This document shows positions 1 through 64,000 of a stretch of 64,000 bases of DNA, piece by piece (positions within the stretch are counted from its first letter, which is position 1; every line of letters begins with the position of its first letter). The stretch covers positions 186,001 through 250,000 of the forward strand of contig LQXN01000066.1 in NCBI GenBank assembly GCA_001648575.1, read 5' to 3'. This stretch comes from Sutcliffiella horikoshii DSM 8719 (GTDB lineage Bacteria; Bacillota; Bacilli; Bacillales; Bacillaceae_I). The notes beneath the pieces are model-generated. The model was not told the DNA's origin, ran no database searches, and saw nothing but the letters and a program-made list of their open reading frames with translations. The position numbers and the translations under genes were made by a program.

Positions 1-91
1 AGCTTTTTTTGTATGTTTTATTGGTAAAAAAATAGAATAGGTTCATCACTATAAACACAATGGTTAAACCTATAAGTATACTTGGGAACAT
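1..91 (-). CDS. small membrane protein, N-terminal part only
   Basis: The first 30 codons of a minus-strand gene run off the left edge of the window. The start is clear: an ATG at 91-89 preceded by a perfect Shine-Dalgarno (GGAAGGAGGTATC, plus-strand 97-109). The visible peptide opens with MFPSILIGLTIVFIVMNL and continues with a basic tail (NKTYKKS), so it has one N-terminal membrane segment and a positively charged cytoplasmic face. Family not recognised; too little is visible to assign a role. The strong ribosome binding site is the main reason to believe it is real. Confidence 0.6.
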   Translation of the reverse strand, partial: MFPSILIGLTIVFIVMNLFYFFTNKTYKKS

Positions 92-437
92 TTGATACCT
101 CCTTCCTTCTAGTTGTTCGTTTCCCTCCCCACGAACAATAAAACCAAATTATGAAATAAAGTGAGCTATTTTATTGAATGTATAATAAACAAAAGTAAAT
201 ATTTTCTAGAAAACCAATGCATTTTTCCTCTAACCCACTAACTACCCAACCTTATTATGATAAAATTAAATGGTATTAACTTCCTGGTAGAGAGGGGTAT
301 TTAGGTTTGATTTAGTTAGAGGATCTGAACCCATCTCTACATGTGAAAGTAATGGATTTAGATGGGACAATTGGAGATATTATCGTTATTTGCTACTTGC
401 CATTCAATAAATAAAACATTGAAAAGAGGGGCCACAA
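92..437. other. intergenic region, divergent 5' ends
   Basis: AT-rich spacer between the partial minus-strand gene and the epimerase gene, so it should contain promoters in both directions. I see no convincing -35/-10 pair. One inverted repeat (CCCATCT 330-336 with AGATGGG 360-366, 23-nt loop) lies about 70 bp before the epimerase start. It has no U-tract and no assigned function. Confidence 0.4.
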
Positions 438-1325
438 TTGAAGAAAAAGGTAGTACTTGCTGGAGGGACGGGATTTATAGGGAAATACCTGGAAAGTCAA
501 TTCACCAAACAAAACTATGAAGTCATTATAATTTCAAGACAGCCCCAACACATTGCCTGGACAGATGAAAAGGCTATCTCTGCAGCGATAGATCGTTCAG
601 AGTTGGTCATAAACCTAGCTGGTAAGTCTGTGGATTGTCGGTACAATGAGAAAAATAAAAAGGAAATTTTCGACTCTAGGACGGAGACGACAAGAATCAT
701 CGGGGAGGCGATAGAATCTGTCCAAAGCCCACCTGAACTATGGATCAATTCAAGCACAGCAACCATTTATCGCCACGCAGAGGATAGGCCGATGACAGAA
801 ACAACAGGTGAAATAGGAGAAGGCTTTTCTGTTGAGGTTGCAAAAGCATGGGAGAAATCTTTCTTTGATTTTGACTTGCCAAAAACTAGACAGGCTGCTT
901 TGCGGATTGCGATTGTACTAGGAAAAGAGGGAGGTGTTATGACTCCATTTAAAAACCTCGTTACATTCGGACTTGGTGGAGTACAAGGGCCAGGGACGCA
1001 AATGTTCAGCTGGGTCCATATAGAAGATGTTTATAGGATCATGATTTTCATTAGAGATAGGAAAGACTTGCAGGGAGTATTCAATTGTTCAGCTCCAAAT
1101 CCTATCTCAAACAAGCAATTCATGGCGATGATGAGAGAGAAGATGAATAGAAAGATAGGCTTTCCTTCACCAAAATGGATGCTTGAGATCGGGGCTGTTG
1201 TCATCCGGACAGAAACTGAATTAATTCTGAAAAGCAGGTGGGTCATTCCAGAAAGGTTGGAAAGAGAGGGGTATCAATTCAAGTATCCTGACATTGAAGA
1301 AACATTAGCAGACATTCTATCTTAG
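438..1325 (+). CDS. TIGR01777-type SDR epimerase (YfhF-like)
   Basis: A 295-residue atypical short-chain dehydrogenase/epimerase. The N-terminal Rossmann motif GGTGFIG (about residues 9-15) is the NAD(P)-binding loop, followed by VINLAGKSVDCRY and a WINSSTATIY strand typical of the TIGR01777 family. The last ~50 residues (FPSPKWMLEIGAV to the end) match the C-terminal domain (DUF1731) usual in this family. Length is normal. The start is TTG with AGAGGGG about 8 nt upstream. The B. subtilis counterpart is probably YfhF. The substrate is unknown for the family. It appears monocistronic. Confidence 0.85.
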   Translation: MKKKVVLAGGTGFIGKYLESQFTKQNYEVIIISRQPQHIAWTDEKAISAAIDRSELVINLAGKSVDCRYNEKNKKEIFDSRTETTRIIGEAIESVQSPPELWINSSTATIYRHAEDRPMTETTGEIGEGFSVEVAKAWEKSFFDFDLPKTRQAALRIAIVLGKEGGVMTPFKNLVTFGLGGVQGPGTQMFSWVHIEDVYRIMIFIRDRKDLQGVFNCSAPNPISNKQFMAMMREKMNRKIGFPSPKWMLEIGAVVIRTETELILKSRWVIPERLEREGYQFKYPDIEETLADILS

Positions 1326-1386
1326 TAAACCGGTTAGTTTTATAGCTTGCTTCTGAGGGTATACCTTCACTAGATGAAGGGAGTAG

Positions 1387-1773
1387 ATGGAAATGTCATT
1401 AACTAAAGAAAAACAAGAAGAACTAAAAACCAGGCTCGAAAAGATGAAACAAAGCATAGAACAAAAACAGGAAAACAGTATATTGGATGAGTCGCTGCGC
1501 GAATCTACAGGAGAAATTACTTCTGGGATTGGGAACCACCTTGCAGAAGGAAATGCGGAGAGGGTGGAAAGAGAGCAAGAACAAACCTTTGAACAAATCG
1601 ATGAGAAGTTGCTCGGAGAAATTGAAGAAGCATTAGAACGAATGGAAGAAGGAACATATGGTACTTGTGTGGATACAGGAGAAGAGATTCCATACGAACG
1701 CCTTGAAGCGCTGCCTTATGCAAAACGGACTGCGCAAGCCCAAGAGAAATATGATAAAGGTGAAAGATTTTGA
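1387..1773 (+). CDS. DksA/TraR-like general stress protein (YocK/YteA type)
   Basis: A 128-residue, highly charged protein with a long N-terminal helical region and a C-terminal DksA/TraR module (YGTCVDTGEEIPYERLEALPYAKR). Canonical members carry a four-cysteine zinc site here; only one cysteine remains, with threonine and alanine at other expected positions. The Bacillus YocK/YteA group is likewise cysteine-poor, so this probably reflects the subfamily rather than decay. DksA-like proteins act at the RNA polymerase secondary channel; that role is unproven for this branch. GAAGGGAG lies 4-5 nt before ATG 1387; a second in-frame ATG at 1393 is also possible. Confidence 0.75.
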   Translation: MEMSLTKEKQEELKTRLEKMKQSIEQKQENSILDESLRESTGEITSGIGNHLAEGNAERVEREQEQTFEQIDEKLLGEIEEALERMEEGTYGTCVDTGEEIPYERLEALPYAKRTAQAQEKYDKGERF

Positions 1774-1776
1774 TAT

Positions 1777-1808
1777 AAAAGCCACCGAGTCGGTGGCTTT
1801 TTCTTTTT
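1777..1808 (+). terminator. intrinsic terminator after DksA-like gene
   Basis: Stem GCCACCG / CGGTGGC with a 3-nt loop, extended by A-T pairs and followed by a T-rich tract, directly after the stop codon at 1771-1773. Confidence 0.9.
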
Positions 1809-1870
1809 AGAGGTATCAGTCTTGATAAAACCTGATACCTCCATTTTCAAGGAAAAGATATCAGTAGGTA

Positions 1871-3145
1871 TTAACGGATAAATCCTACTTGTTCAGCATC
1901 TGTTTCCCATTTGAAATTTTTCTTTTTCTTGTTATCTGCTTGCAGATCCGCACAAATTTTTTCAACATCCACTGCTTTTTCATAATGCCACTGCAAGGCG
2001 ACAGAGGTGTACAACTCATTCAGCTGTGCATAAGAAAAACCGTCTGTCAGCTGATTGATTCTGATTAACTCTTCCTCAGAAATGAATTGGAGCATATTCT
2101 TCTTCTTCAAATATCCCATTCTTAATTCCAAAGTAGGAAGTTTAATTTCGTATGCCCTGTCAAACCGTCCGGAACGATTGATGAGGGCTGGGTCAATTTT
2201 CTCCGGATAGTTGGTGGTACCGATGAGGAATATGCCTTCTTTGGAAGTGGCACCATCCAGTATGTTCAAAAAGACGGATCTGACTTCTATCGGCATCGAA
2301 TCAATATCTTCAATCACCAAAACCATCGGTGTCATTCTGTTCACGGTAGAAAACACTTCATGAACAGAGTAGCTCGAAGTATGCTCGGTTATCTGCCAAT
2401 ATGCGACTGGTGCTGTAATACTGTTGACAATCGACTTTACCAGAGTGGTTTTACCATTCCCGGGCTTTCCATAAAGTAAGATCCCTCTTTTATAGGGAAT
2501 GTCATAGGTATTAAAGAAGGAGCCGCTATCTGTAAAAAACTCATCTATAGAACGATAGATTTCTTTTTTAAGGGATTCTTCTAAAAATACATCATCACGT
2601 GTGACAAAAGTGGTGATTTTCTCTTTTGTGCTATCGATACCGTTTTCTGTATCGGTAAACACGGTGACATAGTTTTTCGTGTAGTCCCGTTTTCTTTTAA
2701 TTACATAGTTTAGAAAAGTTAAGAGGCCATCGTTACTCCTGGCCAAAATAAAATCATGAATGGTTTCTGTATGGGTTTGAAAAATAGGACATCTGACCAC
2801 AGCCACTTCATATTCTTTATAATAATATAGTGTGTTGGATATACGTGGTTTAATGATAAATTCGAGCTGATCCTGGTTATGATTAGAGGAGATTGTTCTT
2901 GTTTCTAATCCATCAAACACATGTGTGACAGCTTCCACTTTTTCAGGATGTAGGTCTAAGTCCTCTTCAAGAACTTCCCAAATCTCATTGGATGTTTCAT
3001 CATCCGCGTAAAGATGAAAGTCAGTGCCATATTTGTTTTGCAGGGCATCTTTAAGTTTGCTGACCACATAACCGAAATCATAATAGCTCCCGATCTCTCC
3101 GCGGTCTTTTTCATTGAAGTGAATTAAGTAAGGTGTTTTTTGCAT
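1871..3145 (-). CDS. yjoB: AAA+ ATPase, YjoB-like
   Basis: A 424-residue protein with a unique N-terminal region (about 1-190) and a C-terminal classical AAA module. Walker A is GKPGNGKTT (~226-234), Walker B VLVIEDID (~275-282), sensor-1 GTTN (~309) and the arginine-finger segment NRSGRFDRAY (~323). Size and layout resemble B. subtilis YjoB, a single-module AAA protein suspected to act as a chaperone; the target is unknown. I prefer the ATG at 3145 because AAGGAC lies 5-6 nt upstream. A longer frame to 3187 has no ribosome binding site. Monocistronic, convergent with the preceding gene. Confidence 0.75.
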   Translation of the reverse strand: MQKTPYLIHFNEKDRGEIGSYYDFGYVVSKLKDALQNKYGTDFHLYADDETSNEIWEVLEEDLDLHPEKVEAVTHVFDGLETRTISSNHNQDQLEFIIKPRISNTLYYYKEYEVAVVRCPIFQTHTETIHDFILARSNDGLLTFLNYVIKRKRDYTKNYVTVFTDTENGIDSTKEKITTFVTRDDVFLEESLKKEIYRSIDEFFTDSGSFFNTYDIPYKRGILLYGKPGNGKTTLVKSIVNSITAPVAYWQITEHTSSYSVHEVFSTVNRMTPMVLVIEDIDSMPIEVRSVFLNILDGATSKEGIFLIGTTNYPEKIDPALINRSGRFDRAYEIKLPTLELRMGYLKKKNMLQFISEEELIRINQLTDGFSYAQLNELYTSVALQWHYEKAVDVEKICADLQADNKKKKNFKWETDAEQVGFIR

Positions 3146-3220
3146 GCAAGTCCTTCTTCCATTTTTGGTAGTTATTTCTTCATACACTTTATTTTACTGA
3201 GAAAATGGAATGGAGGCAAT

Positions 3221-3247
3221 AAAAAAGACAGCCACATTGGGACTGTC
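3221..3247 (-). terminator. minus-strand intrinsic terminator
   Basis: Read on the minus strand, GACAGTC / GGCTGTC pairs (one G-U) and is followed by six T. It lies downstream of the patatin-MFS pair, beyond the repeat copy at 3254-3330. Confidence 0.7.
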
Positions 3248-3253
3248 ACAGAT

Positions 3254-3330
3254 AAGTTATTGGTTGGAACAGTTGATCTACGTTGCAGGAGCTACGCTTT
3301 CCTGCGGGCGGTCCGTAAGCCTCATCAATT
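3254..3330 (-). repeat. structured dispersed repeat, truncated copy A
   Basis: Minus-strand copy of the core of the repeat family found at 44612-44778 and 46834-47043. It shares the blocks GTTGATCTACG, GCAGGAGCTACGC, CCTGCGGGCGGTCCGTAAGCC. The outer arms are eroded. It sits between the MFS gene stop and the transcript's terminator. Confidence 0.7.
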
Positions 3331-3372
3331 GTAACTCAATATAAAATAAATTTATAGTTAGCAGTAATAGCA

Positions 3373-4728
3373 TCAAGATGTTTTATTTCTTTTATATTGT
3401 AAGAATACAATCGATGTAATCAATAGTAGCCCTGTAACCCCCAAGAATATATTACGGTAAATCTCTTCTACTGGTAAGTTACCTTGCCATACGATCAACA
3501 ATCCGGTTAAGGCGACTCCAAAGGCACCGCCGAAAAACTGGACAAGTTGGGCTATTCCCATTCCGGCTCCAAGCTCAGATTTATCCATAATCCTAGATAT
3601 TTCATTGGAAATACTTGATGTGAGTGCTGAAAATCCTGTGCTCATGAACATATAAGTAACTAATATGACATATGGGGAGATATTTCCAAGCAGTCCGAAT
3701 GATATGGTCGATATGATTAAAAATATCTGACCGAATAAAATCAGAGGCATATTGCCAAAACGGTCGATAAATCTGCCGATAAATTGAGCGGCAATCGCAG
3801 AAAGAATCGCTCCGGGAAAGATAAGCAGGCCGATTGTGGCCGGTTCCTTGTTGAATATCACCGCAAGCATGATCGGCATTAAAAATAAAGCGGAAAAATG
3901 GGTGACGAATGCACCAAACCCGATTCCCAGCAACTTCACAAACTGCATGTTTTTTAATAGTGCAGGCTGAATGAATGGTGTCGATACCTTGTGAATATGG
4001 AGCCAAAGCCACATTAGAGCTGCTATACTAACCAGTAAAATTGGAATCAGAAATGTTGATAGGTAAAGTAGAAGTCCTGTCACGCCAATGCCAATTAACA
4101 TGCCACCGAGGTAGTCAAATTTTATTTTCTGTGTTCCTTCTTCAGGAAGTAGCTTTCTGAAAAGTGGGAGGAGCAGTAAAACGAATCCCGTCACCACGAA
4201 AAGGTAATGCCAGCCCAAGTATTGTGTGATAAGTCCCCCGATAACCGGGCCAAGCCCAAATCCAAGGGAGGCCGCAGAAGAGATAAAGGCCATCGCTTTT
4301 CCTCTTCTAGAAATAGGGATATAGCGTCCCGCCAGTACCATGGCCAACCCTGGGACAGCCCCGGCACCAGCAGCTTGCAATAGTCTAGCAGCCAATAGCC
4401 ATATGAAATCCTGGGAAAAGAAACCGATAATCGAGGAAATGGCCAACAAGCCAAGCCCTATACTTAATAGCTTTCTAATGGGCAAAAAATCAGATAACCT
4501 GCTATAGGTCAAGGTTGAAATGGCAAACACGATGGAATAGCCAGATACAATCCAGGAAGCGGTGGAGGAGGATAGGCTAAGTTCACTCAATACACTAGGT
4601 AAGGCAACGTTGAACATGGTCGTATTCATGACAACAAGCCAAACGGTGGCGCTCCAAATGAGGATGATCTTATTTTCTTCTATTACGGGTTGTTCTTGTT
4701 CTTTATATTCGGCAGCGTGTGATGCCAT
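3373..4728 (-). CDS. MFS drug-type efflux transporter (DHA2, TetK/TetL-like)
   Basis: A 451-residue polytopic membrane protein. It shows the MFS loop 2-3 motif (YSRLSDFLPIRKLL), the antiporter motif C stretch GFGLGPVIGGLI, and the segments RYIPISRRGKAMAF and GAGMGIAQLVQFFGG, which closely follow the 14-helix Tet(K)/Tet(L)-type exporters. It is probably a proton-driven exporter; the substrate cannot be read from sequence, and resistance should not be assumed. ATG 4728 is chosen because GGTGAG lies just upstream; the in-frame GTG at 4737 has none. It lies 20 bp after the patatin gene, so the two are likely co-transcribed. Confidence 0.85.
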   Translation of the reverse strand: MASHAAEYKEQEQPVIEENKIILIWSATVWLVVMNTTMFNVALPSVLSELSLSSSTASWIVSGYSIVFAISTLTYSRLSDFLPIRKLLSIGLGLLAISSIIGFFSQDFIWLLAARLLQAAGAGAVPGLAMVLAGRYIPISRRGKAMAFISSAASLGFGLGPVIGGLITQYLGWHYLFVVTGFVLLLLPLFRKLLPEEGTQKIKFDYLGGMLIGIGVTGLLLYLSTFLIPILLVSIAALMWLWLHIHKVSTPFIQPALLKNMQFVKLLGIGFGAFVTHFSALFLMPIMLAVIFNKEPATIGLLIFPGAILSAIAAQFIGRFIDRFGNMPLILFGQIFLIISTISFGLLGNISPYVILVTYMFMSTGFSALTSSISNEISRIMDKSELGAGMGIAQLVQFFGGAFGVALTGLLIVWQGNLPVEEIYRNIFLGVTGLLLITSIVFLQYKRNKTS

Positions 4729-4748
4729 TTGTCTCACCAGTTTCTATC

Positions 4749-5594
4749 TTAGTTTTGTAAAAATTCCTGTAGTTGCTTGTAGTTGTTTTTCGCATCCTCA
4801 TATCCTAGTTCATATAGGGATTGGAGACGGTGCTTTTTCCGCTCCATTCTGCCTACAGGTAAAGGCTTGCTTGGTTGAAAAACAAAAGTGGAACCTTTTT
4901 CTTTCTCTTTTTCAACATAGTCCAATGTGTCATTATAGAGTTGGTAACGTGTCTGAAGGCGCTCTGAGATAATCGGATATTGCTTGTATTTAAAAAGTGA
5001 AGAAAACCGGCTTGCTTTCTTTTTATACCCAACAGGCTTTGTCAAGATGACGACATTTTTCTCAAAGCCATCTTTTTGTGCTTTTTTAAGCGGGACAGGA
5101 TCTATGATTCCCCCGTCTAAGAGAAACTTGTCTTTATAGGCTACACTTGGTGCGACAAAAGGAAGGGAACTCGATGCACGTATCAACTGAAGCATATCCT
5201 CTCCATAATCGTCCATATCATAGTATATTGGTTCTCCAGTCAGACAATCCGTCGTCACGACCACAAACTGCTCGGTTCTATTTAGGAATGTTTCATAGTC
5301 ATAAGGAACAAGTTTATTGGGTATTTCGTCAAATAAAAAGTCCATGTCGAACATCTGCCGTTTTTTCCAGAAATTTCGATAAGAAAGATAGCGAGGGTCT
5401 CCAACGAAGTCTATATTGACCTTTTTGTTTCTCCCCGGCTGTCTGGATAAATAGGAAGCCGCCATACAGGCTCCGGCAGAAACACCAATCACATATGGAA
5501 AGTATAGGTCTCTTTCCATAAAATATTCTAAAATTCCGGCCGTATATACCCCGCGCATACCTCCGCCTTCAAGCACTAATCCACTGTTCAACAA
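4749..5594 (-). CDS. patatin-like phospholipase family protein
   Basis: A 281-residue patatin/RssA-type acyl hydrolase. The oxyanion-hole motif GGGMRGVYTAG is at about residues 10-20, the nucleophile elbow GVSAGACMAAS at about 37-41, and the catalytic aspartate motif DGGIIDPVP about 160. The Ser-Asp dyad is complete. No signal peptide, so cytosolic or membrane-associated. The start is TTG (5594, or the adjacent TTG 5591) with GAGGG 7 nt upstream. First gene of a likely two-gene transcript with the downstream MFS exporter. The physiological lipid substrate is unknown. Confidence 0.85.
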   Translation of the reverse strand: MLNSGLVLEGGGMRGVYTAGILEYFMERDLYFPYVIGVSAGACMAASYLSRQPGRNKKVNIDFVGDPRYLSYRNFWKKRQMFDMDFLFDEIPNKLVPYDYETFLNRTEQFVVVTTDCLTGEPIYYDMDDYGEDMLQLIRASSSLPFVAPSVAYKDKFLLDGGIIDPVPLKKAQKDGFEKNVVILTKPVGYKKKASRFSSLFKYKQYPIISERLQTRYQLYNDTLDYVEKEKEKGSTFVFQPSKPLPVGRMERKKHRLQSLYELGYEDAKNNYKQLQEFLQN

Positions 5595-5754
5595 CTGTAA
5601 TCCCTCTTTTCATTAATTTTCCTTTTATTCAATAAAGCATATTGTATCAAACCATCGGAACCTTTGTCCGATATGGTGCCTGATAAAGAGGAAAGTGATA
5701 AAAAGTCCATGCAGAATGTCAAATAAGTGCATAGTATTCCCAGTTTTTGAGCCC

Positions 5755-5780
5755 TATAATAATAATGAAAATCATTATCA
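5755..5780 (+). promoter_or_regulatory. Fur box overlapping promoter
   Basis: TGAAAATCATTATCA at 5766-5780 matches the 15-bp Fur consensus TGATAATNATTATCA at 14 of 15 positions. It lies immediately after a TATAAT (5755-5760), so bound Fur would cover the transcription start. The -35 region is weak. This predicts iron repression of the downstream lipoprotein and reductase genes. Confidence 0.85.
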
Positions 5781-5822
5781 ATTACATAGACTGAACTACA
5801 GTCAAAAGAAAGGGAGATAGAA

Positions 5823-6815
5823 ATGAGAAAAAATAAAGGGTTTATTCAATTACTGCTTGCCTTCAGTTTATTGGCTTTGATTTTAGCTGGATGCGGAGCA
5901 AACAATACAGGAAGCAATACAGGGGAAAACAATTCTAAAGACGACGAAGCAACAAAAACAGAAGAGTCTACAGAATATACAGTACAACATGCAATGGGAG
6001 AAACAACGATGGAAGGAACGCCGGAAAAAGTGGTTGTCCTGACAAACGAAGGAACAGAAGCAGTATTGGAGCTTGGAGTAATTCCAGTTGGTGCTGCTAG
6101 TCCTGGTGTAGGGACAGAGTGGTATTCTCATATCAAAGAAGAGATGGAAGGCGTAACCGAGCTAGGGGAAGAATCAGCACCAAACCTTGAAACGATCGCA
6201 AGCCTGCAACCTGACTTAATCATTGGCAACAAAATCCGCCATGAAGAAATTTATGAGCAATTAGAAGCGATAGCCCCAACTGTGTTCTCCGAAGATTTAG
6301 CTGGAGATTGGAAGCAAAACTTTGAACTCTATGCAAAAGCATTAAACAAAGAGGCAGAAGGCAAAGAAGCAATGGCAAACTATGATAAGCATGTGAAAGA
6401 AGTAAAAGGAAAGTTAGGCGATAAATTAGATATGGAAGTTTCCGTTGTCCGCTTCTTGCCCACAACGGTTCGTATTTATCAAAAAGATACATTTGCAGGA
6501 ACAATCCTTACTGACTTAGGATTTGCACGTCCTGAAGCACAGGACAAAGATAACTTCATGGAAGTCATTACAGAAGAACAAATGAGCAGCATGGATGGAG
6601 ATGTTATGTTCTACTTCAATGCCGACTATGATGAAGAAAAGGGCGGAACAAAAATGCAAGAAGCTTGGATGCAGCATCCTCTTTATGAAAAGCTGAATGT
6701 TGCTCAAACTGATTCTGCTTTCAAGCTAGATGAAATCATCTGGAACCTATCCGGAGGAATTAAAGCGGCAAATCTGCTACTGGAAGATATCGTGAAGTAT
6801 ATGGAAGAAATGTAA
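5823..6815 (+). CDS. iron-siderophore ABC transporter substrate-binding lipoprotein
   Basis: A 330-residue cluster-8 (FhuD/TroA-fold) binding protein. The signal peptide ends in the lipobox LILAGC, so Cys22 should be lipidated and the protein tethered outside the membrane. The mature domain has the usual pattern of an N-lobe (KVVVLTNEGTEAVLELGVIPVGAA), an ETIASLQPDLIIG strand and a long linking helix. A Fur box in the promoter supports ferric-siderophore binding. Similar to B. subtilis YfiY/YclQ-type proteins; which siderophore is unclear. No permease or ATPase gene is adjacent, so it must use components encoded elsewhere. Confidence 0.85.
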   Translation: MRKNKGFIQLLLAFSLLALILAGCGANNTGSNTGENNSKDDEATKTEESTEYTVQHAMGETTMEGTPEKVVVLTNEGTEAVLELGVIPVGAASPGVGTEWYSHIKEEMEGVTELGEESAPNLETIASLQPDLIIGNKIRHEEIYEQLEAIAPTVFSEDLAGDWKQNFELYAKALNKEAEGKEAMANYDKHVKEVKGKLGDKLDMEVSVVRFLPTTVRIYQKDTFAGTILTDLGFARPEAQDKDNFMEVITEEQMSSMDGDVMFYFNADYDEEKGGTKMQEAWMQHPLYEKLNVAQTDSAFKLDEIIWNLSGGIKAANLLLEDIVKYMEEM

Positions 6816-6826
6816 TAGAAAATAAG

Positions 6827-6853
6827 GAAGGTTGACATATGATGTCAGCCTTC
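6827..6853 (+). terminator. intercistronic hairpin
   Basis: A 12-bp stem (GAAGGTTGACAT / ATGTCAGCCTTC, one G-U, 3-nt loop) sits between the binding-protein and reductase genes. The following tract is CTCTTTAT, not a clean U-run, so it may be a leaky terminator or mRNA-stabilising hairpin that lowers expression of the second gene. Confidence 0.6.
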
Positions 6854-6875
6854 TCTTTATAAAAGGAGGGAGAAG

Positions 6876-7670
6876 ATGGAGCTTCAAGAACGGTCGTGGA
6901 CGTGGGAACAGATAGAAAATTTCTTTTATATGACGAACCGAGAGAAAGCGAATGTTGTCTGGGAGTGTCGGATAAGTGAGCTGACAAAGCCGATAATTCT
7001 ACAAAAACTACTAGATATTTATGGAGAAGGAATCAAGGCAACTACAAAGGATGTAACAGTCATGTATCTTGCAGGTTGGTTTGGATATTTATGTGGAGGT
7101 ATGCATTTCTTATCTTCCGATGGATGGGAGGTCACCGGGGAAAGCATTAAACTACAACTTTATAAAAATAAGCGTGGAACGATGTTGATTTCATTTGTCG
7201 TTCATTCGAAAGACTTAGATGAAAAATGGGACAGAAAATGGGTGGAGGGATTTTATGAAGAGAACATGAAGCCCGTATTTACGCAGATGCAATCTATGTC
7301 AATTAACAACAACCTTCTACATATGTGGTACCAGGCAACCCATAGTCTCTATTGGATCTCAGATCGGATGAAGCATTCATGTCTTTCCCAAAGGTATGTA
7401 TCGCAATACGAAAAAAATTTGGAGATGTTTAAAGAAGTTACTCCATCTTCTTGCATGGGAGTGATGACCCGGAAACATCCTTATGCAAAAAAATTAATAT
7501 TTATTGATAACCCATGGAATTTAAGTGATCCGATGCCTTTGAAACCTTCATGTTGTCTTGCCAATCAAACAGAAGGCGGACACTTATGTTATACCTGTCC
7601 GAGAATGAAAAAATCAGAACGACTGAAAAAACACAATAAAGTTTTAGCAGAGCATTCGACAACGAGTTAA
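6876..7670 (+). CDS. FhuF-like ferric-siderophore reductase ([2Fe-2S])
   Basis: A 264-residue cytosolic protein ending in the C-C-x10-C-x2-C arrangement (CCLANQTEGGHLCYTC, about residues 229-244) that ligates the [2Fe-2S] cluster in FhuF-type siderophore-iron reductases. This family releases iron from imported ferric siderophores by reduction. It follows the Fur-controlled binding-protein gene by 60 bp in the same direction, which fits import followed by reduction. AAAGGAGG precedes the ATG by 7 nt. The N-terminal ~200 residues are divergent from E. coli FhuF, so the family call rests on the cysteine motif and context. Confidence 0.75.
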   Translation: MELQERSWTWEQIENFFYMTNREKANVVWECRISELTKPIILQKLLDIYGEGIKATTKDVTVMYLAGWFGYLCGGMHFLSSDGWEVTGESIKLQLYKNKRGTMLISFVVHSKDLDEKWDRKWVEGFYEENMKPVFTQMQSMSINNNLLHMWYQATHSLYWISDRMKHSCLSQRYVSQYEKNLEMFKEVTPSSCMGVMTRKHPYAKKLIFIDNPWNLSDPMPLKPSCCLANQTEGGHLCYTCPRMKKSERLKKHNKVLAEHSTTS

Positions 7671-7692
7671 AGCAGTCGAATGTTCTTTTTTA
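7653..7692 (+). terminator. intrinsic terminator overlapping reductase 3' end
   Basis: CATTCGAC (7653-7660) pairs with GTCGAATG (7675-7682), then a T-rich tract. The left arm is inside the coding sequence. Confidence 0.8.
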
Positions 7693-7714
7693 GTGCTTCC
7701 GAGGAAATTTCATC

Positions 7715-7744
7715 GTGACTTTTTAAAACGATCTGTTGTACAAT
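7715..7744 (+). promoter_or_regulatory. putative sigma-A promoter of ilvA
   Basis: TACAAT (7739-7744) with GTGACT 18 bp upstream (7715-7720), about 45 bp before the ilvA start. Moderate match; no attenuator is visible between it and the gene. Confidence 0.5.
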
Positions 7745-7788
7745 AATTCACAATATTCATTTTTCAAGAAGGGGAAGGAGCGGTAAGA

Positions 7789-9051
7789 GTGCCAAAAGCA
7801 TTACAAACGAGAGTGACAACAGAAGAAGTGGAGCATGCATATGAGGTCCTGAAGGATGTGGTTGTCAGAACCCCGCTTCAGTTGGATACCATCCTATCAG
7901 AACGATATAACTGTAAAATCTACCTTAAACGTGAAGATCAACAGGTGGTTAGATCCTTTAAAATTAGAGGGGCGTACTATTCGGTCCATAGTTTGACAGA
8001 GGAACAGCGATCAAAAGGTGTGGTATGCGCCAGTGCAGGTAATCATGCACAAGGAGTCGCCTATGCGTGCAAAAAGCTTGGTATAAAAGGGAAGATTTTC
8101 ATGCCAACCACCACCCCACGACAAAAAGTGTCACGTGTAGAGTTTTTTGGTGGGGAGTTTACAGAAGTAGTTCTAATAGGTGATACGTATGATGATTCCT
8201 ATCAACAAGCGATGACAGTGTGTGAAAAGGAAGGAATGAGGTTTATCCACCCTTTTGACGATCGGTTGACCATTACCGGGCAGGCCACGGTAGGGTTGGA
8301 GATTTCTGAGCAGTTGCAGGAGGAATGCTCTCATGTATTTATGAGTATTGGTGGTGGAGGGCTGATCTCCGGTGTAGGATCCTATCTTAAAGGAAAGCGT
8401 CCAAATACAAAATTGATTGGTGTGGAACCGTTCGGTGCTCCAGGTATGAAGCAATCATTGGCTCAAGATGAAGTAGTGCGGTTAAATGAGATTGATAGCT
8501 TTGTGGATGGAGCGGCTGTCAAACAGGTAGGCCAACTGCCGTTTGAACTGACAAAAGACCTCGCAGACGATGTAGTATTGGTACCAGAAGGGAAAGTCTG
8601 TACCACCATCCTTAATTTGTACAACGAAAACGCCATTATTGCCGAGCCGGCCGGAGCATTACCCATTGCTGCACTGGATTTTTACAAGAATGAGATTGCC
8701 GGTAAAACGGTAGTCTGCATAGTGAGCGGCGGGAACAATGATTTAGACCGTATGCAGGAAATGAAAGAAAGGTCCCTGATCTATGAAGGGCTTAAGCATT
8801 ATTTTATTGTAAACTTCCCCCAGCGCGCGGGGGCATTGCGGGAATTCATGGAGGATGTCTTGGGAGAGACCGACGACATAACACGTTTTGAGTACACAAA
8901 GAAAAATAACAGGGACAAGGGCCCGGTGTTGGTTGGCGTTGAATTACGTCAGCCTGACGATTATTTTGCCATTATTGACCGAATGGAAAAGAAAGGCTTT
9001 ACGTATCTCGAAATCAACAATGATAAACAGTTATTTAATTTACTGATATAA
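7789..9051 (+). CDS. ilvA: threonine ammonia-lyase, biosynthetic
   Basis: PLP-dependent threonine deaminase, 420 residues, first step of isoleucine synthesis (threonine to 2-oxobutanoate). The catalytic lysine lies in VRSFKIRGAY (~residue 58), the phosphate-binding loop is SIGGGGLISG (~189), and SGGNND is near residue 315. The C-terminal ~85 residues form one ACT-like regulatory domain, as in the B. subtilis-type enzyme, rather than two as in E. coli. The GTG start has AAGGAG 8 nt upstream. Transcribed alone, just ahead of the ilv-leu operon with its own terminator. Confidence 0.95.
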   Translation: MPKALQTRVTTEEVEHAYEVLKDVVVRTPLQLDTILSERYNCKIYLKREDQQVVRSFKIRGAYYSVHSLTEEQRSKGVVCASAGNHAQGVAYACKKLGIKGKIFMPTTTPRQKVSRVEFFGGEFTEVVLIGDTYDDSYQQAMTVCEKEGMRFIHPFDDRLTITGQATVGLEISEQLQEECSHVFMSIGGGGLISGVGSYLKGKRPNTKLIGVEPFGAPGMKQSLAQDEVVRLNEIDSFVDGAAVKQVGQLPFELTKDLADDVVLVPEGKVCTTILNLYNENAIIAEPAGALPIAALDFYKNEIAGKTVVCIVSGGNNDLDRMQEMKERSLIYEGLKHYFIVNFPQRAGALREFMEDVLGETDDITRFEYTKKNNRDKGPVLVGVELRQPDDYFAIIDRMEKKGFTYLEINNDKQLFNLLI

Positions 9052-9069
9052 TTATAGATTGGTGATGAA

Positions 9070-9096
9070 AAGAGCGGGGAAACTCGTTCTTTTTTA
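9070..9096 (+). terminator. intrinsic terminator of ilvA
   Basis: AAGAGCGGG / CTCGTTCTT stem (two G-U pairs) closed by a GAAA tetraloop, followed by a run of T. Confidence 0.9.
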
Positions 9097-9144
9097 TGTT
9101 TTGAGAGAAAAAGTTAAGGGTATGTAAAAAAATTTGACAAACAT

Positions 9145-9159
9145 TTGTAAGCGTTTTCT
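9145..9159 (+). promoter_or_regulatory. CcpA cre site 1
   Basis: TTGTAAGCGTTTTCT matches the cre consensus WTGNAANCGNWNNCW at every position. It is centred about 110 bp before the predicted transcription start, a position suited to activation, as known for the B. subtilis ilv-leu operon. Confidence 0.8.
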
Positions 9160-9176
9160 TTGTGTACAGGGCATTA

Positions 9177-9191
9177 ATGTAAGCGTTTTAT
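9177..9191 (+). promoter_or_regulatory. CcpA cre-like site 2
   Basis: ATGTAAGCGTTTTAT differs from the cre consensus only at the conserved C near the 3' end. It starts 32 bp after cre site 1, about three helical turns, so both could be bound on one DNA face. Confidence 0.6.
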
Positions 9192-9209
9192 TATTATCAG
9201 TAAAATTAG

Positions 9210-9224
9210 AATTATCTGAAATTA
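9210..9224 (+). promoter_or_regulatory. CodY-like box
   Basis: AATTATCTGAAATTA has three mismatches to AATTTTCWGAAAATT and lies directly upstream of the -35. CodY is known to repress ilv-leu in B. subtilis; binding here is inferred. Confidence 0.45.
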
Positions 9225-9228
9225 GGTG

Positions 9229-9257
9229 TTGACTGCCTGTATAGACGGTATTAAAAT
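9229..9257 (+). promoter_or_regulatory. sigma-A promoter of the ilv-leu operon
   Basis: TTGACT (9229-9234), 17-bp spacer, TAAAAT (9252-9257). The predicted start is near 9264, giving a leader of about 310 nt before ilvE. Confidence 0.85.
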
Positions 9258-9310
9258 AACATCAACTCAAAGAAACATTGATAAATGAAATAACATTTCT
9301 CTTATCAGAA

Positions 9311-9475
9311 GGGTATCTAGGGTTCCGATGATTTCAGGAAAGTAAAGTGGCATTGCAAGAAAGTGTTTTGCATGCTATATCAATCATTTTTCTAATCATG
9401 TCTGGTCCGAGCGATACCAGCACGATCTTGACGGATGGTGTACACCGCGGGGAAAAAAGCCTCTACGGATAGGTT
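9311..9475 (+). ncRNA. ykkC-class riboswitch, probably ppGpp-sensing
   Basis: The leader holds the conserved ykkC elements in order: CTAGGGTTCCG (9317-9327), a long variable stem, CTGGTCCGAG with closing CCAG (9402-9420), TACACCGCGGGGA (9441-9453) and AAAAAAGCC (9453-9461). The ykkC class contains guanidine-I, ppGpp and PRPP riboswitches. The ppGpp subtype is the one associated with branched-chain amino acid synthesis genes, where it acts as an ON switch. The ligand is therefore inferred from context. I could not identify a clear terminator or SD-sequestering expression platform in 9476-9570, and no T-box motif is present. Confidence 0.8.
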
Positions 9476-9576
9476 CTGATGAACGCTTGACGTTTATTCA
9501 ACCTGACCAAGGGGCAACTTTTAAACCGTTATATGTCAGAATATTCAAATAATAAAATGAAAAGAGGAGATTAGTT

Positions 9577-10521
9577 ATGTGTAGATACATCTATATGAAT
9601 GGACAGCTAGTAGAAAAAGAGAAGGCAGTTGTATCTGTATATGATCATGGATTCCTATACGGCGATGGCGTTTTTGAAGGAATCCGAATGTACAACGGCA
9701 ATGTATTCCGTCTTCGCGAACATCTTGAAAGACTTTATGATTCAGCAAGATCTGTGTTATTGGACGTCCCCTATACTATGTCTGAACTTGAGGATATCAT
9801 TGCCGAAACTCTGAAAAAGAACAAATTGTATGACACGGCGTACATTCGCCTGGTCTTATCAAGAGGAATCGGTGATCTCGGTTTAGATCCCACAAAATGT
9901 AAATCTCCAAATCTGATTGTCATTGCTGAGCAATTGGCACTATTCCCAAAAGAACTGTACGATATTGGAATTACGATGGTAACAGTGCCAACTCGCAGAA
10001 ATCGACCGGATATTCTAAGCCCGAAAGTAAAATCACTCAACTATTTGAACAACATCATGGTAAAAGCAGAAGCAAATATGGCAGGGGCCAATGAGGCTCT
10101 TACGCTTAACACAGAAGGATATGTAGCAGAAGGATCTGGGCAGAACATCTTTATCTTGAAGGGCAACAAACTATTAACTCCGCCAAGCTATGTTGGAGCA
10201 TTGGAAGGCATCACACGAAACGCCATCATCGACCTCGCAAACGAAATGGGTTATGACGTTCGAGAAGAACCATTTACAAGGCACGATGTGTATGTAGCAG
10301 ACGAAGTGTTCTTAACAGGAACCGCCGCCGAAGTGATCCCGGTCATCAGCCTTGACGGGAGAAAAATCGCAGACGGCAAACCAGGCAAAGAAACCCACAA
10401 AATCCTAAACCGCTTCCGCCAACTAGTCGTGGAAGACGGCCACAAAATCTACCCAGAACAAACCCAAGTAGGCTGGGAAATCAACGGCGGAGTATTGTTG
10501 GGTGAAGCACTGAATCATTAA
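9577..10521 (+). CDS. ilvE: branched-chain amino acid aminotransferase
   Basis: A fold-type IV PLP aminotransferase of 314 residues. Recognisable blocks are FLYGDGVFEGIRMYNG (~26), the lysine segment SPKVKSLNYLNNIMVKAEA (Lys ~158), and EGYVAEGSGQNIFI (~194), all typical of IlvE type I. It catalyses the last step to Val, Leu and Ile. It is slightly longer at the C-terminus than the usual ~300. AGAGGAG lies 7 nt before ATG. First gene of the operon, which differs from B. subtilis, where ilvB leads and the aminotransferases lie elsewhere. Confidence 0.9.
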   Translation: MCRYIYMNGQLVEKEKAVVSVYDHGFLYGDGVFEGIRMYNGNVFRLREHLERLYDSARSVLLDVPYTMSELEDIIAETLKKNKLYDTAYIRLVLSRGIGDLGLDPTKCKSPNLIVIAEQLALFPKELYDIGITMVTVPTRRNRPDILSPKVKSLNYLNNIMVKAEANMAGANEALTLNTEGYVAEGSGQNIFILKGNKLLTPPSYVGALEGITRNAIIDLANEMGYDVREEPFTRHDVYVADEVFLTGTAAEVIPVISLDGRKIADGKPGKETHKILNRFRQLVVEDGHKIYPEQTQVGWEINGGVLLGEALNH

Positions 10522-10624
10522 AGAGGGGTCTGACCCTCACTACATTAAAGCATTGAAGAGGGGTCTGACCCCCACCACATTAAAGCATTAAAAAGGGACC
10601 ATGCCTCACAATTAAATGATCAAG
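10521..10624 (+). repeat. 35-bp tandem repeat with GGGGTC-type palindrome
   Basis: Two near-identical 35-bp units (10521-10555 and 10556-10590) each contain the small dyad GAGGGGTCTGACCCYC. A third, degenerate unit follows (10591-10624). The array fills the ilvE-ilvD gap. Confidence 0.75.
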
Positions 10625-10631
10625 GTCCCTT
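10593..10631 (+). promoter_or_regulatory. hairpin ahead of ilvD
   Basis: AAGGGACC (10593-10600) pairs with GGTCCCTT (10624-10631), 23-nt loop, ending just before the ilvD ribosome binding site AAAGGAG (10634-10640). No U-tract follows, so it looks like a processing or stability element rather than a terminator. Confidence 0.5.
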
Positions 10632-10651
10632 CTAAAGGAGTGAAGCAGCTG

Positions 10652-12319
10652 ATGAGAAGTAATACGATCAAGAGAGGTATCGACAGAGCACCTCATAGAA
10701 GTTTGTTGCATGCAGCGGGGGTTAAGCCGGAGGATATGGATAAGCCGTTTATCGGTGTCTGTAACTCTTATGTGGATATCATCCCTGGGCATATGCATTT
10801 GAATAAATTTGCGGAAGTTGTAAAGGACGCGATCAGGGAAGCGGGCGGAGTTCCATTTGAATTCAATACAATCGGTGTGGATGACGGAATTGCGATGGGA
10901 CATATCGGTATGCGTTATTCCCTTCCAAGTCGGGAGCTGATTGCAGACTCGGCAGAAACAGTAATCAATGCCCACTGGTTTGACGGAGTGTTTTACATCC
11001 CGAACTGTGACAAAATCACACCAGGCATGCTGATGGCAGCGGCAAGAACCAATGTTCCTGCAGTATTCGTGTCCGGTGGGCCAATGGAAGCTGGTAGAAC
11101 TAAGGACGGCAAGCCACTATCCCTTGTATCCGTTTTTGAAGGTGTTGGAAGTGTGCTGTCCGGAAAGATGTCCCGTGAAGAACTGCTTGAAATCGAATCA
11201 AGCGCATGTCCGACTTGTGGATCATGTTCAGGAATGTTCACCGCTAACTCCATGAACACCTTGATGGAAATGCTAGGAGTTGCCCTCCCTGGTAACGGTA
11301 CCATGGTGGCGACATCCAATGAACGACACCAATTGATCAAAGATGCAGCAAAGCATCTCATGAGACAAATCGAAGAAGATGTAAGACCTAGAGATATCAT
11401 CACAAAAGAAGCAATCGACGACGCTTTTGCACTGGATATGGCAATGGGCGGATCGACCAATACTGTCCTACATACACTTGCCATCGCATATGAGGCTGGA
11501 ATCGAGTACAAATTGGAAGAAATAAATGAAATTGCAGAAAGGATACCTTATTTATGCAAAGTAAGCCCTGCATCAGACTATTCCATGGAAGATGTTCATA
11601 ACGCAGGGGGAGTCAGTGCCATCATCAAGGAACTTTGCCAAATTGAAGGTGCCATCCATCCAGATAGGCTCACCATCTCCGGGCAATCGATCCAAGAAGT
11701 GGTGGATCATGCCCAGATCGTAAATGACCAGGTAATCAGAAAAAAGGATAATCCATATAGTCCTGTCGGCGGGCTAAGCATCTTGTTTGGGAACCTTGCT
11801 CCAAACGGAAGCGTCATCAAGGTTGGAGCGGTAGACCCGTCCATCAAAACTTTTACGGGAGAAGCAATCATCTTTGAATCACAAGATGAGGCGCAAGACG
11901 GCATCAATAGCGGTCAAGTCCGGGAAGGGCATGTAGTAGTAATCAGATATGAAGGGCCAAAAGGCGGTCCGGGAATGCCGGAAATGCTTGCACCGACATC
12001 CTCCATTGCAGGAAGAGGATTATCCACGAAAGTTGCACTCATCACAGATGGACGATTCTCTGGTGCATCACGTGGGATCTCTATTGGACATATCTCACCG
12101 GAAGCGGCAGAAGGCGGCCCAATTGCATTTGTGAAAAACGGAGATACCATCCAGATTGACCTGGAAAAACGCTCGATCCATCTCTTAGTAGAAAGAGAAG
12201 AATTGGAGGCGAGGAAGCAGAATTGGAAACAACCAGAATCAAAAGTGAAAAGCGGTTACCTTGCAAGGTATGCAGCACTTGTGACTTCAGCCAATACAGG
12301 AGGAATCTTAAAGGTTTAA
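10652..12319 (+). CDS. ilvD: dihydroxy-acid dehydratase
   Basis: Iron-sulfur dehydratase of 555 residues (B. subtilis IlvD 558) that converts the dihydroxy acids to 2-oxo acids in Val/Ile synthesis. Cluster and active-site motifs include NCDKITPGM (~107), [17 protein letters not shown] (~180) and GRFSGASRG near the C-terminus. The frame is open upstream to 10616, but homologues begin at [16 protein letters not shown] and an ATG at 10652 follows AAAGGAG with an 11-nt gap, so I start there. Confidence 0.93.
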
Positions 12320-12347
12320 GTATTAAAAATAAGGAGGTGGAGAACGA

Positions 12348-14063
12348 ATGAGCACAGTTGAAAACAGTGGAACAAAGGTAGCGCAAAAGTTGCTGACAGG
12401 GTCACGGATGATTGTCGAAGCGTTAAAAGAAGAAAAAGTTGAAGTGATTTTCGGCTACCCTGGCGGCGCTGTACTAAACATTTATGATGCGCTATATGAC
12501 GGAGGGATTCCACATCTTTTAACACGACATGAGCAAGGTGCCATCCATGCAGCGGAAGGTTATGCCAGGGTTACAGGGAGACCGGGGGTAGTCATTGCAA
12601 CTTCAGGACCTGGTGCCACCAATATCGTCACAGGTCTTGCCGATGCCATGATTGATTCCCTTCCACTTGTTGTGATTACCGGGCAGGTCAATTCACAGGT
12701 GCTTGGATCAGATGCCTTTCAGGAAGCGCCAATCTTGGGGATATCGATGCCAATTACGAAACATAACTTTCAGGTCCAAGATGTAAAGGATCTCCCAAGG
12801 ATCTTCAAAGAAGCTTTCCATATTGCATCTACTGGGAGACCAGGGCCAGTCTTGATTGATATACCTAAAGACATTACAGCGACTTCGGGTATTTACGATT
12901 ATTCAAAAGAAGTGCATCTACCTGGATACAAGTTACAGACAGAACCTGATCCCCAAGCAGTAAAAAAAGTGGCAAATGCATTGACGAAAGCGGAAAAGCC
13001 CGTCATTTTAGCTGGCGCAGGCGTTCTCCACAGCAAAGCGACAAAGGAATTAAAAGAACTTGTTGCAAAAACGACGATCCCAGTAGCCAATACTTTGCTC
13101 GGACTTGGCAGTTTTCCAGCAGACCACCCTCTTTTCCTTGGGATGGCGGGCATGCATGGAACATATTCAGCCAATATGGCACTATATGAAGCAGACTTGA
13201 TCATCAATATCGGAGCCAGATTTGATGATCGGCTGACAGGAAACCTGCAAGAGTTCGCCAAATTTGCCAAGGTGGTCCATTTTGATATCGATCCTTCAGA
13301 AATAGGTAAAAATATTCCGACTGATTACCCAGTGATCGGGGATGCAGCAAAGTCCCTCCAGCTTCTTTTAAAAGAGTCGCTTGAAACGGCAGATACGAGT
13401 GGCTGGCTTGAGCAACTACTGCAATCCAAGGAAGATTATCCACTATGGTATGTAGAAGATGGTGAAACATTCAAGCCTCAAAAGCTTGTAGAGCTTGTCC
13501 ATGAAATGACTGATGGAGAAGCGATTGTAACGACAGACGTTGGTCAGCATCAAATGTGGGCCGCACAATTCCACGGATTCCAAAAGCCAGACCGTTGGGT
13601 AACTTCAGGGGGACTTGGCACAATGGGGTTTGGGTTGCCGGCAGCAATTGGTGCCCAGGTGGCAGAACCTCCATCAACAGTAATTGCCGTACTAGGGGAT
13701 GCGGGTTTCCAGATGACACTGCAGGAACTGGCTGTCCTGAAAGAATATAAACTTCCTGTAAAAGTAGTGCTCGTTAACAATCAATCTATGGGAATGGTAC
13801 GACAATGGCAACAGCTCTTTTATAAGGAACGTTATTCTGAATCTTTGCTCCCGAACCAACCGGATTACGTTAAGCTGTCCGATGCATTCGGCATCAAGGC
13901 TGCGGTAGTGAAAAATGAAAAGGAGTTCCGTGCGGCATTCACTGAAGCACTAGCCATAGATGAACCATATCTATTAGATTGCAGGGTGACTCCGACGGAA
14001 AACGTGTATCCGATGATTGCTCCTGGAAAAGGAATTCAACAAATGGAAGGTGTGAAGCCATGA
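12348..14063 (+). CDS. ilvB: acetolactate synthase large subunit
   Basis: ThDP-dependent acetohydroxyacid synthase catalytic subunit, 571 residues (usual length). The N-terminal ThDP-binding region contains [14 protein letters not shown] and [15 protein letters not shown] with the catalytic Glu. The central FAD/NAD-like domain contains [12 protein letters not shown], and the C-terminal Mg-ThDP motif is [12 protein letters not shown] to VNNQSMGMV. Anabolic rather than catabolic (AlsS) type, given its operon. AAGGAGGTGG precedes ATG by 7-9 nt. Its stop overlaps the ilvN start (ATGA), indicating translational coupling of the two subunits. Confidence 0.95.
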
Positions 14064-14317
14064 AGCGAACATTGTCGCTCCTAGTAAACAATCAGCTTGG
14101 GGTTTTGAACCGATTGACCAATTTATTTTTACGAAAGGGATTAAACATTGAAAGCCTGGCAGTCGCACCTGTCAATGAATCCCCCATCTCCCTCATGACC
14201 ATCGTCGTTAACGTGGTCGAGGAGCAAGAAGTGGAGAAAATAAAGCTTCAACTAGACAAACAAATCGATGTCATCCAAATCACCGACATATCCGAGCAGA
14301 TTGCTCTGACAAATTAA
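14060..14317 (+). CDS. ilvN: acetolactate synthase small subunit, short ACT-only form
   Basis: An 85-residue regulatory subunit that starts in the ATGA overlap with ilvB. It is a single ACT domain ([21 protein letters not shown] to [10 protein letters not shown]), which binds valine and sets feedback inhibition. B. subtilis IlvN is about 170 residues, with a second C-terminal domain that is absent here; no remnant is visible in the following 240 bp, which instead hold a structured repeat. Short forms exist (E. coli IlvM/IlvN), so it is probably functional. A frame open upstream to 13979 is only readthrough of another reading frame inside ilvB. Confidence 0.85.
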
Positions 14318-14369
14318 TGGAATATTTAATTTTATTCCAAGAGATGATTAAGTACCTTCGATAAACACT

Positions 14370-14494
14370 TGTAGCTTGTAGTGCAAGATGTGAGACTCCG
14401 GCGGGAGGTAGCGGTGGGTTGAGACCCCTGAAGCGTTATGAGGAGGCTCAAGCACCGCCCCGCGGAAAGCGAACATCTGGAACGAAAAGCTACA
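14370..14494 (+). repeat. structured dispersed repeat, copy B (inside ilv-leu operon)
   Basis: A 125-bp element bounded by the inverted ends TGTAGCTT / AAGCTACA. Nested stems: AGATGT (14386-14391) with ACATCT (14473-14478), and GCGGT + TTGAG (14411-14423) with CTCAA + ACCGC (14447-14458). It shares GACTCC-GCGGG, GAGACCCC, GAGGAGGCT and CGGAAAGCGAA blocks with the other copies. Same orientation as the operon, between ilvN and ilvC; no U-tract. Confidence 0.85.
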
Positions 14495-14561
14495 GGAGTA
14501 AGAGGGGAAAACAGACTGACTTCAAACAAACCTTATTAAACTTTTCCAAGGAGGAATTCAA

Positions 14562-15587
14562 ATGGCAGCAAACATGTATTATAACGACGACATCTCCCAA
14601 GCGGCATTAAACGGAAAAAAGGTAGCAGTAGTAGGATACGGCTCACAAGGCCATGCCCACGCTCAAAATTTACGGGAGAGCGGTGTGGAAGTAGTAGTGG
14701 GCGTGCGACCCGGCGGCTCATGGGATAAGGCAAAAGCAGACGGGTTCCAAGTATTTTCAGTGGGAGAGGCAGTTGCACAGGCAGATGTTGTAATGGTATT
14801 ACTTCCTGACGAGAGGCAACCGGATGTATACAAACAGGAAATCGAACCACATCTAACAGAAGGAAAAGCATTGGCATTCGCCCATGGATTCAATGTCCAT
14901 TTTCATCAAGTCGTCCCCCCGAAAGATGTGGATGTGTTCCTGGTCGCTCCAAAAGGTCCTGGCCATCTTGTACGACGAGTATATGAAGAAGGCGGCGGTG
15001 TGCCTGCACTCTTTGCAGTGCACCAAAACGCATCAGGGGAAGCGAAGGAAGTCGCATTGGCCTACAGTAAAGCAGTTGGCGCCGGAAGGGCAGCAGTTAT
15101 GGAAACAACTTTTAAAGAAGAAACAGAAACAGATCTTTTCGGGGAACAAGCCGTACTTTGCGGCGGGACGACTGCCCTTGTAAAAGCCGGTTTTGAAACA
15201 TTGGTGGAAGCAGGCTATCAACCCGAAGTCGCTTACTTTGAGTGTTTACATGAGTTGAAATTAATTGTAGATCTTTTATATGAAAATGGACTAGAAGGTA
15301 TGCGTTACTCCATCTCGGATACAGCACAGTGGGGCGATTTTACCGCTGGGCCGAGAGTAGTTAATGACGGAACAAAGGATGAAATGAGAAAAATCCTTTC
15401 TGAAATCCAATCGGGACAATTCGCTAAAGGATGGGTGCTTGAAAATCAGGCAAACCGCCCGATGTTCCACTCTATCAACGAACAGGAAAAACATCACCCA
15501 CTCGAAGTGGTAGGAAGGGAGCTCCGCGCAAAGATGCCATTCATCCAATCGAAGAAGAAAGGAGTCGTTGGCAGTGCGAAAGGTTGA
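14562..15587 (+). CDS. ilvC: ketol-acid reductoisomerase (NADP+)
   Basis: Class I KARI, 341 residues, converting acetolactate/acetohydroxybutyrate to dihydroxy acids. The Rossmann loop is [19 protein letters not shown] (~26). The next strand ends [12 protein letters not shown]; the Arg and Ser residues after it favour NADPH. The C-terminal helical domain has [14 protein letters not shown] and the metal-binding glutamates ([13 protein letters not shown]), with Ser in [18 protein letters not shown] lies 7 nt before ATG, just after the inserted repeat. Its 3' end overlaps leuA by 14 nt. Confidence 0.95.
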
Positions 15588-17124
15588 TATATTTGATACG
15601 ACACTACGAGATGGTGAACAGTCAGCCGGAGTGAACCTTCACCCACATGAGAAATTGGAAATAGCCATTCAATTAGAAAAATACGGAGTGGATGTCATGG
15701 AGGCAGGATTTCCTGCTTCCTCCTACGGCGACTTCCAAGCAGTCCAGCAGATTGCCCGAACGATAAAAAAATCGAGGGTGATAGGCCTTGCCAGATCTGT
15801 TAAATCGGATATCGATGCTGTCTATGAAGCGGTGAAGGATGCCGAGAAAAACGGGGTTCATGTTTTCTTGGCAACCTCCCCGATCCACATGGAACATAAG
15901 CTGAAAAAGAAACCAAAAGAGGTAGTGGAATCTGCAGTTCAGGCAGTCGAATACGCAAAACGTTATTTTGACCATGTACAATGGTCGGCAGAGGATGCTA
16001 CAAGAAGTGAATGGCCATTTTTGGCTCATATCATTGAGAAGGTCATTGATGCAGGTGCCAATGTCATCAACCTTCCCGATACTGTGGGATACACCACTCC
16101 AACCGAATATGCTCAATTAATCACATATATTCGTGAACATGTGCCGAATATCCAAAAAGTCAAGCTCTCTGCCCATTGCCATGATGACCTTGGAATGGCC
16201 GTTTCTAATTCCTTGGCAGCCATCCAAAGCGGTGTCGATCAGATTGAAGGGACCATCAATGGAATCGGGGAACGTGCAGGCAATGCTTCCTTGGAAGAAA
16301 TCATAGTAGCACTGCAGATTAGAAAAGATGTATTTCAGGTCGAAACGAATATCGACTTGAAGCAAACTGTCAGAACCAGCAATCTTGTCAGCAAACTGAC
16401 AGGTATGATTGTACCGCAAAATAAAGCAGTCGTAGGGGCAAATGCCTTTGCCCATGAATCAGGAATCCATCAGGATGGGGTTTTGAAAAACAAGAGCACT
16501 TATGAAGTGATCAATCCAGAGATGGTCGGGCTGCATTCGAATAAAATGGTCCTTGGCAAGCACTCCGGAAGTCATGCATTCAACCAGCGTTGCGAAGAAC
16601 TCGGACTATTTTTAAATGAAGAAGAAGGAAAGAAGCTATTCAAAGCTTTCAAAGATCTTACTGTGAAAAAGAAAGAAGTAACTGAAGACGATATTTTTGC
16701 CTTGATGATGGATTCTTCCGTTAAGGGATTCTTCCCGCATTACAGAATGGAAACCTTACAAATCTCATATGGTTCCAACATTATCCCAACGACTACCATT
16801 GCCATTAAAACAGAGGACGGTAAAGTTCTCCAGGAATCCGCAACAGGAAAAGGCAGCGTGGAATCTGTATACAATACCATCTCCAGGATTCTGCAAAAAG
16901 AAATTTCCCTGCTTGACTACCGCATTCAATCTACCACAAACGGAAGTGACGCACTTGCCGAGGTGTACGTGAAAATAAGTTGCGATGGCGAGGTTACTAG
17001 CGGCAGAGGAATAGAACATGATGTTTTAGAGGCTTCAGCCAAAGCATATTTGGATGCTGTCAATCGGCTATCCATCAAAGAAAAGTTTGCTAGATACTCA
17101 GCCAAAGGGGTGGAGGTAGGATGA
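15574..17124 (+). CDS. leuA: 2-isopropylmalate synthase
   Basis: LeuA type 1, 516 residues, first committed step of leucine synthesis (2-oxoisovalerate + acetyl-CoA). The metal/substrate motif [14 protein letters not shown] is at the N-terminus, [16 protein letters not shown] near 200, [13 protein letters not shown] near 230, and the C-terminal LeuA allosteric domain ([19 protein letters not shown]) is intact. I use GTG 15574, which has AAAGGAG 9 nt upstream and matches the MRK- start of homologues; TTG 15568 is too close to the SD. Stop and leuB start overlap (ATGA). Confidence 0.94.
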
Positions 17125-18212
17125 GTAAATATACTATCACAGTCCTTCCAGGGGACGGGATCGGACCGGAAGTGGTAAGGGAAGCAGTGAACGTCCTTGA
17201 ACAAGTTGCCCAAAATTTTCAGCATACATTTATTTTTCATTACGGAAAGATTGGAGGAGTTGCTGTCGATGAGACGGGAACTCCTCTTCCACAAGAAACA
17301 GTAGAATTATGTAAAAAAAGTGATGCAGTCCTTTTAGGAGCGGTTGGAGGACCTCAATGGGACCAAGAAACGCCTGGAAGAAGGCCGGAAGCTGGATTGC
17401 TCGGAATCCGCAAAGAATTGAAACTTTATGCCAACCTCCGTCCTGTCACCCTGTTTGAATCTCTTATCCATGCTTCTCCATTAAAAAGAGAGGTGGTTCT
17501 CGATACAGATATATTGATAGTCAGGGAACTGACAGGCGGCATCTATTTTGGTTCTCCACGTGAAAGAAGACAAGGGAAGGATGGTCTAGAAGTAATTGAC
17601 ACGCTTTTCTATACCCAAAAAGAGATGGAAAGGATCATTCGAAAAGGATTTGAAGTTGCGCAAGGAAGAAAGAAAAAACTAACATCTGTTGATAAAGCAA
17701 ATGTGTTAGAAAGCAGCAGACTATGGAGGGAAACCGCCAACCGAATTGCAAAGGAATATCCTGACGTTCAATTAGATCACATGCTGGTAGATAATGCCGC
17801 CATGCAATTGGTTAGAAACCCGCGACAATTTGATGTCATCGTGACAGAAAACATGTTTGGCGACATTCTAAGTGATGAAGCTTCGATGCTCACGGGCTCC
17901 CTTGGCATGTTACCTTCTGCTAGTCTAGGAGTTGACGGACCGGGACTATACGAGCCTATCCACGGGTCAGCACCTGATATTGCCGGTAAAAACGTTGCCA
18001 ATCCAATAGCTACCATCCTCTCAGCCGCCATGTTACTCAGACATTCCCTTGGCTTAGAGGAAGAAGCGGCCTCTGTAGAAAAAGCAGTAGACCTCGCACT
18101 AGAAAAAGGCTACCGCACTACGGACATCGGCTCAGAATGGGAACGTCTACTTGGAACTTCCCAAATGGGAGAAGCCGTAAGAAGCTATCTAAGAGCGCCA
18201 ATAAAGAATTAG
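17121..18212 (+). CDS. leuB: 3-isopropylmalate dehydrogenase
   Basis: NAD-dependent beta-decarboxylating dehydrogenase, 363 residues. It begins [14 protein letters not shown] and has the substrate-binding arginines in [17 protein letters not shown] and [10 protein letters not shown]. The metal-binding segment is [14 protein letters not shown], and [15 protein letters not shown] is the NAD-binding loop. GGTGGAGG precedes the ATG. Translationally coupled to leuA. The next gene is 223 bp away, with a structured repeat in the gap. Confidence 0.95.
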
Positions 18213-18240
18213 CAAGTTTTCAAAAAAAACAGAATTTACC

Positions 18241-18371
18241 TGTAGATTGAAGTGCAAGGTGTTCGACTCCAGCGGGGGAGTAACGGTAGGTTGAGACCCC
18301 GCAACGAAGTGAGGAGGCTCAAGCACCGTCCCGCGGAAAGCGAACACCTGGAACGGAAATCGGAAGGAGTT
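18241..18371 (+). repeat. structured dispersed repeat, copy C (inside ilv-leu operon)
   Basis: Second intra-operon copy, same orientation as copy B. Stems: AGGTGTTC (18257-18264) with GAACACCT (18342-18349), and ACGGT + TTGAG (18283-18295) with CTCAA + ACCGT (18318-18329). Compared with copy B, several paired positions change on both sides, keeping the pairing. Confidence 0.85.
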
Positions 18372-18435
18372 AAACAGCAATCCATTCTTTTTCCAAGAAA
18401 ATCAAGACATATAAAAATCACGGAAGGTGAGTGAC

Positions 18436-19857
18436 ATGCAGCCAAGAACACTATTCGAGAAAATCTGGGATCGTCATACAGTAGTAAAAGAGGAGAACAA
18501 ACCAAGCCTGTTGTACATCGACCTCCACTTGGTGCACGAAGTCACCTCTCCTCAAGCATTCGAGGGACTACGCCTATCGGGAAGAAAAGTAAGGCAACCA
18601 GACCTGACCTTTGCAACCATGGACCACAATGTCCCGACCATAAACCCGTTCCATGTTACAGACGAAATCGCCTCCAAACAAATGACCACATTGGAAGCAA
18701 ACTGCAAAGAATTTGGTATAAGGCTCGCAGACCTTCACAGCGCAGAACAAGGAATTGTCCATGTGATTGGTCCGGAACTCGGATTGACTCTACCAGGCAA
18801 AACCATTGTATGTGGTGATAGCCACACCTCCACACACGGAGCCTTTGGTGCCTTGGCATTTGGCATTGGAACAAGTGAAGTGGAGCATGTTCTTGCGACC
18901 CAATGCTTGTGGCAATCAAAACCTAAGACATTAAAGATCGATTTTACTGGTCTCAGACCATTAGGAGTATCTGCCAAAGACCTCATCTTGGCTGTTATTG
19001 GAAAATACGGGACAGATTTCGGTACAGGATATGTACTTGAATTTACCGGCAAAGTGATTGAAGAGATGTCCATGGAGGAACGCATGACGATCTGTAATAT
19101 GGCGATTGAAGCTGGCGCACGTGCAGGACTTGTTGCGCCGGATGAAACGACTTTTTCCTATTTAAAAGGAAGGAAATATGCACCTGTCGGAGAAGAACGG
19201 GATAAGGCTGAAGTGGATTGGTTCGCCCTACGCACAGATGATGAAGCGGTGTATGATAAAGAAATCCAATTCGACATCACCAATCTCGAACCGCAAGTGA
19301 CATGGGGAACAAACCCATCGATGGGCACAAGTATCAGTGGCAGGGTGCCTGATCCTGCAACCATTGAAAATGAAGGGGAAAGAAAATCTGTCGCACAAGC
19401 AATCGACTACATGGGTCTGACCCCTGGTATGAAAATTTCCGATATAGCAATTGATTATGTGTTCATCGGTTCCTGTACCAATTCAAGAATAGAAGATTTA
19501 CGAGAAGCAGCTGAAGTGGTAAAAGGCAGAAAGGTCTCTGCAAGTGTAACTGCCCTTGTCGTTCCAGGCTCCAAACAGGTGAAAAAGCAGGCCGAAGTAG
19601 AAGGTATTCATGAAGTATTTTTACAAGCAGGGTTTGAATGGAGAGAGGCAGGGTGCAGTATGTGCCTCAGCATGAATCCGGATGTTGTTCCATCAGGGAA
19701 AAGATGTGCTTCCACCTCCAATCGGAACTTTGAAGGCAGGCAAGGCAGAGGGGCCAGGACACACCTTGTCAGTCCTGCGATGGCAGCGGCTGCGGCAGTT
19801 AATGGCCGGTTTGTCAATGTCAATGAATGGCGATATGAAAAAGAGGGGGTGATCTGA
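18436..19857 (+). CDS. leuC: 3-isopropylmalate dehydratase large subunit
   Basis: [4Fe-4S] aconitase-family subunit, 473 residues. The cluster cysteines are in FIGSCTNSR (~340) and GCSMCLSMN (~400); [28 protein letters not shown] is the usual substrate region. With LeuD it isomerises 2- to 3-isopropylmalate. An in-frame GTG at 18427 exists, but ATG 18436 gives better spacing from GGAAGGTG and matches homologues beginning PRT. The stop overlaps the leuD start by one base. Confidence 0.94.
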
Positions 19858-20447
19858 TGGAAGCACTTATCAATCATATCGGAAAAGTAATTCCCTTAGA
19901 TATGGCCAACGTCGATACAGATCAAATAATTCCAAAGCAATTTTTGAAGAGGATAGAACGAACAGGGTTTGGTCAATTTCTCTTTTACGATTGGCGCTTT
20001 GATGAAAATGGAGAAAAGAATGATACCTTCATCATGAATGAGCCGAAATTCAAAGAAGCTTCCATCCTCTTGGCCAGAAAGAATTTCGGCTGTGGTTCCT
20101 CCAGGGAGCATGCACCGTGGGCATTAAAGGACTATGGAATCAAGGTAGTTATCGCACCTTCTTTTGCAGATATTTTTTATAACAACTGTTTTAAAAATGG
20201 GATACTGCCGGTTGTTTTAAAGGAACATGAGGTGGAAGCGCTTTTTCAAAGAGCGACCACGGAAACATTGAAGTTGGAAGTGGATCTTGAATTCCAGCAG
20301 GTTATGGTTAGCGAAAACTTAAAATTTCATTTTGAGGCGGATGAATACCGTAAGCAGATGCTTTTGAAAGGTCTGGATGATATTGGGTTGACCGAAATGT
20401 ATATGGAACAGATCAATGAATATGAACAAACAAGAAACGTATATTGA
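19857..20447 (+). CDS. leuD: 3-isopropylmalate dehydratase small subunit
   Basis: Swivel-domain partner of LeuC, 196 residues (typical). It has [15 protein letters not shown] at the N-terminus and the active-site segment [18 protein letters not shown] (~78), followed by [22 protein letters not shown]. The ATG overlaps the leuC stop (TGATG), so translation is coupled. Last gene of the operon, followed by a strong terminator. Confidence 0.95.
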
Positions 20448-20458
20448 CATGAGTAATG

Positions 20459-20493
20459 ACCATTGCCTTTCATTAAAAGGTGATGGTTTTTTG
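20459..20493 (+). terminator. intrinsic terminator of ilv-leu operon
   Basis: ACCAT and CCTTT (20459-20470) pair with AAAGG and ATGGT (20476-20487) around a 2-nt internal mismatch, then TTTTTT. Confidence 0.9.
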
Positions 20494-20635
20494 TTTGGGA
20501 AGAAATATATGGGAAAATGTTAGATCTTCAAAAATATCTAAAAGGGATTACAGCCATACTAGTTTTTATTAGACCCACACACCGACTTTTTGTATGATAG
20601 ATTCATAATAGGCATTGAATGAGGAGGAACCGAGA

Positions 20636-21586
20636 GTGGATTTTATTGCACTGGATTTTGAGATTGCGAATAATGACCTTAGCAGCGCGTGTTCGTTGGG
20701 GATGGTTTTTGTCGATGATAACAGAAAAGTGGATGAAAAATATTTTTTAATTCAACCACCTGGACTAAAAGTGGAGAAGTCCTTTACGAAAGTGCACGGA
20801 ATAACAGAAGAGGATTTAAAGGATGAGAGGACATTTGATGACATCTGGGGGGAAATACATGGTTATTTTACTAAAGATACATTGATTGTAGCGCATAATG
20901 CCTATTTTGATATGAGTGTGCTGAAAAGCTGCTTGCTCCACTATAACTTGGAGATACCAGAGTTCATGTATGCTTGCAGCATACCGATAAGTACGCGAGG
21001 GTTGAATGGATTCAAGGTGGGGAATTCCCTAAAAGCAAGAGTGGAGCATTTCGGAGTTACACTAGATCATCATCATAATGCATTGTCAGATGCCAGAGCA
21101 TGTGCGGATGTAGTATTAAAATGTATGGAGATAAAGGAGCAACAGTCACTCCATGCCTACTGCAATACATACTCCTCCATTACATTAAATAATTTTACGG
21201 AATTGAAACCTCAGACTACTTTTTATACAAAAGCAAGAAGGAATAATGTACGTAAAGCATTCCCCACAGTTTCTGTTAATGATATTACACCCTCCACAAA
21301 AGAGTTCGATGAAGATCACCCGCTTTTTGAGAAAAACTTGGTGTTTACAGGCGAGCTGACAACTGTAGACAGGGCAAAAGCGATGCAGCTGGTGGTTGAT
21401 AAAGGAGCTGTCATCAAAAGTGGTGTCAGCGGAAAGACTGATTATCTCATTGTAGGCAAGCAGGATCCGTCCATTGTTGGCCCGGATGGGTTGAGTTCTA
21501 AAGAAAGAAAGGCAAAAGAACTGATAGAAAAGGAAAGCAAAATTAAGATTTTAAGGGAAGCAGATTTTTTAAAGCTATTGTCTTAG
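20636..21586 (+). CDS. DEDDh 3'-5' exonuclease with C-terminal BRCT domain
   Basis: A 316-residue protein combining a DnaQ/PolC-epsilon-type exonuclease with a BRCT domain. The acidic motifs are ALDFEIAN (Exo I), AHNAYFDMSV (Exo II) and HNALSDARACAD (Exo III with the catalytic His). From ~230 a BRCT module follows (LVFTGELTTVDRAKAMQLVVDKG, then SGKTDYLIVGKQDPS). Exonuclease-BRCT proteins occur in Firmicutes and are likely used in DNA repair or end trimming; the exact role is unknown. I start at GTG 20636 because GAGGAGG precedes it by 8 nt; the upstream in-frame TTG at 20615 has no SD. Confidence 0.85.
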   Translation: MDFIALDFEIANNDLSSACSLGMVFVDDNRKVDEKYFLIQPPGLKVEKSFTKVHGITEEDLKDERTFDDIWGEIHGYFTKDTLIVAHNAYFDMSVLKSCLLHYNLEIPEFMYACSIPISTRGLNGFKVGNSLKARVEHFGVTLDHHHNALSDARACADVVLKCMEIKEQQSLHAYCNTYSSITLNNFTELKPQTTFYTKARRNNVRKAFPTVSVNDITPSTKEFDEDHPLFEKNLVFTGELTTVDRAKAMQLVVDKGAVIKSGVSGKTDYLIVGKQDPSIVGPDGLSSKERKAKELIEKESKIKILREADFLKLLS

Positions 21587-21788
21587 GGTTAATGGGTATA
21601 TTTAACTATTTATCCTAATTTTCGAAACCTTCTATCAAGCCTGTTCGTAAATCTAGGTGTACAGCAAAGAGTTTAATAGAATTACTTTTTTGCTTTTATG
21701 AACTTTTTGTTAATACTGTTATTTTTATCCTGAAGATGGGTATAAGATAATAGTCTTTAAAACACAACAATGAACAGGAGAGGATTAT
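21587..21788. other. intergenic region before lipoprotein
   Basis: AT-rich, 202 bp. No hairpin terminator follows the exonuclease gene and no convincing promoter was picked out, although the lipoprotein gene has a good SD (GGAGAGG). Confidence 0.3.
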
Positions 21789-22757
21789 GTGAAGTCTTTG
21801 AAAATGATGCTTGTGGGGATTTTGGCTGTAGTGTTACTTACAGCCTGTGGAAACACCTCTGAAGGAGTCAATGGGAATGTAGAAGGAAATGATGCAGAAA
21901 AGGAAGAAACGACTACTGAGCAAACAACTGATTCCACAACAGATGCAGAGGAAGTTGATGCGGCAGAAGAGACAGAAGAAACAGAAACACTGACTGCAGA
22001 AGAAGTCCTTCAAAAATCCACAGAAGCGATGGCTGCACTTTCAAGCTATTCCATGGAAATGGTTTCTGATCAGGAAATTTCCATGGCTGGTGAAGATACA
22101 ATCAAAATGGTTACCACAACAACAACTGATATGTCATTGAACCCAATGGCGATGTATCAAGTTACTTCCATTGAAGATGCTGATGGAATGATGGAGAGCA
22201 TGGATAATGAATCATATTTATCTGATGCGGGATTCTTTGTTTACGATTCCATGGCTGGTCAATGGTTTAAGATGCCAGATGAATTTACTGCAGAGTTAAA
22301 TGCGATGTCTGAAATGCAAACAAATCCTGCAGAACAGCTTGAGATGTTGAAAGCTTATTCTGATGATTTGACAATGACTGAAGAAGATGAACACTATGTG
22401 TTGAATTTTGAAGGATCTGGTGAACAATTTAATGAAATGGCCGGTATGATCGGCGGCATGATGGGTGATGACATGGGAGGTATGATGGAAGAAATGCTTT
22501 CCATGATGACAGTCAACCAACTGAGTTATGTAGTGCATGTTGATAAAGAAACCTTCTATCAAACAAGAGTATTAGTGAATATGGATATGGAGATGGACAT
22601 TGAAGGGGAAAAAGTGACAAGTATTCAATCCGTTGACTCCATGTTAACTAACTTTGATGAAGTGGGAGAAATTACAGTGCCGCAAGATGTAATTGACAAT
22701 GCAGAGGAAATTACCCTTGAAGATCTGGAGCAGATGGAACAGCAAGGAAGCTATTAA
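21789..22757 (+). CDS. acidic lipoprotein, LolA/LppX-like fold suspected
   Basis: A 322-residue exported lipoprotein. A short signal peptide ends in VVLLTAC (lipobox, Cys20), followed by a Thr/Glu-rich linker (~25-75) and a domain that begins AEEVLQKSTEAMAALSSYSMEM. The pattern of an N-terminal helix followed by repeated beta-hairpins, met-rich in the middle (GMIGGMMGDDMGGMMEEM), resembles the DUF6612/LppX-type lipoproteins of Bacillus. No ligand or role can be named. GTG start with GGAGAGG 7 nt upstream. Monocistronic. Confidence 0.7.
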   Translation: MKSLKMMLVGILAVVLLTACGNTSEGVNGNVEGNDAEKEETTTEQTTDSTTDAEEVDAAEETEETETLTAEEVLQKSTEAMAALSSYSMEMVSDQEISMAGEDTIKMVTTTTTDMSLNPMAMYQVTSIEDADGMMESMDNESYLSDAGFFVYDSMAGQWFKMPDEFTAELNAMSEMQTNPAEQLEMLKAYSDDLTMTEEDEHYVLNFEGSGEQFNEMAGMIGGMMGDDMGGMMEEMLSMMTVNQLSYVVHVDKETFYQTRVLVNMDMEMDIEGEKVTSIQSVDSMLTNFDEVGEITVPQDVIDNAEEITLEDLEQMEQQGSY

Positions 22758-22804
22758 ATAAGGCAACTTTCTCTAAGATATTATGAAAAGTGGCATTAAT
22801 AAAG

Positions 22805-22837
22805 AAGGGATGGAGCCATTTGGTTCCTCCCTTTTTT
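22805..22837. terminator. shared terminator between convergent genes
   Basis: AAGGGA...TCCCTT stem with interior mismatches and T-runs on the plus strand; lies between the convergent lipoprotein and amidase genes and reaches the amidase stop codon. Confidence 0.7.
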
Positions 22838-23390
22838 ACGTAACCCGTTGCTTTACAGGTTGATAGTCATACAATTTCCCTTCGTATACACACTCAAGTC
22901 GATCGCTTTGTCTGAAATCATCAGGTGTAACGAGGGACGGGAGTTTTTTCCATAACCTTATACCAGAACGGTGAAGTACATCTGAGACAAATTGGGAACA
23001 GAAATAACTTGAATCTATTTCTACAGGTTCATTGATAGATACCCCAATAACCCCAAGTAGATTATAGAACCATTTCTTCTCTTTCTTCTGAAACACTCCG
23101 ATGATTCTTCTCATTTTTTCAACTTCCCTTTTAGTGACGTCCATTTTATATAATACACAAGTTGTCCCAGGATACTTCCTATATGTACCATTCTCCACAT
23201 CTTCCCGGACGAACCCCCCGTTCAAGGGATTGCCCGGACTTTTTCTGCCAAAACTATATAGTTCTTTTAAGTCACTGTCAAAGGACAGAGATACGTGATT
23301 ATATGGGGCTTTCGTATATTTTTTAATAGATTTGGTAAATAGGGTACCTGTATCAGTGAGTAAAATATACACATGCGTGTTTTCCATCAT
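22836..23390 (-). CDS. permuted papain-like (YiiX/NlpC-related) hydrolase
   Basis: About 184 residues. The pattern MMENTHVYILLTDTGTLFTKSIKKYTKAPYNHVSL gives the catalytic His (YNHVS), and SSYFCSQFVSDVL gives the catalytic Cys, the order seen in circularly permuted NlpC/P60 (YiiX/YaeF, DUF830-type) amidases or thioesterases. No signal peptide, so cytosolic. The reading frame continues upstream to 23468, but a promoter (23422-23449) lies inside that extension and AAAGGTG sits 6 nt before ATG 23390, so the shorter start is favoured. Substrate unknown. Confidence 0.7.
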   Translation of the reverse strand: MMENTHVYILLTDTGTLFTKSIKKYTKAPYNHVSLSFDSDLKELYSFGRKSPGNPLNGGFVREDVENGTYRKYPGTTCVLYKMDVTKREVEKMRRIIGVFQKKEKKWFYNLLGVIGVSINEPVEIDSSYFCSQFVSDVLHRSGIRLWKKLPSLVTPDDFRQSDRLECVYEGKLYDYQPVKQRVT

Positions 23391-23421
23391 TCCCAACACC
23401 TTTAAGAAATTATTTTCTTCT

Positions 23422-23449
23422 ATTATATTATATAATTTCTCTTGACCAA
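23422..23449 (-). promoter_or_regulatory. sigma-A promoter of the papain-like hydrolase gene
   Basis: On the minus strand: TTGGTC (23449-23444), 16-bp spacer, TATAAT (23427-23422). The start would be about 25 nt before ATG 23390. Confidence 0.7.
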
Positions 23450-23494
23450 AATTAACCATTAATTTCATAATAGTAGGTAGACAGGGGGATATCT

Positions 23495-24415
23495 ATGTTT
23501 GAGATAGAGGCAGTCATTACTTTATTAGTGATCGCATTTGGATTAAGTGTTTTCAGTATTATATTCTACATAGTAAAAAGAAATACAACTTCTAAGGATT
23601 TTTCCGATTTATCAGTACGGGTGAAAACATGGTGGGGGATGCTTGTTGTATTCAGCATAGCCACGTTATTTCATCCGCTCGTATCTTTGTTTGCCCTAAT
23701 GTTCCTATGTTTCTTTTCCTTAAAGGAGTATTTTTCGATATTACGAACCAGAAAAGTCGATAGACAGTTATTCTTATGGGCGTATCTTTCCATCCCGATT
23801 CAATTTTATTGGATTTACATCGGGTGGTATGGGATGTTCATTGTCTTCATACCGGTTTATGTATTCCTATTCCTTCCGTTGCCGAGGATACTGGGAAAAG
23901 GAACAGTAGGATTCCTGCGCTCTGTAAGCTCTACACAATGGGGATTGATGCTGATGGTATTCGGGCTTAGCCACCTTGCCTTCTTTCAGACAGCTACTCC
24001 GGAATATGGTGCAAATTTGGTTTTGTACTTGGTGGTTTTGACTCAACTACATGATGTCGTTCAATATATCATTTCTTTATACATTGGAAAGCGGAAGGTC
24101 ATACCGTCCTCTAACCCAAATATCACGTGGGAGGGATTCTTGATATCCACCTTTGTGACGACTGGTGTTTCTTACAACCTTTATCCTTACCTAACACCTT
24201 TGAATGATCTGTTTGGTTTTTTATCAGGCCTTCTTATCAGTGTCGCCTGTTTTGGAGGTAGTCTTGCGGTCTCAGTATTGAAACGTGATCTTTTAGTGGG
24301 GGATGATGAAAAGGCATCTGTCCTTAAGAAGAGTTATTTGACGAGAGTGGACAGCCTTGCATACTCTGCCCCGATATTCTTTCACGTCATCCGCTATTAT
24401 TTTGATTTTATGTAG
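23495..24415 (+). CDS. CdsA-family (phosphatidate cytidylyltransferase-like) membrane protein
   Basis: A 306-residue polytopic protein with about eight membrane segments. NPNITWEG (~211) resembles the SPNKTWEG motif of CdsA and VLKRDLLVGDDEK...TRVDSLAYSAPIFFHVIRYY the C-terminal signature. The signature is degenerate: the canonical DRLDS reads RVDS and the HGGxxDR stretch is altered. Members of this wider family make CDP-diacylglycerol or related CDP-lipids. Because the normal cdsA usually sits with translation genes elsewhere, this is likely a paralogue. AGGGGGAT precedes ATG. Confidence 0.7.
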   Translation: MFEIEAVITLLVIAFGLSVFSIIFYIVKRNTTSKDFSDLSVRVKTWWGMLVVFSIATLFHPLVSLFALMFLCFFSLKEYFSILRTRKVDRQLFLWAYLSIPIQFYWIYIGWYGMFIVFIPVYVFLFLPLPRILGKGTVGFLRSVSSTQWGLMLMVFGLSHLAFFQTATPEYGANLVLYLVVLTQLHDVVQYIISLYIGKRKVIPSSNPNITWEGFLISTFVTTGVSYNLYPYLTPLNDLFGFLSGLLISVACFGGSLAVSVLKRDLLVGDDEKASVLKKSYLTRVDSLAYSAPIFFHVIRYYFDFM

Positions 24416-24522
24416 GATTTTGATTATGCGTCTAAAGTGAGAAAAGAAATACATCTTTAGAATCACATATTTTTACATTCAACCTAATAATTTACATTAA
24501 TGGATTATTAGGAGGAATGGAA

Positions 24523-25455
24523 ATGAAGCTGCTGATATTTTGTGATCCTGGAATTGATGATGCAATTGCATTGATTTATGCTCTATTACATCCTGAAATA
24601 GAAGTTCTCGGTATTGTTTGCAGCTACGGCAATGTCGATAAGATTACTGCCGCCAATAATGCAGGACATATCTTACAGTTGGCCGGCAGGATGGATATCC
24701 CGATATTCAATGGTGCAGAAATGCCGGTTTCCGGAGAACTTGCCATTTTTTATCCAGAAATACATGGGGAGGATGGAATTGGTCCTATCAAAGTTGAAAA
24801 GAATGCAAACCATTTGCGGATTCGTAATCTAAGTGAGATATTTGAACTTATTGAAAAAAATAATGATTTGGTTATCGCTGATCTTGGCAGGTCGACAACC
24901 TTAGCTGCTTGTTTTTTATTAAACAGGAAAGCAATGAGTAAGGTCAAGGAACTGCATATTATGGGTGGGGCTTTCATGGTCCCGGGTAATGTTACTCCAA
25001 TTGCGGAGGCAAACTTTCATGGAGATCCCACTTCCGCAAATCTATTGTTAGCCCATGGGAACAAAGTATTTCTCACCCCATTAAATGTAACACAGAAGGC
25101 CATCTTTACTTACGAATATGCCGAATCACTTAGGTACAATACTAAAAATAAGTTTAAAGAGATTTACATTCCGATCATCAGGTATTATGCCAATGCCTAT
25201 GCAAAGATGATTCCAGGGATGGACGGTGCTCCTTTTCATGATTTATTAACGATTTATTCTATTGTCCACCCAAAAAAGATGCATTATTTGGCTAAAAAAG
25301 TGCATGTCGTAGTGGAAGGGAAAACACGCGGAAAATCATTTGCAGACTTTAGAAATATGGATTCGGACCCTGATAGTAAGCACCATATTGCTTTGGGATT
25401 TGACTATGATCATTTTTTGAAAGAAGTTTTTCAAGTATTGACTCGCCAGATGTAA
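24523..25455 (+). CDS. nucleoside hydrolase (IUNH family)
   Basis: A 310-residue N-ribohydrolase. The N-terminal calcium-binding signature is [11 protein letters not shown] (normally DxDxGxDD; the first Asp is replaced by Cys, leaving the Asp of DPG). HIMGGAF and [16 protein letters not shown] are the central and C-terminal active-site segments, and [10 protein letters not shown] carries a His/Asp pair near the end. It should cleave the glycosidic bond of ribonucleosides in salvage. ATG 24523 is chosen for its 7-nt spacing from AGGAGG; ATG 24517 is too close. Followed at 32 bp by maa, likely co-transcribed. Confidence 0.85.
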
Positions 25456-25487
25456 TGAAAGAAATGCGGAGCAGAAGGAGCAAAAAA

Positions 25488-26051
25488 ATGACAACAGAAA
25501 AAAATAAGATGCTTGCTGGAGAATTGTACAAACCTTGGGACCCAGAGTTGGTAGAAGAGAGAACCACCGCCAGAAGATTAAGTAGATTTATTAATGAAAC
25601 CACCGAAACAGAGGGGGAACGAAGAGTGGCACTTTTGAAGGAGCTTTTCGGGTCCACAGGTGAAAATATCTTCCTCGAGCCGAACTTCCGTTGTGACTAT
25701 GGATACAATATCCATGTGGGAGAAAACTTCTTCGCCAATTTTGACTGTTGCATACTTGATGTGTGCAAAGTGGAGTTTGGAGATAACTGTATGCTTGCAC
25801 CGGGAGTACATATCTACACCGCCACTCACCCTGTAGACCCAGTCGAAAGAAACAAAGGCACTGAATACGGGATACCCGTAAAAATTGGCCACAATGTCTG
25901 GATAGGAGGTAGTGCTGTCATCAATCCAGGAGTGACAATCGGTGACAATGTGGTAGTCGCATCCGGTGCGGTCGTTACGAAAGATATTCCTCCAAACGTA
26001 GTGGTTGGTGGAAACCCTGCACGTATATTAAAAGAAATAGAAGTAAATTAA
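25488..26051 (+). CDS. maa: maltose/sugar O-acetyltransferase
   Basis: A 187-residue left-handed beta-helix acetyltransferase. The N-terminal Mac domain ([19 protein letters not shown]) is followed by hexapeptide repeats: [29 protein letters not shown], the catalytic His in YTATHPVD, then [36 protein letters not shown]. It acetylates sugars with acetyl-CoA; B. subtilis Maa is nearly the same length. AAGGAG lies 7 nt before ATG 25488; the frame extends upstream to 25455 without support. Confidence 0.88.
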
Positions 26052-26184
26052 ACAATCTATCATTTTTTCTAGTAATCGTTGCATATAATGTAACGATTCT
26101 TCTTTTATTCTACGAATTCTAATTATGATTTCTAATTGAGTTGCGGAATGATACATACTAGTGTACTTGGTGGGAGGGACGGTT

Positions 26185-26577
26185 TTGGAAAAAGAAGAAC
26201 ATTCCTTATTCGATCAACCAATAATAGCCTTTGGCTTGCCGATACTTATTATGCTGTTTGGTGTCTTTTTGCTGGTGGAAGCACATAATTCAGGGAAGCT
26301 GAAATACATTCCGGTGGTTTTCATACTGCTTGGGCTATCAGAAATAATCCGAGCTGTAATGAGAAGGCATTATCGACCGACAAAGAGGAAGCGTGCTGAA
26401 ATCAATCAAAAAAGCGGACATGTTGCTTATCTGCTAATGGCTACAAGTGTGGTTTGTTCGGTGTTGCTTTTGATCATGGAGCGAATTTCTGTGGAGATGG
26501 TTTTATATGTACAGTTGTCGATGGCGATTGTGGTATACCCGCTTTTAAAATTGATTTTACTTGTGCGGCATTATTAA
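26185..26577 (+). CDS. small four-helix membrane protein, unrecognised
   Basis: About 130 residues. Two hydrophobic segments (IIAFGLPILIMLFGVFLLVE; YIPVVFILLGLSEIIRAVM) precede a basic loop (RRHYRPTKRKRAEINQKSG), and two more follow, so four transmembrane helices. I do not recognise the family. TTG 26185 is preferred because GGGAGG lies 6-7 nt upstream; a GTG at 26161 in the same frame has no SD. Its stop overlaps the bidirectional terminator. Confidence 0.6.
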   Translation: MEKEEHSLFDQPIIAFGLPILIMLFGVFLLVEAHNSGKLKYIPVVFILLGLSEIIRAVMRRHYRPTKRKRAEINQKSGHVAYLLMATSVVCSVLLLIMERISVEMVLYVQLSMAIVVYPLLKLILLVRHY

Positions 26578-26605
26578 AGTGACGGGGGGAACCGTCACTT
26601 TTTTA
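26576..26605. terminator. bidirectional intrinsic terminator
   Basis: Perfect 10-bp stem AAAGTGACGG / CCGTCACTTT with a short loop, A-run and T-run on either side, between the convergent membrane-protein and glycosyltransferase genes. Confidence 0.95.
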
Positions 26606-27737
26606 GTTGTTTAAGGTGGTAGAAGGTTCCTCTCCAGATGATGCCTCCCCTATAGAAAGTAAGAATGGTTGCTCTTGCAATGCTATAGATGAAAAGTAAA
26701 ACTGTGACAGGTAAAACCAACAAGTAAAAATTTGCTCCCTTTGCCATCTTGTTTGCCGTTTCGTTGTAGGCTAGGAATAACATCAAGATACTCAAAGCAA
26801 AGGTTAGCTGAGCGGCCCCTGTAGTTGCAAACAATGCGATAAAAGGGAAGAGTTGGGATAGAAACAACCCACTAATGGCAAACAACACCATAAAATAGCT
26901 ATAAAAGAGACCTGCAAATGTATTCTTTTCCAACCCAACCAGAGCAGAACGTAGGTCAGGATACCATTCCACCTGCAAATGATCCAGCGCGAGTGCCAAG
27001 TTTTGCTTCTTTCCTGCCTGCTTGATCTGTCTACCTAACATCAAATCATCATCCGGTCTCATTTTTATTCTTTTATGTGTCCCAATTCCCACATAGGCAG
27101 TTTTAGATAAAAGATTGAATGCCCCGATCCCAATTGCAGACTTACTTTCTGGATCATTGGCTTTCCATGGTCTTTTAAAAAATCCAAACCCGAAGAGGAA
27201 GAACGAAACGAAAGCATTTGTCCAGAAACTGCTTCCTTTAAGATTAGGAGCAAGCGTCAAATGGTCAAGCCCTTTTAGCTGAAAGTATGTAATCGCTTTT
27301 GAGATGGTATCTTTTTGAAATAATATATCGGCATCAGTAAATAGGAGGTACTCTCCATTGCTTTGAAGAAATCCTTCATACAATGCATGATTTTTTCCAA
27401 GCCATCCCTCTTTAAGCTGTTTGACATGGATCACTTTCATCCTGGATTCTGTTTGAACTAATTGATCGAGAATGTCACCTGTCCCGTCAATGGAGCGATC
27501 ATTAACCACAATCCATTCTATATTGGAATATGTTTGATTAAACTGTGTGAGCAGACTTGCTTCTATACGCTCTTTTTCATCTTTGGCAGCTACAATGATT
27601 GAGAGAAGGGGACCGTCTTTGTTAATGTCTACATCTTCTTGCACCTTTTCAAGTTTTGCTATTTTCCTCATACCTAGCTTGGCATCCAGCCATACAGTAA
27701 ACCAGAATAGAAGGGTGAATATCGCTAAATAAAGCAT
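26595..27737 (-). CDS. membrane-anchored family 2 glycosyltransferase
   Basis: A 380-residue GT2 enzyme: an N-terminal membrane segment, a GT-A domain (SIIVAAKDEKERIEASL at ~45, VVNDRSIDGTGDIL, the metal motif FTDADILF at ~133, RPDDDLMLG at ~230) and 3-4 C-terminal transmembrane helices. The layout matches CrtQ/HpnB-type glycosyltransferases that act on membrane lipids such as carotenoid or hopanoid acids; the acceptor cannot be determined here because no pathway genes are adjacent. GGAGGGA lies 6 nt before ATG. Confidence 0.8.
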   Translation of the reverse strand: MLYLAIFTLLFWFTVWLDAKLGMRKIAKLEKVQEDVDINKDGPLLSIIVAAKDEKERIEASLLTQFNQTYSNIEWIVVNDRSIDGTGDILDQLVQTESRMKVIHVKQLKEGWLGKNHALYEGFLQSNGEYLLFTDADILFQKDTISKAITYFQLKGLDHLTLAPNLKGSSFWTNAFVSFFLFGFGFFKRPWKANDPESKSAIGIGAFNLLSKTAYVGIGTHKRIKMRPDDDLMLGRQIKQAGKKQNLALALDHLQVEWYPDLRSALVGLEKNTFAGLFYSYFMVLFAISGLFLSQLFPFIALFATTGAAQLTFALSILMLFLAYNETANKMAKGANFYLLVLPVTVLLFIYSIARATILTFYRGGIIWRGTFYHLKQLKK

Positions 27738-27783
27738 TGGAGTCCCTCCAGTAGTTGATTACTGTATTGTACCGAAGAAAGAT

Positions 27784-27809
27784 GGAAAAAGCACCTGTAG
27801 AGGTGCTTT
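27784..27809 (-). terminator. intrinsic terminator after zinc chaperone pseudogene
   Basis: AAAGCACCT / AGGTGCTTT perfect stem with 4-nt loop; followed by a T-run on the minus strand. Confidence 0.9.
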
Positions 27810-27818
27810 CAGATGAAC

Positions 27819-29024
27819 TCAGACAGTTTGTTTATTTGCTGCCCATGGAAAAGGGTCCGGTAAAGTGGACCAATCTTGATCGAATTCTTCAGGGGTCAAT
27901 AAACAGTTGTCCAACTCCCTTGTTAATTCCCCTCTGTCCATATCCACACCGATTAGTACAAGTTTTGTCATCCTATCTCCAAATTCAATATCCCATTCCT
28001 CTAACAATTGTGGGTTTTCCTTAATGACAGCCTCTTGCTCCAATTTAGGAAGTGAGGCTACCCAATAAGAAACAGGTTGAAGTTGTACGGATGGGCCAGC
28101 TTGGGAAAAGAGAAGAGCAACATTGTTTCTTGTGGCACACCAGACAATCCCTTTGGCTCGGACAATCTCTTCAGGGAGGGCCGCATACCATTTACTGAAT
28201 CGCTCAGAATGGAAGGGGAGCCTGCGTTGATAAACAAAAGAGGAGATTCCATACTCTTCTGTCTCTGGTGTATGTTGTTGGTGACCAGCTTGAAGCTCCT
28301 TCAACCAGCCGGCAGATGCGCTTGCTTTATCGAAATCAAATTTACCTGTGTTCAATATAGAAGATGGGAAAACATTAGAATTTGTCGTTCTGATAATAGT
28401 TGCCTCTGGTTGGAGAGTTTTTAGAACTTTCTCCAGTTTTTCTAGCTCTTCTTCTGAAACAAGATCGCATTTGTTTAAAATTAAGACATCACAAAACTCA
28501 ATCTGGTCGATCAATAAATCAGCAATTTATCTTGTATCTTCTTCACTCATTGCTTCTTTTCTGTCGAGCAGACTGTCACCTGATTCAAAATCATGCCAGA
28601 AACGATAGGCATCCACTACAGTTACCATCGTATCAAGTCTGCAAAACTTGGTTAGATCTATGCCAAGTTCTTCATCTATATAAGAAAAAGTTTGGGCAAC
28701 AGGTACTGGCTCACTTATCCCTGTCGATTCAATAAGAATATAATCAATATCTCCGGAAGTGGCCAGTTTTTCCACTTCCACAAGTAAATCTTCCCGGAGC
28801 GTACAGCAAATGCAACCGTTTGACATTTCCACAAGTTTCTCATCTGTTCGAGAAAGGCTTCCACCCTGCCTCACCAAGCCAGCATCGATGTTCACTTCGC
28901 TCATGTCATTAACAATTACAGCTACTTTCAATCCATCTCTATTATGTAAAACATGATTCAAAAGTGTCGTTTTCCCAGATCCTAAATAACCACTTAATAC
29001 TGTGACAGGTATCTTTTTTATCAT
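27819..29024 (-). pseudogene. zagA: CobW/COG0523 zinc metallochaperone (ZagA/YciC-like), interrupted by one in-frame stop
   Basis: The frame encodes a whole COG0523 GTPase of about 400 residues. It has the P-loop [11 protein letters not shown], the metal motif CICC ([11 protein letters not shown]), ESTGISEP, the NKCD guanine-specificity motif and a CobW C-terminal domain (KGIVWCATRNNV). A single TAA at 28529-28527 splits it between EAMSEEDTR and IADLLIDQIEF; the frame is unchanged on both sides, so this is a nonsense substitution (for example CAA to TAA), not a frameshift. A Zur-like box and promoter precede it, and AAGGAG lies 8 nt before ATG 29024. The N-terminal fragment keeps the GTPase P-loop but loses NKCD. 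Sequencing error should be excluded. Confidence 0.85.
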
Positions 29025-29048
29025 TATCAAAACTCCTTCATTCGTAAA

Positions 29049-29063
29049 TAGTAATCATTACGA
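29049..29063 (-). promoter_or_regulatory. Zur-like box
   Basis: Minus-strand TCGTAATGATTACTA matches the Zur consensus TCGTAATNATTACGA except at two 3' bases. Located just downstream of the -10, it would block the start, predicting induction on zinc limitation. Confidence 0.8.
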
Positions 29064-29068
29064 TTTAT

Positions 29069-29097
29069 ATAGTACCCTACATTAGTAAGTATGTAAA
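29069..29097 (-). promoter_or_regulatory. promoter of the zinc chaperone gene
   Basis: Minus strand: TTTACA (29097-29092), 17-bp spacer, TACTAT (29074-29069). Confidence 0.65.
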
Positions 29098-29172
29098 GTT
29101 AAATAAACCTTAAGAATGGCATTAGCGATTATGGTAGAATATAGAAAAAGCAGTAAAAAGGATGAGAACAAG

Positions 29173-29364
29173 ATGATTTGGGTATTTTTTATTAGTCTTA
29201 CTGTACTGGTGGCAATTTTCTTTCACTTTTTGAATCTATCAATAAAAAAGCATCACGAAATTTATGGCAGTAAATTCGTTCGCCCATCCATGTGCGTATC
29301 ATGTGGAAGAGAATACTTTAATAGTTCTTCTAATTTCTGTGATGGTTGCAAAAACAGAGGATAA
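29173..29364 (+). CDS. small membrane protein with C-terminal zinc ribbon
   Basis: About 63 residues from ATG 29173 (AAAAGGATGAG upstream; the frame is open to 29116 without better support). One transmembrane helix (MIWVFFISLTVLVAIFFHF) is followed by a basic stretch and CVSCGREYFNSSSNFCDGCK, a CxxC-x11-CxxC zinc ribbon facing the cytoplasm if the N-terminus is outside, or the reverse. Family unknown. It is divergent from the Zur-regulated gene, so the neighbouring zinc context is suggestive only. Confidence 0.55.
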   Translation: MIWVFFISLTVLVAIFFHFLNLSIKKHHEIYGSKFVRPSMCVSCGREYFNSSSNFCDGCKNRG

Positions 29365-29372
29365 GCTGATGT

Positions 29373-29403
29373 GGTGATTCAAAATGTTGAGTCACCTTTT
29401 TTA
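29373..29403 (+). terminator. intrinsic terminator
   Basis: GGTGATTC / GAGTCACC (one G-U), 8-nt loop, then TTTTTT. Confidence 0.88.
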
Positions 29404-29464
29404 TATGTAACTTCTACTTTCTACTAATATTGCATAATAATTAGATAGAAAGGAGGGGGAGAAG

Positions 29465-30613
29465 ATAGAATCTACCAGCCGAACCGGATTTTTTCTATTT
29501 ATAAATAACACAGTACTTTTTATGATTATATTATTCGTTGTCATCTCCACTATCACAACGGTCCTATCCACTAAGTTATCCTCTGAGTACATCGGGAACA
29601 TTTTAAGGAATGTACAGTCAACAGAATTGTGTTTGACCATCATCCAAAGTCAGAACCACTATATGACAGGCAAGGATGTCGAGGTTCCTAAACTTCCAAT
29701 CATGGAATTCACATTTGAACTGGCAACTAACTTAAAGCCATATGATATCAGAAGTTTTCTAGGAAATGAGATTCCCGGATTCTATGCCTATGACACCCAG
29801 TTCTATGTAGCGGGAAAAGGAACCGACTTTACAGATATTCCATTTGAATCAGTGGCTCCGATGGAAGTGTTATTAAAAGAGCGGGAGATTGCAGAGGAGA
29901 TGCTTTTAGCCGAAAAAGATGAGGACCAACCGGTTCCTGCCCCGGAAAAATCGATGGATGAGACCATTGTTCATATCTATCAATCTCATAGTTGGGAATC
30001 ATATTTACCTTTGTTAAAAGATGTAAGCAATCCTAATGATGCTACAAGCAACAACCCGGATGTGAACGTCATTGCTGTAGGTAAAATGTTAAAAGATGAG
30101 TTGGGTGATAAGGGGATCAAGGCAAATCATGATACAAGGAATGTTCCCCAGGATTTACAGGCAAGGGGTTGGGATGCCAATCACTCTTATAAATATTCAC
30201 GTGAAACAGTGGAAGCAGCCATGGTCTTTAATAATGATGTAAAGTACCTGATAGATATTCACAGGGATTCCGCTCGAAAAGATAAAACAACAGAGGAAAT
30301 CGGAGGAAAGTATTATGCCAGACTAATGTTTGTAGTGGGAACAGCTCATAAAGACTATGAACAAAATCTTGACTTCGCAGAACGACTTCATCATGAAATA
30401 GAGAAAAAGTATCCTGGGCTAAGCAGAGGGGTATTTCCAAAAGGGAAATCGACAGGTAACGGCTTATACAATCAAGACCTTTCCAACCGGGCCATTCTTT
30501 TAGAAGTTGGTGGGGTGGACAACAATCTGGAAGAGGCGCAAAACTCCATAAAGGCTTTTGCAGATATCTACAGAAAACTTGTCTGGGAAGAAAGAGAAGC
30601 AGGAGAATTTTGA
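29465..30613 (+). CDS. spoIIP: SpoIIP-like cell-wall amidase, probable AUA start
   Basis: A stage II sporulation protein P family protein (~382 residues). One N-terminal transmembrane anchor is followed by the amidase/endopeptidase domain with candidate catalytic residues in IYQSHSWESY (His, Glu), YLIDIHRDSAR (His) and AILLEVGG (Glu). SpoIIP works with SpoIID/SpoIIM in engulfment, cleaving septal peptidoglycan. A perfect AAGGAGG (29450-29456) is followed 8 nt later by ATA at 29465; from there the protein reads (M)ESTSRTGFFLFINN into the membrane helix. No ATG, GTG or TTG lies between it and ATG 29522, which has no SD and would begin inside the helix. So AUA initiation is likely; 29522 is the conservative start. 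Confidence 0.8.
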   Translation: MESTSRTGFFLFINNTVLFMIILFVVISTITTVLSTKLSSEYIGNILRNVQSTELCLTIIQSQNHYMTGKDVEVPKLPIMEFTFELATNLKPYDIRSFLGNEIPGFYAYDTQFYVAGKGTDFTDIPFESVAPMEVLLKEREIAEEMLLAEKDEDQPVPAPEKSMDETIVHIYQSHSWESYLPLLKDVSNPNDATSNNPDVNVIAVGKMLKDELGDKGIKANHDTRNVPQDLQARGWDANHSYKYSRETVEAAMVFNNDVKYLIDIHRDSARKDKTTEEIGGKYYARLMFVVGTAHKDYEQNLDFAERLHHEIEKKYPGLSRGVFPKGKSTGNGLYNQDLSNRAILLEVGGVDNNLEEAQNSIKAFADIYRKLVWEEREAGEF

Positions 30614-30629
30614 TGAGGGAGGGAGGTTA

Positions 30630-30782
30630 ATGAAATCTGCATTCATTTGGCTGATCATTATGTTTGTAACAATCGTTATTTCATTTAATTATTTTCACTG
30701 GAGTGCTACATTGGCTGCTTTTTTAGCTGGTGTAATTGTGATTTCGGTCTCATTAATTGAGGATTATTATATGGCGAGATGA
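30630..30782 (+). CDS. small two-segment membrane protein
   Basis: 50 residues starting at ATG 30630 (GGGAGG 4-5 nt upstream), almost wholly hydrophobic with a break at NYFHWS: KSAFIWLIIMFVTIVISF, then ATLAAFLAGVIVISVSLI, ending EDYYMAR. Located 16 bp after spoIIP in the same direction and before the terminator, so co-transcribed and possibly sporulation-linked. Family not recognised. Confidence 0.6.
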   Translation: MKSAFIWLIIMFVTIVISFNYFHWSATLAAFLAGVIVISVSLIEDYYMAR

Positions 30783-30786
30783 AGGG

Positions 30787-30814
30787 GCAGGATAATATTC
30801 TGCTTTTTTTTTTT
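30787..30814 (+). terminator. intrinsic terminator of spoIIP unit
   Basis: GCAGGAT / ATTCTGC stem (one G-U), 3-nt loop, then an 11-base T-run. Confidence 0.9.
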
Positions 30815-31097
30815 GGCTCTTTTATCGAAGGGTGTTAAAATACGAAAAAACAACAAAGTATACGAAAACGGCCTCATTATATACTCTAGAAAATGTGATT
30901 CTACCTTTTAGAGTAAATCTTCTACCATTTAAGAGAGGTCTTCTTTATTTCCCAGAGCTACTTCTCAATTTCCCAACCTTCATTCTAGCTTTTGGATCCA
31001 CTGTTCTTCACTTTCGTATTTTGAAGCCAGTAAAGGAATTTTCATACTTATGTAGAAATAAAGAACAATGACTAAATAGGAGCTGATTCAAAAATGT

Positions 31098-31934
31098 GTG
31101 GGATTTTTCAATAAACATGTAGAAAGAGATACTCATATACCGGTAGAAAGACAGAAATTGAGGGAATCCATTTACAAGGATTTGGTACGTGATCCGAATA
31201 TACTCGCTTTCTTCTACGGGGGATCATTAGCGAAAGGAAACGAGGATTTGTATTCAGATTTAGATCTTCGAATTATTGTAAAAGAGGAAGCTTTTGAAGC
31301 ATACCGTTCCCATAAAAAAGAACGGGCAAAAAATTGGGGTGATGTATTATATTATGAAGACTTTCCATGGTCCCCCTATTCCATTGCTCATTTTCGTTCT
31401 TTTATAAAAGTGGACACTTTCTATTATCGTAAATCCGATTTGCAACCGTCCGTTTACTTGAAACATGTGCTAATAGAACATGATCCATATGGGATTGTGG
31501 ATCAGTTAAGAGACGAATCGCAATCATTGACATATCTTTTTACTGAACAGGAATTCGAAATATGGCGAGGGAAATTTTTTGCTTATTTGCATGAAGTATA
31601 TCGTCGGGTTCATCGTGGTGAGTTTAACTATGCTTTCCAAATGGTGAATTCCATAAGCTATTCCATTGTTATCGGTTGGTATGTAGAAATGGGGGAGGTA
31701 CCAAATTCATTTGGTGACTGGTCTAAAGTCGAAGGACCGAGAAGTCCCTTAAGTGAAGAACAGTTAAGCTTGTTAGCCGAATGGGACGTAGGAAAGAGAG
31801 ATACCGCAGCGATATTTGATGTAGTGAGATTACAAGTGAAGGAATTTATCCGGGTTCATCGTGTTCTTGCTGAGAGAATTGGAGTAGCAATCGATGAAGA
31901 GTGGGTGAATGAAATTATTGAAATGGTGTTATGA
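31098..31934 (+). CDS. nucleotidyltransferase-fold protein
   Basis: A 278-residue protein with the polymerase-beta-type nucleotidyltransferase signature FFYGGSLAKGNEDLYSDLDLRI (~39-60: GGS followed by DxD), then a helical C-terminal half. It resembles streptomycin/kanamycin-type adenylyltransferases and stand-alone NTases, but substrate and resistance cannot be inferred. The start is uncertain: GTG 31098 is 17 nt from AGGAG, and ATG 31094 is in another frame. Monocistronic, ending at a strong terminator. Confidence 0.7.
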   Translation: MGFFNKHVERDTHIPVERQKLRESIYKDLVRDPNILAFFYGGSLAKGNEDLYSDLDLRIIVKEEAFEAYRSHKKERAKNWGDVLYYEDFPWSPYSIAHFRSFIKVDTFYYRKSDLQPSVYLKHVLIEHDPYGIVDQLRDESQSLTYLFTEQEFEIWRGKFFAYLHEVYRRVHRGEFNYAFQMVNSISYSIVIGWYVEMGEVPNSFGDWSKVEGPRSPLSEEQLSLLAEWDVGKRDTAAIFDVVRLQVKEFIRVHRVLAERIGVAIDEEWVNEIIEMVL

Positions 31935-31950
31935 ATGAAAGTATAAAAAA

Positions 31951-31983
31951 AAAGGCAGCATGTGCTATCACATGTTGCTTTTC
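31951..31983 (+). terminator. intrinsic terminator
   Basis: GCAGCATGTG / CACATGTTGC stem (one G-U), 4-nt loop CTAT, then TTTT. Confidence 0.88.
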
Positions 31984-32078
31984 GTTTATTTTAGGGAATA
32001 GTATCGGTGAGCAGTTCATTTGCTATCAGATAATGCATTTGTCATAATGCACACAAAAGATAAGGGAGAGTGTTATCA

Positions 32079-32723
32079 ATGAAAGTAACAGTAGTAGGAG
32101 CTAACGGGCAAATAGGCAAACAACTTGTGCATTTCTTAAAAGAGAAAGATGGATACACCCCTATCGCAATGGTACGGAAAGAAGAACAAGCAGATGCCTT
32201 TGCAAACGAAGGTATTGAACCTGTATTGGCAAACTTGGAAGGATCGGTGGATGAACTTGCGAAAGCCTTTAGTGGCAGTGATGCCGTAGTATTCACAGCT
32301 GGGTCTGGGGGGAGCACTGGATTAGACAAGACATTATTGATTGATTTGGACGGAGCTGCCAAAACGGTGGAAGCAGCTGAAAAAGCGGGCATTTCACGAT
32401 ATGTGATGGTAAGTGCATATCAGGCTGATGACAGAGAAAATTGGAATGACGAGATCCGTCCTTATTATGTTGCCAAGCATTATGCAGACAAAATGTTAAT
32501 GGCAAGTGGGTTGGATTACACCATTGTACGACCTGGTGGTTTATTAAATGAATCAGGTAGTGGCAAAGTTAAGATCGGGGACAATATAGAACCAGGATCA
32601 ATAGCAAGAGAAGATGTAGCAAAGGTATTACTTGAAGTTCTAAGTGCTGAAAATACTTATGGGGCCGCTTTTGACGTAATTGCCGGGGAAGATAGTGTAG
32701 AGGACGCGGTGAGTAAGATTTAA
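32079..32723 (+). CDS. yhfK: NAD(P)-binding SDR protein (YhfK)
   Basis: A 214-residue atypical SDR (NmrA/SDR5 type). It begins MKVTVVGANGQIGKQL (Rossmann GxxGxxG), followed by MVRKEEQADAF, VFTAGSGGSTGLDKTLLIDLDGA and YYVAKHYADKMLMASGLDYTIVRPGGLLNE. Length and these blocks closely match B. subtilis YhfK. The catalytic YxxxK is replaced by the YVAKHYADK segment usual in this branch, so it may be a sensor or reductase; the substrate is unknown. GGGAGAG precedes ATG 32079. Confidence 0.88.
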   Translation: MKVTVVGANGQIGKQLVHFLKEKDGYTPIAMVRKEEQADAFANEGIEPVLANLEGSVDELAKAFSGSDAVVFTAGSGGSTGLDKTLLIDLDGAAKTVEAAEKAGISRYVMVSAYQADDRENWNDEIRPYYVAKHYADKMLMASGLDYTIVRPGGLLNESGSGKVKIGDNIEPGSIAREDVAKVLLEVLSAENTYGAAFDVIAGEDSVEDAVSKI

Positions 32724-32734
32724 TTTAATTAAGG

Positions 32735-32766
32735 GACTGTCTCGATCGTTGAGACAGTCTTTTTTA
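32735..32766 (+). terminator. intrinsic terminator of yhfK
   Basis: GACTGTCTC / GAGACAGTC perfect 9-bp stem, 7-nt loop, T-run. Confidence 0.95.
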
Positions 32767-32851
32767 ATGTACCTGCTAATAAATTGAAACAAAATCAACT
32801 CCGATTCCGTTATATAAATATACAGACTATAAAAGATAGGGAACTACGACA

Positions 32852-33430
32852 ATGAAAACTAAAAAGAAACTTAAAACTATTTTGATGATCGCATTGGTTC
32901 CCCTGGTAATCTACCTGATAATCGTTCATTCACTAATCTATCATTCTGCAAAGCAGGATCCTCCAAAGGAAGTGGATTACCTTATTGTGTTAGGTGCTAG
33001 AGTGAGAGGGGAAATGATGACGAAGGCCCTCTTGTTCAGGGTGGAAGCGGCACTGGAATATCTTCAGGAGAACCCGAATACCAAAGTCATTGCCTCTGGA
33101 GGGCAGGGACCTGGAGAGGATATTACCGAAGCAGAAGCAATGAGAAGATACTTTGTTGCAAATGGCATCGAGGAAAACAGAATTCTCTTGGAGGGAAGTT
33201 CCACCACCACTTTTGAAAACCTCTCATTTTCACGGGATATGATTGAAGATGAAGCTTCTGTTGCCATTGTAAGCAATGATTTTCATGTATATCGGGCTTC
33301 GATAATAGGAAAAAGATTGGATTTTGCTGAGGTGCATACACTTGCTGGAAAAACTCCAAGGGTTGCGATTTTCAAGTTATGGTTACGGGAGTATTTTGCT
33401 GTGGCTAAAACGTGGTTGGTGGATAAGTAG
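32852..33430 (+). CDS. YdcF/ElyC-like DUF218 membrane protein
   Basis: A 192-residue protein with one N-terminal transmembrane helix (ILMIALVPLVIYLIIVHSL) and an extracytoplasmic DUF218 domain: YLIVLGARVRGEMMTKALLFRVEAAL (~43), ASGGQGPGEDITEAEAMRRYF (~80), ILLEGSSTTTFENL and VSNDFHVYRA. Related ElyC/SanA proteins affect envelope polysaccharide or peptidoglycan precursors; the role here is unknown. AGGGAAC lies 7-8 nt before ATG. No terminator is visible directly after it, so transcription may run into the repeat array that begins 45 bp downstream. Confidence 0.8.
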   Translation: MKTKKKLKTILMIALVPLVIYLIIVHSLIYHSAKQDPPKEVDYLIVLGARVRGEMMTKALLFRVEAALEYLQENPNTKVIASGGQGPGEDITEAEAMRRYFVANGIEENRILLEGSSTTTFENLSFSRDMIEDEASVAIVSNDFHVYRASIIGKRLDFAEVHTLAGKTPRVAIFKLWLREYFAVAKTWLVDK

Positions 33431-33474
33431 TGTGCGTGGTAGTGGGTAATGGAAGACGAAAAGTTTAGCGTAGA

Positions 33475-34410
33475 GTGAAAACGTGTTTCATAGGGTCCGA
33501 ATGGAACGCGAAATCGTTGGGGTCTAGTGAACATGCGTGTCATAGAGGCCCAATGAAACGCGAACTCGCTGGGGCTTAGTGAACATGCGTGTCATAGAGC
33601 ACGAATGGAACGCGAAATCGCTGGGGCTTAGTGAACATGCGTGTCATAGAGTCCGAATGGAACGCGAAATCACTGGGGCTTAGTAAAAACGTGTGTCATA
33701 GAGGCCTGAATGAAACGCGAAATCTTGGAGTACAAGTGAACATGCGTGTCATAGAGCCCGAATGAAACGCAAAGTCTCTGGCGCTTAGTGAACATGCGTG
33801 TCATAGAGGCCCAATGAAACGCGAAATCGCTGGGGCTTAGTGAACATGCGTGTCATAGAGGCCCAATGAAACGCGAAATCTTGGAGTACAAGTGAAAACG
33901 CGTGTCATAGAGGCCCAATGGAACGCGAAATCTTGGAGTACAAGTGAAAACGCGTGTCATAGGACTGAATGAAACGCGAACTCGCCGGGGTCTAGTAAAA
34001 ACGTGTGTCATAGAACCCGAATGAAACGCGAACTCGCAGGGGTCTAGTAAAAACGCGTGTCATAGGACCCGAATGAAACGCGAACTCGCCGGGGTCTAGT
34101 AAAAACGCGTGTCATAGAGCCCGAATGAAACGCGAACTCGCAGGGGACTAGTAAAAACGCGTGTCATAGAGCCCGAATGAAACGCGAACTCGCAGGGGCT
34201 TAGTGAAAATGCGTGTCATACAGCGCCAATGAAACGCAAAACCTTAAGAGCAAGTAAAAATGTGTATCCTACAGCCCCAATGAAACGCAAAATCCCTATA
34301 GTCCATTAAAATGTGTATCATACAACCCCAATGAATCCCGAAAATCGAACGCCAGAAGAAATCGATCCTCATAAATAGCGGATGAATCCCGAAAACCTGA
34401 ACAACTAAGA
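33475..34410. repeat. tandem array of 52-bp hairpin-bearing repeats
   Basis: About 17 recognisable head-to-tail units of 52 bp (51-53) plus a degenerate final unit. Typical unit: GTGAACATGCGTGTCATAGA, then GGCCCAATGAAACGCGAA, then TCGCTGGGGCTTA. Each unit contains CGCGTGTCAT and ATGAAACGCG, which pair (one mismatch) around a 9-nt loop. Units vary but keep both arms; the array decays gradually toward its right end. Period 52 is not a multiple of three and frames contain stops, so it is not a protein repeat. There are no unique spacers, so it is not a CRISPR array. Confidence 0.95.
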
Positions 34411-34504
34411 AAAGCCTCCGTCATAAAGATAATAGAACTCCTAACAATAAGAATCCTACCTACATACACTCACATAAAACTAAAGCAATAATAACCCTCT
34501 ATCG

Positions 34505-34530
34505 AAACCTCCATTAAAGGAGGTTTTTTC
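34505..34530 (+). terminator. intrinsic terminator after the repeat array
   Basis: AAACCTCC / GGAGGTTT, 6-nt loop, T-run. No gene other than the array separates it from the DUF218 gene, which suggests a transcript spanning the array. About 94 bp of featureless A-rich DNA lies between array and terminator. Confidence 0.9.
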
Positions 34531-34582
34531 TATCCTGACTTTGCTATATAATAAGCCTTACTAGAAATAATGAGGTGGAAAT

Positions 34583-35050
34583 ATGTTATACATTCTTTCA
34601 CAGCTGGGGTTCAGCTTCATTGCCGCAGCAGGATTTGGCGTTTTGTTCAATGCTCCTAGAAGAGCGTTGGTCCATTGCGGTACGGTTGGTATGATAGGCT
34701 GGATTTTTTACATAGTTTTGGCGGATGCCGGGGTGGATCCGGAAGTTGCTTCTTTTGTTGGGGCATTTATGGTGGCGCTCGTTGGTCATATCATGGCAAA
34801 GCGTTTCAGGATGCCGATGATCATTTTCAGTGTAGCGGGAATTATTCCCTTGGTTCCCGGGGGATTAGCATACAATACGATGAGGAATATTGCGGAAAAT
34901 GATTATCTTGCAGCCATTCCCTTAGCGGCAAAAGCATTCATGATCTCGGGTGCGATTGCAATGGGGCTGGTGTTTGCAGAAGTCATCATGCAGCTTGTCG
35001 TAAAAATAATTAAAAGATTATCCATTAATGCGAAAAGAGAGGTGAGCTAG
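34583..35050 (+). CDS. threonine/serine exporter subunit, YjjB-like (ThrE_2)
   Basis: A 155-residue membrane protein with about five transmembrane helices: FGVLFNAPRRALVHCGTVGMIGW, a VASFVGAFMVALVGHIMAKRFRMPMIIFSVAGIIPLVPGG stretch characteristic of the ThrE_2/DUF3815 half, and KAFMISGAIAMGLVFAEVI. In ThrE exporters the two halves are fused; here, as in E. coli yjjP-yjjB, they are separate. Family members export threonine/serine or dicarboxylates; the substrate is open. The stop abuts the start of the partner gene. Confidence 0.85.
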   Translation: MLYILSQLGFSFIAAAGFGVLFNAPRRALVHCGTVGMIGWIFYIVLADAGVDPEVASFVGAFMVALVGHIMAKRFRMPMIIFSVAGIIPLVPGGLAYNTMRNIAENDYLAAIPLAAKAFMISGAIAMGLVFAEVIMQLVVKIIKRLSINAKREVS

Positions 35051-35806
35051 GTGACAAATGAGATGACAGAGCGTGAAACGGAGAAAATCCTCGAGGTTTG
35101 CCTGCTCGCCGGTAGAATCATGATGGAAGGGGGAGCGGAAACCTATAGAGTGGAGGATACGATGACCAGGATTGCGGCGTCATATGGTATCACGGAAACA
35201 CATAGTTTTGTTACCCCAACTGGGATTATCGTTTCCTTGAAAGGTGAAAATCCTACACAGCTTGTCCGGATCAATTTTCGGACGACAGATTTGGAAAAGG
35301 TAGCACATGTCAATCATATTTCTCGAAAGATTGCTGCAGGGGAGCTAAGTGTCCAAGAGGCAAAACAGGCTTTGGTTCACTTGGAAAAATCACATCTTCT
35401 TTTTCCGATCAGCTATCAGATCATAGCTGCAGCTTTGGTAAGTGGGTCATTTTTAATCATGTTCAAGGGTGTTTGGACGGACTTTGTTCCAGCGATGATT
35501 GCTGGGGGAATGGGTTACTCTGGTTTATTATTGATCCAACATTACACTCAAGTTAAATTCTTTGCAGAGTTTTTTGCATCGTTGATTATCGGACTTATAG
35601 CACTTTCTATGGTTGTTATTGGTTTTGGGTTGGAATTGGACAAAATAATAATTGGTTCAGTTATGCCGCTTGTGCCGGGTTTATTAATAACCAATGCAGT
35701 ACGTGATTTGATGCAGGGACATTTTGTATCTGGTCTTTCCAAAGGCGCCGAAGCGTTGTTTACTGCCTTTGCCATCGGGGCAGGGGTGGCGGTGGTTTTC
35801 CTTTAA
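35051..35806 (+). CDS. threonine/serine exporter subunit, YjjP-like (ThrE/DUF1212)
   Basis: A 251-residue partner of the preceding gene. The cytoplasmic N-terminal domain (EVCLLAGRIMMEGGAETYRVEDTMTRIAASYG, then FVTPTGIIVSL) is the DUF1212 signature; the C-terminal half has about five helices with GSVMPLVPGLLITNAVRDLMQGHFVSGLSKGAEALFTAFAIGAGVAV. GTG start immediately after the upstream TAG, GAGGTGAG as SD; ATG 35063 is an alternative. Together the pair should form one exporter. Confidence 0.85.
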   Translation: MTNEMTERETEKILEVCLLAGRIMMEGGAETYRVEDTMTRIAASYGITETHSFVTPTGIIVSLKGENPTQLVRINFRTTDLEKVAHVNHISRKIAAGELSVQEAKQALVHLEKSHLLFPISYQIIAAALVSGSFLIMFKGVWTDFVPAMIAGGMGYSGLLLIQHYTQVKFFAEFFASLIIGLIALSMVVIGFGLELDKIIIGSVMPLVPGLLITNAVRDLMQGHFVSGLSKGAEALFTAFAIGAGVAVVFL

Positions 35807-35881
35807 AAGTAATGGTATAAATTACTTATTACAGTCATAACAAGCAATTAACAGTATATTTCGTTATTTTACAATAATTAC

Positions 35882-35910
35882 TTGTTTTCATAACGGAAAA
35901 ATCATATTAG
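35882..35910 (+). promoter_or_regulatory. promoter very close to CAP-gene start
   Basis: TTGTTT (35882-35887), 17-bp spacer, TATTAG (35905-35910). Its -10 ends 9 bp before the ATG, so the transcript would start at or next to the initiation codon. The -10 is a weak sigma-A match, and a sporulation sigma factor is possible. Confidence 0.4.
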
Positions 35911-35919
35911 ATTAATAGT

Positions 35920-36540
35920 ATGAAAACTTTACAGAAAGTCCTCATAACATTGTCGGTTGTCGCTCTAGTATTAGGTGGAAATACAGCTGTTTTTGCAGCT
36001 ACTACTCACACGGTTCAGTCGGGTGATACGATGTGGAAGATTGCGGTAAAATATCAAGTTGGTGTATCCGAACTGATTGCTGCTAATTCTACAGTGAAAA
36101 ATGCTGACCTTATCTATCCAGGTCAAAAGATTACTATTCCACAAAAAGGGGAGGGGCAAACACAGGAAGAACAGGTTGCTGCGTTAGTTAACCAGGAGCG
36201 TGCTAAACACGGTTTAAAACCTTTAAAGTTAAATTGGGAGTTATCAAGGGTTGCAAGATATAAATCTCAGGATATGATTGATAAAAGATATTTCAGCCAC
36301 ACGTCACCAACATATGGATCTCCCTTCGATATGATGCGTAACTTTGGTATTTCTTACCGAACAGCAGGTGAAAATATTGCTGCTGGGCAAAAAACACCAC
36401 AAGAGGTCATGAATGCTTGGATGAACAGTGATGGCCATAGAAAGAACATTTTATCAAGCCAATATACTGAAATTGGGGTAGGCTATGCCAAGGGTGGCCA
36501 ATACGGTCATTACTGGACGCAGATGTTTATTGCAAAATAA
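35920..36540 (+). CDS. secreted LysM-CAP domain protein (YkwD-like)
   Basis: A 206-residue exported protein: signal peptide (KVLITLSVVALVLGGNTAVFA, cleavage near residue 27), one LysM domain (HTVQSGDTMWKIAVKYQVGVSELIAANSTV...YPGQKITIP) and a CAP/SCP domain (VNQERAKHGLKPLKLN, YFSHTSPTYGSPFDMM, TAGENIAAGQKTPQEVMNAWMNSDGHRKNI, GHYWTQMF). The CAP cavity residues (two His, two Glu) are present. LysM should bind peptidoglycan or spore cortex. There is no Shine-Dalgarno, and an in-frame TAG lies 9 nt upstream of ATG, so the start is fixed and may be leaderless. Confidence 0.88.
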   Translation: MKTLQKVLITLSVVALVLGGNTAVFAATTHTVQSGDTMWKIAVKYQVGVSELIAANSTVKNADLIYPGQKITIPQKGEGQTQEEQVAALVNQERAKHGLKPLKLNWELSRVARYKSQDMIDKRYFSHTSPTYGSPFDMMRNFGISYRTAGENIAAGQKTPQEVMNAWMNSDGHRKNILSSQYTEIGVGYAKGGQYGHYWTQMFIAK

Positions 36541-36549
36541 TGATTATAA

Positions 36550-36591
36550 GAAAGCAGTGCCATAATTCGGCACTGCTTTCTGTTTTATTTT
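36550..36591. terminator. shared terminator
   Basis: A 12-bp perfect stem (GAAAGCAGTGCC arms), 7-nt loop, T-rich tail; between convergent CAP and SIS genes. Confidence 0.93.
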
Positions 36592-36637
36592 ATTGGGTAC
36601 TCCTAAACTCCTTTGTTCAATTCCTTCAGGCTGGGAA

Positions 36638-37366
36638 TCAAAACATTTCAATCCTATTCCGATACTTCTTTATTACCGCTTCGTTATGTTTCTCTGCACC
36701 GTCAATATTGCCGCTCTTGAATATGGGGACAACCACTCCTTTTTTATGAAGGGTTTCGGTGGTTTTTATGATCAAGTCGTTGACAATTGCCGCGTTAATT
36801 ATGGTGGAGCCAGGCCCGATGGGTGTTTCCAGAGCTTCTAATGAGACAAGGGCATCTCCTTGGGGGATGCAGTTATCAATTGCGATATCTGCAGCATCTG
36901 CCAAAAATATTCCCTTCGAGTGTCTCGAAGATAAGGAGTGGTATGCGTGTGAGGAGATGGCAATAACCTTCATCCCAATCTCTTTCCCGTGTTGTGCAAC
37001 GTCTATTGGGACGGGATTTCGTCCGGATGTCGATATGACCAATAAGGCATCATTCGGCTGAAAAGGTTGCTGGGGTAAAAAAGTATTAGCAAAATTCGGG
37101 TCCCTTTCCAATTCTGAGGAGTGAAGGGCACCTTTATGCAACATAACATCCTGTATCAAAACTGGTCTCACTGGAACGATTCCACCAGCCCTGTAAAATA
37201 CTTCTTCGGCAATCATATGAGAGTGACCACATCCAAATACATGCAGGATTCCATCATTCTCCAAACACTCCGCAAGAATGGCTGCACTTTGTTGCATGGC
37301 CGATTTGTTCTTGTCATTTACTTGTATCAGGAGGTTCATTAGGGCTGAAAAGTATCCATTGTTCAT
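36638..37366 (-). CDS. SIS-domain sugar isomerase-like protein (UPF0309 type)
   Basis: A 242-residue single SIS domain: ILHVFGCGHSHMIAEEVFYRAGGIVPVRP and VISTSGRNPVPIDVAQHGKEIGMKVIAISS are the phosphosugar-binding strands. Proteins of this UPF0309 group are found next to N-acetylglucosamine genes in Bacillaceae, and this one is the last gene of the nag operon, 12 bp after nagR. It probably handles an amino-sugar phosphate, for example a MurNAc- or GlcNAc-derived one; the reaction is unproven. GGAGG precedes ATG. Confidence 0.8.
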   Translation of the reverse strand: MNNGYFSALMNLLIQVNDKNKSAMQQSAAILAECLENDGILHVFGCGHSHMIAEEVFYRAGGIVPVRPVLIQDVMLHKGALHSSELERDPNFANTFLPQQPFQPNDALLVISTSGRNPVPIDVAQHGKEIGMKVIAISSHAYHSLSSRHSKGIFLADAADIAIDNCIPQGDALVSLEALETPIGPGSTIINAAIVNDLIIKTTETLHKKGVVVPIFKSGNIDGAEKHNEAVIKKYRNRIEMF

Positions 37367-37378
37367 TATTAACCTCCG

Positions 37379-38110
37379 CTATTGATGGTTTCTGTTCATT
37401 TTAATATGAAACTTATAACGATCTCCCCTATACACTGATTTAACCAGTTCTAGAGGCGTACCATCCTGAAGATAAGTATTTCGTTGGATATAAAGCATGG
37501 GATGACCTTTTTCAATTTTCAAAAGTTTCCCGTCCTCTGTGGAGGCTTTGATGGATTCAATCAACTGATCTGCATGTGCGATCCGTAAATTCAGTTTTTC
37601 CTCAATATAGGCATAGATGGAAGCATTCACCACTTCCTCGGTGAGTCCTTTTACCATGTTTGCGGAAAGGTAGTTTGTTTCTAAGGCCATTGGTTCACCA
37701 TCAGCTAGTCGGATGCGTTTAATTTCATAAACCGGTGCATATTCATTGATTTTAAGTTCGTTTGCAATGAAGGTGGTTGCTGGGATGACCTCAAAGTGGA
37801 TCAATTCACTTGTCGGTGACATCCCTCGTTTTCTCATATCTTCTGTAAAACTAGTAAGACCTTGCAGAGGCTGTTCGATCTTCTTCTCCGATACAAAGGT
37901 TCCGCTTCCTTTTTTACGGTAGAGGAGTCCTTCATTAACAAGGGAGTTAATGGCTTGTCTGACTGTCATCCTGCTGATGCCATAATTTTCGGCGTATTCC
38001 CTTTCAGAGGGAATGCTGTCTCCAGGAAGGATGATACCTGCGTTGATTTGATTTTTTATATGAGATTCCAATTGGTAATACATTGGAATCGGAGAGGTTT
38101 TATCAATCAT
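37379..38110 (-). CDS. nagR: GntR/HutC-family regulator of GlcNAc use
   Basis: A 243-residue repressor with an N-terminal winged helix (PMYYQLESHIKNQINAGIILPGDSIPSEREYAENYGISRMTVRQAINSLVNEG) and a C-terminal UTRA ligand domain (MRKRGMSPTSELIHFEVIP, AQLIESI-type helix, PMLYIQRNTYLQDGTPLELVKSVYRGDRYKFH). It matches B. subtilis NagR (YvoA), which senses GlcN-6-P/GlcNAc-6-P. Two dre-like operators lie upstream of nagA, so the operon is autoregulated. AAAGGAGC lies about 10 nt before ATG. Confidence 0.92.
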   Translation of the reverse strand: MIDKTSPIPMYYQLESHIKNQINAGIILPGDSIPSEREYAENYGISRMTVRQAINSLVNEGLLYRKKGSGTFVSEKKIEQPLQGLTSFTEDMRKRGMSPTSELIHFEVIPATTFIANELKINEYAPVYEIKRIRLADGEPMALETNYLSANMVKGLTEEVVNASIYAYIEEKLNLRIAHADQLIESIKASTEDGKLLKIEKGHPMLYIQRNTYLQDGTPLELVKSVYRGDRYKFHIKMNRNHQ

Positions 38111-38128
38111 TAAGTCTATTAGCTCCTT

Positions 38129-38866
38129 TCAGGCGATGATGCTTGATTCTTCAAGCACGCTGGTATCTGCGATAATTTTAACACATGGATGTTTTTTGAG
38201 GACGGATGCAGGAAAGCTCTCTGATACCTCTCCGTAAAGGAGCTGCTCGAATGCCTTCGCTTTGTTTTTGCCTGCTACAAGGAGGATAATTTCTTTTGCG
38301 CTCATGATGGAAGCTATCCCCATTGTAATAGCATGGGTTGGTACATCATCAAAACCCGGAAAAAACCTTGCATTGGCTGTTCGGGTAGATTCTGTCAGTT
38401 CCACGATATGTGTACGGCTGTGAAAAGATGTACCCGGTTCATTGAAGCCGATGTGTCCGTTTTCTCCAAGACCAAGAACCTGTATGTCTACCGGTCCGTT
38501 CTTTTTCAGGTTTTCTTCGTAATTTTCACACTCAGTCGCAAGGTTTCCTGCAAGTCCGTCTGGGATGTAGATTTTATCTTTTTTGATATTTATGTGTTGA
38601 AAAAGATGCTTTCTCATAAAAGTATAGTAGCTGTTCGGGTCTGTTTTCTTTAGCCCTATATATTCATCTAAGTTAAAGGTTGTGACGTTCTCATAAGAAG
38701 TCTTATGAATGATATGGTCTTCTAACAGATGTTTGTACATCCCGGTAGGAGTGCTGCCTGTGGCAAGGCCAAGTACTATGTCTGGATTGGTCCTGACCTG
38801 CTTGGCAATATATGATGCTGCTTCTTGACTTAACGCTTCGTAGGATGGGGTGTGGATGATATCCAT
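38129..38866 (-). CDS. nagB: glucosamine-6-phosphate deaminase
   Basis: 245 residues, close to B. subtilis NagB (242). Motifs: VLGLATGSTPTGMYKHL (phosphate loop), FNLDEYIGL (catalytic Asp), GLGENGHIGFNEPGTSFHSRTH (active-site His loop). Converts GlcN-6-P to fructose-6-P plus ammonia. ATG 38866, 5 bp after the nagA stop, has GGAGAG upstream; the frame reads back into nagA to 38899, which is not the start. Confidence 0.94.
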   Translation of the reverse strand: MDIIHTPSYEALSQEAASYIAKQVRTNPDIVLGLATGSTPTGMYKHLLEDHIIHKTSYENVTTFNLDEYIGLKKTDPNSYYTFMRKHLFQHINIKKDKIYIPDGLAGNLATECENYEENLKKNGPVDIQVLGLGENGHIGFNEPGTSFHSRTHIVELTESTRTANARFFPGFDDVPTHAITMGIASIMSAKEIILLVAGKNKAKAFEQLLYGEVSESFPASVLKKHPCVKIIADTSVLEESSIIA

Positions 38867-38870
38867 GCTA

Positions 38871-40061
38871 TTACTCTCCCTTATATGATAATTGTCCATT
38901 GCAAAAGGTCATTTTCACTTGCATTTTCTCGTTGACAATGACGAGATCTGCATCTTTCCCTATTGCGATACTTCCTTTTCGATCCCAAATCTTAAGACGT
39001 TTGGCTGGATTTTCTGAGGCCATTTGGACTGCTTCTTGCATACTGCATCCTGTATAATCCATCATATTTTTGACTGCTTCATTCATCTTTAATACGCTGC
39101 CGGCGATCGTACCATCTTCTAAGAGGGCAGTTTTATCTTCTACCTTTACTTTTTGACCACCTAAATCGTATTCTCCGTTATTTAGCCATTTAGCTCTCAT
39201 CGAATCTGTGATCAACAGTATCCTATCAGTACCTTTAGTGAGGTAGGTTGCTTTAACTACTGCAGGGTGGACGTGAATTCCATCTGCAATGATTTCTAAA
39301 TGAAGTTCAGGATGGGCAAGTCCCGCACCCACAACACCAGGTTCACGATGATGGTTTCCTCTCATCCCATTATAAAAGTGGGTAATGTGTTCTGCACCGG
39401 CACTAATCGCCTTCAACATTTCTGTATAGAGCGCATCAGAATGCCCGATGGAGGTGGTAATACCTGACTCTGTCAAGAAGTTGATCAGGTCAACCCCACT
39501 TTCCTGTTCAGGTGCCATTGTCACAATCTTGATGGAATTACCTGAATCAGACTGAAATTGTTTAAAGACACCTACACTGGGATTTAGAATAAATGCTTTT
39601 GGTTGAGCACCAGCCCTTTTGGCATTGATGAAAGGCCCCTCCAGATGGACACCAATCATTTCACTTTCGTATGGATTTCGTTGTTTTTCCATGAAGGTAT
39701 GGATATTTTTCAATGCTTCACTTATGTGGATTTTATCTTGTGTGATGGTAGTGGCAAGAAATGAGGTGGTGCCTTCTTTTGGCAAAGTAGAAGCCATTGA
39801 ATGCAAGGCATCTTCAGTGGCATCCATTACATCTGAGCCATTTAATCCGTGGATATGCACATCGATGAAACCAGGTATGGCAATCAACTCGTTATGCAGA
39901 CGGATTTCCTTTAAATTTTCGTGGTTTGAGAACTGGTCCATCTCCCCAAAGTCTAAAATTTTTCCGTCTTTTATTTTTATAAAAGCATTTTCTATGAATA
40001 ACTCTTCCGACATAACTCCCACTGATAGAAGAGCACAGCTATCTGATAAACCAGTTTCCAT
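38871..40061 (-). CDS. nagA: N-acetylglucosamine-6-phosphate deacetylase
   Basis: A 396-residue amidohydrolase. Metal and substrate motifs: GFIDVHIHGLNGSDVMD (HxH, ~67), HLEGPFINAKRAGAQP, SIGHSDALY, ITHFYNGMRGNHHREPG, LLITDSM (catalytic Asp) and the C-terminal GSIAIGKDADLVIV. First gene of the nag operon. AAGGAG lies 8 nt before ATG. Expected to feed GlcNAc-6-P from cell-wall turnover or imported GlcNAc to NagB. Confidence 0.94.
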   Translation of the reverse strand: METGLSDSCALLSVGVMSEELFIENAFIKIKDGKILDFGEMDQFSNHENLKEIRLHNELIAIPGFIDVHIHGLNGSDVMDATEDALHSMASTLPKEGTTSFLATTITQDKIHISEALKNIHTFMEKQRNPYESEMIGVHLEGPFINAKRAGAQPKAFILNPSVGVFKQFQSDSGNSIKIVTMAPEQESGVDLINFLTESGITTSIGHSDALYTEMLKAISAGAEHITHFYNGMRGNHHREPGVVGAGLAHPELHLEIIADGIHVHPAVVKATYLTKGTDRILLITDSMRAKWLNNGEYDLGGQKVKVEDKTALLEDGTIAGSVLKMNEAVKNMMDYTGCSMQEAVQMASENPAKRLKIWDRKGSIAIGKDADLVIVNEKMQVKMTFCNGQLSYKGE

Positions 40062-40113
40062 ACAATGAACTCCTTCACTTATAGTATATGTTCATGATAG
40101 CAAAAGAATGTCT

Positions 40114-40129
40114 AGTTGTATATACCACT
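40114..40129. promoter_or_regulatory. dre operator 1 (NagR)
   Basis: AGTTGTATATACCACT, a near-palindrome resembling known NagR/YvoA dre sites (AGTGGTNNAGACCACT type), 53 bp before nagA. Confidence 0.75.
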
Positions 40130-40168
40130 TTGCGGCATTTTGTTCTGATTATTTCCGATTCAGATGGA

Positions 40169-40184
40169 ATTGGTATATACAGAA
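40169..40184. promoter_or_regulatory. dre operator 2 (NagR)
   Basis: ATTGGTATATACAGAA, second dre-like site, centre 55 bp from operator 1, close to an integral number of helical turns, so looping or cooperative binding is possible. Confidence 0.65.
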
Positions 40185-40288
40185 AAACATATGAATAAGT
40201 ATAATCAATTTGCATCTATTCATATTTTTACTGAAATAATATACTATAAACAGAATAAGAGCATAGAATACTAGAAAGGTGAGTCATC

Positions 40289-40789
40289 ATGAATAACCTA
40301 CCGTTAACAATCAGAAAAGCTGAGCTTATCGACCTTCCAAAAATTGTGGATATATATAACTCCACCATAGAGAGCAGAATGGTGACCGCAGATACGACTC
40401 TGGTTGATGTGGATAGTAAAGTAGAATGGTTTCATCAACATAATGAAAAGAGACCTTTGAAAGTTGTGGAGCTTGATGGCACGATTTGTGCATGGATCAG
40501 CTATCAAAACTTTTATGGCCGGCCAGCCTATCAGAAGACCGCAGAGGTAAGCATTTATTTGGATCAAGATGCTAGAGGTAAGGGGCTAGGGGGCTCATTA
40601 TTGGAAAAAGCAATCAAAGAATGTCCCTCCCTTGAGATAGAGAATCTGCTAGCTTTCATTTTTTCACACAATGTACCAAGCATTAAATTGTTCAATAAGT
40701 TTGGATTTGAACAATGGGGCTACTTTCCAGGTGTAGCGGAACTTGATTCCGTTAAAAGGGATTTGGTGATTTTGGGTAAAAAAATATAA
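40289..40789 (+). CDS. GNAT acetyltransferase, phosphinothricin acetyltransferase-like
   Basis: A 166-residue GNAT of the Pat/YwnH type: IRKAELIDLPKIVDIYNSTIESRMVTADT at the start, AEVSIYLDQDARGKGLGGSLLEKAI with the acetyl-CoA loop, and NVPSIKLFNKFGFEQWGYFPGVAELD at the end. Members acetylate phosphinothricin or methionine sulfoximine-like amino acids; the natural substrate here is unknown. GAAAGGTGAG precedes ATG. First of three same-strand genes closely spaced to 41710. Confidence 0.82.
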   Translation: MNNLPLTIRKAELIDLPKIVDIYNSTIESRMVTADTTLVDVDSKVEWFHQHNEKRPLKVVELDGTICAWISYQNFYGRPAYQKTAEVSIYLDQDARGKGLGGSLLEKAIKECPSLEIENLLAFIFSHNVPSIKLFNKFGFEQWGYFPGVAELDSVKRDLVILGKKI

Positions 40790-40806
40790 AAGTAGGGGGA
40801 AGGTCA

Positions 40807-41145
40807 ATGAAATGGAAATGGGCAATGGTCATCTTCGCTGGCATATTTCTTGTGACAGGTACATTACTGGCATTCAATGAACATGTCAGGGGAGCTGCCA
40901 AGCTTGCACTTTCCACCTCATCCATTGTTACTCTATCATCTGAACATGATACTAGGACAGTCATGGCAAAAATGGATGATGGCGCAGGTTTTCAGGATGT
41001 ACTGTCACACGTCGAAGCTGATGGTTGGGAACTTGAAGAACAGCTTGGCTCCATGTTCCTCTTTTCAAGGGGAGAAGAAAGTCTCGTCATCATGCTGAAA
41101 ATGTGGACAAACCAATATATAGTGGCAGAAATGACGAAGGGATAG
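40807..41145 (+). CDS. small exported/membrane protein, unrecognised
   Basis: 112 residues with an N-terminal hydrophobic segment (MVIFAGIFLVTGTLLAF) that serves as a signal or anchor, then a ~85-residue soluble domain (DDGAGFQDVLSHVEADGWELEEQLGSMFLFSRGEESLVIML). No family recognised. Starts with GGGGGAAGG upstream, 17 bp after the GNAT gene and 10 bp before the next. Confidence 0.6.
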   Translation: MKWKWAMVIFAGIFLVTGTLLAFNEHVRGAAKLALSTSSIVTLSSEHDTRTVMAKMDDGAGFQDVLSHVEADGWELEEQLGSMFLFSRGEESLVIMLKMWTNQYIVAEMTKG

Positions 41146-41155
41146 GGAGAAGATC

Positions 41156-41710
41156 ATGTTAAAACCGGTACCGATGATAAGAACGGAGAGATTACAGCTT
41201 AGAAGCTTAACGCTAAAGGACTCAGATATTATTTTTGCATACTTCTCCAATCCGGAAATGACAAGGTTTTACGGAATGGAGCCTTTTCAATCAAAGTTGG
41301 AATCTGATAAATTCATCAAAGATTTTATTGATGATTACACGACTTTATATAGATGGGGAATTGTGGATAAATCAACAGGATTCCTTGTTGGTACATGCGG
41401 GTTTCATGCCGTTTCGGATAAACATCGACGGGCAGAAATTGGTTACGAAATAGATTTACCGTATTGGGGGAAAGGTTACGCTACTGAAGCCATCCAAGGA
41501 TTGGTCAAGTTCGGGTTTGATTCAATGGAACTTAACCGCATTGGTGCAAATGTGTACCCTGAAAATATTGGTTCCAGAAAAGTTCTGGAGAAAGCGGGTT
41601 TTACCCACGAGGGACTCCTAAGGGGCTATCTTTTCCAAGGGGGAAAATACCATGACGCAAATGTATTTTCCATCTTGAAAGATGAAGTGATGAAACACAA
41701 TGATCAATAG
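41156..41710 (+). CDS. RimJ/RimL-like GNAT acetyltransferase
   Basis: 184 residues: MIRTERLQLRSLTLKDSDIIFAYFSNPEMTRFYG, GTCGFHAVSDKHRRAEIGYEIDLPYWGKGYATEAIQGLVKFGFDSMELNRIGANVYPENIGSRKVLEKAGFTHEG, the full RimJ/RimL pattern with the acetyl-CoA loop. Likely N-terminal or small-molecule acetyltransferase. AGGGAGAAG precedes the ATG. The last codons and stop are also the left copy of a direct duplication that flanks a repeat element. Confidence 0.82.
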   Translation: MLKPVPMIRTERLQLRSLTLKDSDIIFAYFSNPEMTRFYGMEPFQSKLESDKFIKDFIDDYTTLYRWGIVDKSTGFLVGTCGFHAVSDKHRRAEIGYEIDLPYWGKGYATEAIQGLVKFGFDSMELNRIGANVYPENIGSRKVLEKAGFTHEGLLRGYLFQGGKYHDANVFSILKDEVMKHNDQ

Positions 41711-41717
41711 TTATGTC

Positions 41718-41832
41718 CATGTGTAGAAAAAGTTCAATTATAATTAAAATCCTTAGTTGATCGAAGCGCCTGGAACGAAGATCAACAGTTCCAACAGATA
41801 ACTTAACTTAATTTTAGTTTGTCAACAGTCTG
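41718..41832 (+). repeat. dispersed repeat copy D, internally deleted, with flanking duplication
   Basis: Carries both outer arms of the element at 46834-47043 (GTGTAGAAAAAGTTCAA and GATCAACAGTTCCAACAGAT ... CAACAGTCTG) but the ~95-bp core is missing between GTTGATCG and AAGCGCC. It is flanked by a diverged 23-bp direct repeat (41695-41717 and 41833-41856) sharing TGATCAATAG. Confidence 0.8.
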
Positions 41833-41866
41833 ACGCAGTGATCAATAGATTGCTGTGTTTTTTTTA
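41833..41866 (+). terminator. intrinsic terminator after copy D
   Basis: CGCAGTGAT / ATTGCTGTG stem (three G-U pairs) and an eight-T tail. It coincides with the right-hand flanking duplication. Confidence 0.75.
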
Positions 41867-42003
41867 CGGAAAAAAATTGTACTTATTGAAATAATAATAG
41901 ATAATAAAAGTGTTAGAATTTACTGTAAGTTTGAATGAGTGGGAAAAATTCCACTTTTCCTGCCTTTAATCAACCGTTAACTTAATAAAGGGTGTGTATT
42001 GTC

Positions 42004-42894
42004 ATGTACCAAATAAGAAAGCTGACAGATTGTACTTTAAATCAAGCACTTCAAGCATGGAATATGGGTTTCGAAGGATATTTCTTTGATGCAAAGATGG
42101 ATGTGGATCGATTCACGGCAAGGCTCGGTCAAGAAAATATATCTGCAGACCTCTCAATTGTCGCTTTTGATGGGGAAGTACCTATAGGACTTCTCTTGAG
42201 CGGGTACAAACAAATAGGTGATGAGTGGATAGCTTGGAATGGCGGGACAGGTGTGGCCACAAGCCACCGGGGAAAAGGGGTTGGAAAACTATTGGTGGAA
42301 AAGGCTTGTGAACTGTACAAGGAAAAGGGGATAATGACTTCTACCCTTGAGGCCATTTCCGAAAATAAGCAAGCCATTTCCTTATATGAATCCAAAGGAT
42401 ATCAAGTAGTCGATGAAGTGATTCACCTGACCTTGGATACTCCCGTGGACTATGAAGACTCCTTGGCATACCAGCCAGTATACAGTTCTTCACAGGCAGC
42501 ACGGTTCCTTCCACTTTATCAGCATGATTCACCATGGCAAAGTCAGTGGTGGTGCATGAAAGACGGTCAGTTGATCCAGCTTTTAGGTGATGCTGGGGAA
42601 ACTGTGGCATATGCGATGTTCAAAAGACAATACTCTGCAGATGGCACGCTGAATGGCATTGTGGTGACACACTGTTTCATTAGAGAAAATGAATCAAACC
42701 CAAACGTTGTATTGGAAGCTTTATTTTCCAACATTTTTCCGCCTTCTGCTACAATTTATCAATGTACCATCGCCTTTTTTCAAACATCCAATGAAGTAGT
42801 GTACAACTACCTTAAAAATAAAGGCTTTCATAAAAAGGTCGGGCAAGTCTGGATGAAAAAGACGATTTCAATTGGGGTAGCTGAGAACATTTAA
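42004..42894 (+). CDS. GNAT acetyltransferase with C-terminal second domain
   Basis: 296 residues. The N-terminal GNAT (YQIRKLTDCTLNQALQAWNMGFEGYFF; TGVATSHRGKGVGKLLVEKACELYKEKGIMTSTLEAISENKQAISLYESKGYQ) has the acetyl-CoA motif RGKGVG. The C-terminal ~130 residues look like a second, degenerate GNAT-like half (ending SNEVVYNYLKNKGFHKKVGQVWMKK). Such tandem GNATs are common in Bacillaceae with unknown substrates. ATG 42004 fits AAGGGTG spacing; the frame opens at GTG 41992. Confidence 0.8.
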   Translation: MYQIRKLTDCTLNQALQAWNMGFEGYFFDAKMDVDRFTARLGQENISADLSIVAFDGEVPIGLLLSGYKQIGDEWIAWNGGTGVATSHRGKGVGKLLVEKACELYKEKGIMTSTLEAISENKQAISLYESKGYQVVDEVIHLTLDTPVDYEDSLAYQPVYSSSQAARFLPLYQHDSPWQSQWWCMKDGQLIQLLGDAGETVAYAMFKRQYSADGTLNGIVVTHCFIRENESNPNVVLEALFSNIFPPSATIYQCTIAFFQTSNEVVYNYLKNKGFHKKVGQVWMKKTISIGVAENI

Positions 42895-42964
42895 GAACCT
42901 AAGAATCCTTTGTATATCTCAAAATAAAAGCTGATATTGGAAATCACCGCATGGAGGGATAGTT

Positions 42965-44557
42965 ATGTTAATTGAAAATTTCCTAAAAGAGCAAAATGAG
43001 CAGTTCCAGATGTTGTTGAAAAAATCCACTCATGCTGGCTGGATGGCACAAACGACAGGAGAAAAGAAATGGGCGGAAGAGGCAGGAAGGGCATCGAGCG
43101 AATTCAGCCTTTTTTATGCAGATAAAGAAAGGTATGAGCAGGTTAAAGAGTTTTTAAAGGAACCAGGATTAACGCCAGTGCAAAGAAGGCAGCTGGAAAT
43201 TCTCGAATATGGAATGAAAGAAAATCAATTAGATAAAGAAACAATCAAAGAACTGTCCACACTGTCCTCGGAATTGAATTATCTCTTTAATACATATATT
43301 CCGGAAGTTGATGGCAAGAAACTATCAGCGAATGATATCCGCGAGATCCTACTGAACAGTTCGGACACACAAATGCGTGAAAAAGCATGGAAGGCAAGCA
43401 AGGAAGTGGGGAAGGCTGTTTCAGAAAAACTATTGGAACTTATTAAAAAGCGAAATGAATCCGCTCGGAAATTGGGATATGACAATTACTATCAAATGTC
43501 TTTTGCCAATCAGGAGCTCGATATGGAAGAGATCTTTTCCATGTTTTCCAAACTCGTGGAACAATCTGATGAAACCTTCAGACATCTAAAAGGTGAATTG
43601 GATCAGCAATTGGCCAAAAAATTTGATGTCAAAGTAGATGATCTGAAACCATGGCATTATGTGGATCCATTCTTCCAGGAAGCTCCAGCAAATGAAAGAG
43701 CGAACTTGGATGCTTTCTTTAAAGGGCAAGACTTGGAAAAGCTTACAGCCGATACTTTCGATTCCATGGATATGCCGATTGAAGGGTTGTACGCCTCATC
43801 AGATCTTGAACCTCGTGAAGGGAAAAATCCAACTGCATTTTGTATGGATATGAATAGAGAAGGGGATATACGTGTCCTATGTAATAATGTAGATAATACT
43901 TACTGGATGGGGACCATGTTGCATGAATTTGGTCATGCAGCCTACAACAAATATATAAACCGTGACCTTCCTTATCTACTTAGAAGCTATGCCCATATTC
44001 TTACAACCGAATCGATTGCGATGTTATTTGGCAAAATGACCGAAAATCGGGAGTGGTTATCCAAGTTTCTTAAACTGGAAGATAAACAGCTTGATGAAAT
44101 GATGCCTTCTCTTGAGAAGCATGAACAATTGAAGATGCTTATTTCCGGACGTTGGATTATCACGTTTGTATTCTTTGAAAGACAACTATATGAAAACCCC
44201 GATCAGGATTTGAATTCCTTATGGTGGGAGACTGTGGAGAAAGTCCAATTATTGAATCCCCCAGAAGACCGCACGAACCCGGATTGGGCAGCGAAAATTC
44301 ATTTTACCCTTGCCCCGGTTTATTACCAGAACTATTTGCTCGGCGAATTGACTGCTGCCCAGCTGTATCAATATATTAATAAAAATGTTGCTGATGAATT
44401 CTTCACCAAGAAAGTCGGAGCCTTTATTCGAGATGAGTTCCTGGCACCAGGGGCAACCTATCACTGGAATGAAAAAATAGAAAAAGTAACAGGGGAACCA
44501 TTGAACCCAACCTATTTTGTAAAAGCATATTGTGACAACGAAAAAGTGAGTAATTGA
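42965..44557 (+). CDS. M2/M3-type gluzincin metallopeptidase
   Basis: A 530-residue, mostly helical peptidase. The zinc motif is HEFGH at residues 320-324, and the third ligand is probably the Glu in LTTESIAMLFG about 25 residues later, the gluzincin spacing. The fold-wide features (LNYLFNTYIPEVDGKKL, PWHYVDPFFQEAP, IHFTLAPVYYQNYLLGELTAAQL) resemble ACE-like M2/M3 oligopeptidases. No signal peptide, so an intracellular oligopeptidase is likely. GGAGGGA lies 5-6 nt before ATG. Followed by a terminator stem that is duplicated around a repeat. Confidence 0.8.
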   Translation: MLIENFLKEQNEQFQMLLKKSTHAGWMAQTTGEKKWAEEAGRASSEFSLFYADKERYEQVKEFLKEPGLTPVQRRQLEILEYGMKENQLDKETIKELSTLSSELNYLFNTYIPEVDGKKLSANDIREILLNSSDTQMREKAWKASKEVGKAVSEKLLELIKKRNESARKLGYDNYYQMSFANQELDMEEIFSMFSKLVEQSDETFRHLKGELDQQLAKKFDVKVDDLKPWHYVDPFFQEAPANERANLDAFFKGQDLEKLTADTFDSMDMPIEGLYASSDLEPREGKNPTAFCMDMNREGDIRVLCNNVDNTYWMGTMLHEFGHAAYNKYINRDLPYLLRSYAHILTTESIAMLFGKMTENREWLSKFLKLEDKQLDEMMPSLEKHEQLKMLISGRWIITFVFFERQLYENPDQDLNSLWWETVEKVQLLNPPEDRTNPDWAAKIHFTLAPVYYQNYLLGELTAAQLYQYINKNVADEFFTKKVGAFIRDEFLAPGATYHWNEKIEKVTGEPLNPTYFVKAYCDNEKVSN

Positions 44558-44581
44558 CAGTGAGAGCAGTATAATATTGAA

Positions 44582-44611
44582 AAATGGAAGAGAGTGATTT
44601 CTCTTCCATTT
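44582..44611 (+). terminator. terminator hairpin, left copy of duplication
   Basis: AAATGGAAGAGA / TCTCTTCCATTT perfect 12-bp stem, 6-nt loop. Its U-tract is missing because the repeat begins at 44612. Confidence 0.85.
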
Positions 44612-44778
44612 CAGATTGTTGAACAACTATAAGCTAGTTAGGTTATTGGTTAAAACAGTTGATCTCCGTTGCAGGAGCTACGCTTATCCGAAGTGCTGTC
44701 CGTAAGCCTCCTCGGCTGCGCTCCTTCCACTGCGATCAACTAGGGAATTTCAATATTTTAATCTTGGTCTAAACTCTG
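44612..44778 (-). repeat. structured dispersed repeat, copy E
   Basis: A 167-bp minus-strand copy. Plus-strand ends CAGATTGTTGAAC and GGTCTAAACTCTG are imperfect inverted repeats; core blocks GTTGATCTCCG, GCAGGAGCTACGC, CCGTAAGCCTCCTCGGC match copies A and F. It lies exactly between two copies of the same 30-bp terminator hairpin. Confidence 0.88.
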
Positions 44779-44812
44779 AAATGGAAGAGAGTAATTTCTC
44801 TTCCATTTTTAT
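44779..44812 (+). terminator. terminator hairpin, right copy with U-tract
   Basis: Same 30-bp hairpin as 44582-44611 (one loop base differs), here followed by TTTTT-type tail. The rest of the interval to 45041 is AT-rich and holds the promoter region of the next gene; no clear promoter was chosen. Confidence 0.88.
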
Positions 44813-45041
44813 ATTCTTGCTAAAGGTAGAGAAACTCATGACAGTTACTACGTTATTGCTAGATTTATTAAGGAAGCAGCCTTTTATTAAGTTTTAGTGA
44901 CTTTTTTAACAAATTCTAAATTTTGAATGAAATCGTGACTAATTTACTATAAACTAAAATAGACTGAGTTATTTCGACCTTTTCTGACATAAACTCATAA
45001 TATTTTAATTTACAAACTTAGTAGAAAGGTTTGTCGCATAT

Positions 45042-46286
45042 ATGCTTAAAAATATTCTTTATTGTGTCCTCAGCAGTTTTCTTTTTATTATGCTGTTGGG
45101 CACCACTGAAGCAAAAGCCGAGGCACCAGGGGATCTGTTCAGTGAGTCAGTTATATTAATAGATGCAAAATCAGGAAATATTTTATATGAAAAAGACAGC
45201 AACAGAAGTATGTATCCGGCCAGCATCACCAAAATAGTCACGGCCATCATAGCAATTGAAGAAGGAAATTTAGAAGACATTGTAACAGTGAGTAAGAATG
45301 CCAGAGATCAAGATGGGTCGAGGGTTTACTTACTTGAAGGTGAAAAAGTCACATTGGAAAAATTGATTCAAGGACTTATGATAAATTCAGGAAATGATGC
45401 CGGTACTGCCATTGCGGAGCATTTTGATGGAAGTGAAAAGGCATTTGCCAAGCGAATGAATGATTTTGTAAATGAGAATATCGGTGTGGAAGATACAAAT
45501 TTTGTGAATCCTCATGGCCTTTTTCATAAAGACCATGTAACAACTGCAAAGGACATGGCGAAAATAGCGCAATATGCCATGGAAAATGATAAGTTCAGGG
45601 AAATAGTGAGTACAAAAGAGATGGATTGGGTAGGAGAAGGCTGGGAAACGACCCTATTTAATCATCATCGCCTTTTATGGGACTATGAAGGGACAACTGG
45701 TGTCAAGAACGGATTCGTACCAGAAGCTGGCCATACACTGGTTACTTCAGCTGAAAGGGACGGAATGGAACTGATTGCGGTTACATTGAATGCAGCATCC
45801 AAGTATTATAGCTATTGGGATACTATGTCCCTGTTGGATTATGGCTTTGCAAATTTTATTACAGAAGAAATTGAAAGAGGGGAAATGATCTCTGATGCTG
45901 CCGGCAGGGAATATATGCTCGCAAAGAATATATTTGTCGCTCGCCAGGATAAAGAGACGGTTGCCCTTAAAGTGAATAAGGAAAAAGATTTGGTCGTCAA
46001 GGTCGGTACTAGAGAGCATATCAAAGAAGACGTATTAGTCGAACAAGAAAAGAGTATACTGACACCAGTACCTTCCGCAGCTTCATCCAGTATAAATGGT
46101 GATGCCGGGCCAAATGGTGAAACAGAGGCGAAAACGAGCTTGGCCTCGACAGTGATTATCTTCTTGTCTCTATTTCTACTCATTTTTATTGTTGGCATTA
46201 TTCGGAAACGAAAAAGAAGGAAAAAGCTACAGCATCGTTACGCCAATTCACTTGTCTATTCAAGAAGGAACGACTATAACAGGTAA
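45042..46286 (+). CDS. D-alanyl-D-alanine carboxypeptidase (penicillin-binding, S11)
   Basis: A 414-residue DacA/DacF-type enzyme. Signal peptide to about residue 25 (AKAEA), then SITK (Ser61-Lys64, acylated Ser), SGN (116-118) and the KTG-box equivalent KNG in GTTGVKNGFVPEAG. It trims the terminal D-Ala of peptidoglycan stem peptides. A C-terminal transmembrane helix (TVIIFLSLFLLIFIVGII) followed by RKRKRRKK anchors it, in place of the amphipathic helix of many PBP5-type proteins. SD is weak (GAAAGG, ~12 nt). Confidence 0.88.
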   Translation: MLKNILYCVLSSFLFIMLLGTTEAKAEAPGDLFSESVILIDAKSGNILYEKDSNRSMYPASITKIVTAIIAIEEGNLEDIVTVSKNARDQDGSRVYLLEGEKVTLEKLIQGLMINSGNDAGTAIAEHFDGSEKAFAKRMNDFVNENIGVEDTNFVNPHGLFHKDHVTTAKDMAKIAQYAMENDKFREIVSTKEMDWVGEGWETTLFNHHRLLWDYEGTTGVKNGFVPEAGHTLVTSAERDGMELIAVTLNAASKYYSYWDTMSLLDYGFANFITEEIERGEMISDAAGREYMLAKNIFVARQDKETVALKVNKEKDLVVKVGTREHIKEDVLVEQEKSILTPVPSAASSSINGDAGPNGETEAKTSLASTVIIFLSLFLLIFIVGIIRKRKRRKKLQHRYANSLVYSRRNDYNR

Positions 46287-46351
46287 TCCCTTGGCTACTT
46301 GTCCAAACATTGTATATAATGGTGATATGTAGAAAATAGGAGGGGTTTATT

Positions 46352-46795
46352 ATGCCGAGAAAAGAAGACAGCCTGAATGAACAATTGATTGACTTATTGC
46401 AAGGTGAAAAAATTGTTTCCCTGATTACCACAGACAAGGATACCAATAAACCAAACTTAAGTATCGTCTCCTGGTTGGTAGCCCTTGATGGGAATACTAT
46501 TAAGTTTGCGTTGGGCCATAAGGCAGAAAGTGCTTTCAATATCGATAAAAATCCCGAACTAATCCTCGGGGTGGTTGGAGCGGGCAGTTGCTATTCCATA
46601 AATGGAAGGGGAACTGTTTCGGACGTGATCGACAAAACAATGAAGTACCGTGTCGTAACGGTTGAAGTGGATTCTGTAGAAGATGTCATATTCTACGGCG
46701 GAAAACTAACGCAAGAGCCTGACTATGTGAAAACATACGATGCAGACCTTGCTAAAAAATTAGATGAAGAAGTTTACACATTATTAAAAGCATAA
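46352..46795 (+). CDS. pyridoxamine 5'-phosphate oxidase-fold FMN protein
   Basis: A 147-residue split-barrel protein: EKIVSLITTDKDTNKPNLSIVSWLVALDGNTIKFALGHKAESAFNI is the FMN-binding half, and VGAGSCYSINGRGTVSDVIDKTMKYRVVTVEV the second strand set. Related to B. subtilis small PNPOx-like proteins; probably a flavin-dependent reductase, substrate unknown. AGGAGGGG precedes ATG. Ends beside a duplicated terminator. Confidence 0.78.
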   Translation: MPRKEDSLNEQLIDLLQGEKIVSLITTDKDTNKPNLSIVSWLVALDGNTIKFALGHKAESAFNIDKNPELILGVVGAGSCYSINGRGTVSDVIDKTMKYRVVTVEVDSVEDVIFYGGKLTQEPDYVKTYDADLAKKLDEEVYTLLKA

Positions 46796-46808
46796 GCTAT
46801 AAATAGTT

Positions 46809-46833
46809 ACTGCACCTGTAAAAAGGGTGCAGT
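46809..46833 (+). terminator. terminator hairpin, left copy of duplication
   Basis: ACTGCACC / GGGTGCAGT stem, 8-nt loop; no U-tract because the repeat starts at 46834. Confidence 0.85.
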
Positions 46834-47043
46834 CAGTGTGTAGACAAAGTTCAAATTTGATAGAAAACCTTAGTTGATCGTAGTGGAAGGCGCGTAGACT
46901 CCCGCGGGAGGAAGGGACATGTAAGACCCCGCAGGCGTAGCCGAGGAGGCTTACGGACCGCCCGCAGGAAAGCGAAGCGCCTGTAACGAAGATCAACTGT
47001 TCTAACAGATAACTTAACTAATTTTTAGTTTCTAAACAGTCTG
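46834..47043 (+). repeat. structured dispersed repeat, copy F (most complete)
   Basis: 210 bp with inverted ends (CAGTGTGTAGACAAAG and CTAAACAGTCTG). Inner stems: TTGATC / GATCAA, AGGCGC (46888-46893) / GCGCCT (46977-46982), CGCGGG-CCCGC, and GTAAG (46921-46925) / CTTAC (46950-46954). No coding capacity. Confidence 0.9.
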
Positions 47044-47075
47044 ACTGCACCTGTAAAAGGGGTGCAGTTTTTTAT
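47044..47075 (+). terminator. terminator hairpin, right copy with U-tract
   Basis: Same 25-bp hairpin as 46809-46833 (one loop/stem-edge base differs), followed by TTTTTT. The 270 bp from here to 47344 are AT-rich with no further feature that I can support. Confidence 0.88.
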
Positions 47076-47344
47076 ATGGAGAGAAAACGCTTTTTAGTGC
47101 TTATTTCCCTGTGCAAAACTCTTAATGAATAGTGTCATCTCCAAAAGAACTTCCCCTGACCAAAACCACCAGCAAAAAGTATCGCTCTAATCTGGTAAGA
47201 ATCTATCAATTTCTCACGATCTGAATTTTTTAGTATCCACTTTTTTCTGAAAAGTTCATCTTTTCATGATAAAATTTGTAATATAGTAAAACTTGACTAA
47301 TTCCGTATCCACCTTCAACGGAACCAAGTAGAGGAGGGGAAGGT

Positions 47345-48226
47345 TTGACTGGATTATATACCGACAGAGTCAAAAGGATTTTTGAAATCGTATCAGATAA
47401 AGTGAACGAACACCAGGCAGTAACTCCGCTTCATCTGTTATTGGCTATGTGCGAGGAAAATACAAGTGTATGTGCTGAGTTACACCAGTACTTCATGAAA
47501 CAATATGGTTTCAGCTTTTTAAGAGTTTATGAAAAGAGATTACAACCATTCCATCCTGAACCTGTTACGTTGGACGGCTTTTCTTTTGCGATGACTCCAA
47601 TGACGAAAGAAGTGTTGGAATTAGCAGAACTAAGAATGAATCGATATAACCAAATCAAGGTGAATGAGGGGCATTTAATGCAGGCGATTTTGCGTATTGA
47701 CTCTATTATCCCTGAATTGTTCACGGAAAAAGATATCAGAATGATGGAGGAAATTGTCTGTAGGGCAAGGGATATGATGGTATACCTTGAGAACTATGTG
47801 GTACCGAAAGAAGTACAGCAGTTATCAGATGTTAGAAAAGCTGCGCCGGAAGATTATAAAGCTGTTTTAGAATTAGTGGAGAAGAATTTTGGCTCAGGGT
47901 GGACAGAGGCAGTGAAGAATGGGATGGAACATGAAGATGTATCCGTCTACCTTGCCTTTCAGGAAAAAGTAATTATCGGTTTTGCCTGCTATGAAGCCCA
48001 TGGACTTAAAAGAGGGACATTCGGTCCGATGGGCGTTACATTGAAAAGTCGTCAGAAAGGAATCGGTGAACAGTTACTTCATCATTGCCTCTATGAATTG
48101 AAGAAGAAGCGTTATAAATATGCAATCATTGAGGGTGCAGGTCCCCTGGAATTCTATGAAAAAACAGTAAATGCCTGCCTGATTCCAGTGTTAAATGAAA
48201 GAATGAAGATGGAAAAAGAAGGATAA
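47345..48226 (+). CDS. Clp-N repeat domain fused to GNAT acetyltransferase
   Basis: 293 residues. Residues 1-145 resemble a Clp_N (ClpA/ClpC substrate/adaptor) domain with its two repeats: YTDRVKRIFEIVSDKVNEHQAVTPLHLLLAMCEE and MTKEVLELAELRMNRYNQIKVNEGHLMQAIL. From ~160 a GNAT domain follows (VRKAAPEDYKAVLELVEKNFG; GPMGVTLKSRQKGIGEQLLHHCLYELKKKRYKYAII), with acetyl-CoA loop RQKGIG. No AAA module is present. The combination suggests an acetyltransferase that docks with Clp machinery or its clients; this is inference. TTG start with GAGGAGGGGAAGG upstream. Confidence 0.72.
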   Translation: MTGLYTDRVKRIFEIVSDKVNEHQAVTPLHLLLAMCEENTSVCAELHQYFMKQYGFSFLRVYEKRLQPFHPEPVTLDGFSFAMTPMTKEVLELAELRMNRYNQIKVNEGHLMQAILRIDSIIPELFTEKDIRMMEEIVCRARDMMVYLENYVVPKEVQQLSDVRKAAPEDYKAVLELVEKNFGSGWTEAVKNGMEHEDVSVYLAFQEKVIIGFACYEAHGLKRGTFGPMGVTLKSRQKGIGEQLLHHCLYELKKKRYKYAIIEGAGPLEFYEKTVNACLIPVLNERMKMEKEG

Positions 48227-48263
48227 TAGTTTTATAATAGGGGAAGGAAGAAAGGGGGATGTT

Positions 48264-48797
48264 ATGGCGAACTGGTTAAAAACTAATAAACATAGACTCT
48301 TTCCTTTTATAGGGGTCCTGCTTTTGGGAGGCGCTTTGTTCACCTACTATTTAAATACAACTCCATCTCAGGAAGCTTTTAGCAGTAAGGTGCTTGATAA
48401 AAGATCGTCCTCCGGATCATCTGATTCCAGCAGTGTTATAGTGGATAATGATAATCCTTTTAAACACAAAAACAGGTTGAATGAGGTCGATGTACAAAAT
48501 TATATTCATTGGATGTCCCACCAGAAAGTGAAGGCAGACAGCAAATGGACCCATTATAAATTGACATCGGAAAGAGTTGATTGGCTTCTTCAAAAGGTTA
48601 AAGAAGGGAGCTATAAACATGAGGAGGTTTATGTGGAGATATTGACGAAGTGGCAGAATGAAGATTTTGCAACAGTCGATTTGGACCATAATCGTGTTTG
48701 GACATTACTTAACGGAAATGTAGGCAAAGCTTATGGTGTAATGACTGAGGAAGAAGAAAGGGCATACCTTCAGAATCCGTCTATCAAGTTCAAATAG
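48264..48797 (+). CDS. membrane-anchored protein of unknown function
   Basis: 177 residues: short basic N-terminus, one transmembrane helix (LFPFIGVLLLGGALFTYYL), a serine-rich linker (RSSSGSSDSSSVI) and a ~100-residue exported domain (NYIHWMSHQKVKADSKWTHYKLTSERVDWLLQKVKEGSYKHEEVYVEILTKW). The NYIHWMSHQ pattern recalls the DUF6241 family of Bacillus, which has no known role. Start follows AAGGGGGATGTT. Confidence 0.65.
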   Translation: MANWLKTNKHRLFPFIGVLLLGGALFTYYLNTTPSQEAFSSKVLDKRSSSGSSDSSSVIVDNDNPFKHKNRLNEVDVQNYIHWMSHQKVKADSKWTHYKLTSERVDWLLQKVKEGSYKHEEVYVEILTKWQNEDFATVDLDHNRVWTLLNGNVGKAYGVMTEEEERAYLQNPSIKFK

Positions 48798-48864
48798 AGT
48801 CTATTATTGCACCTTATGGTAAAATGATAGGTAATCTGTTTAGGACAAAGGTGGTTATGTAACG

Positions 48865-50034
48865 ATGAACGGAATACGGAACTTTGCGGAGACGAAGAAG
48901 CAGGAAGACATCGTTCGAAGAGCTGGGTTGCTTGCTGAAGAATTTTCCAAAAGGGCTTCTGTTTACGATAAGAATGCAGAATTCCCTTTTGAGAATTTCG
49001 AGGCTTTGAAAGATGATGGGTTTCTGGCTCTTACCATCCCAGAGAAGTACGGTGGACAAGGTGCTGGATTAGTTGAGTTTATTATGCTTCAAGAAACATT
49101 AGCACAGGGGGATGGACCTACAGCCCTGAGCCTGGGGTGGCATCTTGGCATCATGATGAATGTTGCAACCTATCATTCCTGGCCAACAGCTATATTTGAA
49201 AAAATCTGCAAGGATATTGTGGAGAACAAAAAGCTGATTAACAGTGCCCACAGTGAAGCGAAAACAGGTAGCCCTGCTAGAGGAGGGAAACCTGGGACTG
49301 TTGCTGAAAAAATGGAGAATGGTAACTGGCTGATCAATGGAAGGAAAAATTTCACTTCTCTTGCTCCAGCCCTGGACTATTTTATTATTTCAGCTGCTAT
49401 TGAAGGAACAGATGATGTTGGGGAGTTCTTGTTACCGAGGGAACTAAAAGGCATATCCATTAAAGAAACATGGAACTCCATGAGTATGCGGGCAACTAGA
49501 AGTGATGACCTCTTATTGACGGAGGTCGAAGCACCAGGGAACGCACTTTTATACATAAAAAAGAAACAGGCACAAAAGCCACAAGGATGGCTGCTTCACA
49601 TACCTGCATGTTATCTGGGAATAGCTGTTTCTGCTAGAAATGAAGCGGTGTCCTTTGCTGATACTTACCACCCCAACAGCCTGCCGCATCCGATCAGGGA
49701 GGTTCCAAAAGTTAGGGAGAGAGTTGCAAAGATGGATTTGGAATTGACCTCTGCAAGGCATCTCCTCTATAGTGTGGCAAGATTATGGGATGATCTGCCT
49801 GAGAAACGGGATGAACTAGCAGGAGAATTGGCTGCGGCAAAGCTGATCGCAACTAATAGTGCAATTGCAGTGGTGGATGAAGCAATGAGGATTGTAGGTG
49901 CTCAAAGTCTCCATGCAGAGCATCCGTTACAAAGATACTATCGGGATGTCAGGGCAGGTCTGCATAATCCCCCTGCGGATGAGCTGACTATTGAATTGCT
50001 TGCAAAACAAGCTTTTTTTAATGGTACACACTGA
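48865..50034 (+). CDS. acyl-CoA dehydrogenase family protein
   Basis: 389 residues with the ACAD three-domain plan: N-terminal helices (FEALKDDGFLALTIPEKYGGQGAGL), middle beta domain (AHSEAKTGSPARGGKPGTVAEKMENGNWLINGRKNFTSLAP) and C-terminal helices (AAAKLIATNSAIAVVDEAMRIVGAQSLHAEHPLQRYYRDVRAG). The catalytic glutamate is not placed with confidence. Similar to YdbM-type proteins; substrate unknown. AAAGGTGG precedes ATG. Its stop overlaps the next frame (TGATG), so it may be transcribed with yhdT-panF. Confidence 0.8.
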   Translation: MNGIRNFAETKKQEDIVRRAGLLAEEFSKRASVYDKNAEFPFENFEALKDDGFLALTIPEKYGGQGAGLVEFIMLQETLAQGDGPTALSLGWHLGIMMNVATYHSWPTAIFEKICKDIVENKKLINSAHSEAKTGSPARGGKPGTVAEKMENGNWLINGRKNFTSLAPALDYFIISAAIEGTDDVGEFLLPRELKGISIKETWNSMSMRATRSDDLLLTEVEAPGNALLYIKKKQAQKPQGWLLHIPACYLGIAVSARNEAVSFADTYHPNSLPHPIREVPKVRERVAKMDLELTSARHLLYSVARLWDDLPEKRDELAGELAAAKLIATNSAIAVVDEAMRIVGAQSLHAEHPLQRYYRDVRAGLHNPPADELTIELLAKQAFFNGTH

Positions 50035-50054
50035 TGCAAAAAGAGAGTGATTGT

Positions 50055-50351
50055 ATGGGCAAAAAAAGTGTAAATAAGAATGTAGATTGGCGGTATCCCA
50101 TTGCACATAAGGAAGCGTGGATCGGAATAGCTTTAGTTATTTTCCATTTTGCTTGGTGGTATGGCTTTGCCTATGGATTTGGAAAGCAACCTGTGGAATC
50201 CTATACATTTGTGTTTGGTTTCCCTGCATGGTTCTTTTATAGTTGCATTATCGGATTCATCGTCATCATCCTACTGGTAATCTTAATGGTCAAATTCTTT
50301 TTTGTGGATATTCCCTTGGATTCAGACGACAAGGGGGAACCATATTCATGA
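50055..50351 (+). CDS. yhdT: YhdT-like small membrane protein (DUF997)
   Basis: About 98 residues with two transmembrane helices: DWRYPIAHKEAWIGIALVIFHFAWWYGFAYGFG and FPAWFFYSCIIGFIVIILLVILMVKFFFVDIPL. This is the YhdT family, which lies next to panF in many bacteria including E. coli and is thought to assist the symporter. ATG 50055 is chosen since homologues begin near WRYP; the frame also opens at ATG 50034. Its stop overlaps the panF start (ATGA). Confidence 0.8.
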   Translation: MGKKSVNKNVDWRYPIAHKEAWIGIALVIFHFAWWYGFAYGFGKQPVESYTFVFGFPAWFFYSCIIGFIVIILLVILMVKFFFVDIPLDSDDKGEPYS

Positions 50352-51811
50352 ATTTACAAGTAATCATACCATTGCTTATTTTTCTATTAGTAATGTTTTT
50401 TATAGGGGTGGCAGTATCCCGGAGGCTTTCCAATTCTTCTTCTTTTGTCCAGGATTATTTCCTTGGGGGCAGAGAGCTTGGAGGACTTTTGCTCGCAATG
50501 ACGATGGTAGCAACCTATGGGAGTGCTTCTAGTTTTATAGGAGGTCCCGGGATTGCCTATCATACTGGCCTGGGATGGGTTCTTTTGGCAATGATCCAAG
50601 TGGTCACCGGTTATTTTGTTTTAACCATTCTCGGAAAGAAATTTGCAATCATTGCAAGGAAAATGAATGCTATCACATTGATCGACTTTCTGAAGGAACG
50701 ATATGGGAGCAAGTTGGTCGTGCTGTTATCCGCATTAAGCGTCATCATTTTTCTTTTTTCTGCGATGGCAGCCCAATGGGTTGGTGGAGCAAGGTTAATC
50801 GAATCCGTTACAGGGCTTTCCTACACCTCAGCATTATTTATTTTTGCTGCATCTGTTCTGGTGTATGTCATCATTGGGGGCTTTAGGGCAGTTGCCATTA
50901 CCGATGGGATGCAGGGAATCATCATGGTTCTTGGGACCATTGTCATTTTAGCTGGCACGATCGTAGCTGGTGGTGGAATTCCTGCCATCATGGGGGAGCT
51001 TATAGAGGAAAACCCCAATCTAATAACACCTTTCGGGGCTGATGGGTCATTGACTCCCCTTTATGTATCCTCCTTCTGGATCCTTGTCGGAGTTGGAGTG
51101 GTAGGGCTTCCCCAAGTTGCAGTGAGGGCAATGTCTTACAAAAATTCCAAAGCGATGCATGCTGCATTAATAATCGGAACAATCGTTGTGGGATTTATCA
51201 TGCTTGGTATGCATCTTGCAGGAGTCTTTGGAAGGGTAGTACTTCCAGGTTTAGATACACCAGACTCTGTGATGCCGCTTCTCGCATTGCATGTTTTGCC
51301 GCCTTGGCTGGCTGGAATTGTCCTGGCAGCTCCAATGGCTGCCATCATGTCCACGGTGGATTCCCTTTTGCTAATTGTCAGTTCTTCGATAGTGAAGGAT
51401 GTTTATATAAACTATATAAAGCCTGAAGCATCTGAAAAAAGAATCAGAAGGATCAGCATCGGAGTTACAGCAATTGTAGGAATAACAGTCTTTTTCTTGG
51501 CCATTAACCCTCCTGAATTTTTGATTACTCTGAACTTATTCGCGTTTGGTGGTTTGGAGGCTGCCTTTATTTGGCCGGTTGTATTGGGGCTTTATTGGAA
51601 GCACGGAAATGCTGATGGTGCCCTGGCATCAATCATTATCGGGGTAATTTCCTACATTGCAATAACAATATTCTATCCTGATGTATTTGGCATGCATAGT
51701 GTGGTACTTCCCGTAACCTTGTCACTTTGTGGCTATATCTTATTCAGCATATTGGGGAGACACAGACATAACCACAGACAAAAGGAAATCATTAATAAAT
51801 ATTTAGTGTGA
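50348..51811 (+). CDS. panF: sodium/pantothenate symporter
   Basis: A 487-residue SSS-family transporter (E. coli PanF 483) with 12-13 helices: QDYFLGGRELGGLLLAMTMVATYGSASSFIGGPGIAYHTGLGW, VIIGGFRAVAITDGMQGIIM (SSS signature), and LAAPMAAIMSTVDSLLLIVSSSIVKD (sodium site). Imports pantothenate for CoA synthesis. Translationally coupled to yhdT. The upstream acyl-CoA dehydrogenase gives a loose CoA theme. No terminator of note follows before the next gene, 102 bp away. Confidence 0.88.
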   Translation: MNLQVIIPLLIFLLVMFFIGVAVSRRLSNSSSFVQDYFLGGRELGGLLLAMTMVATYGSASSFIGGPGIAYHTGLGWVLLAMIQVVTGYFVLTILGKKFAIIARKMNAITLIDFLKERYGSKLVVLLSALSVIIFLFSAMAAQWVGGARLIESVTGLSYTSALFIFAASVLVYVIIGGFRAVAITDGMQGIIMVLGTIVILAGTIVAGGGIPAIMGELIEENPNLITPFGADGSLTPLYVSSFWILVGVGVVGLPQVAVRAMSYKNSKAMHAALIIGTIVVGFIMLGMHLAGVFGRVVLPGLDTPDSVMPLLALHVLPPWLAGIVLAAPMAAIMSTVDSLLLIVSSSIVKDVYINYIKPEASEKRIRRISIGVTAIVGITVFFLAINPPEFLITLNLFAFGGLEAAFIWPVVLGLYWKHGNADGALASIIIGVISYIAITIFYPDVFGMHSVVLPVTLSLCGYILFSILGRHRHNHRQKEIINKYLV

Positions 51812-51913
51812 TCTATTAACATCGCCTTTTTTGCTAGTGGATAGCAACAATCTTTTTGGAAAGAGCAATTAACAAAGAAGATAGCCAAAAATAAAGATGA
51901 CTAGGGGATATCA

Positions 51914-54118
51914 ATGAAAAAGCTCAAAACCCTATATAATAAATTCATTCAAAAAGCTACAGGCTTTATCATATCGAGTTGGCGATATGTTGTCATAAGT
52001 ATATTGTTTTATATGACTGTCTTCGTATTAGTTATGAGCTACTTCTTTTATTCAGGGGCGGGAAAATGGTTTGATATTCTCTTTGTTTCCGGAATAGGGG
52101 TTCTTGCTATAGTGCTTGGCGGGTTCCTCTCCATCCCGTTGTTGAAACTATTGGAAAGGTTGCCTAAGTTTCTAACGGCCGGGATCATTGGTTGTATATG
52201 TGCTGTATATAGTGTAGGGGCTTTCATGGGTCCCTTTTTCAGGTTGATGGCTTTTTTTATTATCGTACTTGGCGCACTAGCGGGAATTGCAATCTTTCTT
52301 TATAAAAAGGGGGCAAAAACCCTGTTTCTCTCCTTTTCTGTTTTCACGCTTATTGTACATTCCATTCTAATGTATTTCGCTTTGACAGATGGAAAGGAAG
52401 GGGCATGGTCCTTGAAGTTGTCAACAGAAGAAGGAGTCGTTGAAAACCCTGCAGTTAAAGGCGAATATTCAATACAACATTTTACATATGGAAGTGGCGA
52501 GGATAAGCAAAGGGAAGAATTCACAGACGTTATGTTTAAAACCCATAAGGTCAATATGTCCCCTTTCATTGTTCATCCTACCGGTCTAAATAAATGGTAC
52601 AGGGAATGGTTCTGGGGGTTTAATCTAAATAACGCTCCACTGAATGGGAGAGTCTGGATGCCGAAAATTGAGGAAGAAGGACAATTTCCTTTAGTGCTTA
52701 TTGTACATGGTAACCATAATATGGCCGATTTTTCGGATGGTGGCTATTCCTACCTTGGTGAACTGCTTGCAAGCAAGGGCTATATTGTTGTTTCAGTTGA
52801 TCAGAACTTCATTAATTCAGGGAAAACGGGACATATTGGTTGGGATAATGCCGGAAGGGCCTGGCTATTATTAAAACATTTGGAGACCTGGCAGAGATGG
52901 AATACAGACAAGTCTCATACGTTATTTAATAAAGTCGACATGGAGAATATCGCGCTGATAGGCCATTCAAGGGGAGGCGAGGCAGTAAGCATCGCTTCGA
53001 TGTTCAATGAATTGGACCGATTCCCTAACAATGCCAAGATCAGTTTGAATTTCGATTTTTCGATAAAATCCTTGATTGGATTATCCCCTGGTGACGGACG
53101 CTTCAAGCCGGGAGATAAACCCGTCGTTTTAAAAGATGTCAATTATTTAACCATACAAGGTGGAAATGATACAGATCATACCAATTATCTTGGCATGAGG
53201 CAATTTCAAAGGGTTCAATTTTCAGAGGGTTTCGATGGGTATAAAAGCAGTGTATACATTAATGGTGGAAATCATGGTCAGTTCAACTCCGATTGGGAAG
53301 TGGACCAGCCAAGTCCCTATTGGTGGTTTATGAACAGGAAAGAATTAATGGATCCAGAATTGCAAAGAGACATAACAAAGTTGTATGTTACGTCATTTCT
53401 GGATTCTACATTAAAGGGGAAAAGGGAATATCGAACTTTCTTTTCAGACAAAGAGGCTGTGGCCCCGTTTATCCCTGTGGACCCACTGCGGGTAAGATAT
53501 GAAAGTAGTGACTTCCAGCATTTATCTACATTTGAAGAGGATGTGGATGTTACAACCACTACCATTGAGGGTGGAAGCATCCAAGGGTACAATCTTCATG
53601 TATGGAAAGAAGTCAATCTGCTTCAAAGAAATAAGGAGCAGCAGGATAATCAGGTTGTAAAGCTTGGATGGAGAAACAAGAACAGTCGATATAGTGTGAA
53701 TTTGCCGGAAGAATTATCAGCCCGGTTTACAGATGAAACTATTTTAAAATTTGACGCGGTGCAAGCGCATCCTTCAAGATATGAGTTTTATCATATACCT
53801 ATCCCCGAGGAGGACGCTGCGATACCTGTAACCGTGTTGATAAAGCCGAAAGGTACCAATAGATTGGATAGCAGAATTAAAAAAACAATATACATTGAAC
53901 CGACCTATACCACAAAGCTTTATCGCTTTGACTGGTGGAATGAACGGTTTGGCAACCAATATGAACATATGTTGCAAACATATGAGGTACCTTTGAATTA
54001 CCTTGAGGAAACTATTCCCGGATTGGATTACCGCACCATAAATGAACTTACCTTTGAATTTAATCAAACGGAAAGTGGTCTGATATTTTTAGATAACATC
54101 GGCTTTGATGATGAATAA
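51914..54118 (+). CDS. large membrane protein with alpha/beta hydrolase domain
   Basis: 734 residues. Residues 1-160 have about five transmembrane helices; the rest is an extracytoplasmic alpha/beta-hydrolase: FPLVLIVHGNHNMADFSDGGYSYLGELLASKGY (oxyanion region), ALIGHSRGGEAVSIAS (nucleophile Ser in GHSRGG), and YINGGNHGQFN (catalytic His), with Asp probably in GGNDTDHTN. A C-terminal ~200-residue beta-rich region follows. Likely a surface-facing esterase or lipase-like enzyme; substrate unknown. Starts after AGGGGATATCA. Confidence 0.78.
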   Translation: MKKLKTLYNKFIQKATGFIISSWRYVVISILFYMTVFVLVMSYFFYSGAGKWFDILFVSGIGVLAIVLGGFLSIPLLKLLERLPKFLTAGIIGCICAVYSVGAFMGPFFRLMAFFIIVLGALAGIAIFLYKKGAKTLFLSFSVFTLIVHSILMYFALTDGKEGAWSLKLSTEEGVVENPAVKGEYSIQHFTYGSGEDKQREEFTDVMFKTHKVNMSPFIVHPTGLNKWYREWFWGFNLNNAPLNGRVWMPKIEEEGQFPLVLIVHGNHNMADFSDGGYSYLGELLASKGYIVVSVDQNFINSGKTGHIGWDNAGRAWLLLKHLETWQRWNTDKSHTLFNKVDMENIALIGHSRGGEAVSIASMFNELDRFPNNAKISLNFDFSIKSLIGLSPGDGRFKPGDKPVVLKDVNYLTIQGGNDTDHTNYLGMRQFQRVQFSEGFDGYKSSVYINGGNHGQFNSDWEVDQPSPYWWFMNRKELMDPELQRDITKLYVTSFLDSTLKGKREYRTFFSDKEAVAPFIPVDPLRVRYESSDFQHLSTFEEDVDVTTTTIEGGSIQGYNLHVWKEVNLLQRNKEQQDNQVVKLGWRNKNSRYSVNLPEELSARFTDETILKFDAVQAHPSRYEFYHIPIPEEDAAIPVTVLIKPKGTNRLDSRIKKTIYIEPTYTTKLYRFDWWNERFGNQYEHMLQTYEVPLNYLEETIPGLDYRTINELTFEFNQTESGLIFLDNIGFDDE

Positions 54119-54181
54119 AATCTCCTGCTCTCCCTCATAGTAATGGTAGAACATATCGACCATGGGGGAGAGTGGGTAAAT

Positions 54182-55447
54182 ATGAGAAGTATCCAGCTTG
54201 TGATAATAATGGTAATTTTATCAACCCCTCTTAATGCTGCTCATTCAAGTGTAAAGCATCCTCTTTCTACCGTTCAGGTTATTCAACCATCACGTGATAT
54301 TTTATACGACATCGATAAACCCAAAACCGCAGAACAAAAAGCACCGCTCCTGGCTCATTTCATCGATGTCGGCCAGGGAGATTCCATCCTCTTACAGACC
54401 CCAAATGGTTCCAATATTTTAATTGATACAGGACCAAAAAAGTCTGCAAAACAATTACTTTCATACCTTAAGAAGATTAATGTTACCTCCATTGATTTAT
54501 TGGTCATCACCCATCCGGATTTTGATCATATAGGGGGAATCCCATCATTATTGGAGAAAATTCCAGTGAAGAAAATACTTGATAGCGGGAAGGCTCATAC
54601 AACGCTAACATTCATCCAATACAAGCAATATGTGTGGAACAATATTGTTCCTGTTCAATATGCTAAGGAGAAAATGAGTCTCCAAATTGACCCGGACATA
54701 AAAATCAAAGTGTTAAATAGCGGTTCTGAGGAAAAAGAGACCAACAATGCCTCCATAGTCCTCCACCTTACATATGGAGATATTAAGTACCTGTTAATGG
54801 GGGATACGGAGGAAGAGGAAGAGAAAAGGCTCAGCAGGAAATACAATCTAGAATCGACTATTTTGAAAGTGGCACATCACGGTTCAAACAGCTCATCCAC
54901 CGCTTCATTTTTAAAAGATGTCCAACCGAAAATAGCAGTCATTTCGGCTGGTAGAGATAATGACTTCCACCATCCTCATCTTCCTGTCATTAACAGGTTG
55001 ATTGAGAGTGGTGCGGATATCTATAATACAGCTGAATCGGAGACCATTGTTTTCTCGACAGATGGAAAGCTTTTATATGTCAACAATCGTCCTTGGCTTT
55101 ATGCTAATCAAAATAAAAAGGACACTTCTAAATCTGTTGTCATCACGGATTTGGATGTTAAAGAGGAAATGGTGACTATTGAAAACAAAAGTGATGACAC
55201 AGTGGATATGTCCTATTGGAAATTGGTCAGTAAAAAAGGCTACCAAACCTATGATTTTCCTGTTGATTATAAGCTTCAATCGGGAGAGACGATTTATATC
55301 GCTTCTGGTGCCCAAAAACAGCATTTTAAACGTTACATCCACTGGTTGAGCGATTATTTATGGAATAATAAAGGAGACAAAGCACAACTTTACGACGACA
55401 AGGGAGAATTGGTGGATGAATTTGAAGTGGTGGTGGAAGGATCTTAG
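54182..55447 (+). CDS. secreted ComEC/Rec2-like metallo-hydrolase with lamin-tail domain
   Basis: 421 residues. A signal peptide (SIQLVIIMVILSTPLNAAHS) precedes a metallo-beta-lactamase domain: AHFIDVGQGDSILLQTP, DTGPKKS, the metal motif THPDFDHIGG (~118), YLLMGDTEE and KVAHHGSNSSS. From ~310 a lamin-tail-like domain follows (VITDLDVKEEMVTIENKSDDTVDMSYWKLVSKKGYQTYDFP...GETIYIASG...NKGDKAQLYDDKGELVDEF). This pairing is typical of secreted ComEC-like proteins thought to act on extracellular nucleic acid. GGGGGAGAG precedes ATG 54182; the frame opens at 54143. Confidence 0.82.
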   Translation: MRSIQLVIIMVILSTPLNAAHSSVKHPLSTVQVIQPSRDILYDIDKPKTAEQKAPLLAHFIDVGQGDSILLQTPNGSNILIDTGPKKSAKQLLSYLKKINVTSIDLLVITHPDFDHIGGIPSLLEKIPVKKILDSGKAHTTLTFIQYKQYVWNNIVPVQYAKEKMSLQIDPDIKIKVLNSGSEEKETNNASIVLHLTYGDIKYLLMGDTEEEEEKRLSRKYNLESTILKVAHHGSNSSSTASFLKDVQPKIAVISAGRDNDFHHPHLPVINRLIESGADIYNTAESETIVFSTDGKLLYVNNRPWLYANQNKKDTSKSVVITDLDVKEEMVTIENKSDDTVDMSYWKLVSKKGYQTYDFPVDYKLQSGETIYIASGAQKQHFKRYIHWLSDYLWNNKGDKAQLYDDKGELVDEFEVVVEGS

Positions 55448-55527
55448 GTTTCAATTCGCTCGTTTTGTGATAAATAAGATGGTAAGATACTTTTATTATT
55501 TATCAAAGAGAGAGAAGAAGGGGTGCC

Positions 55528-56016
55528 TTGATATTGAGAAAACTTCGAAAGCCGGTACGGATTGTCCTAGCCCTTATGATAAGTGTCTGTTTATTCCTAG
55601 CCTATATCCATTCGGCAAAGGAAGAAGTAATCGCCTCAGCAGTGAAAGAGTCAAGCCAGAACGGGATATCATTAAGCTTGCAAAATCCTTATATAATGCC
55701 GATAAAAGTCTATGAGGCCACAATGGTTGATGATAATAGAAACGAATTGCCAATCACTGTTTATAACGTACAATTGAGTGGAGTTTATAGTGGTGGAGAA
55801 TCCAATATCGATGAGTCATTCATGTCTTCCCAGACGGATAAGTTTGAGGTATTGGATGAAGTGACCATCCCAAGTGATGCATCAAAATCAGATAAAATAT
55901 ACAGTATTTACTTTAAAGACACAAATGGTGATGGTACGGTTGAAAATGCCGAGAAAGTAACAGTATCTTTTAAAATATTTTCTATCATCCCCTTCACCAC
56001 CACCATCTCCATCTGA
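55528..56016 (+). CDS. small secreted/anchored beta-rich protein, unrecognised
   Basis: 162 residues with an N-terminal helix (IVLALMISVCLFLAYIHSA) and an exported domain: SAVKESSQNGISLSLQNPYIMPIKVYEATMVDD, then a DTNGDGTVENAEKV stretch that looks like an EF-hand/dockerin-type calcium loop. Family unknown. TTG start at 55528 or 55534 with AAGGGG upstream. Same strand as the hydrolase and MBL genes, so possibly one surface-enzyme cluster. Confidence 0.6.
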   Translation: MILRKLRKPVRIVLALMISVCLFLAYIHSAKEEVIASAVKESSQNGISLSLQNPYIMPIKVYEATMVDDNRNELPITVYNVQLSGVYSGGESNIDESFMSSQTDKFEVLDEVTIPSDASKSDKIYSIYFKDTNGDGTVENAEKVTVSFKIFSIIPFTTTISI

Positions 56017-56046
56017 AGCGCTGCTGCTGGCAGCGCTTTTTTATTG
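56016..56046 (+). terminator. intrinsic terminator
   Basis: AAGCGCTGC / GCAGCGCTT perfect stem, 5-nt loop, T-run. Confidence 0.95.
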
Positions 56047-56129
56047 TTTAGGAAATTATAAAATAATCGAATTGTGGATAAGTGTCCGGTATAATTTAAG
56101 GTACATAAATAAAAATGGGAAGAATGACT

Positions 56130-57374
56130 ATGAAAAATATCAAGAGTGGAGTTATTAAACAAATACTTAAAGATCATTTTGACGGTTATTGGAGAATGCA
56201 TGGAAACTCGTACCCTGAAACATATCGTGATGATATTAAAGAAACGGTTCAAAAAGCGATTAGGTGTGGAACAACGGATCTTGGATATGCTCGATACGAA
56301 TGTTTTGGTTGTGAAAAGAATTCCCAAGCGAAGTTTGTATGCTTTACATGTAAGAGTCGTTTCTGTCATAAGTGTGGCAAGAAGTACACCGATGATTGGT
56401 CAGAAAAGCAACAGGAAATGATTTTTAATGTTCCTCATAGACATATGGTTTTTACGATACCCAAGGAAATCAGAACGTTGTTCTTTCAAGATAGGAAAAA
56501 GTTGAACGAACTTAGTAAAAAAGTGTCCGAGGTATTCCAATTTTACTTTAGGAGAAAGAGTAAGAAAAGGCACCTTCAAGTTGGTGTGATTACCGTTATT
56601 CATACGTTTGGAAGAGACATGAAGTTTAATCCCCACGTTCATGCACTAGTTACCGAAGGGGCTATCGATAATAAAAATGAATGGGTACCGACCGAGTTTA
56701 TTCCTTATGAATATCTCCGAAAATCTTGGCAGAAAGTGTTGCTTGATATGCTTAGAGGATGGTTTCCTTCAAATCCAAAAGTACAGATGCTTGTTCCGGA
56801 ATTATACCAACGGTATCCTAAAGGTTTTTACGTAAATGCGGAGAAAAGAATGAAGAATGCCAAAGGTGCGGCTAAGTATATCGGTCGCTATTTAGCTAGG
56901 CCGGCCATCGCGGAGTATAGAATTGTTAATTATGACGGCAGAAATGTAGAGTTCTGGTATGAAGATCATCAAACTGGAAAAAGGGTTGATGTAAAAATAT
57001 CTGTTTATGAGTTCCTAAAAAAATTACTTCAACACATCCCTCCCAAGCATTTTCGAATGGTTGGTCGTTTTGGTTTGTATAGTAGAAGGTCATATAAAAA
57101 AGCAAACCAAGTACTTTCTTTATATTCCTTCATGCGCACGAAACAACTCTCATTATTATTAGAGACTAAAGAGAAAAGAAGAAAGTCTTACCGCCAACGT
57201 ATGATAGAGTCTTTTGAAAAGGACCCTCTCCTATGTCCAGGCTGTAATAAAGTAATGGACTTAGCGGAAGTGTATCATGGTGATTATGGATATCTATATC
57301 ATTATATGGACGATATGAAAATAATAAAAGCGAAGGGAATGAAGAAGTGTGGCAAAGAAAAAAGAGCTGGATGA
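56130..57374 (+). CDS. IS91-family transposase
   Basis: About 414 residues from ATG 56130 (GGGAAG 7 nt upstream; ATG 56115 and 56124 are in frame). An N-terminal zinc-binding region (YECFGCEKNSQAKFVCFTCKSRFCHKCGKKYTDDW) is followed by the HUH motif in FNPHVHALVTEG (HxH) and the tyrosine region AKYIGRYLARPAIAEYRI typical of IS91/IS801 transposases. A second CxxC (LCPGCNKVM) is near the C-terminus. Full length with no internal stops, so potentially active. Its 3' end overlaps the accessory gene by 26 bp. Confidence 0.88.
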   Translation: MKNIKSGVIKQILKDHFDGYWRMHGNSYPETYRDDIKETVQKAIRCGTTDLGYARYECFGCEKNSQAKFVCFTCKSRFCHKCGKKYTDDWSEKQQEMIFNVPHRHMVFTIPKEIRTLFFQDRKKLNELSKKVSEVFQFYFRRKSKKRHLQVGVITVIHTFGRDMKFNPHVHALVTEGAIDNKNEWVPTEFIPYEYLRKSWQKVLLDMLRGWFPSNPKVQMLVPELYQRYPKGFYVNAEKRMKNAKGAAKYIGRYLARPAIAEYRIVNYDGRNVEFWYEDHQTGKRVDVKISVYEFLKKLLQHIPPKHFRMVGRFGLYSRRSYKKANQVLSLYSFMRTKQLSLLLETKEKRRKSYRQRMIESFEKDPLLCPGCNKVMDLAEVYHGDYGYLYHYMDDMKIIKAKGMKKCGKEKRAG

Positions 57375-57585
57375 TAGTGAAATTGATGCATTGTTTGATT
57401 TTGATGAGATAGAAGAAGATGAAATGATTACATTTAGGTGTATTGATTGTGGGCGAGAGGACGAAGTCCCTGATTTCGTAGTAGATGACTTTTCCTTTGA
57501 TTTAGGGGAAGGCGAAGAAGTAGAAACGGTCTGTCCGTTCTGTAATGGTACTATGCGAAAGGCGAGAAACGTCCCAAGAGATTAA
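57349..57585 (+). CDS. acidic zinc-ribbon protein co-encoded with IS91 transposase
   Basis: 78 residues: acidic N-terminal half (KKKELDDSEIDALFDFDEIEEDEM) and a zinc ribbon FRCIDCGRE...TVCPFCNGTM (two CxxC pairs ~33 residues apart). The GTG start overlaps the transposase end, implying translational coupling. It may be an accessory factor for transposition or target binding, or a passenger; no function is established. SD is weak (GAATGAAGAAG). Confidence 0.7.
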   Translation: MAKKKELDDSEIDALFDFDEIEEDEMITFRCIDCGREDEVPDFVVDDFSFDLGEGEEVETVCPFCNGTMRKARNVPRD

Positions 57586-57602
57586 TATCTCATTTGGGAC
57601 GT
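57569..57602 (+). other. long hairpin at the IS right end
   Basis: ACGTCCCAA plus GAGAT pairs with ATCTC and TTGGGACGT around a TAAT loop with a small bulge. The arms run into the accessory gene's last codons. Followed by GGTTTTAGG rather than a U-run, so it fits an IS91-type terminal hairpin better than a terminator. Confidence 0.6.
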
Positions 57603-57674
57603 GGTTTTAGGTCGCGTTAGCGATTTTGTTCTTCTAAAAGGTTTTAAATTATATTGTAAAGGGGAACAACTCAT

Positions 57675-58043
57675 ATGATAAGAGGTCTAGACTATATCGT
57701 TTTATTTTGCAAAGATACGGAACGCTCCAAAGAATGGTACACCAACGCAGGTTTTCAATATTCACATGGCTTTGATGGAATGCACTGGTTCCACTTTGGA
57801 AGTGGACTCGTCATGCTGCATCCTGCAACTGAACCAAAAGCGGGTCTTACAGAAGTCCATGCAGCTGTTGAGGATGTGAATAAATTATTTGCGTTCACTA
57901 AGGAAAATGGGCTAACTCCCATCGATCACCAGAACGGTAATCAACCTATTACTGAACCAGTAACACGCCCAAGGGGGAACACCCAGTTTGAACTGGAGGA
58001 TTATGATGGACACCGTTGGGCATTTACTCAACGCGGAGAATGA
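57675..58043 (+). CDS. VOC-family (glyoxalase/bleomycin-resistance fold) protein
   Basis: 122 residues, one vicinal-oxygen-chelate domain: GLDYIVLFCKDTERSKEWYTNAGFQYSH, HWFHFGSGLVMLHPA, ELEDYDGHRWAFTQR. Metal ligands (His/Glu) are partly conserved. The substrate cannot be predicted. AAGGGGAAC precedes ATG. The APH-like kinase starts 4 bp after its stop, so they are co-transcribed. Confidence 0.8.
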   Translation: MIRGLDYIVLFCKDTERSKEWYTNAGFQYSHGFDGMHWFHFGSGLVMLHPATEPKAGLTEVHAAVEDVNKLFAFTKENGLTPIDHQNGNQPITEPVTRPRGNTQFELEDYDGHRWAFTQRGE

Positions 58044-58047
58044 GTCA

Positions 58048-58968
58048 ATGGTGAATCTCCCGTCCAATTATGTACAAACAATCAAGAACATCCACAAAGA
58101 AAAAGGGGAAGAGTGGTTAGTGAAATTCGATTCTTTGATTCGTTACTGTGAAAAGAAGTGGAATCTGAAGGTCCTGCCACCCTATGAACTTTCCTATAAC
58201 TATGTTGCTCCTGCGATGAAAGAAGACAAAAGCAAGGTTGTATTGAAGCTGTCGGTCCCCAATAAAGAATTTAACAATGAAGTGAAGGCATTAAGGTATT
58301 TTGCTGGAGACGGAATGGTCCGAATTATGGACATGGAAGTCGAGAAAGGGATCATGATATTAGAATGCCTGACTCCGGGCTACACGCTCGCCACTCTCGA
58401 AGATGATAGTAAAGCAACAAAGATTGCAGCTGATATAATGGAGTCCTTATGGATACCTGAAACTTCAGCTTCTGGTTTGCCGCAAATAGAAGAAAGAGAG
58501 CAAAGCCTCTTGAATTTTCAACGGGAAAACCCAGCGGGAAAAGGTCCGATTACGCAAGAACTGCTTCAGAAAGCAATTAATGCATTCAGGATGCTCTTAG
58601 AGGATAAGAATGAAAGATACATACTGCATGGTGACTTGCACCATTACAACATCTTAAAGACGGAAGCTTTTTGGCTGGCCATCGACCCTAAAGGTTTAGT
58701 GGGAGAGCGGGAATACGATACTATACAATTTCTATTAAATAAACTCCCTGAGGATAATATAGAACAAATTCTTTCTAAGAGAATAGAGATCCTTGTACAT
58801 AAATTGAAATTGGACGAAAGAAGAGTATTAGCCTGGGGTTTTGCTCACAGTGTGCTATCGATCTGCTGGTCGCTTGAAGATGGGGAAGAATATAGCAAAC
58901 CATTTTACAAGAGTATTTTTGCATTTGAAAAGTTGCATCAACAAAGGTACGGGGGCATGCAAAAATAG
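58048..58968 (+). CDS. APH(6)/hydroxyurea-type phosphotransferase-like protein
   Basis: About 306 residues from ATG 58048 (GGAG 9 nt upstream; the frame reads back into the VOC gene). Kinase-like fold: KVVLKLSVPNKEFNNEVKALRYF (ATP Lys/Glu), YILHGDLHHYNILK (catalytic loop with Asp and Asn), LAIDPKGLVGEREYD (metal Asp). This is the streptomycin 6-kinase / APH_6_hur family. Chromosomal members in Bacillaceae are often not resistance determinants; the substrate is unknown. Confidence 0.78.
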   Translation: MVNLPSNYVQTIKNIHKEKGEEWLVKFDSLIRYCEKKWNLKVLPPYELSYNYVAPAMKEDKSKVVLKLSVPNKEFNNEVKALRYFAGDGMVRIMDMEVEKGIMILECLTPGYTLATLEDDSKATKIAADIMESLWIPETSASGLPQIEEREQSLLNFQRENPAGKGPITQELLQKAINAFRMLLEDKNERYILHGDLHHYNILKTEAFWLAIDPKGLVGEREYDTIQFLLNKLPEDNIEQILSKRIEILVHKLKLDERRVLAWGFAHSVLSICWSLEDGEEYSKPFYKSIFAFEKLHQQRYGGMQK

Positions 58969-59062
58969 ATTCTTTTAAATTTGAAGTTATTTATTGGGTG
59001 AATAAAGGAATAACTAGTACAATAGAAAGAGAATGATTTGCACAGAAGTGGAGATAACAAAA

Positions 59063-59668
59063 ATGGAATTTATCGAATATATAAAAGAATTACTGACAAT
59101 GGAGAATCTACTAGAGCTTTTGGAGGAATATCAATCATATGGTATGCTTCCCGGCTTTTTATTGGTGGTGCTTGAAGCATTTTTGCCTTTTCTGCCACTG
59201 ATCGTCATCGTTATGGCGAATGCTGCAGCTTTTGGGCTCTGGATGGGTTTTTTGATTTCTTGGACTGGAGCAGTGGTCGGAGCGGTGATAGTTTATTACT
59301 TTGTACATAAACTGAAAAAGTATCATTGGATTCAATCACTGCTCAGAAAAGAGAAAATCAGAAAGACCATGTCTTGGATTGAAAGACACGGTTTCGGTCC
59401 CATTTTCTTCTTGTTGTGCTTTCCTTTCACCCCATCATTCTTAATCAATGTAGTAGCGGGACTTTCTAAAATAAAGTTCTATCAATTTTTTCTGGCGCTC
59501 ATAGCAGGGAAAATGGTCATGATTTTCACTATCAGCTATATTGGCTATGACCTCATTTCATTCATACGTGCACCTATCAAGACGGCAATTGCCTTGACTA
59601 TCATGTTGGTACTGTGGTTCATAGGGAAAAAGGTTGAGCTCCACCTGCAACTATCAGGTGAAAAATAA
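59063..59668 (+). CDS. TVP38/TMEM64 (DedA-related) membrane protein
   Basis: About 201 residues with five or six membrane segments: GMLPGFLLVVLEAFLPFLPLIVIVMANAAAFG (re-entrant, proline-rich VTT signature), GFLISWTGAVVGAVIVYY, GFGPIFFLLCFPFTPSFLINVVAGLSKIKFYQFFLALIAGK. The VTT/DedA superfamily is associated with lipid scrambling or transport. ATG 59063 follows GTGGAG; ATG 59033 is in frame without support. Confidence 0.82.
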   Translation: MEFIEYIKELLTMENLLELLEEYQSYGMLPGFLLVVLEAFLPFLPLIVIVMANAAAFGLWMGFLISWTGAVVGAVIVYYFVHKLKKYHWIQSLLRKEKIRKTMSWIERHGFGPIFFLLCFPFTPSFLINVVAGLSKIKFYQFFLALIAGKMVMIFTISYIGYDLISFIRAPIKTAIALTIMLVLWFIGKKVELHLQLSGEK

Positions 59669-59750
59669 ATATTCATTTGTAAGAATTCAGTATATTATGA
59701 TAATATTAAAGTACTAAAGTCCTATTAGATAGAAATACGGGGGTTATAAC

Positions 59751-60308
59751 TTGAAAGAAAAGATCACAAAACGTAAATCGGCAATGAAATGGTTGGTCGC
59801 TTCTTTCCTTTTGGTGCTTATGGTCCGTGCCCTTTTCTTTTCTAATTATATTGTGGAAGGCCATTCCATGAATCCCACGTTAGAACAGGGAAACTTCTTA
59901 ATGGTAAATAAAATGGTTTATTCCTTTGCCAAGCCTGAACGCTTTGACGTGGTGGTTTTTCAGCAAGAAAATGCAGAGTACAATTATGTAAAACGTGTAA
60001 TCGGTCTTCCCGGAGACCAGATAGAATATAAGCAAGACACACTATATGTAAACGGCAATATTGTAATGGAGCCCTTTATCCGGTCCGATCATTTAAAAGT
60101 ATTCGGCGGGAATTTCACAGGGGATTTTTCCCTCCAAGAAATCACTGGAGAAGAAGAGGTCCCGAAAGGGCATGTGTTTGTCATCGGCGATAACAGGCTC
60201 AACAGTCTGGATAGCAGGCATTTCGGTTTTGTGAAAATAGAGGACATTGTCGGAAAGGTACACGTCCGTTACTGGCCGTTTGATGAATTCAATACAACTT
60301 TCAAGTAG
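59751..60308 (+). CDS. sip: signal peptidase I
   Basis: 185 residues, like the Bacillus Sip proteins. One N-terminal transmembrane helix; catalytic Ser39 in VEGHSMNPTL and Lys81 in YVKRVIGLPGDQIEY; box E VIGDNRLNSLDSRHFGFV. Cleaves signal peptides outside the membrane. TTG start with GGGGGT upstream. It is one of what are normally several Sip paralogues; which one cannot be said. Confidence 0.92.
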   Translation: MKEKITKRKSAMKWLVASFLLVLMVRALFFSNYIVEGHSMNPTLEQGNFLMVNKMVYSFAKPERFDVVVFQQENAEYNYVKRVIGLPGDQIEYKQDTLYVNGNIVMEPFIRSDHLKVFGGNFTGDFSLQEITGEEEVPKGHVFVIGDNRLNSLDSRHFGFVKIEDIVGKVHVRYWPFDEFNTTFK

Positions 60309-60343
60309 AGAACAGCTTTTTCATATAAAAGCTGTTCTTTTTA
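60309..60343 (+). terminator. intrinsic terminator of sip
   Basis: GAACAGCTTTT / AAAAGCTGTTC perfect stem, 6-nt loop, T-run. Confidence 0.95.
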
Positions 60344-60407
60344 GTGATATTAGACGAGTAAATTATTATAATTGAATTAAGAAGATTCTGAAAAAGGAGG
60401 CGGGTTG

Positions 60408-63400
60408 ATGATTTCTCAAGATACTATACTGCAAACCAAAATTACAGCACCAACTGTCAAAGAGCATGTACTCAGAAGAGCAAAAATAGCAAGAAAAATG
60501 AAAGCGGTTACCAACTTCGGTGTCACAGTGGTCCACTCTGGTCCTGGATATGGAAAAAGCACCATTGTCGCTTCGTTTGTACCAGCGTTTGATGCTATCA
60601 CTTGTTGGTATACCGCAACAGAACTTGATGATGAACTGATCCCCTTTCTTAGGTATGTTATCCACTCAATAAGAAACAAAAACGATGACTTTGGAGAAAA
60701 TCTATTACATTTCCTTAATAAAATGGACAGATATATCCGTGAAGAAGAAGTTCAAGACTTTTGTTCGCTTTTTATAAATGAAATTGCCAAGCTCCAAACG
60801 CCGCTAATTCTTATAATAGATGACTTTCATTTTGTGCAGAACAATACGGAAATTATGGTGTGGTTCCATTGGTTGCTACATCATATTCCAAACAATCTCC
60901 ATTTAATTTTAGTAACCAGGCAAAGACCGGATTGGGAAATTGTAACAGCGATGAAAGTGAAGAATGAGCTGATGGAAATAACAGAGGATGATCTTAAATT
61001 CTCGATGGACGAAGTGGAAGTCCTTCTCCAAGATGTGTACATGCTAGATGTAAGTACAGAGGATATAGAACTGATTTTCTCGTTGTCGGAAGGATGGGTC
61101 ATGGCCTTAGGATTATTAAGTCAGCGTCTAGTGGAACAAACGTCGACAGATGGCTTTATCATGACTCAAGGAACATTGGAAGATCTGTTCAAATACTTGG
61201 CTACAGAAGTGTTCATGAAACAGACCCCCATGGTTCAACAATTTTTAGAACAGACCTCAATATTGGATGTGCTCAGCGGGGAGATATGTGATGAAGTCCT
61301 TGGGATCAATGGCTCCAATTACTTGTTGCAGTCGTTGACAGAACGGCATCTGTTTATAACTGTCAATGGAAAGGACAGTTATCGATATCATGCGCTCTTC
61401 AAAGAGTTTCTGGAAAGAAGGCTTAAAGTACAGGAACAGCAATATAGGCAGCTACATAAGCGTTGTGCCAAATGGTATATGAAGCAAAGGGACGTTCTCC
61501 CGGCCATCGCGCATTTTGAGAAAATTGAAGAATACTCTGCTATCGGTGCGCTGATTCATGAGCATGGGGTTCAACTTCTGGAACAGGGACAGCTATCATA
61601 TGTTTTGGAGAAACTGCTCAAAATAAATGTCCATACTAAAAATAGATTTTACATGCTGTGGTATATTCAAGGCGAGATTTTGCGTTACCGCTGCCAATAC
61701 GAAGAGTCGGAAGCAGCGTATAAGAAGGGCCTTGAAGCTGCCAGGATGTCTGGGGATGTACTTGTGATCATCAGATCCCTTAAAGGAATCGCAAAAATAT
61801 ATCTGGATACTATCCAACCGATCAAAGCAGAAAGAGTACTGTCAGAAGCGATTAAACTTATGGAGAACTGCCCTATTGAGAAAACTGAAGAAAATCAACT
61901 ATATGCCATTATGGCAGAAAATCTTTTGAATGCAGGGAATGCGGCAAAAGCGCTAGAATGGCTTGAAAAGTTGGATTATGTCTATAAGCAGGAGGAAGCT
62001 GGGAACCTGGAAGCGAGAATCTTGTTGCGTTCTGGAAATCTGCAGATGGCGAAGAAACTTTTATTGAACAAGAAAAAAGGGGAGATTGAAGGAGCGCTTC
62101 CGCAGTCACACCGAGAGACAGATTTGCTATTATCGCTTGTGGAAGCATTCATTGGCAATGCAGATCAGGCAAAGTTACTTGCAGATGCAGGGATTAAACA
62201 AGGCATAAAGCTCCAGGCACCTTTCGTGGAGGCATGCGGCTGGATCCGCCTTGGGCATGCCATCCAGCTTATGGAGGTGTATGACAAGGTTCTGGCAAAG
62301 GACTGTTATCAGACTGCACTTGAGATTATGGAAGATTTGAATGTTTCAAGAGGAAAAGCAGAAGCAAATATGGGGTTGTGTATTTTATATACATATCAAG
62401 GTGCCTATGAGAAAGCAATATCATGCGGGGAAGAGGCATTGAAAGAAACGGAAGAGGTAAAAGATATTTGGCTGTCCGGTCTCATCTATCTCGCAATGAA
62501 AATAGCTTCCATCCAGAATAACAAATGGGACAGAGTGGAATTTTATGGTGTTCGTGCGAGTAAACTTTTGCGTAAGTGTGGAGATGGATATGCAGCAATG
62601 CTTTTATGCTTATGGGAATCCATCTACCATTATGAACGCCAAGAGTGGAATGGTTTCACTGATACCATAAATTCATTTTTGAATTCCTTACAAACTGGGA
62701 ACTTTGAGTTTATCCTATTTAATCGAACCACTTTTGGGCCAAGCGATCTCCAAAGGTTTACTCCGCTTCTTATGGAAGCGCATAACAGAGGGATTCAGCG
62801 TGAATATGTAACATCCTTATTAAATGAGTTGGGCTTCTCTGAAGTTCAGAACCATCCGGGTTATACCTTGAAAATTCAAACGCTGGGTAGTTTCAGGGTT
62901 TGGCTCGGCCAAAAAGAAGTGGATGCAAAAGACTGGCAGCGGGCAAAGGCGAAAGAAATGTTGGAGTTTTTTGTTACTAAAAGAAACAAGCACGTAATGA
63001 GGGATGATATTTTTGCGGCATTGTGGCCGAATGCACTTGAAAAATCCATGACAAGGGATTTTAAGGTTGCCTTGAATGCCCTGAACAATGCCTTAGAGCC
63101 TGAAAGGAAGGCCAGAACAGAGCCATTCTTCATTCAAAGAGAAGGAAATTCCTATGGCTTGAATCCTAATAGCGGGTATATAGTAGATGCTATTGAATTT
63201 GAATCGTATGCATCTGCCGGGTTGGAAGAACAGGATCCGAACAAGGCCAAATCTTTTTTGGAAAAAGCTTTGGCTTTATATAAAGGAGATTTTCTGCCTG
63301 ACCAAAAATACGCGGATTGGTGTCTGATCGAGAGGGAACGTCTTTTAGTCTACTATTTGCGTTGCAGTGAAAAGATTGCTCAGCTCTTGGTAGCAAGAAA

Positions 63401-63626
63401 AGAATATGACCCCGCCATCCAATGGTGCGAGCGGGTTATAGATAAGGATCCAACTTGGGAAGAGGCTTATCGCCTGCTGATGTTTTGTTATTATCATAAG
63501 AATAATCGGTCACAGGCTATGAAGTGGTTCGCTAGGTGCAAGCAGTATCTGGAAAGTGAACTTGGTGTGGAGCCGATGTTCTCCACGAAGCAGATGTACG
63601 ATATGGTACTGGGAAAAGCAAATTAA
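60408..63626 (+). CDS. STAND-NTPase/TPR transcriptional regulator with C-terminal BTAD
   Basis: 1072 residues. MalT-like N-terminus: P-loop SGPGYGKSTIV (~44-54) and Walker B LILIIDDFH (133-141). A long helical TPR-type array (~340-800) follows, then a C-terminal SARP-like part: winged helix (LKIQTLGSFRVWLGQKEVDAKDWQRAKAKEMLEFFV) and a BTAD (DAIEFESYASAG to ELGVEPMFSTKQMYDMVLG). It is probably an activator switched by a small ligand. ATG 60408 has AGGAGG 7 nt upstream. It is directly upstream of an ABC binding-protein gene whose promoter has SARP-style direct repeats, so that transporter is the likely target. Confidence 0.85.
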   Translation: MISQDTILQTKITAPTVKEHVLRRAKIARKMKAVTNFGVTVVHSGPGYGKSTIVASFVPAFDAITCWYTATELDDELIPFLRYVIHSIRNKNDDFGENLLHFLNKMDRYIREEEVQDFCSLFINEIAKLQTPLILIIDDFHFVQNNTEIMVWFHWLLHHIPNNLHLILVTRQRPDWEIVTAMKVKNELMEITEDDLKFSMDEVEVLLQDVYMLDVSTEDIELIFSLSEGWVMALGLLSQRLVEQTSTDGFIMTQGTLEDLFKYLATEVFMKQTPMVQQFLEQTSILDVLSGEICDEVLGINGSNYLLQSLTERHLFITVNGKDSYRYHALFKEFLERRLKVQEQQYRQLHKRCAKWYMKQRDVLPAIAHFEKIEEYSAIGALIHEHGVQLLEQGQLSYVLEKLLKINVHTKNRFYMLWYIQGEILRYRCQYEESEAAYKKGLEAARMSGDVLVIIRSLKGIAKIYLDTIQPIKAERVLSEAIKLMENCPIEKTEENQLYAIMAENLLNAGNAAKALEWLEKLDYVYKQEEAGNLEARILLRSGNLQMAKKLLLNKKKGEIEGALPQSHRETDLLLSLVEAFIGNADQAKLLADAGIKQGIKLQAPFVEACGWIRLGHAIQLMEVYDKVLAKDCYQTALEIMEDLNVSRGKAEANMGLCILYTYQGAYEKAISCGEEALKETEEVKDIWLSGLIYLAMKIASIQNNKWDRVEFYGVRASKLLRKCGDGYAAMLLCLWESIYHYERQEWNGFTDTINSFLNSLQTGNFEFILFNRTTFGPSDLQRFTPLLMEAHNRGIQREYVTSLLNELGFSEVQNHPGYTLKIQTLGSFRVWLGQKEVDAKDWQRAKAKEMLEFFVTKRNKHVMRDDIFAALWPNALEKSMTRDFKVALNALNNALEPERKARTEPFFIQREGNSYGLNPNSGYIVDAIEFESYASAGLEEQDPNKAKSFLEKALALYKGDFLPDQKYADWCLIERERLLVYYLRCSEKIAQLLVARKEYDPAIQWCERVIDKDPTWEEAYRLLMFCYYHKNNRSQAMKWFARCKQYLESELGVEPMFSTKQMYDMVLGKAN

Positions 63627-63656
63627 ACTCCGCCTGGATGGTGGGGTTTTTTATTT
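63627..63656 (+). terminator. intrinsic terminator of the regulator gene
   Basis: ACTCCGCC / GGTGGGGT stem (two G-U pairs), 5-nt loop, T-run. Confidence 0.85.
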
Positions 63657-63663
63657 TGCCTGC

Positions 63664-63695
63664 TTGTAACTCGTTTGTAACCGCTGTTATATAAG
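63664..63695 (+). promoter_or_regulatory. promoter with two 11-bp-spaced heptamer repeats
   Basis: TTGTAAC at 63664-63670 and again at 63675-63681, start-to-start 11 bp. TATAAG (63690-63695) begins 8 bp after the second repeat. This is the geometry known for SARP/BTAD activator sites, overlapping where a -35 would be. Confidence 0.7.
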
Positions 63696-63740
63696 CTGAA
63701 GCTACAACTTTACAAATTAATGGGTTGAGGGGGAAGGTAG

Positions 63741-64000
63741 ATGAAAAAGTGGAAGACAGGATTTTTGCTTCTGTGCATGGTGATGCTGTTTTTGGCTGGA
63801 TGCAGTGACAGTAATGCAGGGACAGAGGCAGATTCAGGTGGAGATGCTGATGAAAAGGTGATCAAAGTTGGTGTGCTCGCTTCCTTGACTGGTGCGCTTG
63901 AAACGTATGGTAAGCAGACGGTGCAAGGGTTTGAGCTTGGTCTTGAGTATGCAACGGAAGGAACGATGGAAGTAAATGGCCGCAAAATTGAGTTTGTGGT
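63741..64000 (+). CDS. ABC transporter substrate-binding lipoprotein (Peripla_BP_6 type), 5' part
   Basis: The first 86 codons are visible; the gene runs off the right edge. Signal peptide with lipobox LFLAGC, short acidic linker, then KVGVLASLTGALETYGKQTVQGFELGLEYA, the start of a LivJ/Peripla_BP_6 domain used for branched-chain amino acids, amides or urea. GGGGGAAGG lies 5 nt before ATG. Permease and ATPase genes would be expected just beyond the window. Confidence 0.85.
   Translation, partial: MKKWKTGFLLLCMVMLFLAGCSDSNAGTEADSGGDADEKVIKVGVLASLTGALETYGKQTVQGFELGLEYATEGTMEVNGRKIEFV

Follow-up and report, generated by a model that had tools for sequence, protein, structure and literature searches.

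A mobile element of Sutcliffiella horikoshii lies between duplicated terminator hairpins and shares its ends and target type with an IS1182-family insertion sequence

Results

The window, i.e., the whole stretch of 64,000 nucleotides of the Sutcliffiella horikoshii DSM 8719 genome assembly (67 contigs) that was analysed here, contains a 210-bp mobile element between two copies of a terminator hairpin, downstream of a gene for a 147-aa protein. Two further copies of the element lie elsewhere in the window. The features are as follows.

46352..46795, + strand: gene for a 147-aa protein with a PNPOx_N domain; its stop codon is 13 bases upstream of the left hairpin
46809..46833, + strand: left copy of the terminator hairpin, 25 bp, ACTGCACCTGTAAAAAGGGTGCAGT; separated from its U-tract by the insertion
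46834..47043, + strand: mobile element (MITE), 210 bp, non-coding, imperfectly palindromic; DNA fold z = -4.2
46834..46849, + strand: left end of the MITE, CAGTGTGTAGACAAAG; 14 of 16 bases equal the left end of the intact insertion sequence (IS) described below
47028..47043, - strand: right end of the MITE, inverted; family consensus CAGACTGTTGACAAAC, 14 of 16 bases equal the right end of the IS
47044..47068, + strand: right copy of the terminator hairpin, ACTGCACCTGTAAAAGGGGTGCAGT
47069..47073, + strand: U-tract of the original terminator, TTTTT, now behind the right copy only
44582..44611, + strand: left hairpin of copy E, 30 bp
44612..44778, - strand: copy E, a member of the same element family shortened to 167 bp, in opposite orientation
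44779..44808, + strand: right hairpin of copy E; a short T run comes next
41718..41832, + strand: third copy, decayed; its right terminator hairpin is recognisable at 41833-41857, followed by eight T

The element and both hairpins lie exactly where an initial annotation of this DNA had placed them, and the hairpins differ, as it had said, at a single position (24 of 25 bases identical). The terminator presumably serves the PNPOx_N gene. Because the element directly abuts the left hairpin, a U-tract follows the right copy only, as likewise annotated, and a terminator scan agrees in that it detected the right hairpin (47043-47069) and missed the left one. MITEs are short, non-coding elements with inverted ends that occur in many copies and are moved by a transposase acting in trans; the element described here is short, non-coding and multicopy and has inverted ends. 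Its + strand terminates in CTAAACAGTCTG in the window copy. The sole listed open reading frame of at least 60 aa at this position (46784-46996, minus strand, TTG start) exits the element via the left hairpin, and a scan of the window against Rfam at gathering thresholds found no family. Copy E of the initial annotation proved equally real, with hairpins unrelated in sequence to those of the 210-bp copy (copy F). Fragments resembling inner parts of the element only were seen at 3250-3323, 14440-14486 and 18294-18355 of the window, and such core-only profile matches occur elsewhere too, so that other repeat families may share the MITE core with different ends.

The initial annotation had proposed, as checks, a survey of element junctions, a comparison of empty sites in sister strains and a test for a helper transposase. 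A genome search with the window copy gave at least 42 matches (40 of 297 candidates scored). The end motif CAGNSTGTNGACAAA occurs 326 times with at most one mismatch, compared with six occurrences of a reversed control, which suggests about 160 MITE copies in the genome as estimated from the ends; small contigs C1, C2, C6, C7, C9, C10, C11, C13, C15 and C16 had none of the ends. On contig C4 (complete) and positions 1-400000 of contig C5, an element profile yielded 69 non-redundant matches, 30 of them full length by our own rule; the count leaves out the remaining 39, which are fragmentary, decayed or similar only in part. Duplicated flanks (local score of at least 24) border 29 of these 30 copies, and mismatched pairs of left and right flanks reach this score in 4 of 870 cases. 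The exception, C4:70801, adjoins another copy. Of 35 full-length copies in further stretches of the same genome, 34 have duplicated flanks; the remaining one (L030) has, as judged by eye, a differing complete hairpin at either end, which is compatible with recombination between two copies. In total, 63 of the 65 full-length copies in the closely read parts of the genome have a duplicated flank, which is nearly always a hairpin and differs in sequence from site to site. Weak cases are L120:2973, where the repeat (score 26) folds into no clear hairpin, and C4:156289, where it is decayed.

The 29 duplications on C4 and the C5 stretch are 18-35 bp long. All fold better than shuffled sequences (z<-2), and the feet of the stem lie at most two bases from the ends of the repeat in 26 of them. 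Arrays of the type hairpin-element-hairpin-element-hairpin are present at C5:353707-354163 and C5:432978-433432 (L168:3979-4433); in the latter, one hairpin occurs three times with two elements between, the first of which has an IS-type right end.

Sister genomes provide the state of the sites with and without insertion. In sister genome G008 (L171), a single hairpin without an element stands behind the same gene at the window site. Sister genome G014 carries there two copies of the same terminator, which enclose an element of opposite orientation. We compared the 19 full-length copies on C4 with a 400-kb stretch of G008, in which both flanks were located for 12 sites, two occupied and ten without an element. 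Five of the element-free sites (C4:20065, 35682, 51984, 66431 and 80818) clearly have one matching hairpin and a sixth (C4:156289) has a single terminator; of the remaining four, two have a hairpin that matches only in part (44633, 117125), one has a weak hairpin (52304) and one does not permit the comparison (70801). Within a 400-kb portion of G014, six C4 sites were comparable, and an element is present at two of them. A set of 50 elements served to compare those at three shared sites. The element that G014 has at the window site resembles two further G014 copies (96-97%) more than the window copy (85%). Likewise, G014 carries at C4:171906 an element with 95.9% and 94.8% similarity to two further copies in that genome, against 83% (127 bases) to its ortholog. 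For the element of G008 at C4:126936, similarity is 89% to the nearest copies (in G014 and G008) and 85% to the ortholog. Elements that are closer to copies at other sites than to their orthologs argue for repeated independent use of terminators rather than inheritance, strongly at the window site and C4:171906 and more weakly at C4:126936. The terminators of sister genomes were found either single and empty or apparently reoccupied independently.

The search for a helper transposase led to genome G007 of the same genus, which has an intact IS of 1513 bp with a 445-aa transposase and terminal inverted repeats CAGCTTGTAGACAAAG / CAGACCGTAGACAAAC, inserted in a perfect, letter-identical duplicated hairpin of 30 bp. 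The transposase scores 477 bits against NF033551 (cut-off 270), which places it in the IS1182 family, carries DDE_Tnp_1_6 and DUF772 domains, and is identical to the protein at the same coordinates of S. horikoshii plasmid NZ_CP082921.1. Residues D147, D274 and E401 are invariant in an alignment of 21 sequences and are, judging from this alignment and the predicted fold, the probable DDE catalytic residues. The fold is predicted as RNase-H-like in a model of moderate quality (mean pLDDT 72.8), with Tn5 transposase as nearest structure (E 1.7e-4, TM 0.36). Among 72,556 plasmid records, 1188 encode relatives of the transposase, with an identity below 60% in 1178.

The MITE shares its ends and its type of target with this autonomous IS. 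The IS and MITE consensus ends agree at 14 of 16 positions left to left and right to right, compared with 12 of 16 crosswise. A truncated IS copy in G009 has the MITE-type sequence CAGACTGTTGACAAA at its end, and MITE copies C5:432978 and C4:51984 have an IS-type end, the latter with a match at 15 of 15 positions. Beyond the ends, comparison of the IS with 51 MITE sequences gave short end matches and pieces at chance level only (best E 0.03, an end match); the MITE is thus not a simple deletion derivative of the IS.

IS1182-type matches occur in 9 of 16 genomes of the genus. Decayed copies of the IS are present in the window's genome on C4 and C58; the C4 copy, 1.5 kb in length, has ends of this kind, lies in a duplicated hairpin that is partly decayed (by eye) and encodes a decayed transposase, the three pieces of which match IS1182. 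None of the 13 family matches in the window's own genome is an intact helper, and the only long uninterrupted frame among them (C67:28445) is below the cut-off and lacks these ends. IS1202, which carries an rve-type domain, was considered as a helper for its long repeats and rejected: PF00665 has no match in the window's genome, and the IS found is of the IS1182 type. Pieces of IS1182-type transposases lie at contig ends of G000 (C4:37-267, C31:1-348, C53:40991-41338, C49:6-311, C57:7-141 and C67:22-207); those of C4, C31 and C53 are near-identical, with ends unlike those of the MITE's IS group. These pieces probably belong to a multicopy IS that broke the assembly. Of the loci searched for inverted and direct repeats, L129 and the CACTGAAAAA group were informative and the others gave little. 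At L129, the left end of the IS (1377-1423) can fold, as judged by eye, into a terminator-like hairpin followed by a T run and the right end (2840-2876) into another hairpin. Such end hairpins could shield the transposase gene from read-through at preferred sites.

Relatives that carry a gene lie in duplicated hairpins in other Bacillus-like bacteria as well. A scan of a genome collection with the IS transposase found 455 relatives, of which the best 80 were kept; 69 of these were testable, and 11 were set aside because ends were missing or flanks were short. Duplicated hairpins flank 61 of the 69 testable relatives among the best 80 of 455, with 61 different sequences of 19-42 bp, and the two copies are letter-identical in 59 of the 61, compared with 17 hits among 4692 mismatched pairs. 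Several genomes supply many of these IS copies, so the sites are distinct and the lineages are not independent. The eight failures are L198, L200, L202, L226, L232, L250, L254 and L255. The right copy of L226 is masked by N; for L226 and L232 a first, looser pass found a duplicated hairpin further out. L255 has, by eye, a different hairpin at either end, again compatible with recombination between copies.

The extent of the duplication follows the geometry of the hairpin. We searched for the best hairpin, i.e., the best local stem, in a context of ±40 positions without using the borders of the duplication, and this hairpin is centred on the duplication at 28 of 29 MITE sites and all 61 IS sites. 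Duplication length, which ranges from 18 to 42 bp overall, correlates with hairpin span (Spearman 0.76 for the MITE and 0.61 for the IS). The left edge of the repeat lies 1-3 bases beyond the outermost G:C pair at 18 of 28 MITE and 44 of 61 IS sites, the right edge mirrors it, and A:T pairing extends past the repeat edge at many sites. Tracking of the hairpin span by the duplication, which is not exact to the last possible pair, argues against a fixed stagger.

A second IS1182-type group in the same genus, with ends GAGGCCACTGAAAAA (or two mismatches), behaves differently. Among 14 loci examined, all ten copies with recognisable ends (L132, L133, L134, L140, L145, L150, L154, L131, L139 and L141, from G005, G008, G009 and G011) have exact repeats of 6-9 bp, two pairs of copies sharing a repeat. 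The repeat lies at the loop of the best hairpin in six copies and elsewhere in four. Several copies of this group are located inside GC-rich palindromes like the MITE core, i.e., one mobile element targets another. Two further IS1182-type elements, L138 (554-aa frame) and L130 (545-aa frame), have ends AGAGGCTGGGACA; the former lies between an A run and a T run, the latter before a T run, and both may have replaced a terminator stem, as IS1272 does.

Discussion

We propose, with a probability of roughly 85%, that the MITE is moved in trans by an IS1182-family DDE transposase that joins it at the feet of a hairpin, whereupon repair copies the stem-loop. Briefly, the enzyme would join the 3' ends of the element to both arms of a duplex cruciform at their 5' feet, leaving two single-stranded stem-loops whose repair would duplicate the hairpin on both sides. 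As repair would copy the whole hairpin, the target duplication would equal the hairpin and vary in length with it. The terminator of the gene would survive such an insertion, with the far copy retaining the U-tract and the element joining the tail of the transcript, so that termination may well still work. The findings point to DNA shape, not sequence, as what the transposase recognises.

A different substrate is conceivable for the same target. The hairpin could be recognised in single-stranded DNA, as present on the lagging strand or during transfer, rather than as a cruciform in duplex DNA. Hairpins in single strands would show the same feet, and REP-type and IS200/IS605 systems use single-stranded hairpin DNA. 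However, the partner identified here is a DDE enzyme, and duplication of a whole hairpin would need joining on both strands. We therefore consider a single-stranded target unlikely, if still worth weighing.

The initial annotation had left it between the hairpin and the state of transcription termination to explain the choice of target, and these two are hard to separate as nearly all targets are also terminators. Termination itself, by way of a paused RNA polymerase, an R-loop or the nascent RNA hairpin, could guide the transposase in place of the DNA hairpin. By our own rule, a U-tract is found on at least one side of 86 of 90 targets, compared with 90 of the 136 perfect hairpins that are free in these stretches; yet 72 of the 82 intergenic ones among these free hairpins also have one, so that little enrichment is left outside genes and the targets resemble intergenic hairpins in general. 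Relative to the stronger U-tract, neither the orientation of the MITE (13 of 24 informative copies, with five ties among 29; p=0.84) nor that of the IS (28 versus 15, with 18 ties among 61; p=0.066) is significantly biased. Moreover, 4 of 90 targets have no tract at all, hairpins were hit again after a first insertion had parted the tracts, the 42-bp palindrome duplicated at L248 includes A and T tracts, and the sister IS1182 group makes its repeats at the hairpin loop in 6 of 10 copies. The hairpin part of the annotated alternative thus stands, given that 63 of 65 copies have duplicated flanks of differing sequence, and termination state finds no support as a separate cause. We judge guidance by termination to be quite improbable and the hairpin to be the likelier signal, although transcription may contribute to targeting. 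Terminators would be targeted because they are the hairpins outside genes; no hairpin inside a gene was seen as a target, an absence that selection alone could explain.

Two other explanations concern the repeats rather than their recognition. Palindromes are prone to replication slippage, and slippage or recombination might have duplicated the hairpin after an ordinary insertion; the regularity of the duplication in 63 of 65 MITE copies and 61 of 69 IS copies, letter-identical in 59 of the latter 61, makes this very improbable. That both ends of the element bring a terminator of their own, for which nothing but the constant presence of the repeats speaks, is practically refuted by 61 different hairpins among 61 IS copies and by orthologous empty sites, where a matching hairpin occurs singly.

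In the stretches read, 19 of the 29 occupied MITE targets pass the strict hairpin rule of our census and stand beside 72 free intergenic hairpins with a U-tract, i.e., roughly one in five is occupied. If the mechanism by joining at the hairpin feet is correct, this is the share of strong intergenic terminator hairpins that the MITE has taken by the whole-hairpin pathway, and scattered reports of palindrome-loving insertion sequences turn into a testable rule, namely that the target is a shape and the duplication is that shape. Insertion at the end of a gene, with the terminator rebuilt and the gene unbroken, would amount to a safe-haven strategy that could explain the approximately 160 copies. 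The many sites could serve as natural replicates in examining if cruciforms are extruded from short terminator palindromes in vivo, and a structure-directed transposase could serve to map such DNA structures.

Members of the IS1182 family reportedly target palindromes, as Siguier and co-workers are said to have noted in 2015. They share the family and the kind of target with the elements studied here, a comparison that runs via citing papers; according to Wan 2017, no detailed data were given for these members (PMC5678879). More is described for IS1272 and TnSha1, which belong to the same family and insert, according to the passages on target sites, into hairpins without sequence preference, some of them confirmed terminators (Furi 2016, PMC4923244; Wan 2017, PMC5678879). 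In these passages the stem-loop is deleted wholly or partly and there is no target duplication (PMC5678879; PMC4923244). An IS1182-family transposase and hairpin targets are therefore common to both, but the stem-loop is removed wholly or partly there and duplicated as a whole here, namely at 61 of 69 testable IS loci, which separates our elements from the IS1272 group. The outcome seen here is the one predicted by pathway b of the structure-dependent transposition model, in which the whole stem-loop is duplicated as a result of joining at the 5' feet; it is drawn as a possibility (legend of Fig. 13), and the first part of the Discussion names no element as an example (Wan 2017, PMC5678879).

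The family is not uniform, given that 4-bp target repeats are stated for ISPse1 of Paracoccus (PMC3281130) and ISCaa15 of Amoebophilus (PMC3196728), both IS1182 members, in contrast to the hairpin duplication found here. A large survey lists IS1182, together with nine other families, as over-represented between convergent genes (PMC9208149), which fits the picture. Compared with MITEs in general, the element of S. horikoshii differs in that its target duplication is a complete hairpin of variable length. It is an evenly balanced proposition, given the few sites, that IS1182-type transposases are generally readers of hairpin geometry, each group cutting at its own place, and that all three pathways of Wan 2017 (duplication of the whole hairpin, duplication at its loop and replacement of the stem) coexist in this genus. 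Among titles and abstract openings of the open-licence literature we found neither a terminator-duplicating MITE nor an IS1182 element that duplicates a whole hairpin, which does not prove that none has been described. Hairpin targeting by IS1182 elements was thus published before and duplication of the whole hairpin was proposed as a model; our comparative evidence for this duplication is unusually strong.
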